Below the pieces are notes generated by a model. The model worked only from the letters and a program-made list of their open reading frames with translations. It had not been told where the DNA came from and ran no database searches. Positions 1 to 32,817 of a stretch of DNA of 32,817 nt are shown here, piece after piece. The stretch is from NCBI GenBank assembly GCA_030656035.1, contig JAUSOK010000115.1, forward strand, positions 1-32,817. Direction: 5' to 3'. The position numbers were made by a program, and so were the translations under genes. How positions within the stretch are numbered: the first letter of the stretch is position 1; each line of letters starts with the position of its first letter. The DNA comes from Syntrophales bacterium (GTDB lineage Bacteria > Desulfobacterota > Syntrophia > Syntrophales > Fen-1087).

Positions 1-459
1 GTGGAGGCGATCCAGAAGGCCCTGCCGATCCTCCAGGAGATCGCGACCGATTACCGCAAATATATCAAGGACGACGGTGATGAGATCGAGATCGAACTAA
101 TCCTGGAGGCATCCCGCGATAAGGCGGAGGCCGATAAGGCCAACAAACGGATGAATGATACGATGCACTTCAGCGGCGGCATCGTCCTGTCCGCCCTACC
201 GAGCCTTGGCTTTTTTGCGGGCCTGACGGTCTCGGCCCTCCATTCCGGAGGAAGAAGTTTCTGGGAGATTCTGAAGAACAAAAGGGAATTCGACCTCTGC
301 AAGCAAAGCTTGAAGCTTGATCAGGTCGAATTCTCCTACACGGAGAGCTTCTTCAGGAATTTCTCGCACCTGCTGAGCCCCCCGGATGACTCTCCCGATG
401 TCCTGATCCGGGGGATCGTCATCCGGCTGCGTCAGAAGGGGCCAAAGGCGGTAGGGTGA
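1..459 (+). CDS. Hypothetical protein, probably 5'-truncated by the window edge
   Basis: The frame is open from base 1 (GTG) to a TGA at 457-459 and gives 152 residues. Because the window begins at that GTG, the true start may lie upstream. I do not recognise the family. The amino-terminal third is charged and helical. Residues about 57-80 are hydrophobic and Gly/Ser-rich (GGIVLSALPSLGFFAGL) and could be one membrane segment or a buried helix. The rest is soluble-looking. The gene has a higher GC content than the three genes that follow. An inverted-repeat site with attC-like layout begins 11 bp after its stop, which suggests a gene cassette. No catalytic motif is visible. The opposite-strand frame across 196-495 is judged to be a shadow. 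Confidence 0.5.
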   Translation: MEAIQKALPILQEIATDYRKYIKDDGDEIEIELILEASRDKAEADKANKRMNDTMHFSGGIVLSALPSLGFFAGLTVSALHSGGRSFWEILKNKREFDLCKQSLKLDQVEFSYTESFFRNFSHLLSPPDDSPDVLIRGIVIRLRQKGPKAVG

Positions 460-469
460 CCCTCTGGAA

Positions 470-550
470 GCCTGACCGGCGCTGCTCACCTTCATGTTTG
501 CGGTTTTTATGCCTCGGTCTCGTTTGTTTCCATTAGACAGCGATTTAGGC
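470..550 (+). other. attC-like recombination site (degenerate)
   Basis: GCCTGAC (470-476) followed by CGCTG (480-484) is mirrored by CAGCG (538-542) and TTTAGGC (544-550). This is the R''-L''...L'-R' order of an integron attC site; the R' copy differs from the ideal GTTAGGC at its first base and R'' has G instead of A at its fifth. The span of 81 bp is within the attC range. It lies just after a stop codon, as expected for a cassette. No integrase gene is in the window, so this rests on structure alone. Confidence 0.4.
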
Positions 551-916
551 GATTTGACTCTCTTGAAAAATCTTAATGCAGCTTTTTATTGAAGCCTTCC
601 TGTAGTCCGCAAAACGCAGCCCATGAAGAAAATGCTTGGTTCCATATCGTTATCATTGATGTCATTCTCTCGATAATTATGATATGAGCGAATCGTTTCG
701 TATGGGGCTGCCAACGGATATATGGTTGAAATATTATGGCACTGCCGGGAAACCAGGCGGTAAAGGAGAAAACGGAAATCAACCTGTATATCGGGAAAAC
801 CGGCCTACTCGACTCAATTGAGATTACCTGGTGCCTTTCCGAAATTGTTAAAAAGTGTGCTGTGTGGAAATCCAAATAATGTGCAGTATTATTTAATAAC
901 AATATTACCTTAGCCT
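551..916. other. Non-coding AT-rich stretch with one doubtful small ORF
   Basis: There is no convincing gene in these 366 bases. A 47-codon plus-strand ORF runs from an ATG at 736 to a TAA at 877-879 (starts MALPGNQAVKEKTEI), but it has no clear Shine-Dalgarno sequence and no recognisable family. The minus-strand frame at 573-902 looks random, rich in His, Phe and Ile. The stretch may be the long leader of the next cassette or decayed cassette sequence. Confidence 0.3.
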
Positions 917-1477
917 ATGTCTGACCAAGAGATTGAAAAGAAAGAAAAAGAGCGCATGGCACTCGAGTACTTTATCGAAGCGTATAAATTTGCCACAGGG
1001 ACAAAACTGCTTTATATTCCTTTCGTTTCCGATAGTGAGCGCCCTGATTTTGTGTGCCAGACACCCGTTGGTGATTTGGTTGGCGTAGAGATTACAGAAG
1101 TTATGATGTGCTGGAAAATAAAGGAGGAAATCAGCGCACTCGGTGAGAGCGATCATCTAACTGCTTATCAGGCATCTGAAATCATAATAGATTCGATCCG
1201 AAAAAAGGAAGAGAAACGAAGCTCACCTAATTGGAAATTTCCTGATAACTTGATTCTGTTTATTCAGGTACTCGACATAGAAGTTGACGAACTGGAGAAG
1301 TTTCTTCTAAGTGCAGATTTACGTAAGGATTTTCATGGCTATGGATTTCGTGAAATATGGATAGCAAATTTCGATTCAGTCGCAACTTATCGCAGTGTGA
1401 CGCTCTTCGGGCTTTATCCAGAGCAAATTTGGGGTCCGCACGATCGATGGAATCAATGGGAAAAACCTTACGGTTGA
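917..1477 (+). CDS. Hypothetical protein, possible PD-(D/E)XK-like fold
   Basis: A 186-residue soluble protein in AT-rich DNA. Residues about 48-60 (ERPDF then GDLVGVEIT) resemble the PD...(D/E)xK core of restriction-endonuclease-like folds, with PD near residue 49 and VEIT near residues 59-62. The lysine of the canonical motif is replaced by Thr, so nuclease activity is uncertain. No signal peptide or membrane segment is seen. The amino terminus is a run of Lys and Glu. The start ATG at 917 lacks a strong ribosome-binding site. The gene lies alone between two attC-like sites and reads in the same direction as its neighbours, which fits a cassette gene. It could also be an orphan component of a defence or toxin system. 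I do not recognise a named family. Confidence 0.65.
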   Translation: MSDQEIEKKEKERMALEYFIEAYKFATGTKLLYIPFVSDSERPDFVCQTPVGDLVGVEITEVMMCWKIKEEISALGESDHLTAYQASEIIIDSIRKKEEKRSSPNWKFPDNLILFIQVLDIEVDELEKFLLSADLRKDFHGYGFREIWIANFDSVATYRSVTLFGLYPEQIWGPHDRWNQWEKPYG

Positions 1478-1499
1478 TGTTTCGAGAAATGCCTATCGT

Positions 1500-1543
1500 G
1501 TCTAACGTTAACTGCTTTCCACTTTTCCTTTGAGTAGTTAGAA
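1500..1543 (+). other. Short attC-like inverted repeat (weak)
   Basis: TCTAAC (1501-1506) pairs with GTTAGA (1537-1542), and ACT/AGT inside can extend the stem. The outer heptamers GTCTAAC and GTTAGAA approximate attC R'' and R'. At about 44 bp it is shorter than usual attC sites. It sits 22 bp after a stop codon. Alone it would be unconvincing; it gains weight from similar sites after the neighbouring genes. Confidence 0.25.
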
Positions 1544-1564
1544 CTGCGAAAGGGGTGCAGAAGA

Positions 1565-2974
1565 ATGGATAAGAAAAATAAAGCTATTTTCAAGATGCAC
1601 TGCTTGGTTATATGTACCGTTTGTATATCACTACTCTCACATTCCGCTTTTGCTGAAATAAAAACATTTGTGAAAGAATATACTTATCAGGCAAGCGATG
1701 AGGACAGCAGGAATTCAAGCAGGGTCATCGCCCTCAGGGAAGTGAAAAGGCTACTTCTGGAGGAATTGGGTACCTATCTGGAAAGTCAAACAGAAGTAAT
1801 AAACTTTCAAATGACAAAAGATCAGATCACCACCCTAACAGCCGGAATAGTGAGCACAGAAGTCATTGAAGACACGTGGGATGGAAAAAAATACTGGCTT
1901 AAGGCAAAAATCGCAGCAAACCCGCAAGATGTAATAAAATCCATTGATAATCTTCGCAAAGACCGTGAAAAAGTTAAAGAATTAGTGGCATTAAGAAAAA
2001 AGTCTGAAGAACTTTTACGAGAAAATGAGCGGCTAAATAAGGAGTTAAAGGTAGCAAAGGGTGGGAAGAAAAAAGAAGCATTACAAGCATATAAGCGCAA
2101 TATTGATAATTTAAGCGCCACTGAATGGTATGAAAGAGGTTATGAATTAGTTCTATCCGGTAACAACGCTGATGCAGTAAAAGCTTTTAATATGGCTATA
2201 GAACTGGATCCTCGTAATGCATGGGCTTATTACAGCACCAGAGGGGTTGCATATGACAATCTTGGTAATCATCAGCAGGCGATTAAGGATTTCAACAAGG
2301 CTATAGAACTGAAGCCGCAGGATGCAGGGGCATACACACTCAGAGGGATCGCTTATGGCGGGCTTGGCAATTATCAGCAGAAGATTAAGGATTTCAACAA
2401 GGCTATAGAACTGAACCCGCAGGATGCGCGGACATACTGCAACAGAGGGCTTGCTTATGGCCTTCTTGGCAATTATCAACAGGCAATTAGAGATTTAAAT
2501 AAGGCCATAGAACTGGATCCTAAAGATGGATTTGCTTATTGGGGTAGAGGGGAAGTGTATGCTAATTTAGGCAATCATCAGCAGGCGATAGAAGATTACA
2601 ACATGTGCATATTGCTGGATCCTCGGGCTGAAAAGGCTTACAACGATAGAGGGATTGCCTATGCCTATATTGGCAATCACCAGCAGGCGATTAATGATTA
2701 CACCAAGGCATTAGAACTGGATTCTCGGGATGAAAAGGCTTACAGCAACAGAGGGCTTAGTTATGTTCACCTGGGCAATTATCGACAAGCCATAGAGGAT
2801 TACGACAAGGCTATAGAACTAAACCCTCGGTATGCAGAAGCTTACGGTAACAGAGCAGGGGCTTATGCACTGATCGGCGATGGTCAACAGGCAGAAGCGG
2901 ATGTCAAAGCTGCCGCAAGATTAGGGCATGTAAAGGCACAAGATCTCTTAAAATCAAATCGAATCGAGTGGTAA
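1565..2974 (+). CDS. Exported tetratricopeptide repeat (TPR) protein
   Basis: 469 residues. Residues 1-30 form a signal peptide (basic start, hydrophobic core with ICTVCISLLS, cleavage likely after SAFA). Residues about 31-130 form a folded domain of mixed strands and helices seen at the front of many deltaproteobacterial TPR proteins. Residues about 130-170 are a Lys/Glu-rich probable coiled coil. From about residue 185 there are eight TPR units of about 34 residues, the central ones with a recurring RG(I/L)AY...LGN(H/Y)QQAI.D.NKAIEL pattern; the last is degenerate. The periplasmic scaffold role is inferred from the export signal and repeats. The repeats are also similar at DNA level (about 2200-2880), so recombination could change their number. 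The GGGG at 1553-1556 is a plausible ribosome-binding site for the ATG at 1565. The gene lies between two attC-like sites. Confidence 0.85.
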   Translation: MDKKNKAIFKMHCLVICTVCISLLSHSAFAEIKTFVKEYTYQASDEDSRNSSRVIALREVKRLLLEELGTYLESQTEVINFQMTKDQITTLTAGIVSTEVIEDTWDGKKYWLKAKIAANPQDVIKSIDNLRKDREKVKELVALRKKSEELLRENERLNKELKVAKGGKKKEALQAYKRNIDNLSATEWYERGYELVLSGNNADAVKAFNMAIELDPRNAWAYYSTRGVAYDNLGNHQQAIKDFNKAIELKPQDAGAYTLRGIAYGGLGNYQQKIKDFNKAIELNPQDARTYCNRGLAYGLLGNYQQAIRDLNKAIELDPKDGFAYWGRGEVYANLGNHQQAIEDYNMCILLDPRAEKAYNDRGIAYAYIGNHQQAINDYTKALELDSRDEKAYSNRGLSYVHLGNYRQAIEDYDKAIELNPRYAEAYGNRAGAYALIGDGQQAEADVKAAARLGHVKAQDLLKSNRIEW

Positions 2975-3001
2975 TATTTCCTGCTTCTACTAATGGGGTG
3001 G

Positions 3002-3063
3002 TGCCAACGACCGGATGCAGTAACCGCCGACAAATCCGGCATGGCTAATGTCCGACGTTGAGC
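3002..3063 (+). other. attC-like recombination site, interrupted at its right end
   Basis: This is the clearest attC-like site of the window. CAACG (3005-3009) pairs with CGTTG (3056-3060). Inside it CGGA (3012-3015) pairs with TCCG (3051-3054), with unequal spacers (AC against A), as in the bulged R and L boxes of attC. The right box reads GTTGAGC (3057-3063), matching GTTRRRY, although its last three bases belong to the inserted element at 3061. A GCCGA/TCCGGC inner stem (3026-3040) fills the variable centre. It begins 27 bp after the TPR gene's stop. Confidence 0.45.
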
Positions 3064-3216
3064 CTGTAGAATAAGTCAGGAAGCGGCATTCAGCGCACGA
3101 TGCATAAAAAAACGACTTCGGAGAATGCCCCATAAGCGACAGTCAGGTGATAAGGAAGGGTAAAAAGACCCCTAAAAATTGCACAAAAATATTGTTTTGG
3201 AGTTATTCTACAGGCT
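3061..3216. mobile_element. MITE-like element (156 bp) with terminal inverted repeats and 5-bp target duplication
   Basis: The ends are 14-bp perfect inverted repeats: AGCCTGTAGAATAA at 3061-3074 and its reverse complement at 3203-3216. Immediately outside are identical pentamers CGTTG at 3056-3060 and 3217-3221, the mark of a 5-bp target-site duplication. The interior has no substantial ORF; a short frame from the ATG at 3124 ends at the TAA around 3162. It is therefore either a MITE or a heavily deleted insertion sequence moved by a transposase elsewhere. Target duplication plus perfect ends suggests a fairly recent insertion. It has landed in the right half of the attC-like site. Confidence 0.7.
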
Positions 3217-3248
3217 CGTTGTACACATAATTAAAACAAGATGATCAA

Positions 3249-4193
3249 ATGCGAATTTACATTGAAAAATTCCTGGTTTTATTCAATCGGCTGAAATCTG
3301 AGCTGAACAATTCTTTAAAAAATCTTAAATGGCTCCCCAACGCAAAGCCTGAGATCGCCGAGCTATGCTATCAACTTGACGAAACATATAGACAATTGCA
3401 CCATTTCTTTGCAAATCAGCCAACGAAATTTTCTGTTGTGCCTCCCATTTTTCAGAAAAGGTGGGACGAATATATTACCGATTACCAAACTACGATTGAC
3501 GAGATAGCAAGGCCGAAAAGAGAGAAATATGAAAAGGAATTAGTTGAACTATTGCGAAAGGCAGCGGAAGACGCCAAGGCAAAAGGTCAATCTCATGAAG
3601 AATTTTGGCAAAAGATATCTGATGGTTTACCCAGCATGATAGGCGTGACTTTTAATCCAGTTGAGGATGATGCTGCATCATTATTAGATGAACTTTTTGT
3701 GGCTATACATGACATCATTGCCAATAATCTTCTTTCAGAGACATTCACAGATAAGCAAATGGGTGCTTTGAATTATTTTGAAAAGGTCATCGGACTTGAT
3801 TTTCATAGTATTAATAGACGATGGGGCAAAGCACCGAGCTTATTCATCTCAGAGAAGATAAGGAAGAAAACTGATAAGCTGGTCGAAATGTACAATGAAG
3901 CTGTTAAAGGCTATATCTATGGCTTAAATGTTTCCTCGACAGCTATGTGTAGAGCATTACTTGAGCATATTCTAATCAATTATTACGGGATACCAAAAGA
4001 CGACTTGGTAAAAGTCGTGTCTCTGGCTGAAAGCAGATTTAGAAAATTAAAGTCCCTCAATTTGCACAAGTTAAGGAAGGACGGTAACGACGTAATGCAT
4101 GAGTATGAAACAAAATCAAGAATCGAGGACGATGCCGTTGTAAGCTATTTATTGACCATTCGTGCCTTGGTTGATTTTATTCCAGAAAATTGA
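3249..4193 (+). CDS. DUF4145-like domain protein of unknown function
   Basis: 314 residues, soluble, AT-rich. The amino-terminal 130 residues are helical and charged (possible coiled coil near residues 85-120, with EKYEKELVELLRKAAEDAKA). The carboxy-terminal part, about residues 220-312, resembles DUF4145: SSTAMCRALLEHILINYYGI, then a conserved-looking LHKLRKDGNDVMHEYE stretch and a final helix with VVSYLLTIRALVDFI. DUF4145 domains often occur in or near restriction and other defence genes, but the function is unknown. The start ATG at 3249 follows the mobile element by 32 bp, so the insertion may have altered its leader. The attC-like site that follows fits a cassette gene. Functional assignment is weak; the coding call is strong from the long open frame. 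Confidence 0.75.
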   Translation: MRIYIEKFLVLFNRLKSELNNSLKNLKWLPNAKPEIAELCYQLDETYRQLHHFFANQPTKFSVVPPIFQKRWDEYITDYQTTIDEIARPKREKYEKELVELLRKAAEDAKAKGQSHEEFWQKISDGLPSMIGVTFNPVEDDAASLLDELFVAIHDIIANNLLSETFTDKQMGALNYFEKVIGLDFHSINRRWGKAPSLFISEKIRKKTDKLVEMYNEAVKGYIYGLNVSSTAMCRALLEHILINYYGIPKDDLVKVVSLAESRFRKLKSLNLHKLRKDGNDVMHEYETKSRIEDDAVVSYLLTIRALVDFIPEN

Positions 4194-4203
4194 AACATAG
4201 AAT

Positions 4204-4262
4204 GCATAACATACGCTCAAGTGTAACGCGGCAGAGAGCCGTCGCGCCATTTGCTCTGTGTA
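4204..4262 (+). other. attC-like recombination site (right box degenerate)
   Basis: GCATAAC (4204-4210) approximates an attC left box. It is followed by an imperfect stem: CGCTCAAGTG...CGCGGC (4214-4232), loop AGAGA (4233-4237), then GCCG...CGCGCCA.TTGCTC (4238-4256). The start TAACATACGCTCAAGTG is close to the left half of many chromosomal attC sites. A matching GTTATGC right box is not present; GTGTACAC stands there instead. It begins 11 bp after the DUF4145-like gene. The remaining bases to 4504 hold no supportable gene; a 61-codon frame at 4190-4375 reads through the repeat and is not credible. Confidence 0.4.
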
Positions 4263-4504
4263 CACTCTTTCGATGCGTAATCATCAGCTCTGATGAATCT
4301 TCACCACCGAACATTAGTAGATGTAACTTTGTCAAGGCTCAATTCATCAGATTATCAACTCAAAAGTACGCATGAACCGGATGAATCAAAAATAAGTATG
4401 GAAAGACGGGAATTCTTGAAATGATTGGCTGTTCTGGGGATCGGCGGCAGTAAGGGTTGCGAAGTGCCCGGGTTATGACTGCCAAAAAGCGGGGCAAGTG
4501 CCTG

Positions 4505-7500
4505 TTATGCGTTTTTCAGGGATGTCCCATTTTTTTCAAGGGTTGATTTGATCTGGCCGGCGACGATTTCGACGGGCTCGCTGAAGAGCGCCTCCAGCGA
4601 AATGGACTCCAGATAGCGGTCGTCCCAGGGAAGGTTGTATTCATTGATGAGATTGCGAAGGTCATTAAACCGGTAGCCCAGTACGGCGATTTTTTCCGGC
4701 CGGCTCAGGGACTCATTGTAGCGGATGTGAATCAGCAGCAGATTTTTGACGCCTGCGCCTTCTCCAAGCAGCGGAACGATCATGATCGGCGCCCCGTCCG
4801 TCTTGCCGCGGCCCAGATAAACATGGCCCGTGCCGACAATGGTTTTTTTTGCCCCCATGAGCAGGTTGGCCTGTTCCACGCGCGATTTCATCTGCAGCGC
4901 AATCCCGCCCCGTTGCCGGATGGTGATTGTGGAAGCGTCCTGGGGGTTGCCCTCCTGGTCCAGGTTATTGACGGCGTACAGGGTGTAGCCCCGGATCGCC
5001 GCGATGGCCGGCTGAACATTTCTGATGGCCAGGACGTTTCTGCCGGTAAGCAGCCTGAGAGAAACGCCCAATTCCTTCAGCAGTTCAAACACCATGCCCT
5101 CCAAGGGCTGTTCCTTGCGGCTGGTTCCCACCGTCACCGTCTTTGCCTGATGACGGATCGTGTCGATCGGTCTCGACAACTCATCGATGGCGTGACCGAG
5201 GCAGGTATCCAGACGGTCAATGGGAGAGAGGGTTTCATCCCGGAAATCCTGCCAGAAGTCTTCGAGGGGGATCTTGCCGACGGCATATTTCAACAGCAGC
5301 ACAAGCTCGGAGATCGTGCCGACGCCGGACAATGAAAAACCGCCGCCGGCCAGCCGCTCGTGCAGGGACGTTGAAAAATCTCTGATCATCTTGCGGAATT
5401 GCCTGTCTGCAATCTTTTCGTAAAATGATGCCTGATGCCTGCCCGCGTCGGTGACGGTCAGGTTCAGGCGGCTCCGGAACTCCCGGAAGAACAGGGCTTC
5501 CTCGTCTATGCTGCAGGCCGCATAATAGCCCCAGAGGTGGCCGGCCACGGTATTGAGAATGACCGGCAGGGGCATAGGGGCCCGCGGAATGGCGATCACG
5601 GCATCGGCAATGGGGTCGAAACGCGCCTCGTCTTCATCGGCAAAAACGATGACGCCCGCTTTATGCGCCTTGAAGATGGCCACATCCTTGACAATGTCGC
5701 CCGTGACCGCTTCCGGGGCGCCGGCGGCGCAGACAAGGATAAGGGGCTCCGCCGACAGATCGATGTGCTTCTTGTTTTCCACCACGTCGGAGGAGATGGT
5801 CTTGTAACAGAGTTCGCTGAGCTTGATCCGGATTTCATCGGCGGCCGCCTTGTTGGGTCCGCTACCGACAACAGCCCAATATTTTTTTTGTCCGGCGCAA
5901 TCCCGGACGGACTGGCGGATCTTTTCCTTTTGCTCCAGGACCCGTTGCATCAACGCCGGCGCCTGCTCCAGGTTCTCTAGTTCCGCGGCGATCTCTTCGT
6001 CGGGAAGCGTTTTCAGCATCTGGGCAAGATATAGGGACAGAATATGCCCGGCGATGATCTGGGAATAGAAAGCCTTCGTGGAGGCCACGGACATTTCGAT
6101 ATCCCGGCCGTCGCTGGTGTAAAAAACGCCGTCCGACTTGCCGGTGATATCGGACTGACGCCGGTTCACAATGGCGATGATCGCTGCGCCGCGTTGTGCG
6201 GCCATCGCCACGGCGCGGTTCGTGTCCGTGGTAGTGCCGGATTGCGTGATCGGAATGATCAGCGTGTCCTGCAGGCCCTCCTGCAGATGAAAGCCGCTCA
6301 GTTCCGAGGCGATTTTCGCTTCGATCCTGATCCGCGCGCCGCGGAGATACCGCTCCAGGGCGTCCGATACGGCGGCGCCCGCCACCGCCGCCGTGCCGTG
6401 GCCGATGACCACCACGCGGCGGATCTCGTCGCGCACCAGGGCCAGACGGACTTTTTCCGGAACGATATCCGGGCCGAGATTGAAACGGACCTGCTTTGTC
6501 CCGTCTTTTTCCTTTATAATCCGGTATTTGCCAAGAATGGTCTTGTGCACGGAAAGGGCGGATTCGCTGATCTCCTTGAGAAAGAAATGGGGGTAGGCGC
6601 CGCGGTCAATATCCCGCGTCGTCATCTCGGCCTGCTGGATATCCGCCGCCCGCCACGCCAGCGGCAACCCATTGTAGTAAAATGATTTTATCCCGGGAAG
6701 GCCTCCCCCGGAATTTTGATCCAGGATCACGATCTGACCGGCGGACTCGGAATCGCCGGGAATAGAGGGCTTTTCGCCGTCCATCTTGATGAAAGCGGAC
6801 GTTTCTTCCACGAGGCCGTAGAGCTCCGAGGAGAAGACATACCGGTCGGGCGCCAGACCTACATAGATCGTCTGGCCGCTGCCTTTCAGGGCGAGGAAGG
6901 TCCGGGACGGCTCCAGAGAGCTCGTCATGGCGATGGCGTGCGATCCTTCAAAGTCGCAGACGGCGCGCCGGAAGGACTCCGTCAGGTCGTTTCCTTCCCG
7001 AAGATATTTTTCGATCTGCAGGGGGATGATCTTCGTGTCCGTGCTTACTTCCGGAACGAACAACTCGCGTCCGGCTTCGAACTGCCGGCGCAGAAGCTGG
7101 TAATTGTCGATATCGCCGTTAAGGACCACGCTGATCGTCCCGTCCCCTTCGCCGTAGGCCGGATAGCGCCGGATGCCTTTATTGAGCGTGTGATTGTTGA
7201 TGGGATGGCAATTGTCCTCGGTAATGGAACCGACCGACGCCCAGCGTGTGTGGGCCAGCGTCGTCCCGAAGGCGGCCCCTTTGACGGCAAATTCGCGAAA
7301 GACGGCATCCTGCGCCACAGCCTTTCGCAATTCCCGGATATTCCGGCCCAGTTCGCCGACAATCGAAGCGGTTTTATAGGTAAAGGATAAAAAGGGCCGG
7401 GCTTCCGAGCATTCAATGGAACCGTTGATCAGATCGCCGGCGGCCGTTCTCTGTCTGAAATCATCATGGAGCCCCCTTTCCCTGAGCCGCGCGAGGACAT

Positions 7501-8242
7501 CCGCAAGGTCTCGGGAAGCGGTCAGGGTGAAGGAAATCTGGATTCCGGCCGAATCCCGTCCCCGGACTTCGAGGCGATCGAGACCGTTCAGCAGAAAGTT
7601 GATTTTTCTGTATTTTCTGAAGGATTCCGGCGCCAGATCTTCCGGCTTTTCGGAACCGGCGAGCCTGAGAATCCCGCCGATATTATCCAGAATGTCCTTT
7701 TCCAGAGCCCAGCAGACATCCTTCATGCGGGTCAGACGGCTGTTGATGATTTCCAGATCGCCCGTCGAAAAACGGGCGGCCCGGCTTTCCAGGGCAAATT
7801 GTTCTTCCGCAAGGAAAGCGTTCATCTTTTTTGAGAGAGCCGTCAAATATGCGGCTTCCCGGGGGTCATAAAAAAGACGCTCGAAAGGTTCATTCCACTT
7901 TAAGACCGAAATCCACTGTTCCAGGGCGGCAAGCGTATCCGGTCCATCCAGATACCGCCCCGATGAAATGGCGCCGTCGATGATTTTGCTTATATCCTCG
8001 CGATGGATGATTTTGAACAGGGCGTCCATGTGCTTGCCAGGATCGTCGCACTCCGGCTGCTCAACACGTTTGACGGTCAGGATGCCTGCCAGTCCGCAGC
8101 ACAGGATATTGCTCCGGCAGGGGAACAGGACCAAGGCCGGGGCGGTGGCCCGTTCAGGATCGACGCCCGCATAAATATTCCAACATCTTGAAATCTTCAA
8201 CAGCCGGACGCCGTATTTTTTGACCATTTCGATCGAATTCAT
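4505..8242 (-). CDS. GlmS-like glutamine amidotransferase/SIS-domain protein, greatly enlarged
   Basis: 1245 residues, about twice normal GlmS. Seen in order: an extension (1-48); a class II amidotransferase start C-C-G-L-A-G-I-L (48-55); an inserted helical segment (about 65-220); the rest of the amidotransferase domain with RGRDSAG (227-233), AHTRWASVG (330-338) and NGDIDNY (375-381); SIS domain 1 with TQSGTTTDT (666-674) and VASTKAF near 735; SIS domain 2 (about 790-940); and a carboxy-terminal extension of about 300 residues without a recognised domain. SIS2 lacks the usual GELKHGPLAL stretch, reading VVENKKHID instead, and the standard KSVTVE terminus is absent. GlmS makes glucosamine-6-phosphate from fructose-6-phosphate and glutamine; whether this homologue does so is uncertain. 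The candidate nucleophile C49 is internal, so maturation would need propeptide removal, as in PurF or GltB precursors. No good Shine-Dalgarno precedes the ATG at 8242; an ATG five codons later is an alternative. Confidence 0.8.
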   Translation of the reverse strand: MNSIEMVKKYGVRLLKISRCWNIYAGVDPERATAPALVLFPCRSNILCCGLAGILTVKRVEQPECDDPGKHMDALFKIIHREDISKIIDGAISSGRYLDGPDTLAALEQWISVLKWNEPFERLFYDPREAAYLTALSKKMNAFLAEEQFALESRAARFSTGDLEIINSRLTRMKDVCWALEKDILDNIGGILRLAGSEKPEDLAPESFRKYRKINFLLNGLDRLEVRGRDSAGIQISFTLTASRDLADVLARLRERGLHDDFRQRTAAGDLINGSIECSEARPFLSFTYKTASIVGELGRNIRELRKAVAQDAVFREFAVKGAAFGTTLAHTRWASVGSITEDNCHPINNHTLNKGIRRYPAYGEGDGTISVVLNGDIDNYQLLRRQFEAGRELFVPEVSTDTKIIPLQIEKYLREGNDLTESFRRAVCDFEGSHAIAMTSSLEPSRTFLALKGSGQTIYVGLAPDRYVFSSELYGLVEETSAFIKMDGEKPSIPGDSESAGQIVILDQNSGGGLPGIKSFYYNGLPLAWRAADIQQAEMTTRDIDRGAYPHFFLKEISESALSVHKTILGKYRIIKEKDGTKQVRFNLGPDIVPEKVRLALVRDEIRRVVVIGHGTAAVAGAAVSDALERYLRGARIRIEAKIASELSGFHLQEGLQDTLIIPITQSGTTTDTNRAVAMAAQRGAAIIAIVNRRQSDITGKSDGVFYTSDGRDIEMSVASTKAFYSQIIAGHILSLYLAQMLKTLPDEEIAAELENLEQAPALMQRVLEQKEKIRQSVRDCAGQKKYWAVVGSGPNKAAADEIRIKLSELCYKTISSDVVENKKHIDLSAEPLILVCAAGAPEAVTGDIVKDVAIFKAHKAGVIVFADEDEARFDPIADAVIAIPRAPMPLPVILNTVAGHLWGYYAACSIDEEALFFREFRSRLNLTVTDAGRHQASFYEKIADRQFRKMIRDFSTSLHERLAGGGFSLSGVGTISELVLLLKYAVGKIPLEDFWQDFRDETLSPIDRLDTCLGHAIDELSRPIDTIRHQAKTVTVGTSRKEQPLEGMVFELLKELGVSLRLLTGRNVLAIRNVQPAIAAIRGYTLYAVNNLDQEGNPQDASTITIRQRGGIALQMKSRVEQANLLMGAKKTIVGTGHVYLGRGKTDGAPIMIVPLLGEGAGVKNLLLIHIRYNESLSRPEKIAVLGYRFNDLRNLINEYNLPWDDRYLESISLEALFSEPVEIVAGQIKSTLEKNGTSLKNA

Positions 8243-8298
8243 TTTGAAAACTTTTTGTCTTTTTATATTGTCTGTCGGAATGATTTTCCATGGCGACA

Positions 8299-8364
8299 GG
8301 GAAAATGGGGACAGCGCCCCTATTTTCGCCCTCGGAAAATAGGGGCGCTGTCCCTAATTTTCCC
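8299..8364. repeat. Long REP-like hairpin of the GGGACAGCGCCCC type
   Basis: The arm 8299-8327 is the reverse complement of 8335-8364 except for one inserted T and one A/G change, with a 7-base loop. The core reads GGGACAGCGCCCCTATTTTC. Such GGGACA-type palindromes recur in many deltaproteobacterial genomes and resemble REP sequences linked to REP-associated tyrosine transposases; that link is inference. It lies between the Fis-like gene and the GlmS-like gene on the minus strand and could also stop or stabilise transcripts. Confidence 0.75.
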
Positions 8365-8405
8365 AAGCGCTTATCGATAACGCCGACGCTTGCGAATGGA
8401 TGGCG

Positions 8406-8711
8406 TCATCGGCTATTTTCTTCATCCAGTTCCAATTTGGCCATCTTTTTCTGAAATGTATTCCGGTTGATTCCCAGGTAGGCGGCCGCTGCGGATTTCA
8501 CATGATTGCAGCGTTTCAGGGCGATTTTAAACAGGCTTCTTTCCACCATATAAATCACATCTTCATAGATCCTGCTTTTTTTCCCACCGGAGGAACACAG
8601 CAATGTGGAGATATCTTCGAGTTTTTTTTCAAGGATATCTTCTGCAATGGAAGAGACGGTTTTGCTCTTGGCCTTTTCTGTCAAAGGCGTTTGTGAAGGC
8701 ATTTTAGTCAT
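8406..8711 (-). CDS. Small Fis-type helix-turn-helix DNA-binding protein
   Basis: 101 residues from the ATG at 8711. The carboxy-terminal part is a Fis/NtrC-type DNA-binding domain: ALKRCNHVKSAAAAYLGI (64-81) followed by NRNTFQKKMAKLEL, matching the Fis pattern of a helix, a turn at LGIN and a basic recognition helix. The amino-terminal part (about 20-60) could form the dimerising helices. The frame stays open upstream to 8816, but that would overlap the preceding gene; a GGGGGGGAG ribosome-binding tract upstream favours 8711, with 8702 as an alternative. Fis-like proteins bend DNA and regulate transcription; the target is unknown. It follows the PH-domain gene by 47 bp and is probably co-transcribed with it. 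It could be a stand-alone relic of an NtrC-type regulator. Confidence 0.8.
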   Translation of the reverse strand: MTKMPSQTPLTEKAKSKTVSSIAEDILEKKLEDISTLLCSSGGKKSRIYEDVIYMVERSLFKIALKRCNHVKSAAAAYLGINRNTFQKKMAKLELDEENSR

Positions 8712-8758
8712 GGATAAGGTTTTCTCCCCCCCCTCCGCTTTCCTTTGCTGCAGCCTGG

Positions 8759-9277
8759 TCAAATGGATGACAGTTTTAAAATGATCAGGCCGGAAATGAT
8801 CACCACAGCGAACCACAGGGAAATCACGTCCGCCCGGTTTCTAACGGGTCTTTCTGCCTGGGCGCGGACTTCCTCCTCCACTTTCTCCGGGCCGACCTGA
8901 GCGACGATGTTGCGGATGAGGGCGGAAAAATCCTCATAGGCGTTCGACAGGATAATAAATCCCCTGGTCGTGGTCAGCAGCAGATAGACCCTTTTACGCA
9001 GGATCACACAACCCGCATGATTGATCTCGTCCCGATGGATCTCCTTTGTCCTGAAAAACTTTCTGATGACGATTCCCTGATCTGTTATCGTGATCCTGCG
9101 GTCCCAGGCAATTAGAAAGAAGGCGATCGTGATCAGGGTGATCGCAACAAGAAAAACCCGTTCCAGGGCGGACCCATTTCCCAGCAGGGCCAGGATCAGC
9201 AGGCACAACAGCAGTCCTGCGCTGATCCCGAAGGGAATCAGGATATCCCGCCGGATTTTAAATATTTGTGCAGTCAT
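8759..9277 (-). CDS. Bacterial PH-like domain membrane protein
   Basis: 172 residues with three predicted membrane segments: about 13-32, 41-58 and, near the end, 152-169. Between them, residues about 60-130 form a strand-rich stretch (ITITDQGIVIRKFFRTKEIHR, then VYLLLTTTRGFIILS) typical of bacterial PH-like domains in small membrane proteins. The biochemical role is unknown. The start ATG at 9277 has no strong ribosome-binding site; it is 27 bp after the moaC stop, so translation may depend on the operon. The stop is 47 bp before the Fis-like start. The domain call comes from the alternation of a two-helix anchor and the hydrophobic strand pattern, and is moderately sure. Confidence 0.7.
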   Translation of the reverse strand: MTAQIFKIRRDILIPFGISAGLLLCLLILALLGNGSALERVFLVAITLITIAFFLIAWDRRITITDQGIVIRKFFRTKEIHRDEINHAGCVILRKRVYLLLTTTRGFIILSNAYEDFSALIRNIVAQVGPEKVEEEVRAQAERPVRNRADVISLWFAVVIISGLIILKLSSI

Positions 9278-9304
9278 GGGTTAAGCTGATCCATAAGATG
9301 ACTG

Positions 9305-9787
9305 TCATTCTTCCCGTTTGAAGACGCCGCTCTTGCCGCCCCGCTTGCTCAACAGTTTAATATCCGACAAGATCATCTGCCGGTCCACCGCCTTGCACAT
9401 ATCATAGATGGTCAGGGCCGCAACGCCGACGGCTGTCATGGCCTCCATCTCCACACCGGTTTTTCCCACAGTGCGGACGGTCGCTTCGATGGTCAGTTCA
9501 CCCTGTGAATGGCTGGGAAAGAACCGGACGTCAATATCGGTCAACATCAGGGGATGACACAGCGGAATCAGGTCGCTGGTCCGTTTGGCCGCCATGATGC
9601 CGGCGATCCTGGCCACCCCCAGAACGTCGCCCTTCTGCATCGCGCCGTCCTCGATCAATGCCAGCGTACCGGGCCGCATCAGAACCTTTCCCCGGGCGAC
9701 AGCCGTGCGCGCCGTCGCCGCCTTGCGCGTCACATCAACCATGCGCGCATGGCCTTTTTCGTCGAGATGGGACAGTTTGTTTGTCAT
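9305..9787 (-). CDS. moaC: Cyclic pyranopterin monophosphate synthase MoaC
   Basis: 160 residues, the usual MoaC length. MoaC forms cyclic pyranopterin monophosphate from the 3',8-cyclo-GTP made by MoaA, an early step of molybdenum cofactor synthesis in the cytoplasm. Family motifs are all present: LIPLCHPL (73-80), [13 protein letters not shown] (108-120), IYDMCKAVD (127-135) with the catalytic-region Asp and Lys, and KRGGKSG (148-154). No other moa gene is nearby. It is the first gene of a minus-strand group that continues into the PH-domain and Fis-like genes. It diverges from comM across 224 bp that should hold both promoters. The ATG at 9787 matches the family's amino terminus, although its ribosome-binding site is weak. 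Confidence 0.95.
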
Positions 9788-9955
9788 AAGGGTGTGCTAT
9801 CGGCTGTTTCACGGGAGCGCTTTGCCTGGCCGATGAATAATGGCTCGCAAGCATTGAAAAACAAAGAACCGGGAAAATTCTGCATAGCCCTTAGCACATG
9901 GAACGCCTTCAGTCAAGACGGGAAAAATTTTTACGTGGATTTTTCAAAATTTATC

Positions 9956-9982
9956 TTGCGATCCAAAGACTTCTTTTATAAT
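9956..9982 (+). promoter_or_regulatory. Candidate sigma-70 promoter for comM
   Basis: A perfect TATAAT lies at 9977-9982, 29 bp before the comM ATG. TTGCGA at 9956-9961 is a possible -35 box, but the 15-bp spacing is short. The AT-rich setting in a divergent gap supports a promoter; the exact -35 is uncertain. Confidence 0.4.
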
Positions 9983-10011
9983 AGATTAAAAAAACTGGGG
10001 ATTTCTCCGAC

Positions 10012-11541
10012 ATGATCGTAAAAGTGATGAGCAGCACCATCATCGGCATCGATTCTTATCCCGTGGAGGTCGAAATCGACATCTCCCCCGGACTGCCGCA
10101 GTTTTCCACAGTGGGACTCCCGGACGTCGTCGTGCGGGAGAGCAAGGACCGGATCAAGGCCGCCATCAAGAACTCCGGATACCGGTTCCCCCCCACCCAT
10201 GTGACGGTGAACCTGGCGCCTGCGGACATCAAAAAGGAAGGCACCGGGTTTGATCTTCCCATAGCCGTCGGGATCCTGGCGGCTGAGGGACTGGTCGATC
10301 CGGACCGGTGCCGGGACTACCTTCTGATCGGCGAGTTGTCCCTGGACGGCGCCGTCAAGGGGATTTGCGGCGCCCTGTCCGCTGCCTTCCAGGCCCGTGA
10401 AATGGGGGTGCGAGGCATTATCGTGCCGCGGGAAAATGCCGTGGAAGCCGGCATGGTCAAGGCGCTGCATGTCATTCCCGTTGAAAATTTGTCCGATGTT
10501 GTCGAATTTCTCGGGGGCCGGATGTCCATCGAGCCGGTGCTGGTCGACGCCGAGGACATCTTCCGGCACAATTTACAATATCCCTTTGATTTCAGTGAGA
10601 TTCATGGGCAGGAACAGGCGAAAAGGGCCCTCGAAGTCGCCGCCGGAGGCGGCCATAATGTGATCATGATCGGACCGCCCGGCAGCGGCAAAACCATGCT
10701 GGCCCAGCGCCTGTCCTCGATTCTGCCCGACCTGTCTTTTGAAGAAGCCATTGAAACCACAAAGGTATTTTCCGTCGCCGGCCTGTTGAACAAGAAGGGC
10801 GGTCTAATTGCTGCGCGTCCCTTTCGCGCGCCTCACCATACGATTTCGGATGCCGGTCTCATCGGCGGCGGCCATATTCCGCGACCCGGGGAGATCAGCC
10901 TGGCGCACCACGGCGTGCTTTTTCTCGACGAACTGCCGGAGTTTCGTAGAAACGTCCTCGAAGCGCTCCGGCAGCCCCTTGAGGACGGTCGTGTCACGAT
11001 CACGCGCGCGGCCATGACGGCGACCTATCCGTCCCGGTTCATGCTCGTGGCGGCCATGAATCCCTGCCCCTGCGGCCATTTTGGCGATTCGCACAGGGCC
11101 TGCCGGTGCTCCCCCCAGCAGATCCGCCAGTATCAGGCGAAAATTTCCGGGCCCCTGCTGGATCGAATCGATATTCACATTGAGGTGCCCGCCGTAAGAT
11201 ATAGAGATCTCAGGGGAAAGCACAGCGGCGAATCGTCTGCTGCCATCAAAGGCAGGATTGAAGCCGCCCGGCGCCGGCAGAAGGATCGTTTCCGGACCCC
11301 GGATACGTTCTGCAATGCGCGCATGTCCGACAAGCAAATCAGGCAGCATTGCATCATCGACGAGGACTCCCAGCGTCTTCTGGAAATGGCCATCGACAAA
11401 CTGGGTATGAGCGCCCGGGCCTATTCAAGAATACTGAAAGTTGCACGGACCATCGCCGATCTCGAAGAAGAGGAGCATATCCGCGCCTCTCACGTGGCCG
11501 AGGCAATTCAATACAGAAATCTTGATCGCAGAATGATTTGA
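10012..11541 (+). CDS. comM: ComM/YifB family Mg-chelatase-like AAA+ ATPase
   Basis: 509 residues, full family length. Residues 1-170 are the Lon-protease-like fold domain typical of YifB. The AAA+ module follows: Walker A GPPGSGKT (221-228), an invariant RPFRAPHHT (269-277), Walker B VLFLDE (302-307), then MNPCPCG (349-355) and RCS (365-367), probably a metal-binding cysteine set, and the [11 protein letters not shown] segment. The carboxy-terminal helical domain has [19 protein letters not shown]. ComM is a helicase that drives branch migration during integration of transformed DNA in naturally competent bacteria; homologues occur in many non-competent species too. The frame begins at ATG 10012 with only a weak ribosome-binding site. 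ilvE follows on the same strand 48 bp after the stop. Confidence 0.93.
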
Positions 11542-11589
11542 TGATATGGGGGTCCATCGAAATCATTTAAAATGAGAGGAGACAGGCGC

Positions 11590-12663
11590 ATGGATGTCAA
11601 GGTTCATGAATGCTCGCCGGACAAAAGAAAACCAATTCCAACGGATGAATCCAGCCTCGGGTTCGGGAAAATCTTTTCCGACCATTTCTTCACAATGAAG
11701 TATCATGAGGATCGCGGCTGGCATGACCCGGTTGTTGAACCTTATCGTACCATCTCCCTCGATCCGACCGCGCTATGCCTCCATTACGGCCAGCTTATTT
11801 TTGAGGGCCTGAAGGCTTATCGCGGCCGCCAGGGCGAAATCTATCTGTTCAGACCCATGGAAAATATTGGACGCATGAACGCTTCGGCCCAGCGGCTCTG
11901 CATGCCGACGGTCGATCCGGAGCTGTTTTTCGAGGCGATAAAAAAACTCGTCATTCTTGACAGGGAATGGATTCCAAAGGGCAAAGGAACCTCCCTGTAT
12001 ATCCGTCCCACCATGATCGCCACAGAGGCGGCACTGGGTGTGCATGCGGCGAACGAATACCTGTTTTTCATCGTCGTCGGGCCCGTGGGCGCCTACTATG
12101 CCGAGGGTTTCAGCCCGACAAAGATCTATGTCAGCGAAGACTATGTCCGCGCCGTGAAGGGCGGCATCGGGTACTGCAAGGCGGCGGGCAATTACGCGGC
12201 CAGTCTTTACGCCAGCAAAATCGCCATGGAAAAGGGGTATACGCAGGTCCTGTGGCTCGACGCCGTTGAACGGAAATATGTGGAAGAGGTGGGCACCAGC
12301 AATATCTTTTTTCTGATCGCCGATGAGCTGATCACGCCCCCGCTGGCCGGATCGATTCTTCCCGGCGTGACGCGCGACTCCGTCATCCGGATGGCCGGAA
12401 GCTGGGGAATCCGGGTGTCGGAAAGGCCCCTTTCAATGGATGAGATTCTGGCCGCCCTGGCCGCGGGGACGCTGACGGAAGTCTTCGCGTCCGGCACAGC
12501 GGCGATTGTTTCCCCCGTCGGCCAGATGTTTTACAAGGGCATGGATTACATCATCAATGACGGGAAAATCGGCCCCCTGACGCAAAAATTGTATCATGAA
12601 ATCCTTCAGATCCAGTATGGAGAGAAGGAAGATCCCTTCGGCTGGCGGATCAGGATAGATTAA
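11590..12663 (+). CDS. ilvE: Branched-chain amino acid aminotransferase
   Basis: 357 residues from the ATG at 11590, chosen because AGGAGA (11576-11581) sits 8 bp upstream; an in-frame ATG at 11572 would overlap that site. It is a PLP fold-type IV transaminase of the longer, Bacillus/eukaryote-like BCAT class. Seen: LHYGQLIFEGLKAY (65-78), RMNASAQRL (95-103), the PLP lysine K197 in GGIGYCKAAGNYA, EEVGTSNIF (232-240) and GSILPGVTRDS (254-264). It catalyses the last step of Leu, Ile and Val synthesis with glutamate as amino donor. It pairs functionally with cimA, which lies about 12 kb downstream and makes the isoleucine precursor. There is no sign of other ilv genes beside it. Confidence 0.93.
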   Translation: MDVKVHECSPDKRKPIPTDESSLGFGKIFSDHFFTMKYHEDRGWHDPVVEPYRTISLDPTALCLHYGQLIFEGLKAYRGRQGEIYLFRPMENIGRMNASAQRLCMPTVDPELFFEAIKKLVILDREWIPKGKGTSLYIRPTMIATEAALGVHAANEYLFFIVVGPVGAYYAEGFSPTKIYVSEDYVRAVKGGIGYCKAAGNYAASLYASKIAMEKGYTQVLWLDAVERKYVEEVGTSNIFFLIADELITPPLAGSILPGVTRDSVIRMAGSWGIRVSERPLSMDEILAALAAGTLTEVFASGTAAIVSPVGQMFYKGMDYIINDGKIGPLTQKLYHEILQIQYGEKEDPFGWRIRID

Positions 12664-12719
12664 GGCAGGCGGCGTGGCGCGGTCTATAAATTTTCACTTG
12701 ATCCGGGCACTTAAGGTTG

Positions 12720-12765
12720 ATATTCACAGGCATGTGGAAAAGGTTGTTGATAATGATGTTGATAA
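12720..12765. promoter_or_regulatory. Cluster of four DnaA-box-like nonamers
   Basis: Compared with TTATNCACA there are four near matches within 46 bp: ATATTCACA (12720-12728, plus strand), TGTGGAAAA (12733-12741, minus-strand TTTTCCACA), and two copies of TGTTGATAA (12745-12753 and 12757-12765, minus-strand TTATCAACA). Each differs by one base. The last two have identical orientation at 12-bp spacing. The surrounding 298-bp gap between ilvE and lolA holds no credible gene. The cluster may be a DnaA titration or regulatory site; an origin role would need more. Confidence 0.45.
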
Positions 12766-12961
12766 CTGTTGTAAGTGCTCAATAGAGACGATTAAACACC
12801 GTAATGCACCCCGTTTGAGCAGCAATAAATGCGAACAAATACAGACAGATAGAATACCACCCTGTAATCTCTGCAACTTAAGTCGTCTACCGGATGGAGT
12901 TATGAACCCCTTGAAAAAATCATGCCAGTTTTTTGTACTTTTCCTTTTCCGCAATGACAGG

Positions 12962-13654
12962 ATGGCAAAGGGTTATTTACCTTTTTTTGTTTTATCCGTG
13001 CTGGCGATGGCCATTGTCCTGATGATCCCCTGGATAACCCGCGCCGGGGCCGCCGAAACGCCACCCCTGGAACAGTTAATCGCGAAGATGCAGGAAACGT
13101 ATGACATAACACAGGACCTCACGGCGAAGTTCGTTCAGGAGCTGACTCTTGCATCCATTAAAAAGACGGAACGGGAGGAAGGGACCTTTTACTTCAAAAA
13201 TCCCGGTCGGATGTATTGGGAATACACGCGGCCGAAATCCAAAAAGCTCGTTGTAAATCCCCAAAAAGCCTGGCTCTATGTGCCGGAAGATCGTGTGGTT
13301 TATGTCCACGATGCGAAAGCGATGTATCGCTCGAAGCTGATCATCCGCTTTCTGTCCGGCATCGGCAGGCTTCAGGAAGATTTTAAAGTCGGATATGCGT
13401 CGCCCGAGGCGACGGACAAAGAGGGTCATTACCTGCTGGTCCTCATTCCGAAGCAGAACGATCTTGGAACGGATCGGCTTCACCTGACCGTTGACCGGAA
13501 CAGCTTCCAGATTGTGCAATGCCGTTTTTCCGATGCCTATGGCAATCTCACACGCATCCGTTTTCAGGACATCAGGATCAATCATCAACTACCGGAATCG
13601 TTATTTCATTTCAAACCGCCGCGGGGGGTGGAAATCTTTAACGTAGCGCCATGA
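12962..13654 (+). CDS. lolA: Outer-membrane lipoprotein carrier protein LolA
   Basis: 230 residues from the ATG at 12962. Residues 1-30 are a signal peptide (FFVLSVLAMAIVLMIPW core, cleavage likely after RAGA), so the protein is periplasmic. Mature-domain features match LolA: QDLTAKFVQELTLASIKKTE, then EEGTFYFKNPGRMYWEYTRP, KKLVVNPQKAWLYVPED, and the closing TRIRFQDIRINHQLPESLFHFKPP. LolA receives lipoproteins from LolCDE and passes them to the outer membrane. The open frame extends to 12674 through non-coding sequence including the DnaA-box cluster. A start at 12902 would add 20 residues (MNPLKKSCQFF) and place a second hydrophobic patch before the signal peptide; I prefer 12962, but neither has a well-spaced ribosome-binding site. 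Confidence 0.87.
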   Translation: MAKGYLPFFVLSVLAMAIVLMIPWITRAGAAETPPLEQLIAKMQETYDITQDLTAKFVQELTLASIKKTEREEGTFYFKNPGRMYWEYTRPKSKKLVVNPQKAWLYVPEDRVVYVHDAKAMYRSKLIIRFLSGIGRLQEDFKVGYASPEATDKEGHYLLVLIPKQNDLGTDRLHLTVDRNSFQIVQCRFSDAYGNLTRIRFQDIRINHQLPESLFHFKPPRGVEIFNVAP

Positions 13655-13750
13655 CGGCGATTTTTCAAGCACGTCCTTTCCGCTTCATGGACTATGAAAC
13701 CTTCGGGGAACATCGCGGAAATCATCGGGTGCAAATGAGGAGGGTCAAGC

Positions 13751-16700
13751 ATGACAGTTTCCCAATACGGTTATCTCTTTGAGGCCAGCTGGGAGGTCTG
13801 CAACAAAGGCGGGGGGATCTATACGGTCATCACCAGCAAGCTCCGGGAAGCCCTGGCGGTCTATGGCGACCGGTATTTTCTGCTGGGACCGGATCTGAAA
13901 ACGAATCTGGAATTTGAGGAAACCGATGAGGCCTGCTGGGCAAAGATACGGGAGGGGACGGCAATTCAGGAGCTCCCCTGCCGTTTCGGTCGGTGGAAGA
14001 TTCCCGGCGAACCCAAGGTTGTCCTCGTTGGTTTTGGAAAAAAATATAACAAGGATCAGCTCCTTTACCGGATCTGGGAGGACTACGGCGTCGATTCCAT
14101 CGCCGGCGGCTGGGACTATGTGGAGCCGGTCATGTTCAGTTATGCCTGCGGCGAAGTCATCGCGACCATCTACAATCTGCTGGCCCGGCCGCAGGGAGAG
14201 CCGGCGGTCGCCCAGTTTCATGAATGGATGTGCGGAGCGGGCCTGCTGGCTCTGAAAAAGAAAGCCCCCGAAATCGGGACCGTTTTTACCACGCATGCGA
14301 CGATCCTGGGGAGATGCCTGGCCGGAGCGGGAATGGACATTTATACCGCCATGGAGAACATCGCACCGCAGCGGGAGGCAAGCGCCCATAACATCGCGGC
14401 GAAATATTCCATGGAGACGGCCGCCGCGCGGGAAGCCGACTGTTTTACCACGGTCAGTGAGATTACAGCGGCAGAGGCCAAAAACTTCCTCGGCCGCTGT
14501 CCCGATGTCATTACGCCCAACGGACTGGATCTCGAACATGTGCCGGATCTGACCCAAAACCGCGACCCGGCGTTGAAATCCCGGGAAAAGCTGCTTGCCG
14601 CGGCCACCCGCTTTCTCAGGAAGGACTTCCCCGCAAACACGAAAATAGTGGTCATTTCCGGTCGTTATGAATTCCGCAACAAGGGGGTGGATGTTTTTCT
14701 GAAAGCCCTGGGCCGCCTCGACAAAGAGATCGCTGAAAACCAGACAGTCCTGGCCTTTCTCTTTGTCATCGGCGGACACACGGACCTGATTCCCGCGCTG
14801 CAGGGAGATTACAGCAAATGGGAGCCCGGGAATCCGCCCATTTCGACCCACCGCCTCCAGAATGAGGCGTCCGATCCTATCCTGCAGACCTGCAACCGCG
14901 TGGGACTTAAAAATCTGCCGCAGAACCGGGTGCATGTAATCTTCAGCCCCGCCTATCTGAACGGCCACGATGGCCTGATCAACATGACCTACTATGAAGC
15001 GCTGTCCGGGTGTGATCTGGGCGTTTTTCCCTCCTACTACGAACCCTGGGGCTATACCCCCCTGGAAAGCGTAGCCTATGCGGTTCCTACGGTCACCACG
15101 GATCAGGCCGGATTCGGCCTGTGGGTGAGGGATACAGGCGGCGCCGACGGCGGCGTCATTCTGTTAAACCGCAGAGGGCAGCCGATCCGGCTCATTGAGG
15201 ACCACCTTCATGACATCTTTGCAGATTTTATCCACTGGGAAGACGCCGAGCTCAACAAGCGACGCAAAGCAGCACGAACCATCGCCCTCAAGGCCAACTG
15301 GAAAGATTTTTTTCAGAGCTATTTACTGGCCTATGAAAAGGCACGCCTTGCAGCCGATGATCGCTCGAAAAAACTGGCCCTGGCCGAGGTAAAATATACC
15401 TTTGCCGGAACGGCTTCCACCCAGCCGCACTTCCGGACATTCACGGCAGTAGCCACCCTGCCGGACAGGATTTCCCGGCTTCGGGAACTTGCCTACAACC
15501 TGTGGTGGACCTGGCATCCGAAAGCCCTGGATCTTTATGCATCGCTCGATCCGAGAATCTGGTCGCAAATGAACAACAATCCCGTCATGATGCTGGAGAC
15601 ACTCTCTCCCGAATGCCTCCTGGAGGCGTCGGAAAACCAGAGCTACATGAACCTCTATGAACAGGTCATGAAGCGCTTCGATGACTATCTGAATGACCGC
15701 GAACCGCCGAAGAATTCTGAATTTTCCACGGATATCAAATGGTCGTCGCCGATTGCCTATTTTTCAGCAGAGTACGGGCTTCATGAGTGCCTGCCTATTT
15801 ATTCAGGAGGCCTTGGCACGCTGTCCGGCGATCACCTGAAGACGGCCAGCGACATCAATCTGCCGCTTGTCGGCGTCGGTTTGCTCTACAAAAACGGCTA
15901 TTTCAAGCAGGTCATTGATAAAAACGGCTTGCAGATAGCGGAGTACCCGGAAAACGATTTTTCCAATATGCCCGTACAGATTGTCCGGGACGACCGCGGC
16001 AAAGAGGTGCAGATCTCTCTGGAGCTGCCGGGGCGGACCCTTTATGCCAATATCTGGGAAGTCAAGGTCGGCCGCGTCACCCTTTATCTTCTGGATTCCG
16101 ATGTGCCGGGAAATACGCTGCAGGACCGGAGAATCACGTCCCGGCTCTACAGCGCCGATCAGCGGACCCGCATTGAACAGGAGATTCTGCTCGGGATGGG
16201 CGGGGTCCGGCTGTTGAATCGGCTGGGAATCAAGCCGCGCGTTTATCACATCAACGAAGGCCATTCGGCCTTTCTGCTGTTTGAACTGATCGCCGAACGC
16301 ATGACGGCCGACGGGCTCTCTTTTGAGGAGGCCAGCGAGGTCGTCCGCGGCAGCGCGGTTTTCACCACCCACACCCCGGTGGAGGCGGGCAACGAACGCT
16401 TTACCAGGGACCTGATGGAACATTACTTCTGCAGTTTCGTCAACTGGTCGGGGATGTCCTGGTCGCAGTTCTGGGAATCGGGCCTGAAGGAAAGCGGCGA
16501 CGACAAACCGTTTTTTATGAACATCCTGGCATTCAAACTCACGCATCGGCGCAATGCCGTGAGCCGCGTCCATGGGCAGCTTGCCCGCCACATGTGGCGC
16601 GACGTCTGGAAGGGCTATAATGACGACGACATCCCCATCCGACATGTGACCAACGGCTCCCATATCCTGTCCTACCTGGCGCCGCGCATGAAAGAACTCC

Positions 16701-17995
16701 TGGACACCTACCTGGGCATGAACTGGGAAGGGCGCCTGACGGACACGGAGCGCTGGAAACGGGTCCACGACATCCCGGACATCCTTTTGTGGCGGACCCG
16801 TCATGAAATCAAACAGCGGACCATCGATCTGCTCCGGGATTATCTGTCCCGCAGTTGGTCCAAATACGGTTACTCCAAGGACTGGCGGGAGGAGCTTTAT
16901 TCGCGCATCAATCCGGCGGCCCTGTTGATCGGCTTCTCGCGGCGGTTTGCCCCGTACAAGCGGGCGAACATGCTTCTGTCCGACCTGGACCGCCTGGCCC
17001 GGATCGTCAACCATGAAACCCGGCCGGTGCATATCGTTTTTGCCGGCAAGGCGCATCCCAATGACGAGATCGGGAAAAGCATTCTCAAACAGGTGCTTGA
17101 CGCTTGCAAGGATGAACGTTTCCGGGGACGGATTTTCTTCATCGAGAACTATGATATCCGCATCGCCCGGCATTTAGTTCAGGGCGTGGATGTCTGGATC
17201 AACACCCCCCGCCGGCCCTACGAGGCGAGCGGCACCAGTGGCATCAAGGTGGTGGCCAACGGGGTTCTCAACCTCAGCGTCTCCGACGGCTGGTGGTGTG
17301 AAGGCTATGACGGCGCCAACGGCTGGACCATCGGACCGGTCCTGCGGAATTATTCCGCCGAGACTGAAAATGCCGATGAAGAAGACACCCAGTCTCTTTA
17401 TGCGCTGTTGGAAAACACCGTCGTCCCGCTGTTCTACGACCGCCAGGGATCGGGCATTCCGGAGAAGTGGATTGCCATGATCAAACGGTCGATGGAAAGC
17501 ATCATCCCCCGATTCAATACGGAACGGATGCTGATGGAATACTATCAGGGGATGTATCTGCCCACTGCAATCAGGACGCAGGAACTCACCCGGGACGATT
17601 TTGTGATGGCCAGGGCGCTGGCCGACTGGAAACGGAAGATCCCCATGCGTTTCTCTTCCGTCAAGCTGCTGGACGTAACCGTCGAAGGGATTCATGGCGA
17701 TAACATCCCCGTGAACGAATCCCTGAAGCTGACCGCGCGGGTTGATCCGGGCAAGATTGAACCCCACGAGATTATGGTGGAACTGGTTATCGGCCGCAGG
17801 GACGGGCAGGACAATGTAGCCCATACGGAATATCTGCCGATGCGCATCGCAAACAAAGGCGCGGACGGGATTCTCACTTTTTCCGTTGAATACTTCATCC
17901 GGGAAAACGGACCGTACAGTTACGGCCTGCGGGTCCTGCCGTATAATGAAAAACTGGCATCCAGGCAGGAAACAGGATTGGTCCTGTGGGGATAA
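13751..17995 (+). CDS. Bifunctional GT3-type glycogen synthase / GT35 alpha-glucan phosphorylase fusion
   Basis: 1414 residues; GAGGAGG lies 7-8 bp before the ATG. Residues about 1-540 form a GT3-like glycogen synthase: LFEASWEVCNKGGGIYTVI (9-27), QFHEWMCGAGL (155-165), TTHATILGR, TTVSEITAAEA, TPNGLDL and YEPWGYTPLESVAYAVPTVTT. That pattern is nearer fungal/animal GT3 synthases than bacterial GlgA (GT5). Residues about 560-690 are the phosphorylase front domain (LRELAYNLWWTWHPKA). The GT35 part follows: YFSAEYGLHECLPIYSGGLG, INEGHSAF (834-841), TTHTPVEAGNERF, and EASGTSGIK with the PLP lysine at K1166. Residues about 1300-1414 may form a small beta domain. The first half would extend glucan from a nucleotide sugar; the second would release glucose-1-phosphate with phosphate. 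Having both in one chain is odd and suggests tight coupling of storage and use. Such fusions are, to my knowledge, annotated in other deltaproteobacteria. Confidence 0.9.
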   Translation: MTVSQYGYLFEASWEVCNKGGGIYTVITSKLREALAVYGDRYFLLGPDLKTNLEFEETDEACWAKIREGTAIQELPCRFGRWKIPGEPKVVLVGFGKKYNKDQLLYRIWEDYGVDSIAGGWDYVEPVMFSYACGEVIATIYNLLARPQGEPAVAQFHEWMCGAGLLALKKKAPEIGTVFTTHATILGRCLAGAGMDIYTAMENIAPQREASAHNIAAKYSMETAAAREADCFTTVSEITAAEAKNFLGRCPDVITPNGLDLEHVPDLTQNRDPALKSREKLLAAATRFLRKDFPANTKIVVISGRYEFRNKGVDVFLKALGRLDKEIAENQTVLAFLFVIGGHTDLIPALQGDYSKWEPGNPPISTHRLQNEASDPILQTCNRVGLKNLPQNRVHVIFSPAYLNGHDGLINMTYYEALSGCDLGVFPSYYEPWGYTPLESVAYAVPTVTTDQAGFGLWVRDTGGADGGVILLNRRGQPIRLIEDHLHDIFADFIHWEDAELNKRRKAARTIALKANWKDFFQSYLLAYEKARLAADDRSKKLALAEVKYTFAGTASTQPHFRTFTAVATLPDRISRLRELAYNLWWTWHPKALDLYASLDPRIWSQMNNNPVMMLETLSPECLLEASENQSYMNLYEQVMKRFDDYLNDREPPKNSEFSTDIKWSSPIAYFSAEYGLHECLPIYSGGLGTLSGDHLKTASDINLPLVGVGLLYKNGYFKQVIDKNGLQIAEYPENDFSNMPVQIVRDDRGKEVQISLELPGRTLYANIWEVKVGRVTLYLLDSDVPGNTLQDRRITSRLYSADQRTRIEQEILLGMGGVRLLNRLGIKPRVYHINEGHSAFLLFELIAERMTADGLSFEEASEVVRGSAVFTTHTPVEAGNERFTRDLMEHYFCSFVNWSGMSWSQFWESGLKESGDDKPFFMNILAFKLTHRRNAVSRVHGQLARHMWRDVWKGYNDDDIPIRHVTNGSHILSYLAPRMKELLDTYLGMNWEGRLTDTERWKRVHDIPDILLWRTRHEIKQRTIDLLRDYLSRSWSKYGYSKDWREELYSRINPAALLIGFSRRFAPYKRANMLLSDLDRLARIVNHETRPVHIVFAGKAHPNDEIGKSILKQVLDACKDERFRGRIFFIENYDIRIARHLVQGVDVWINTPRRPYEASGTSGIKVVANGVLNLSVSDGWWCEGYDGANGWTIGPVLRNYSAETENADEEDTQSLYALLENTVVPLFYDRQGSGIPEKWIAMIKRSMESIIPRFNTERMLMEYYQGMYLPTAIRTQELTRDDFVMARALADWKRKIPMRFSSVKLLDVTVEGIHGDNIPVNESLKLTARVDPGKIEPHEIMVELVIGRRDGQDNVAHTEYLPMRIANKGADGILTFSVEYFIRENGPYSYGLRVLPYNEKLASRQETGLVLWG

Positions 17996-18171
17996 CCGGG
18001 AAATCGTCCCTAAACGAGACCGGCAAGCAGTCCCCTGGCCCGCGCAAACGAGAAAAGAGCAACGGCGAGGAAACATTGCTGCCATGCGGCAGGCCGTCGG
18101 CGAAGGGCCAACACAGGCCGCATCAGATTTCGTGGCGGAAAAACATTGACATTCATCGCTGAATCTTTTAG

Positions 18172-18930
18172 TTAAACAGGGCGCGGGCGGGACTCAGGGC
18201 GTGAAATTTTTTGCGTCTCCGCCTGAAACAGGGTTCCAAGCGTTCGGTGATCCTGGTTCGTCCTCTTGGCGAGGGCCAGCATGATGTATCGGCAGCACAC
18301 CACGGTGGCGTGGGCGACAAGCGCGTCATAGGATCGCCCCTGGCATTCTTTAGCAAGGTTGAGAAACGACTTGGCCATCTTGAAAAATACCTCGATGTCC
18401 CATCTTCGTTTGTAGACCGTGACGATCTCCTCGTCGCCCAAGGCGATATCGGTGGACAGCAGGGCCAGCCACTTTTTGCTGCGCCTGTCCCGGACGAACA
18501 CGATCTTTGCCGACACAGGAACCCCCTTGTCATCCTCGCCGATCTCGACCATGACCGAGGCGAGAATCTTGGCGCGGCCTCGCCGCTTGCGGATCTTCCT
18601 GTAGATGGCCGCCAGATGGAGATCTTCTCCCTGGTAGCGATAGAAGATCTTTTCCGTGACCTTGAGCATGCAGATGGTATGCACCCCCTTCGCGAGCAAC
18701 TTCCTCATGGTTGCGGGAAAGGCAAACCAGCTGTCGAACAGAAGGTGACTGGCTTGAATCCCGCTTGCGACGGCCTCGGCCACCATCTCGACAAGAACAT
18801 CGGTTGCCTTGCGGATGCCTTCCCGGCGACGCATCGCTCCGTTGGTGCGACGGTCAAGGATCTGCCCGCGCCACATTTCTTCCGCTGAGCGGGCTGAAGG
18901 GATTTCTGATTCCGAGTCAAACCATTCCAT
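18172..18930 (-). pseudogene. IS4-family transposase remnant, amino-terminal half missing
   Basis: 252 residues remain of a transposase usually above 400. The second catalytic Asp is present (D66 in SHLLFDSWFAF), as is the IS4 YREK signature: Y173, R176, E180 and K187 with exact Y-2-R-3-E-6-K spacing. The segment carrying the first catalytic Asp is absent. On its own strand, the DNA before the ATG at 18930 is the leader of the DUF1846 gene, so the 5' part is deleted rather than out of frame. No terminal inverted repeats were found. The element is presumably immobile. The 176 bp between it and the glycogen fusion gene (17996-18171) hold nothing I can identify. Confidence 0.82.
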
Positions 18931-18976
18931 CGATCAAATGATTTTCAAAACCATCGCAGGGAAACGGAGAGCATCC

Positions 18977-20494
18977 ATGAGCGATAAAAAAGGATTTGAC
19001 AACGAGCATTATATACAGGAACAGACGGCGAAAATTGTCGAAAGGGTACGGCAATTCGACAACAAACTCTATCTCGAATTCGGAGGCAAGCTGCTTTACG
19101 ATTTTCATGCGGCCAGGGTACTGCCCGGTTATGATGCCAATGTGAAAATGAGACTCATCCGGGAACTCAAGGACAAGGCCGATATCCTGCTGTGCATCTA
19201 TGCCGGAGACATTGAAAGAAAGAAAATTCGGGCCGATTTCGGCATTACTTACGATTCGGACACCCTCAAGCTCATTGACGATCTGAGGGGATGGGACATT
19301 GATGTCCTGGGGGTGGTGATCACGCGCTACGATGATCAACCGGCGGCGAAACTCTTTAAAAATAAACTGGAGCGGCGCAACATCAAGGTTTTCACGCACC
19401 GCTTCACCAAAGGGTATCCGACGGATGTGGAGGCGATCGTCAGCGACGAAGGATACGGGGCCAATACTTACATCGAAACCGAAAAACCGCTCGTGATTGT
19501 CACCGGCCCCGGACCCGGCAGCGGCAAGCTGGCCACCTGCCTGTCGCAGCTTTACCACGAACACCGGCGCGGGATCAAAGCCGGCTATGCCAAGTTTGAA
19601 ACCTTTCCCATCTGGAACATGCCGCTCAAGCACCCGGTCAATGTGGCCTATGAAGCGGCCACGGCGGATATCCGGGATTTCAATCTCATCGATCCCTTTC
19701 ACCTCGAAGCCTACGGCGAAGCGGCGGTCAATTACAATCGCGATGTGGAGGTTTTTCCCGTACTGAAAAGGATCCTCGGAAAAATCACCGGAGGGGAATC
19801 CTTTTACCGCTCCCCCACGGACATGGGTGTCAACCGGGCCGGCTTTGCCGTCATCGACGACGACGTCACGCGGGAAGCGGCGAAGCAGGAGATCCTGCGG
19901 CGCTACTTCCGCTATCGCTGTGAGTATGCCATGGGGTTCGCGGACCGGGAAACGGTCCAGCGGCTGCAGCTCTTCATCAGCGATTTCCAGCTCAGGCCGG
20001 AAGACCGGCGCGTGGTCGAGCCGGCCTGGCAGGCCGGCAGAGCAGCTGAAAAACTAAATAAAGGCAACGAGGGCATTTTCTGCGGCGCAGCGATCGAACT
20101 TAAAGACGGCGTCATCATTACCGGCAACAATTCGCCGCTCATGCATGCGGCGTCAAGCCTGATCCTGCACGCCATCAAACATCTGGCCGATGTTCCCGAC
20201 AAGATCAAATTGCTCCCCGCCTACATCACGGATTCTATCCGGAGCATGAAGACGGATATCCTGAACGAAAAGTCCGTCAGTCTCGATCTCGAAGAGACCC
20301 TCATCGCGCTCAGTATCAGCGCCACGACGAATCCGGCGGCGCAACTGGCCATCGAAAAGCTCAAGGACCTCCGTGGCTGCGAAGTGCACATGACCCACAT
20401 GCCCACTCCCGGCGACGAGGGGGGCCTGCGGCGCCTCGGCGTGAACCTGACCAGTGAACCCAATTTTTCCACACGGGACCTCTTTATTCCGTAA
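18977..20494 (+). CDS. DUF1846 (UPF0371) family protein
   Basis: 505 residues from the ATG at 18977, preceded by GGAGAG. The frame is open upstream to 18809, but that stretch is antisense to the transposase remnant and should not be translated. The sequence agrees with the conserved DUF1846 family: it opens with KGFDNEHYIQEQTAKI, then LYLEFGGKLLYDFHAARVLPG. A glycine-rich loop GPGPGSGK (177-184) suggests nucleotide binding. The middle carries KHPVNVAYEAATADIRD and SFYRSPTDMGVNRAGFAV. The carboxy end has THMPTPGDEGGLRRLGVNLTSEP. The family has solved structures, but its reaction is not established. An intrinsic terminator 60 bp after the stop makes this a single-gene unit. The nearby transposase scar means its promoter region may be rearranged. 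Confidence 0.9.
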   Translation: MSDKKGFDNEHYIQEQTAKIVERVRQFDNKLYLEFGGKLLYDFHAARVLPGYDANVKMRLIRELKDKADILLCIYAGDIERKKIRADFGITYDSDTLKLIDDLRGWDIDVLGVVITRYDDQPAAKLFKNKLERRNIKVFTHRFTKGYPTDVEAIVSDEGYGANTYIETEKPLVIVTGPGPGSGKLATCLSQLYHEHRRGIKAGYAKFETFPIWNMPLKHPVNVAYEAATADIRDFNLIDPFHLEAYGEAAVNYNRDVEVFPVLKRILGKITGGESFYRSPTDMGVNRAGFAVIDDDVTREAAKQEILRRYFRYRCEYAMGFADRETVQRLQLFISDFQLRPEDRRVVEPAWQAGRAAEKLNKGNEGIFCGAAIELKDGVIITGNNSPLMHAASSLILHAIKHLADVPDKIKLLPAYITDSIRSMKTDILNEKSVSLDLEETLIALSISATTNPAAQLAIEKLKDLRGCEVHMTHMPTPGDEGGLRRLGVNLTSEPNFSTRDLFIP

Positions 20495-20553
20495 ACCGGC
20501 GGCGGATTCATGAGAAAGGAATCCAGACGCTATATTGACCCCGCACAATTACT

Positions 20554-20599
20554 CCCCGTCGGACCAGCCACAAGGCCTCCGGCGGGGTTTTGTTTTTTT
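20554..20599 (+). terminator. Rho-independent terminator of the DUF1846 gene
   Basis: CCCCGTCGGA (20554-20563) pairs with TCCGGCGGGG (20578-20587), ten pairs including one G-T, with a 14-base loop, followed by TTTTGTTTTTTT (20588-20599). The T-run is on the plus strand, so it serves the DUF1846 gene and also separates it from the convergent DUF2905 gene. Confidence 0.8.
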
Positions 20600-20627
20600 G
20601 TGAGCTTTTCCGGAGGGAAGTACGATC

Positions 20628-20855
20628 TTATCGGCGGTTGATGAACCAGAGGACGAGCGTCAGTACTATGCTGATGAGCAGGCCGGTGGCCAGCGGAAAG
20701 TAGAAGCTGAATCTCTCGCTCTTGAAGTAAAGGTCCCCGGGAAGACGCCCGATCCAGGACAGCGGGCCTTTTCCGCCCAGCATGAACAGCAACCCCAATC
20801 CCGCCAGGATCAGACCGACGATCAACAGGATCTTTCCAAACCCGGGAAAATCCAT
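20628..20855 (-). CDS. DUF2905 small membrane protein
   Basis: 75 residues with two membrane segments, about 7-27 and 51-70. Between them lies the family hallmark GPLSWIGRLPGDLYFKSE (residues 30-47), which defines DUF2905. The function is unknown. It starts 2 bp after the stop of the patatin-like gene, so the two are almost certainly co-transcribed and probably translationally coupled. A longer overlapping minus-strand frame (20530-21063) is rejected as a shadow. Confidence 0.9.
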   Translation of the reverse strand: MDFPGFGKILLIVGLILAGLGLLFMLGGKGPLSWIGRLPGDLYFKSERFSFYFPLATGLLISIVLTLVLWFINRR

Positions 20856-20857
20856 GA

Positions 20858-21949
20858 TTAAAAATTCCCGTCATGGTCATGCCCCAGCGGTTCCACAACA
20901 TCTCTGATCCTGCCGCCGGCGACCAGTTCCAGGAATTGCTCTCCCAGAGGGGCCGCCTGTTCGACGGCCTGCCGCCAGTATTGGATGCGGGCCGCCGGGT
21001 CGTCGATAAAGGTCTTGAAATCACTCCGGTCCGGCACTTTCCCGTAGGGGAGTTTCTCCACAAACTCTTCGGACAGATGCACCATCAGCACATTGTCCAG
21101 AAGATCATCCGGCGGCCGGCGGCGTTTGAGCTTTTTGTCCATCCATCCCGGGACGATCCGTTCCTGATGGAGAAAAAACAATATGATCTCATCATCTTTG
21201 GCCGCATAGGACTGGTTGATGTGATAATCGATCATCCCGCCGTCCCGGTAAACGCCCGTCGGCGCGCCGAAAATATTTTTGACGCCGCCGACCACGAGTG
21301 GGATCGCCCCGGATGCCATGACGGCGTATTTGAAATTGACTTCCGTCAGCGGCACAAATTTCCCGTGGAATGTCTTTGCCAGGCAAAAAGGCGGGGGTTT
21401 TGCGCCTTGGTAAAAGACGACGCGCTCAAAAAAACGGTGCATGGCCTGACGGTTCAGCGCGTTGAAAAGAAAGAACAGGCCAAGTCCGAGGGCCTGGATG
21501 ATTCTCAACTCCGAAGCAACCAGGTGCTTTGAACGCACCGTGAGCAATGCCAGCCGGTACTGCTTGTTGGCCATCGCGAAGGGCAGCGCATCGTCTTCAA
21601 GGTAGGAATCGATAATGGTGTGCAAGGATTTCAAGACCGTGGCGGCAGTATCCGCTCGCGTGTAGATGGTCGTGATATATTTTTCCATCAGCGTCCGGTA
21701 ACTCTTTTCCGGTTCCGGCTGGACCCAGGCGGCAAACCGCCAGGCGCCGGCGGAGGCGCCGATGAGCGACACAGGACGGGACCGTCCCAGCACACCCTGC
21801 TGCAGCAGGGTCAGGTCAAAACCGCTCGCAACCAGCCAACGGGGACCGGCCGCCGGCCCGAAATAACCGGCAACCTGATCAAAATGAAAACCGCCATCCT
21901 TGATCAGCCGGTAGGCTTTTCGACCTGCCTTAACCCTTATGGATTCCAT
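20858..21949 (-). CDS. Patatin-like phospholipase
   Basis: 363 residues from the ATG at 21949; ATGs at 21979 and 22039 are in-frame alternatives that would add 10 or 40 residues, and none has a strong ribosome-binding site. The nucleophile elbow GASAG (64-68, Ser66) and the catalytic Asp of DGG (D236) form the Ser-Asp dyad of patatin lipases, which hydrolyse acyl lipids. The usual oxyanion-hole DGGG near the start is replaced by YFGPAAGPRW, so the oxyanion region is atypical. There is no signal peptide; a hydrophobic stretch (IIQALGLGLFFLFNAL, roughly residues 150-165) may touch the membrane. Substrate is unknown. It leads a two-gene unit with DUF2905. Confidence 0.82.
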   Translation of the reverse strand: MESIRVKAGRKAYRLIKDGGFHFDQVAGYFGPAAGPRWLVASGFDLTLLQQGVLGRSRPVSLIGASAGAWRFAAWVQPEPEKSYRTLMEKYITTIYTRADTAATVLKSLHTIIDSYLEDDALPFAMANKQYRLALLTVRSKHLVASELRIIQALGLGLFFLFNALNRQAMHRFFERVVFYQGAKPPPFCLAKTFHGKFVPLTEVNFKYAVMASGAIPLVVGGVKNIFGAPTGVYRDGGMIDYHINQSYAAKDDEIILFFLHQERIVPGWMDKKLKRRRPPDDLLDNVLMVHLSEEFVEKLPYGKVPDRSDFKTFIDDPAARIQYWRQAVEQAAPLGEQFLELVAGGRIRDVVEPLGHDHDGNF

Positions 21950-22021
21950 ACTTTTAATTTCCGGTAAATAAAGAACCATCGCCGGGATGCGCCGGTTCCC
22001 CTTTTTCGTGTTCAAATCACC

Positions 22022-22051
22022 TTGACATGAGACCGGCACGTTTTGTAAGGT
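22022..22051 (+). promoter_or_regulatory. Weak candidate promoter upstream of proA
   Basis: A consensus TTGACA (22022-22027) lies 165 bp before proA. TAAGGT (22046-22051) at 18-bp spacing is a poor -10. The location in the divergent gap between the lipase and proA fits a promoter, but the -10 is weak. Confidence 0.25.
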
Positions 22052-22186
22052 AGCAACAGCGAATGCACAAAGAAAAAGACAAGCGGCTTTTATACAGACA
22101 ACAACCCGTTTGTCAATGTCTATTCAAGTGGAGACGGATATGAAAATCCTCCGCAACCCACCTTCAGCAGAGAGATAGGAAGCCTG

Positions 22187-23443
22187 ATGGATATAAAAAC
22201 ACAAGTCATCGAAATTGCCAAAAAAGCAAAAAAGGTCTCGGCGGCCTTAGGAAAGGTCAACTCAGAGGAAAAGAACAGCGTCCTGTTGCGGATGGCCGAG
22301 GCGCTGGTCGAGAGGCGTGATTTCCTGATCGCAGAAAACGCCAAAGATCTCGATGGTGCCGTCCGGACGGGGCTCCCCCCGGCGATGATGGATCGGCTGA
22401 CCCTGAATGAGCCGGCTATCGAGGGGATGGCCGCGGGGCTCAGGGAAGTGGCAGCCCTGCCTGATCCTGTCGGCAAAATCACGTCGATGTGGCGGCGCCC
22501 GAACGGCCTGCTTGTCGGCAGGATGCGCATCCCTCTGGGCGTGATCGGCATCATCTACGAATCCCGGCCCAATGTGACCGCCGACGCGGCGGCGCTATGT
22601 CTCAAATCGGGAAATGCCGTCATTCTGCGGGGCGGTTCCGAAGCCATCCATTCCAATCTCGCCATTGCCCGGATTCTTCAGGATGTCCTGAAAAAATCGG
22701 CGCTGCCCGAGGCGGCTCTCCAGGTTATTCCTGTTACCGACCGGGCAGCCGTTTACGAGCTGCTTCAACTGGAAGAATACATCGATCTGATCATCCCGCG
22801 GGGCGGCGAAGAGCTGATCCGGGCAGTGGTGAGCCAGTCCAGGATCCCTGTCATCAAACATTACAAGGGGGTCTGTCATATCTTCGTGGACGCGGGCGCC
22901 GACCTCGATATGGCCGCTGCAATCTGTATGAATGCCAAGGTCCAGCGGCCGGGGGTCTGCAACGCTATGGAGACGCTGCTCGTGCATGCGGATACGGCGG
23001 ATGTGTTTTTACCGGTCATCGCCGAAAAGTTCCGGCATGCCGGCGTCACGTTGAAAGGCTGCCCGAAAGCACGGGCCATCCTGCCGAATATCGAGAAAGC
23101 GACGGAGGACGACTGGTATCGGGAATACCTGGATCTGGTCCTCGCGGTGCGCGTGGTTCCAGATCTGGACGCGGCCATCGTCCATATCGAACAATACGGG
23201 TCCCTGCACACGGAATCCATCATCACGCAAGATTACACGCGTGCCCAGCGCTTCTTGAATGAGGTGAATTCCTCCACCGTGCTGGTCAACGCATCCACGC
23301 GCTTCAGTGACGGCTTTGAGCTCGGCCTGGGAGCGGAGATCGGCATCAGCACGACGAAACTGCACGCTTATGGACCCATGGGCCTGGAAGAATTAACCAC
23401 AACGAAGTTCATTATTTATGGAAACGGACAGGTGAGAACATGA
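22187..23443 (+). CDS. proA: Gamma-glutamyl phosphate reductase
   Basis: 418 residues, the usual ProA length. It reduces gamma-glutamyl phosphate to glutamate semialdehyde with NADPH, the second step of proline synthesis. Seen: [24 protein letters not shown] (the cofactor region, near residues 125-147), the catalytic Cys258 in [15 protein letters not shown], and [26 protein letters not shown] near the end. AGGAAG lies just upstream of the ATG. Its last codons overlap nadD by four bases (ATGA), the sign of translational coupling. proB, which supplies the substrate, is not in the window; proC is 5 kb away on the other strand. Confidence 0.96.
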
Positions 23444-24090
23444 AATGGGGATTACTGGGAGGGACATTCGATCCGATCCATCTCGGCCATCTGCGGTGTG
23501 CCGAGGAAATTCTGGAGATTTTCAATCTAAACCGCATTATCTTCACACCCGCATCGAGGCCGCCTCATAAAATCGAGGCTGATATCACGTCTTTTTATCA
23601 CCGGGAACAGATGATCCGGCTGGCCATCGAGGATAACCCGAGTTTTTCGTTTTCCGATGTAGAGAATCAGCGTGAGGGCAAATCCTTCTCCGTCAGCACG
23701 ATTGAGTACTTCCTGGAGAAATACCTGAAGCAACTGGAATTGTATTTCATCGTCGGACAGGACGCGTTTCATGCCATCCAGACCTGGAAGGAGTGGGAAA
23801 AACTTTTGCTGCTGTGCAACTTTGTCGTCATGACGCGGCCCGACTATGAAAACAGGGGCCTGACGGGGATTGTCCCTCCCGATTTTGCCGCCCGGTTTGT
23901 CTATGACGACGACTTGAAGGGATTCAAAGGCCCCACCGGTCATATCATCTTTTTCCGGGATGTGACCTTCCTGGACATCTCGGCCAGCAACATCAGGCAA
24001 CGGGCCCGTCTTGGGAAATCCATCACCTATCTTGTGCCCGACAGCGTTCGTCACTATATAATCAAAAATCAGATCTATAAAAAATTCTGA
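23440..24090 (+). CDS. nadD: Nicotinate-nucleotide adenylyltransferase
   Basis: 216 residues, full length for NadD. It joins nicotinate mononucleotide and ATP into deamido-NAD. The nucleotidyltransferase motif [11 protein letters not shown] (7-17) is intact, and the closing [21 protein letters not shown] matches the family's ISxTxIR signature with Ala in place of the usual Ser/Thr. It overlaps the proA stop by ATGA. In many deltaproteobacteria proA-nadD is followed by rsfS; here the next gene is cimA behind its own promoter and attenuator, so the usual operon ends at nadD. Confidence 0.94.
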
Positions 24091-24106
24091 AAGTCCATTT
24101 TTCATA

Positions 24107-24135
24107 TTGACAAATCCGCGAAGACGTTTTATGCG
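24107..24135 (+). promoter_or_regulatory. Promoter of the cimA leader
   Basis: TTGACA (24107-24112) is a perfect -35 box. At 17-bp spacing lies TATGCG (24130-24135), a -10 with only its first three bases matching. Transcription from about 24142 would place the leader-peptide ATG some 29 bases into the RNA, which suits an attenuator. Confidence 0.5.
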
Positions 24136-24170
24136 TGTCGAGAAACGGCAGGAAGGTCGGAATCATTCAA

Positions 24171-24251
24171 ATGCTGGGAAACACAACGGCAATTATAATG
24201 ATCGAGATCATAATTAGGTCTGGGCATACTGGCGGCCTGATGATCCGGTAG
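24171..24251 (+). CDS. Isoleucine-rich leader peptide of the cimA attenuator
   Basis: A 26-residue ORF from the ATG at 24171 to the TAG at 24249-24251. It holds seven isoleucines, six of them packed in AIIMIEIII (residues 7-15), encoded by ATT, ATA, ATC, ATC, ATA and ATT. CGGA at 24158-24161 lies about 9 bp before the start, with AGGAAGG further upstream at 24150-24156. It ends 20 bp before a strong terminator and 77 bp before cimA. By analogy with the ilv, leu and his leaders, a ribosome stalled at the Ile codons for lack of Ile-tRNA would leave the antiterminator free to form. The peptide itself is not expected to have a function. Confidence 0.78.
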   Translation: MLGNTTAIIMIEIIIRSGHTGGLMIR

Positions 24252-24292
24252 TGTTTTAAAAAAATAAAAACAAAAAAACCGTTATCAGGGCC
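24234..24292 (+). promoter_or_regulatory. Predicted antiterminator pairing of the cimA attenuator
   Basis: GGCCTGAT (24234-24241) can pair with ATCAGGGCC (24284-24292, one bulged G), and CGGT (24246-24249) with ACCG (24278-24281). These pairs consume the left arm and loop of the terminator that follows, so the two structures exclude each other. The upstream strand overlaps the end of the leader peptide, so a ribosome that reaches its stop codon would block this pairing and allow termination. Confidence 0.65.
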
Positions 24293-24309
24293 GTGATAAC
24301 GGTTTTTTT
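24272..24309 (+). terminator. Intrinsic terminator (attenuator) ahead of cimA
   Basis: CCGTTATCA (24279-24287) pairs perfectly with TGATAACGG (24294-24302) around the loop GGGCCG. A seven-A run before and a seven-T run after (24303-24309) extend the stem and supply the terminal U-tract. It stands 20 bp before the cimA start codon with no gene between, so it must regulate cimA and not only end the nadD transcript. Confidence 0.85.
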
Positions 24310-24328
24310 GTCCAGAGAGGCAATAGCG

Positions 24329-25933
24329 ATGAAAAAAACATGGGATGTTCTGATTTACGACACAACCCTGAGGGATGGCACACAGGGTGAGCAGATCAAT
24401 TTTTCCGCCGAGGAAAAACTGCGGATCGCCCTGCGGCTCGACGATATGGGGTTTCATTATATAGAAGGCGGCTGGCCCGGCTCCAATCCCAAGGATGTCC
24501 GTTTTTTCGAACTGGCGAAGACAGCGCCTTTCAGGCATGCCCGCCTCACCGCCTTCGGCAGCACGAGAAAGGCGCACACCCGCCCGGAGGACTGTCCGAA
24601 CCTTCAGGCGCTGTTGAACGCACAGACGCCGGCGGTGGCCATTTTCGGAAAGACCTGGGATCTCCACGTCATCCAGATTCTCGAGGTTGCGCCGGATGAG
24701 AATCTCGCAATGATCCGCGATTCCGTGGCCTACCTCAAGTCACAGGACAAGGAGGTCGTCTATGATGCGGAACATTTCTTTGACGGGTATAAAAAAAATC
24801 CGGCTTACGCACGCAAAACCTTGGAAACGGCCCTGGCAGCGGGGGCGGATCTGATTGTCCTGTGCGATACCAATGGAGGAACGCTTCCCCACGAGATCAC
24901 CACCGTCATCCAGGAAGTGTCCGGCTTGATCCCTCTGCGGCAGATGGGCATCCACGCCCACAATGACGGCGGCGTCGCCGTGGCCAATTCCCTGGCCGCC
25001 GTACATGCGGGCGTCAAAATGGTCCAGGGCACCATAAATGGTTTCGGGGAGCGATGCGGAAACGCCGATTTGATCCCGATCATGGCGAATCTCCAGTTGA
25101 AGATGAAGAAACGCTGTCTGACCGACGAGGCCCTCCAACATCTCACCAACCTGTCCAACTATATGAGCGATATTGCCAACGTGCCGCCGCTCAATGCAAG
25201 ACCCTTTGTCGGGCGGAGCGCCTTTGCCCATAAAGGCGGGGTTCATGTCAGCGCCGTTGTCAAGAATTCGGCCGCCTATGAACATATCAGGCCGGAGTTG
25301 GTGGGCAATCAGCAGCGCGTCCTGGTTTCGGATCTGGCGGGCAAGAGCAACATTGAGTACAAGGCACGGCAGCTCGGCGTCGATCTGGGGCTGGATAAAG
25401 CGACCAGCAAAAAGATCGTCCGGGAAATCAAAAAAATGGAAGATCGCGGGTACCAGTTTGACGCGGCAGAAGGATCGTTGTCTCTGCTGATCAAAAAGCA
25501 GACCGGCGAGTTCGTCGAACCTTTCAACCTGGAAAGCTATCATGTGCTGATTGCCAAACGGGGGAACGAGCCGCCGCTGGCCCAGGCTTCAATTAAAATC
25601 TCCGTGGGCGATGAACAGGAGGTGACGGCCGCCGAGGGGAACGGCCCCATCAACGCCCTCGACAATGCGCTGAGGAAGGCGCTGACCAAGTTCTACCCGC
25701 AAATCGACGCCATGCACCTGGTGGACTTCAAGGTCCGGATTGTTGAAGGCAGCGAAGGAACGGCGGCGCTGGTGAAAGTGCTGATCGATACCCGGGACGA
25801 GGACGAGGTGTGGAGCACGATCGGGGTCTCGGAAAATGTCATTGAAGCAAGCTGGCACGCGTTGGTGGACAGCGTCCAGTACAAACTCAGCAAGGATAGG
25901 CTCAATAACAACCACCGGAAAGAAAAACGCTGA
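24329..25933 (+). CDS. cimA: (R)-Citramalate synthase
   Basis: 534 residues from the ATG at 24329, with AGAGAGG 8 bp upstream; the frame's earlier ATG at 24293 lies inside the terminator. It condenses pyruvate and acetyl-CoA to citramalate, giving 2-oxobutanoate for isoleucine without threonine deaminase. The catalytic barrel shows DTTLRDGTQGEQ (11-22), GWPGSNPKD, LCDTNGG, HAHNDGGVAVANS with the metal-binding His pair, and GERCGNADL. The carboxy-terminal LeuA-type regulatory domain follows from about residue 390 (KISVGDEQEVTAAEGNGPINALDNALRKAL region). The length and the GWPGSNPKD motif point to the long CimA type rather than LeuA or NifV. Regulation by Ile-tRNA through the upstream attenuator is strongly suggested. 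Confidence 0.92.
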   Translation: MKKTWDVLIYDTTLRDGTQGEQINFSAEEKLRIALRLDDMGFHYIEGGWPGSNPKDVRFFELAKTAPFRHARLTAFGSTRKAHTRPEDCPNLQALLNAQTPAVAIFGKTWDLHVIQILEVAPDENLAMIRDSVAYLKSQDKEVVYDAEHFFDGYKKNPAYARKTLETALAAGADLIVLCDTNGGTLPHEITTVIQEVSGLIPLRQMGIHAHNDGGVAVANSLAAVHAGVKMVQGTINGFGERCGNADLIPIMANLQLKMKKRCLTDEALQHLTNLSNYMSDIANVPPLNARPFVGRSAFAHKGGVHVSAVVKNSAAYEHIRPELVGNQQRVLVSDLAGKSNIEYKARQLGVDLGLDKATSKKIVREIKKMEDRGYQFDAAEGSLSLLIKKQTGEFVEPFNLESYHVLIAKRGNEPPLAQASIKISVGDEQEVTAAEGNGPINALDNALRKALTKFYPQIDAMHLVDFKVRIVEGSEGTAALVKVLIDTRDEDEVWSTIGVSENVIEASWHALVDSVQYKLSKDRLNNNHRKEKR

Positions 25934-26031
25934 TCGGCACGGAAAGATGATGATTGCCAATCCCGCTTTATTCTGATAAATATGCCGCGGAAATTGTCCA
26001 CTTGAGGCTCCTGGAATCGGAAGAATGTGCT

Positions 26032-26640
26032 ATGCTGATCGCCATCAACAGCCAGAACCCCCAGATGCGGCTGATCAAAAAAGCGGCCGACATCCTGCGT
26101 AACGGAGGAATTATTATTTACCCAACTGACACGGTCTACGGGCTGGGCTGTGATTTATACAATAAAAAAGGGATAGAGAAGATCTATAGAATTAAAAAAA
26201 GAAGCGAGAAACAGCCCTTCAGCTTTGTCTGCGCGGACCTGAAAGATATCAGCCGCTATGCCCGCGTCTCCGACTATGCCTACAAAACCATGAAGCGTCT
26301 CCTGCCGGGTCCCTATACCTTTATTCTCGAAGCATCCCGCCTGGTTCCGAAGATCATTCTCCCGAAGCGGTTGACGACGGGGATCCGTGTGCCGGACAAC
26401 CATATCTGCCAGGCCCTGGTGGGAGAGCTGGGCCAGCCGATTATCTCGACCAGCGTCAAAAACGAAGCCGGCGAAATTATGACGGATCCCGTGGAGATTG
26501 AAAAGAAATTCAGGCATTGCGTGGATTTGGTGATTGACGGCGGCATTCTCGCCGCCGGCCAGTCCAGCGTGGTCAGTCTCGTGGATGACTGCGTGGACGT
26601 CATTCGTATTGGAAAGGGCGATGTATCCGCCCTGATATAA
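26032..26640 (+). CDS. YciO/Sua5/TsaC family protein (L-threonylcarbamoyladenylate synthase-like)
   Basis: 202 residues from the ATG at 26032, with GGAAGA 7-8 bp upstream; in-frame ATGs exist further up to 25954. The single YrdC domain shows KKAADILRNGGIIIYPTDTVYGLGCD (about 15-40), IKKRSEKQPFSFVCADL and LLPGPYTFILEAS, then TTGIRVPDNHICQAL and QPIISTSVKNEAGE. The short form with no Sua5 extension and the Q-P-F-S-F reading resemble YciO more than TsaC. TsaC makes threonylcarbamoyl-AMP for the t6A37 tRNA modification; YciO proteins have little of that activity. It is probably in the rng transcription unit. Confidence 0.85.
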   Translation: MLIAINSQNPQMRLIKKAADILRNGGIIIYPTDTVYGLGCDLYNKKGIEKIYRIKKRSEKQPFSFVCADLKDISRYARVSDYAYKTMKRLLPGPYTFILEASRLVPKIILPKRLTTGIRVPDNHICQALVGELGQPIISTSVKNEAGEIMTDPVEIEKKFRHCVDLVIDGGILAAGQSSVVSLVDDCVDVIRIGKGDVSALI

Positions 26641-26776
26641 AAAACATCGGTTTCCGGGGAATAGAAAAACAGGGCAAAAAAACGCGGGTTTGAAAGGGAT
26701 GCAATAATTTCCCTCTTTCGCAGCAGCAGCCGCGGATGATGGCCTGCCGGACCTCCGGATACCAAAAAGGATCACT

Positions 26777-28624
26777 ATGAAAAAAGAAATGTTCATTAAT
26801 GCTGTTCATCCTGAACAGAAGCGAATGGCCATTGTGGATGATGGCAAGCTGATTGATTTCAACATCCAGATGGCGATTAAGGAACCCATCACCGGAAATA
26901 TTTACAAGGGCATTGTGCAAAAGGTCGAGCGCGGCCTGCAGGCGGCTTTCGTTCATTACGGCGGCCGGAAGGACGGATTCCTGCCCCTGCGGGATGTCAG
27001 TCCCGAATACTTTACAGAGCGCAAGGGAAACGGGAAAAACGAAAACATCTCTCAGGCCAAGACGTCTCTGAAAGTCGGACAGGAAGTGCTGGTACAGATT
27101 CTGAGAGAAGTCAGCGAGCGTAAAGGGGCGCTGCTGACCGCCTATATCTCCCTGCCCGGCCGTTATCTTGTCCTGCTGCCGAATAAAGACAGCAGCGGCA
27201 TCTCCAGAAAGATCGAAGACGAAGACGACCGCAAGCGCCTGAAAGCCCTGATGGAACAGATCAAGATCGAAGATGAGATCGGCTTCATCGTTCGCACCGC
27301 GGGGATGAACCGGACCAAACAGGAACTGGCACGGGATTATCAGCATCTCTCCCGATTGTGGAAAGAAATCCAGAAGCGCGCAAAAGCGACGCCCGCCCCG
27401 GCGCTGATTTACCAGGAAAGCGATTTCGGGATCCTTTCGCTGAGGGATTATTTTACCTCGGAAATAGAGGAAATCCTGGTAGATGATGTGGACACCTTCC
27501 GGAAGATGCGGGCCTACTGCAAGGCCGTGATGCCCCGGACCGTCCGGATGATCAAGCTCAACAAGGATAAAAACCCTATTTTTGACCGGTATAATCTCGA
27601 AGACCAGATCCGCGTGATCTACCAGGAGCGCGTGGACTTGAAGTCCGGCGGGTATCTGATCATCAACCCGACGGAAGCCATGATCACGATTGATGTCAAT
27701 TCCGGAAGGGGTTCCAATAAACGAAACGTCGAAGAAACCGCCTTCCGGACGAACTTTGAAGCGGCCGAAGAGATCGCCCGGCAGTTGCGCCTGAGAGACC
27801 TGGGCGGATTGATCGTGATCGATTTTATCGACATGCTTGATCGGAAGCACGAAGCGGACGTGGAAAAGACATTCAAAAAGGCCATGAGCGTGGACCGGGC
27901 GCGAATCCAGCTCTCCAAGATTTCCAAGTTCGGCATTCTGGAACTGTCACGACAGAAAAAGCAGTCCACGATTCAGGAGATCAGCTATACTACCTGTCCT
28001 TTCTGCAAGGGACGCGGAATCAGGCCTTCTCTGGAATATGCGGCACTGAGCGCCTTTCGGAAAATCGAATCCCAGGCGGTTAAAGGCATTTTTTCCGTCT
28101 TGAATATCACGCTGCCCTATGAGATCGCCGGTTACCTGCTCAACCAGAAGCGCATGGAAATCAGCAAGCTGGAGTCCCTCTTTGGTCTATCGATTCATAT
28201 CTCCGGGAGCCCGGAGCTGGCGTGGGATGAATTGAAGGTCGAATCCACCGGGCGCGAACACCCGGCAGAGGTCGCGCCGGAGGAAGAAGATCTGGCCTTC
28301 GATCATGAAGACTTCGACGAGGCCGCCGATGCCGAACCGGACGCTGCCGTATCACCAGGGGGCATGGTCATTGACCTGCCCGCCGTTGCACCCGAATCTT
28401 CGGAAGCCGTTGTTGCGCGATCAAAGAAAAAGTCACGCCGCCGACCCCGGCACCGCAGGAGAAAGCCCGGCGAAAAACCGACTGATCTGATCGTGGAGAC
28501 GCTTCCTGCAGGAGTCATCGGCGATCAGGAACCCGGCCCCCAGACTCAGCCGGCGAAAGAGATTACAGTTAACCGGAAGACGCCGGACGATCCGGATTCG
28601 GAAGATAACCTCTTGATTTTTTAA
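26777..28624 (+). CDS. rng: Ribonuclease G/E family endoribonuclease
   Basis: 615 residues; AAGGA lies 7 bp before the ATG. Seen in order: S1 RNA-binding domain (about 35-125, NIYKGIVQKVERGLQAAFVHYG), 5'-sensor and RNase H-like parts, and the catalytic aspartates D306 (ITIDVNSGR) and D349 (LIVIDFIDM). Their 43-residue spacing equals D303/D346 of E. coli RNase E. The zinc-link CPFCKGRG follows at 407-414. Residues about 490-615 form a low-complexity tail, first acidic and then basic (KKKSRRRPRHRRRK), longer than in E. coli RNase G; it may bind RNA or partner proteins. The enzyme matures 16S rRNA and starts mRNA decay. The stop overlaps that of the convergent proC. Confidence 0.93.
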   Translation: MKKEMFINAVHPEQKRMAIVDDGKLIDFNIQMAIKEPITGNIYKGIVQKVERGLQAAFVHYGGRKDGFLPLRDVSPEYFTERKGNGKNENISQAKTSLKVGQEVLVQILREVSERKGALLTAYISLPGRYLVLLPNKDSSGISRKIEDEDDRKRLKALMEQIKIEDEIGFIVRTAGMNRTKQELARDYQHLSRLWKEIQKRAKATPAPALIYQESDFGILSLRDYFTSEIEEILVDDVDTFRKMRAYCKAVMPRTVRMIKLNKDKNPIFDRYNLEDQIRVIYQERVDLKSGGYLIINPTEAMITIDVNSGRGSNKRNVEETAFRTNFEAAEEIARQLRLRDLGGLIVIDFIDMLDRKHEADVEKTFKKAMSVDRARIQLSKISKFGILELSRQKKQSTIQEISYTTCPFCKGRGIRPSLEYAALSAFRKIESQAVKGIFSVLNITLPYEIAGYLLNQKRMEISKLESLFGLSIHISGSPELAWDELKVESTGREHPAEVAPEEEDLAFDHEDFDEAADAEPDAAVSPGGMVIDLPAVAPESSEAVVARSKKKSRRRPRHRRRKPGEKPTDLIVETLPAGVIGDQEPGPQTQPAKEITVNRKTPDDPDSEDNLLIF

Positions 28625-29436
28625 TTGCCTCCGAGTTCTTTGGCGCGCAGCGTTGCCGCTTCGACGGCCGCCATCAGCGTGGCCCTGATTTTCCCCTCTT
28701 CGAGGGCCTTGATGCCGGCAATGGTGGTACCCGCAGGCGACGTGACCATGTCTTTGAGCTCTCCGGGGTGTTTGTCACCTTTCAGGCAGAGTTTGGCGGC
28801 GCCCAGCATGGTCTGCGCCGCGAGCTTCAGGGCAATATCCCGGCTCAAACCCATGCGCACACCCGCGTCGGAGAGGGCTTCAATGATGATGAACCCGTAG
28901 GCGGGACCGCTGCCGCTCAAGCCGGTTACGGCGTTCATGAGCTCTTCTTTCACCACGACCGTGAGGCCCACGGAATCAAATATCTGCGTGGCCTGGGCGA
29001 GATCGGTCTGAGTTGCCGTCGCGCTGCCTGCCAGTGCAGCCATTCCTTCGCCGATCAGGGCCGGGGTGTTGGGCATCGCCCGGATCACCCGGACGCCTTT
29101 TTTCAGACGCTCCTCGATGAATTTAATCGGAATGCCCGCGGCAATGGAAATGACCAGATGGGATTTGCCCACAATCGGGGCCAGTTCGGCGAGGACTTCT
29201 CCCATATTCTGGGGCTTCACCGCCAGGATCAGGATGTCTGCTTCCCGCGCGACCCGTTTATTGTCCTGTGTGACCACGATACCATAGGCCTTTGCGAGCT
29301 CATCCAGTCGCTCCCGGGCGACGTCCGAGACGATGACATGCGACGCCGGAACAAGCTGGTTTGAGACGATCCCCCCGGCCAGCACCCCTCCCATTTTTCC
29401 ACCACCGATAAACCCCACTTTTTTACCCTTCAACAT
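28621..29436 (-). CDS. proC: Pyrroline-5-carboxylate reductase
   Basis: 271 residues, standard length. It reduces pyrroline-5-carboxylate to proline with NAD(P)H, the last step of proline synthesis. Seen: the Rossmann loop GFIGGGKMGGVLAGG (8-22), AVKPQNM, VRVIRAMPNTPALIGEGM, and the family signature ending in GLSGSGPAYGF and MVTSPAGTTIAGI. A GGGGAGGGG tract upstream serves as ribosome-binding site. It is convergent with rng and their stop codons interleave in TTAA (28621-28624). In many relatives proC is followed by yggT and DUF167 on one strand; here those lie nearby but point the other way. Confidence 0.95.
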   Translation of the reverse strand: MLKGKKVGFIGGGKMGGVLAGGIVSNQLVPASHVIVSDVARERLDELAKAYGIVVTQDNKRVAREADILILAVKPQNMGEVLAELAPIVGKSHLVISIAAGIPIKFIEERLKKGVRVIRAMPNTPALIGEGMAALAGSATATQTDLAQATQIFDSVGLTVVVKEELMNAVTGLSGSGPAYGFIIIEALSDAGVRMGLSRDIALKLAAQTMLGAAKLCLKGDKHPGELKDMVTSPAGTTIAGIKALEEGKIRATLMAAVEAATLRAKELGGN

Positions 29437-29593
29437 GTCGATTTTCCCCTCCCCTTTGCCCCACCCCGTCAGGGGAAGGCAAAAAACTTTTTTGGCTGGT
29501 CATAAATGACTTTTTTCATGAGTCCTGTCAATATGAAAAAAGCGGTCAATCTTTGTTTGCACTGCTGAATCGTTCTGTGATAATTGTTTGAAT

Positions 29594-29599
29594 TATAAT
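29594..29599 (+). promoter_or_regulatory. Candidate -10 element for the alpha/beta hydrolase gene
   Basis: A perfect TATAAT lies 28 bp before the hydrolase ATG in an AT-rich part of the proC/hydrolase divergent gap. The expected -35 region has no good match, so this is weak. Confidence 0.25.
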
Positions 29600-29627
29600 A
29601 TTGCTTTGAATATGGAAAGGGACGGGC

Positions 29628-30407
29628 ATGATCTGCTTCCACGAGGTGAACGGTTTGAAAATGGCCTGCTGGGTCAGCCGGCGCCCGTGGCAGGCCGAAA
29701 GAAAGACGCTGGTGTTTATTCATGGCTCCGGCGGGGATCATACCGTGTGGCTTCACCAGTGCACCCGGTTGAAAAATGCATTTAACATCGCGGCCCTGGA
29801 TCTGCCGGGACATGGCCGTTCCGAGGGCCGGGGGGAACAGGAAATTTCCGTTTACGTGGAGTGGGTCAGGCAGGTCCTGGAGGCGTTGGCCATTGAAAAA
29901 CCTGTGCTTATCGGCCATTCCCTGGGCGCTGCGATCTCACTCAAATATGCGCTGACCTATGGCGACAAACTGGCGGGGATCGTGCCGGTGAGCGGCGGGG
30001 CCGCCATGCCGGTTAATCCGGCCATCCTGGAGGGCCTGAAGATAGATCCGGCAACCGTGATCGCGATGGCGGCAAAAATTGCCGTCGCGAAAAGCAACCG
30101 GGACCGTCTTTCGGATATTCTGATGAAAAGCATGTCCGGCGTGAATCCGGATATCCTTTACGGCGATTTCCTGGCCTGCAGCAAGCACGATGTGACGGCG
30201 ACGGTTTCCCGGATTCGCGTTCCGGCGCTCGTAATATGCGGCGATGAGGACAAGATGACCCCGCCGGAGATGTCCCGGTATCTCAAGGACCACATCCCGG
30301 GCGCGCAATGGGCCCTGATCAGAAATGCCGGTCATTTCGTCATGCTTGAAAATGTTGAGGAATTCAACAAAACTCTCAGAAGGTTTATTGAGTCTTTGCC
30401 CTCTTGA
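29628..30407 (+). CDS. Alpha/beta-hydrolase fold protein
   Basis: 259 residues; GGGACGGGC precedes the ATG. The core fold signs are FIHGSGGDHTVW (oxyanion loop, near residues 30-41), DLPGHGRSEG, the nucleophile elbow GHSLG with Ser98, the acid in CGDEDKMTPP, and the catalytic His in NAGHFVMLE near the end. There is no signal peptide, so it is cytoplasmic. The family covers esterases, lipases, C-C hydrolases and haloperoxidase-like enzymes; nothing here picks the substrate. It diverges from proC and precedes yggT after a gap with a REP-like hairpin. A perfect palindrome CCCTCTTGAGGG (30399-30410) covers its stop codon. Confidence 0.88.
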   Translation: MICFHEVNGLKMACWVSRRPWQAERKTLVFIHGSGGDHTVWLHQCTRLKNAFNIAALDLPGHGRSEGRGEQEISVYVEWVRQVLEALAIEKPVLIGHSLGAAISLKYALTYGDKLAGIVPVSGGAAMPVNPAILEGLKIDPATVIAMAAKIAVAKSNRDRLSDILMKSMSGVNPDILYGDFLACSKHDVTATVSRIRVPALVICGDEDKMTPPEMSRYLKDHIPGAQWALIRNAGHFVMLENVEEFNKTLRRFIESLPS

Positions 30408-30429
30408 GGGGATGCCTTACCCTTAGTAT

Positions 30430-30454
30430 GGGGACATGACGCAGTCGTGTCCCC
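30430..30454. repeat. REP-like hairpin of the GGGGACA type
   Basis: GGGGACATGAC (30430-30440) and GTCGTGTCCCC (30444-30454) form an 11-pair stem with one T-G pair and a 3-base loop. A direct repeat GGATGCCTT flanks it at 30410-30418 and 30472-30480. The GGGGACA head is shared with the hairpin at 8299-8364, so both may belong to one repeat family. No T-run follows, so it is not a typical terminator. Confidence 0.6.
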
Positions 30455-30507
30455 AAGCATCCGAAGGGAATGGATGCCTTTAAGGCGATTAAAACAAAGG
30501 AGTGGCC

Positions 30508-30807
30508 ATGTTTGTCGTGGAAAATTTTATTGTCGCCCTGGCAAGAATCATTGATATAGGGCTGAGCATCTACCTCTGGGTGATCATCGCCCGTGCGCTT
30601 ATTTCATGGGTTAATCCCGATCCTTACAATCCTGTTGTCACCTTTTTATACCGGGTGACGGAACCGGTGATGGCGCCGATCCGCCGACTGATTCCGATCA
30701 GAGGCATGGGAATCGATATCTCTCCAATCATCGTCATCATGATCATTTATTTTCTGCAGACGTTTCTCGTCAAGACGATGATTCAGATGACCGGTTATAT
30801 CAGGTAG
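30508..30807 (+). CDS. YggT family integral membrane protein
   Basis: 99 residues from the ATG at 30508, with AAAGGAG (30496-30502) 5 bp upstream; a GTG at 30502 is in frame but lies in the ribosome-binding site. Two membrane segments (about 6-30 and 70-90) flank the conserved ALISWVNPDPYNPVV and FLYRVTEPVMAPIRRLIP stretches that define YggT. YggT proteins are linked to osmotic stress tolerance and, in some bacteria, to cell division or membrane organisation; the mechanism is not settled. It is followed within 11 bp by the DUF167 gene, a pairing that is common across bacteria. Confidence 0.92.
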   Translation: MFVVENFIVALARIIDIGLSIYLWVIIARALISWVNPDPYNPVVTFLYRVTEPVMAPIRRLIPIRGMGIDISPIIVIMIIYFLQTFLVKTMIQMTGYIR

Positions 30808-30817
30808 CCGCAAGCAC

Positions 30818-31120
30818 ATGCTGACTGTCAGGGAAACCGAAGAGGGCGTTTCTTTTGCGATCCGTGTCCTGCCGCGGTCATCGAAGTGCGAGATTGCGGG
30901 CCTTCAGGGAAACGCGCTCAAAATCAGGATCACGGCGGCGCCCGTTGAGGGCCGGGCCAATGAAGCGTGCATCCGTTTTCTGGCCTCCCTGTTTAATGTG
31001 AACAAAAACAGGATCGCCATCGAGGCCGGTCACAAATCGAAAAATAAACGGGTTTCCATCGCGGGATTGACGTGCGGGGATGTCCGGGCTGTCCTTTCGG
31101 AGGATTTATTCCATTTCTAA
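30818..31120 (+). CDS. DUF167 (YggU) family protein
   Basis: 100 residues. The family pattern is clear: IRVLPRSSKCEIAG, LKIRITAAPVEGRANEACI and FLASLFNVNKNRIAIEAGHKSKNKRVSI. These are small alpha/beta proteins of unknown function, usually beside yggT. The gene begins 10 bp after the yggT stop and is surely co-transcribed. Its last codons and stop (TAA, 31118-31120) lie inside the left arm of the inverted-repeat element at 31108, so the carboxy-terminal four residues (LFHF) may come from that repeat. Confidence 0.9.
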   Translation: MLTVRETEEGVSFAIRVLPRSSKCEIAGLQGNALKIRITAAPVEGRANEACIRFLASLFNVNKNRIAIEAGHKSKNKRVSIAGLTCGDVRAVLSEDLFHF

Positions 31121-31232
31121 ATCAAAGATGATATCGAGGCGGCAAGGAGGAGGCGACGAGGCGTATTGTACATACGTCGAGGAAGCCGACGACGACGCCA
31201 ACAAAGATAGCGCTTTGATTTAGGAATGGAAT
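31108..31232. repeat. MITE-like repeat with 20-bp terminal inverted repeats
   Basis: The 20 bases at 31108-31127 are the reverse complement of 31213-31232 with one mismatch. The interior is rich in GGCGACGA-type words and has a near-palindrome CGTATTGTACATACG (31162-31176). It codes for nothing. The interior looks like an intergenic repeat I associate with several deltaproteobacterial genomes, but I cannot search to confirm this. No target duplication is obvious. It overlaps the DUF167 stop and ends 55 bp before murJ. Confidence 0.7.
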
Positions 31233-31287
31233 TAGAGCAAAGGCAGTGATTGAATCCTCCATGCAAGCGGTCTTCTGAAGAATCATT

Positions 31288-32817
31288 ATGGAACAAGAAA
31301 ATAGTCACGGCGGAGAAAATGCAAAGGTCGCCAGAGCCGCCGGCGTCGTCGGTCTATACACGATGCTCAGCCGGATCTTCGGATTCCTCCGGGACATGGT
31401 GGTGGCCGCCTTTTTCGGCGCGGGACTGGCCACGGACGCCTTCTTTGTGGCCTTCCGGATCCCCAATCTTCTGAGGCGCCTGCTGGGGGAAGGGTCGCTC
31501 ACCGTTTCATTTGTCCCTGTTTTTACGGAATATTTGAATAAAAAAACAAAGGCGGAGGCCCTTGAACTGGCCAATATCGCCTTTACGATTCTGTCCATTA
31601 TTCTGGTCGTGGTTTCCATTTTAGGCGTCATTTTTTCTCCCCTGATCGTAGCCGTCATGGCGCCCGGTTTCACAAAGGTCCCCGCACAATATGACCTGAC
31701 GGTCTTTCTCAACCGCCTGATGTTTCCCTATATCTTTTTTATTTCACTGGTGGCCCTCTGCATGGGGATCCTGAACTCCCTGCGGCATTTCGCGGCGCCG
31801 GCCCTCTCCCCGGTCATCCTGAATATCGCCATGATCCTGGCAGCCCTGACTCTCCGGGATTTCTTCACGGAACCGATCGTGGCACTGGCCGTCGGCGTCA
31901 TGATCGGGGGAATCCTGCAACTGGCGATGCAATGGCCTTTCCTGGTCCGGATGGGGATCCGGCTGAAACCCGCTTTCAACTTCGCCCATCCCGGCATAAA
32001 AAAGATCGGCCTCCTCATGCTGCCCGCGGTTTTCGGAGCGGCCATTTACCAGATCAACATCTTCGTCGGAACCATCCTGGCGTCCTTTTTACCCCGTGGC
32101 AGTATCTCCTATCTTTATTATGCCGACCGGATTGTGGAACTTCCCCTCGGGGTTTTTGCCATTGCCGTGGGAACGGCGACGCTGCCGAGTTTTTCGGATC
32201 AGATTTCCAGAGGGAATTTTGAGGAATTCAAAAAAACCCTTGCATTTTCGACGCGATTGATTCTTTTCATCACGATCCCGGCCATGATTGCCCTGATTGC
32301 CCTGCGGGAACCGATTATCTCCGTATTGTTTCAGCGCGGACACTTTGACGCAACCTCGACGATCCTCACCGCCCAGGCCCTTTTTTTCTATGCCGTCGGT
32401 CTCTGGGCCTTTTCGGTCATCCGCGTGATCGTCTCCGCCTTTTTTGCCCTGCAAGACACCAAAACCCCCATGAAGGCCGCCATTGTGGCCCTCGTCGTCA
32501 ATGTCGTTTTCAGCCTCGTGCTGATGTTCCCGCTCAAGCACGGCGGGCTTGCCCTGGCCACCTCCATCGCCTCCGCCGTGAATGTCATCCTGCTTACGGT
32601 TATCCTGACCAGAAAAATCGGCTCTTTCATGGATCGGGATTTCTACGGGGCGGTTTTCAGGATGATTCTGGCCTCGGCCGTCATGTGGATGGCCATTATC
32701 CTGGTGGACTGGATTTTTCCCTGGCAGACGGGGGGATCTTTTCAGCATCGGCTTTCCTTCCTGATCGCAGCCATTGCCGTCGGCGCCACAGCTTTTTTCA
32801 GTGTTTGCGCTGCCATG
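31288..32817 (+). CDS. murJ: Lipid II flippase MurJ (MviN), cut by the window end
   Basis: 510 codons are visible from the ATG at 31288, with no stop before the edge; MurJ is usually about 500-530 residues, so little is missing. It belongs to the MOP flippase superfamily and moves lipid II across the inner membrane for peptidoglycan synthesis. The first segment shows GVVGLYTMLSRIFGFLRDMV (about 19-38), then ATDAFFVAFRIPNLLRRLLGEG and SLTVSFVPVFTEY, all MurJ signatures. Repeated hydrophobic segments (about 14 expected) run to the end, with YYADRIVELPLGVFAIAVGTA and SAFFALQDTKTP in the middle and later parts. There is no strong ribosome-binding site before the ATG. The MITE-like repeat upstream separates it from yggT-DUF167, so its promoter may lie in or near that repeat. 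Confidence 0.93.
   Translation, partial: MEQENSHGGENAKVARAAGVVGLYTMLSRIFGFLRDMVVAAFFGAGLATDAFFVAFRIPNLLRRLLGEGSLTVSFVPVFTEYLNKKTKAEALELANIAFTILSIILVVVSILGVIFSPLIVAVMAPGFTKVPAQYDLTVFLNRLMFPYIFFISLVALCMGILNSLRHFAAPALSPVILNIAMILAALTLRDFFTEPIVALAVGVMIGGILQLAMQWPFLVRMGIRLKPAFNFAHPGIKKIGLLMLPAVFGAAIYQINIFVGTILASFLPRGSISYLYYADRIVELPLGVFAIAVGTATLPSFSDQISRGNFEEFKKTLAFSTRLILFITIPAMIALIALREPIISVLFQRGHFDATSTILTAQALFFYAVGLWAFSVIRVIVSAFFALQDTKTPMKAAIVALVVNVVFSLVLMFPLKHGGLALATSIASAVNVILLTVILTRKIGSFMDRDFYGAVFRMILASAVMWMAIILVDWIFPWQTGGSFQHRLSFLIAAIAVGATAFFSVCAAM

Follow-up and report, generated by a model that had tools for sequence, protein, structure and literature searches.

Glucosamine-6-phosphate synthase (GlmS) makes the amino sugar for cell walls, is a drug target, and is one of the least variable enzymes in central metabolism. 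As in class II amidotransferases generally, its nucleophile cysteine needs a free alpha-amino group. The window analysed here, a stretch of 32,817 nucleotides from a Syntrophales bacterium (GCA_030656035.1, contig JAUSOK010000115.1), carries a GlmS-like gene of 1245 codons in which the candidate nucleophile, C49 in the motif CCGLAGIL, is preceded by 48 residues. We asked whether this protein can be the GlmS of the cell and, if so, how its cysteine would come to stand at the amino terminus.

An enlarged GlmS-type protein

The features of the gene and of its product were as follows (all on the minus strand).

4505..8242 (-): large GlmS-type gene (P0001), from the ATG at 8242 to the last base of the stop codon at 4505, 1245 aa, homologues found
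8099..8242 (-): N-terminal prosegment, residues 1-48, with the motif G-23, P-16, F-9, P-8 relative to the Cys (conservation, pN/pS, predicted helix)
8096..8098 (-): C49, equivalent to Cys1 of GlmS, the glutaminase nucleophile, invariant in the alignments
6749..8098 (-): glutaminase (class II, Ntn) domain with inserts, residues 49-498 (Pfam, alignment, model against 1xff)
7628..8044 (-): helical insert that separates the nucleophile strand from RGRDSAG, ~140-150 residues (about 67-205)
6008..6610 (-): SIS1 of the isomerase domain, about residues 545-745 (Pfam SIS 7.5e-15, alignment)
5507..5920 (-): SIS2 of the isomerase domain, about residues 775-912, with K807, E810, K825 and H826 (sequence and structure alignment)
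5183..5506 (-): helical insert of ~110 residues (about 912-1020), between SIS2 and the catalytic tail (alignment, model)
5129..5182 (-): catalytic C-tail of GlmS, PIDTIRHQAKTVTVGTSR, residues 1021-1038, with K1034 equivalent to K603 of GlmS
4508..5128 (-): C-terminal extension of about 207 residues, mixed alpha/beta in the model, no known family

Pfam matches to GATase_6/7 and SIS were found in the protein, and the closest solved structures by sequence were those of E. coli GlmS and human GFAT. The score against TIGR01135, the curated GlmS family model, was 244.8 bits, below the cut-off of 418.05, and a second GlmS family model gave 270 bits (cut-off 381), a strong match below threshold. The large GlmS is a divergent architecture outside the formal TIGR01135 model and not an ordinary member of that family. 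Its features were common to more than 60 homologous loci, which excludes chance.

Catalytic residues

The protein and 35 relatives were aligned residue by residue with E. coli GlmS (MG1655 record). The glutaminase set C1, R26, R73, W74, H86, N98, G99 and D123 was kept as C49, R227, R333, W334, H346, N375, G376 and D402, and R26, R73, W74, H86, N98, G99 and D123 were, like C49, near-invariant among the relatives. The isomerase residues T302, Q348, S349, T352, S401, K403, E481, K485, E488, K503 and H504 were also kept, with K485, E488 and H504 corresponding to K807, E810 and H826, and the tail lysine K603 to K1034. In human GFAT-1, K558, E561, H577 and K676 are catalytically relevant and conserved from E. 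coli to humans (PMC7000685); these are the counterparts of K485, E488, H504 and K603.

The sequence that follows SIS2 is unlike GlmS, and a missing catalytic lysine was considered. This was ruled out by the C-tail motif ~110 residues downstream (residues 1021-1038), which reads PIDTIRHQAKTVTV here and VDQPRNLAKSVTV in E. coli GlmS; its lysine was found in 36/36 sequences and was invariant in a set of 30. The first-pass annotation had described about 300 terminal residues of unknown fold, and these thus include the GlmS C-tail, the extra parts being the ~110-aa insert and the ~207 residues at the end. The same annotation had found SIS2 to lack the GELKHGPLAL stretch. That stretch is indeed altered, to VVENKKHIDLS, but the catalytic Lys-His pair within it (K503-H504) is kept as K825-H826. 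Differences at residues that line the pocket (T76S, H77V, H97L, S303A and E351T) occurred in nearly all members, indicating that substrate handling may differ in detail.

Inserts, C-terminal extension and predicted structure

The distance from C49 to R227 (R26 of GlmS) is 178 residues compared with 25 in E. coli GlmS, so that about 153 residues are inserted before RGRDSAG, in agreement with the ~150 residues first estimated. In the model this insert folded into long, bundled helices with a pLDDT of about 90, and it had no match in Pfam. The model of residues 46-1245 had a mean pLDDT of 80.9 and a pTM of 0.68. When it was overlaid on E. coli GlmS (1jxa) with VIA-align, as had been proposed for this locus, 594 of 608 residues were aligned with a Z of 38.5 and an rmsd of 6.8 over the two domains; the match spans model residues of about 3-990, and the C-terminal fold lies beyond that range. 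Isolated isomerase domains aligned to the model at 2.3-2.7 Å rmsd, and the glutaminase domain matched 1xff with a Z of 29.7 at 1.7 Å over 237 residues. A separate model of residues 1-560 again gave the GlmS glutaminase as best match. At the tail lysine, where the pLDDT is <50, the structural alignment ended within one residue of the sequence alignment.

An alignment of the C-terminal extension gave nothing significant against Pfam and PDB sequences. Its strand pattern is no more than suggestive of a GAF domain, with no Pfam GAF match, and comparison by hhalign with 19 GAF domains of relatives gave a score of 20.3 (shuffled controls up to 15.6) and a probability of 2.6% over 18 columns. The extension was also considered as the missing GlmU acetyltransferase, which was ruled out because a separate protein corresponding to the C-terminal half of GlmU adjoins the gene in relatives. 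Assembly or regulation is the probable role of the helical insert and of the C-terminal domain.

A conserved prosegment in front of the nucleophile

The codon that precedes C49 is TGC, so that, as first noted, no start codon stands directly before the nucleophile. ATG, GTG or TTG was absent from position -1 in every prosegment-bearing member (CTG occurred in two only), and an alternative start just before the Cys was thereby ruled out. A lipoprotein signal before the Cys was set aside by eye, since charged and polar residues lie within that stretch.

The prosegments of 60 non-redundant members aligned gap-free over the 28 positions before the Cys, which was itself invariant. G-23 was present in 54 members, P-16 in 39, F-9 in 57 and P-8 in 59, and position -2 was hydrophobic. 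Position -1 was occupied by C in 32 members, F in 11, N in 6 and other residues in the rest; the residue before the putative cut thus varies and offers no processing signature. The pN/pS of the prosegment codons was 0.42, compared with 0.43 for the 60 codons at the start of the enzyme, indicating that the prosegment is translated and under selection. A helix was predicted at residues 3-20, and residues 41-70 were modelled with low confidence.

Some members (L012, L056 and L057; L022 and L079; L049; L089-L092) lack the prosegment and have their ATG immediately in front of the Cys, with the enzyme kept. These Met-Cys-Gly starters were nested inside prosegment-bearing clades at least twice. The tree called for three changes of prosegment state, each forced by well-supported branches, although it was built quickly, its outgroup branch is extremely long, and such counts cannot by themselves tell gain from loss. 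The simplest reading would be that the prosegment arose once, in the ancestor shared by the main clades, and was then lost twice. If the mature enzyme requires an N-terminal Cys, loss of the prosegment is expected to leave the ATG immediately in front of that Cys.

Human GFAT-1 obtains its free Cys by removal of the initiator Met (PMC7000685), and the PurF of many organisms does so by autocatalytic removal of a propeptide (PMC7056826, PMC3261824). By analogy with PurF, we infer that propeptide removal best explains the prosegment. The propeptide-processed enzyme suggested in the first-pass annotation is well supported at the sequence level by a conserved prosegment under purifying selection, an invariant Cys, and Met-Cys members that lack the prosegment.

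Distribution of the large and ordinary GlmS

We compared the occurrence of the two forms. No ordinary GlmS was found in the window's own genome (91% complete, 209 contigs). Across the order, ordinary GlmS scored above the cut-off in 0/41 genomes and the large form was matched in 38/41, these matches including a few fragments at contig ends; three nearly complete genomes of the order had neither form. The large form has replaced ordinary GlmS across the Syntrophales. Among 297 sampled genomes from the phylum, ordinary GlmS was present in 234, the large form in 37, both in one (G220), and neither in about 27 at the thresholds used. This single overlap compares with 29 expected if the two were independent (nominal hypergeometric probability 5e-28, which is overstated because the genomes are related). 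One family (f54) includes genomes of each GlmS kind, indicating that the swap happened more than once or that the gene moved. The homologous loci led to four further genomes, one of them labelled Myxococcota, and these had the large form only.

Genomic context and the amino-sugar pathway

In relatives, the large GlmS is often preceded by a protein of ~415-430 aa with a match (5.7e-12) to the acetyltransferase (C-terminal) half of GlmU. At one locus (L007) CTP synthase and GlmM lie downstream of the large GlmS, and glmM is nearby in some other relatives. In 38/41 genomes of the order GlmU retains only the uridyltransferase half, in frames of about 250-330 aa, and the acetyltransferase-half protein is present in 36/41. 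Strict coupling of the split GlmU to the large GlmS was not supported, since genomes with ordinary GlmS can also have a split or short GlmU.

In the window's own genome GlmM is present, and on contig C93 the gene for the acetyltransferase half adjoins glmM and an enlarged NagB-like gene; the uridyltransferase half was not found in this incomplete genome. NagB-type proteins, enlarged NagB-like proteins among them, occur in the order, but their presence in 14/41 genomes is too patchy for a general source of glucosamine-6-phosphate. An upstream open reading frame (8406..8816, minus strand) adjoins the large GlmS in 8 loci, and its counterpart at L007 has a Fis-type helix-turn-helix (HTH_8).

Discussion

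As described above, the catalytic residues of GlmS are kept, ordinary GlmS is absent, and genes for UDP-GlcNAc synthesis adjoin the gene; the large protein is therefore most likely a working glucosamine-6-phosphate synthase, as judged from its sequence and surroundings. We consider it likely that the gene encodes the cell's own enzyme for this step in an enlarged architecture, made as a precursor that cuts itself at C48/C49. The 48-residue prosegment would dock ahead of the nucleophile strand in a fixed register. Cleavage of the C48-C49 bond, which the precursor would most likely perform on itself as PurF does, would then give C49 a free alpha-amino group. The mature enzyme would hydrolyse glutamine at C49 and pass the ammonia to the two-SIS isomerase domain, where fructose-6-phosphate would be converted to glucosamine-6-phosphate by way of K807, E810, H826 and the tail lysine K1034. 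Points that speak against this reading are the TIGR01135 score below the cut-off, the changes in the pocket, the three genomes with neither form and the variable residue at -1.

Cleavage is inferred, and the prosegment could instead be retained, with the glutaminase inactive or regulatory and the isomerase fed by free ammonia, which may be plentiful in such anaerobes; E. coli PurF remains able to use ammonia when its Cys is missing (PMC3261824). This is improbable, because selection would not keep an unused site, and both C49 and the glutaminase pocket are near-invariant, in addition to which related members start Met-Cys without a prosegment. If the prosegment is removed, the agent might be a separate host protease rather than the precursor, and the conserved P-8/F-9 at a fixed distance from the cut could be its recognition element. 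Residue -1 varies widely, however, and the precedent of PurF is autocatalytic (PMC7056826), so that a host protease seems rather unlikely.

The first-pass annotation had also raised the possibility of a GlmS-derived protein with a new role, such as a deaminase or another amino-sugar synthase, in which case glucosamine-6-phosphate would come from elsewhere, for example from a reversed NagB. The score below the GlmS cut-off, S303A, E351T and the altered SIS2 loop fit such a protein, as do the enlarged NagB-like proteins of the order, one of which adjoins glmM in the window's genome. We nevertheless give it little credence and found it unsupported: catalytic residues of both domains are kept, including the full set K485/E488/H504/K603, NagB-type proteins are in only 14/41 genomes compared with 38/41 for the large GlmS and 0/41 for ordinary GlmS, and the neighbours are UDP-GlcNAc genes. 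A frameshift or assembly artefact that hides a normal Met-Cys-Gly start, which had been named as a refutation of the internal nucleophile, might be suspected in a fragmented draft genome of 209 contigs; the same prosegment, under selection, in 60 non-redundant members effectively excludes it.

Among known systems, the large GlmS is nearest to GlmS/GFAT (TIGR01135; 1jxa, 2j6h, 6r4e), with which it shares domain order (class II glutaminase, SIS1, SIS2, tail), catalytic residues, core fold and gene context, and with which its occurrence is mutually exclusive. It differs in length (1245 versus ~610 aa), in its identity of about 20-25% and score below the family cut-off, and in the prosegment, the ~150-aa and ~110-aa helical inserts and the ~207-aa C-terminal extension. 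PurF of the Bacillus type and Arabidopsis GPRAT2 are likewise class II glutaminases with a propeptide cut to expose the Cys, a cleavage that is predicted for the large GlmS, and in the PurF family, as in this one, such a segment is present in some members and absent from others, which start Met-Cys. PurF differs in serving purine synthesis through a phosphoribosyltransferase domain, and its propeptide in bacteria is short, about 11 residues, compared with ~45-50 residues with a strong motif in the large GlmS. The large subunit of glutamate synthase, GltB, is also a class II glutaminase with a propeptide, of about 36-42 residues and thus similar in length, but its synthase domain is unrelated. 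SIS isomerases-deaminases of the NagB-II, AgaS and FrlB type (8eol, 8fdb) have the same two-SIS fold (Z about 26-30) without a glutaminase domain. The searchable literature, outside which subscription papers and preprints fall, contained no description of a propeptide GlmS or of GlmS in Syntrophus.

The prosegment might also act as a maturation switch, in which the conserved motif for docking, together with the Cys often found at -1 next to the nucleophile, would keep this first enzyme of UDP-GlcNAc synthesis inactive until a signal, either the redox state or a ligand of the C-terminal domain, permits self-cleavage. This is speculative and on balance doubtful; if true, GlmS activation would be a control point on the supply of cell-wall precursors in these anaerobes.

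By the curated cut-off these genomes seem to be without glmS, and the large family explains this apparent hole in cell-wall biosynthesis. A double-length GlmS with a putative propeptide took over in a whole order and in other lineages of the phylum, and its members with and without the prosegment are a natural experiment on propeptide gain and loss in class II amidotransferases.

Distribution of GlmU and NagB-like proteins in the order

GlmU appears to be split into two separate proteins in the order: a uridyltransferase-only GlmU of about 250–330 aa was found in 38 of the 41 genomes, and a separate protein of ~415–430 aa matching the GlmU acetyltransferase half in 36 of the 41. Among the relatives (G001–G040), the latter often adjoined the large GlmS. 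The short GlmU was also present in genomes with the ordinary GlmS. An enlarged NagB-like protein of about 320–350 aa has a mid-domain insertion of ~40–50 residues; its match to glucosamine-6-phosphate deaminase falls into two segments and scores under the cut-off.

Representative loci (G000, the window's own genome; L007 and L021, relatives' loci)
L007:5171-6412, match to the GlmU acetyltransferase half
G000:C93:11470-12669, match to the GlmU acetyltransferase half
G000:C93:9078-9959 and L021:6743-7738, enlarged NagB-like protein, adjoining glmM

In G006, G007 and G019, all nearly complete genomes from the order, neither ordinary nor large GlmS was found; G007 and G019 carried the enlarged NagB-like protein.

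Other elements of the window

8299-8363, inverted repeat just upstream of the large GlmS gene
13751-17995, 1414-aa ORF, alpha-glucan/maltodextrin phosphorylase match in its C-terminal part
18171-18930, IS4-family transposase

The inverted repeat (29-nt arms, 7-nt loop, 90% complementarity) resembles either a terminator or a palindromic mobile element. The 1414-aa ORF has a fused architecture, in which weak glycogen-synthase and glycosyltransferase matches (residues 418–511) precede the phosphorylase match beginning at residue ~569 (2.6e-244). The transposase, covering profile positions 174–390 of 449, is apparently partial.

Genomes with additional GlmS-related genes

The genome of locus L022 (G334) encoded, besides the large GlmS, a 1517-aa open frame on contig C623 with a weak match to the GlmS isomerase domain. 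Ordinary and large GlmS occurred together only in G220 (locus L093) among the 297 sampled genomes of the phylum; this genome is a good candidate for a recently transferred gene.

Follow-up and report, generated by a model that had tools for sequence, protein, structure and literature searches.

The cimA locus and its leader

The window, the whole stretch of 32,817 nucleotides that was analysed, is contig C110 of a draft genome (G000; 1.98 Mb, 91% complete). It carries the citramalate synthase gene cimA (24329–25933, forward strand), which scores 722 bits against TIGR00977 (cut-off 450) and falls under the respective cut-off of every 2-isopropylmalate synthase model. CimA catalyses the first committed step towards isoleucine and is the entry to the citramalate route. 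The gene upstream is nadD (23440–24090) and the gene 3' of cimA encodes L-threonylcarbamoyladenylate synthase (TIGR00057). Elsewhere in the window, a single ORF of 1414 aa (13751–17995) looks by eye like a fusion of a glycogen synthase-like domain and a glycogen/maltodextrin phosphorylase-like domain, and an IS4-type transposase-like fragment, its start seemingly cut, was likewise noted by eye at 18172–18930.

None of ilvB, ilvC, LEU2-type leuC and leuA was found over cut-off in the draft genome. The idea that this organism is without acetolactate synthase was set aside since ilvB and ilvC, as well as leuC, are present in the sister genome G001, and an assembly gap is thus the likelier explanation for the missing ilvB, ilvC and leuC than gene loss. 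Searches of G000, G001 and a third genome, G002, returned no leuA over cut-off.

Between nadD and cimA lies a leader with its own putative promoter (24107–24135, forward strand), comprising TTGACA at 24107–24112, a spacer of 17 nt and TATGCG at 24130–24135. The TTGACA box, which an earlier note on this DNA had pointed out, is exactly kept in 47 of 52 leaders, compared to 1.25 expected from shuffles of the 130 nt upstream of the Ile run; the promoter is assigned from sequence conservation alone. A simple promoter scan missed it because the -10 box has a final G, and gave the terminator on the reverse strand only. The leader peptide ORF (24171–24251, forward strand; ATG at 24171, stop codon TAG at 24249–24251) has 26 codons and encodes MLGNTTAIIMIEIIIRSGHTGGLMIR, with six Ile within the nine residues AIIMIEIII, as previously read, and a seventh near the C-terminal end; an Ile-rich ORF is co-located in 53 leaders. 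Codon analysis of this ORF places the control codons, ATT ATA ATG ATC GAG ATC ATA ATT (six Ile), at 24192–24215.

Four forward-strand segments form the alternative pairings. Strand 1 (GATCATAATTAGGTC, 24206–24220) pairs with strand 2 in the minimum free energy (MFE) fold and adjoins the final Ile codons, so that a stalled ribosome would mask it. Strand 2 (GGCCTGATGATCCGGT, 24234–24249), recognised from consensus complementarity and covariation, is both the 3' arm of hairpin 1:2 and the 5' arm of the antiterminator. Strand 3 (ACCGTTATCAGGGCC, 24278–24292) is common to antiterminator and terminator and covaries with both partners, and strand 4 with the T tract (TGATAACGGTTTTTTT, 24294–24309) forms the 3' arm of an intrinsic terminator that itself displays covariation. 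The antiterminator pairs GGCCTGAT (24234–24241) with ATCAGGGCC (24284–24292) and CGGT (24246–24249) with ACCG (24278–24281), both of which the earlier note had already paired correctly. It is broken in the window (8+4 pairs), compared to 11 contiguous pairs in the consensus of relatives. The terminator had been described as a perfect 9-bp stem with seven Ts ending 20 bp before cimA; its site and the seven T (24303–24309) hold. The arms ACCGTTATCA (24278–24287) and TGATAACGGT (24294–24303) form a perfect 10-bp core, lengthened by A/T tracts, and the last T is 19 nt from the cimA ATG (24329).

Conservation, covariation and folding

Six Ile in nine codons has a probability of ~1e-5 per position given the local Ile frequency of 7.2%, and the leader folds with z = -3.7 compared to shuffles. 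Nearly all cimA loci examined from the window's order are immediately preceded by a small ORF rich in Ile and by the same terminator sequence, and runs with at least five Ile in twelve codons occur in 49 of 56 leaders, compared to ~2% of random 400-nt stretches from the same loci, taking the best small ORF in each. The leader in front of cimA is not a chance arrangement, its conservation in relatives removing any doubt. Ile accounts for 409 of 1578 codons (26%) in 53 leaders (ATT 166, ATC 123, ATA 120), with ATG contributing 52, and is retained while the third base varies between ATT, ATC and ATA. The share of ATA among leader Ile codons (120/409) compares to 26/327 in eight genes of the window, where this codon is rare. 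The C-terminal half of the leader peptide is variable among relatives.

Covariation was counted in an alignment of 48 leaders. In the terminator, 98.5% of cells are paired, and 5 pairs (32 cells) are changed on both sides. For the antiterminator, the strand 2 consensus CCTGATAATGG is complementary to that of strand 3, CCGTTATCAGG, with 92.4% of cells paired and double changes in 4 pairs (18 cells). The antiterminator surpassed all 500 shuffles in its paired cells, its double-changed cells and its covariation score, whereas the numbers of pairs and of pair types, taken by themselves, were not above shuffles; when the partner was slid along, antiterminator pairing fell to 25–52%. Compensatory changes in both stems exceed the slid and the shuffled controls. 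Both strand 2 and strand 4 carry changes that match those in strand 3, which is the pattern predicted by mutual exclusion, and the earlier suggestion that the two stems exclude each other through 24278–24292 is borne out by this and by the masked folds described below. RNAalifold on the alignment returned the terminator only, since terminator and antiterminator have a common strand, and the antiterminator was therefore tested apart. Hairpin 1:2 appears in the MFE fold of 40 of the 48 relatives, with a mean dG of -12.2 compared to -8.5 for shuffles.

Folding of the window leader with and without masking, as the note had proposed, gave the expected states. Without a ribosome, hairpin 1:2 and the terminator form; masking of strand 1 in an RNA that stops at 24292 yields the antiterminator (-18.4 kcal/mol); and with a ribosome placed on the stop codon, covering strand 2, the terminator alone remains. 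In full-length RNA the terminator is favoured in free energy even when strand 1 is masked, from which we infer that switching has to be under kinetic control, like that of other attenuators. The elements of the cimA leader are present, conserved and covarying, and its terminator and antiterminator are mutually exclusive. The note had held that its reading would be refuted if relatives lacked a conserved Ile-rich ORF, or covarying stems, in front of cimA; neither pattern occurred, and both ORF and stems are conserved in the aligned relatives.

Predicted mechanism and comparison with known systems

By its anatomy the leader would belong to the leader-peptide attenuator class, since it combines an end-product codon run, an intrinsic terminator, an antiterminator sharing a strand with it, hairpin 1:2 at the control codons and its own promoter. 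It is very probably a trp/ilv-type, ribosome-mediated transcription attenuator, predicted to sense charged isoleucyl-tRNA and to control cimA. Leader translation, ribosome stalling and a response to isoleucine, each of them predicted, would be its working parts. Transcription would start downstream of TTGACA, with a ribosome trailing RNA polymerase on the leader ORF. When isoleucine is ample, the ribosome would clear the Ile codons and come to the stop codon, where strand 2 ends, masking that strand and leaving strands 3 and 4 to pair and transcription to end before cimA. When isoleucine is scarce, it would stall at ATC-ATA-ATT and mask strand 1, so that the free strand 2 could pair with strand 3 before strand 4 is synthesised and polymerase would continue into cimA. 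A high fraction of control codons is expected to raise the sensitivity of an attenuator (PMC1183508), a model which fits the Ile-dense cimA leader. Points against the attenuator reading include the spacing between the ribosome-binding-like site AGGAAGG and the leader ATG, which at 14 nt is above the usual, and the antiterminator of the window, which is weaker than the consensus.

A further point against it is that conserved leader codons are not always proof of classical attenuation: in Streptomyces coelicolor, altering the candidate leader codons of ilvB had no effect (PMC1262725). This result, and the precedent of leader peptides acting in trans, such as peTrpL (PMC7298713), raise the possibility that the cimA leader works on cimA translation, on RNA stability or through its peptide in trans, and not mainly on termination. 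We consider this very improbable, as the best-conserved feature is the intrinsic terminator with its T tract and competing antiterminator, the cimA ribosome-binding site lies outside the conserved strands, and the C-terminal half of the leader peptide varies. A structured RNA conserved upstream of an amino acid gene might also be a riboswitch or T-box directly binding isoleucine, tRNA-Ile or another ligand, with the ORF incidental. That there is hardly any room for this explanation follows from the lack of any Rfam family in the window at gathering threshold, T-box and known riboswitches included, from the nature of the conserved parts, which are a codon run with variable third bases and three short complementary strands rather than an aptamer-like core, and from the way in which leader codon identity tracks the operon (see below). 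It is equally hard to credit that the terminator merely ends the nadD transcript and that the small ORF is due to chance: terminators commonly lie downstream of genes and nadD ends at 24090, but the conserved TTGACA promoter sits between nadD and the leader, the Ile-rich ORF and antiterminator are conserved, and the leader-antiterminator-terminator unit precedes cimA, ilvB, ilvD and ilvA in other genomes.

Among known systems, the ilvGMEDA leader holds Ile, Val and Leu codons, and E. coli is not known to use cimA; the cimA leader differs from that attenuator in being almost pure Ile and in its predicted control of cimA. In the thr operon leader of E. coli, which governs thrABC, the control codons are those for Thr and Ile. 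The cimA leader is like it in having Ile among the control codons, and unlike it in its predicted target, cimA rather than thrABC, and in scoring below the gathering threshold of Thr_leader RF00506. That family was the best sub-threshold Rfam match (24190–24312, 31.5 bits compared to a gathering score of 55), and membership was rejected on this score; the next-best lenient matches were microRNA models, which fitted the terminator because of its long hairpin. E. coli and Salmonella ilvGMEDA, ilvBN and leu are leader-peptide attenuators (PMC1183508), which the cimA leader resembles in its leader ORF control codons, its 1:2, 2:3 and 3:4 pairings and its association with branched-chain genes. Candidate leader peptides have also been described upstream of ilvB in Actinobacteria, encoded by short ORFs in which branched-chain codons form runs and accompanied by terminators (PMC1262725). 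These share with the cimA leader the short codon-run ORF before a branched-chain gene and the terminator, but come from another phylum, have mixed Ile/Val/Leu codons and, in S. coelicolor, showed no effect of codon mutation.

A search of open-access papers returned no account of cimA attenuation, in line with the note, which knew of no described example for cimA. Provisionally, we regard the cimA attenuator as undescribed so far. Attenuation of this class is a textbook mechanism, and the apparent novelty lies in its application to cimA and in its near-pure Ile specificity. For cimA, a gene used in bioproduction, it offers a specific prediction of how expression is controlled in a large and mostly uncultured group of anaerobes.

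Distribution and leader codons in relation to operon content

A leader model built from 46 relatives matches 134 of 155 genomes of the window's order, representing 48 of 53 genera, and 56 of 394 genomes in a phylum-wide sample; of these 56, 37 do not belong to that order. In the draft genome itself the cimA copy is the only strong match; two weak matches, one at 22.8 bits (C194) and one at 19.8 bits ahead of a SecA-like gene (C70), were rejected as they have no Ile-rich ORF. Relatives carry second copies of the leader, homologous and Ile-rich, upstream of ilvB-ilvN-ilvC, while matches outside the order lie upstream of cimA, ilvD and ilvB. Such a leader was not found at the cimA loci examined in Geobacter, Nitrospirota, Bacillota and other distant groups. 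In other orders of Desulfobacterota, candidate attenuators with Ile/Leu/Val leaders were observed before ilvD, encoding dihydroxy-acid dehydratase (L265–L267, L272, L275, L279–L283), the identity of one ilvD having been confirmed.

The sensor codons of the leader appear to track the genes downstream of cimA. Where no adjacent leuA or ilv gene was found (21 leaders), the mean composition is 32% Ile, 4% Leu and 2% Val; where cimA is followed by leuA (14 leaders), it is 19% Ile and 20% Leu; and where cimA is followed by ilvD-ilvB (3 leaders), it is 20% Ile and 14% Val. The association of leader Leu codons with leuA after cimA has p = 3e-7 overall, in statistics that ignore shared ancestry. Family f2, with adjacent cimA and leuA, is a separate occurrence within the window's order, but a single clade: four of its five leaders have 3–5 core Leu codons, compared to 0–2 in the rest (p = 0.006, shared ancestry again ignored), and the fifth, L126, has none. 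Leaders before cimA-leuC or cimA-leuB are still Ile-rich. The earlier argument that Ile-only codons fit an enzyme used only for isoleucine is strengthened by the occurrence of Leu codons with leuA and of Val codons with ilvD-ilvB. Amino acid specificity is in this way legible from sequence, which aids in telling cimA from leuA.

An additional case, resting on one draft genome, is G022, in which no CimA was found (best match E = 1.5e-8) and IlvA is clear (608 bits); none of 11 other genomes tested has IlvA over cut-off. The homologous leader (L171/L237, 65.4 bits) lies here upstream of ilvA, which encodes threonine ammonia-lyase, the alternative isoleucine entry enzyme.

Other leaders were observed within the window's order. 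Those upstream of leuA (L284–L303) have Leu-rich ORFs, for example L293 (...LLLGLALLRLSLHTRRPSFLGNP), and a conserved terminator of their own, AAGGCCATGGGC..GCCCATGGCCTT, which is a third type; they would constitute a separate leucine attenuator. Ten ilvB leaders (L187, L190–L192, L203, L205, L210, L213, L222, L223) are Val-rich, for example L223 (MKNKLIVPGMVVVVVVPGGTAARCF), most of them with the terminator GAGCCGCGGG..CCCGCGGCTT, unlike that of the cimA leader. In other genomes of the order the ilvB leader is Ile-rich instead.

On balance we favour the view that the branched-chain genes of Desulfobacterota may be run by one homologous, re-programmable attenuator, reading Ile before cimA alone, Ile and Leu before cimA-leuA, Ile and Val before cimA-ilvD-ilvB, and Ile before ilvA in a cimA-less genome, its codons being rewritten as genes join or leave. 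Three switches in the window's order (Ile for cimA, Leu for leuA, Val or Ile for ilvB) would then take the place of the one multivalent ilv switch that enteric bacteria have. This provides a natural experiment in the evolution of an attenuator sensor alongside operon content. In one further leader upstream of cimA (L018, genome G028), TTGACA and a terminator are kept, with neither leader ORF nor strand 2 present, which would represent a natural loss of the sensor.
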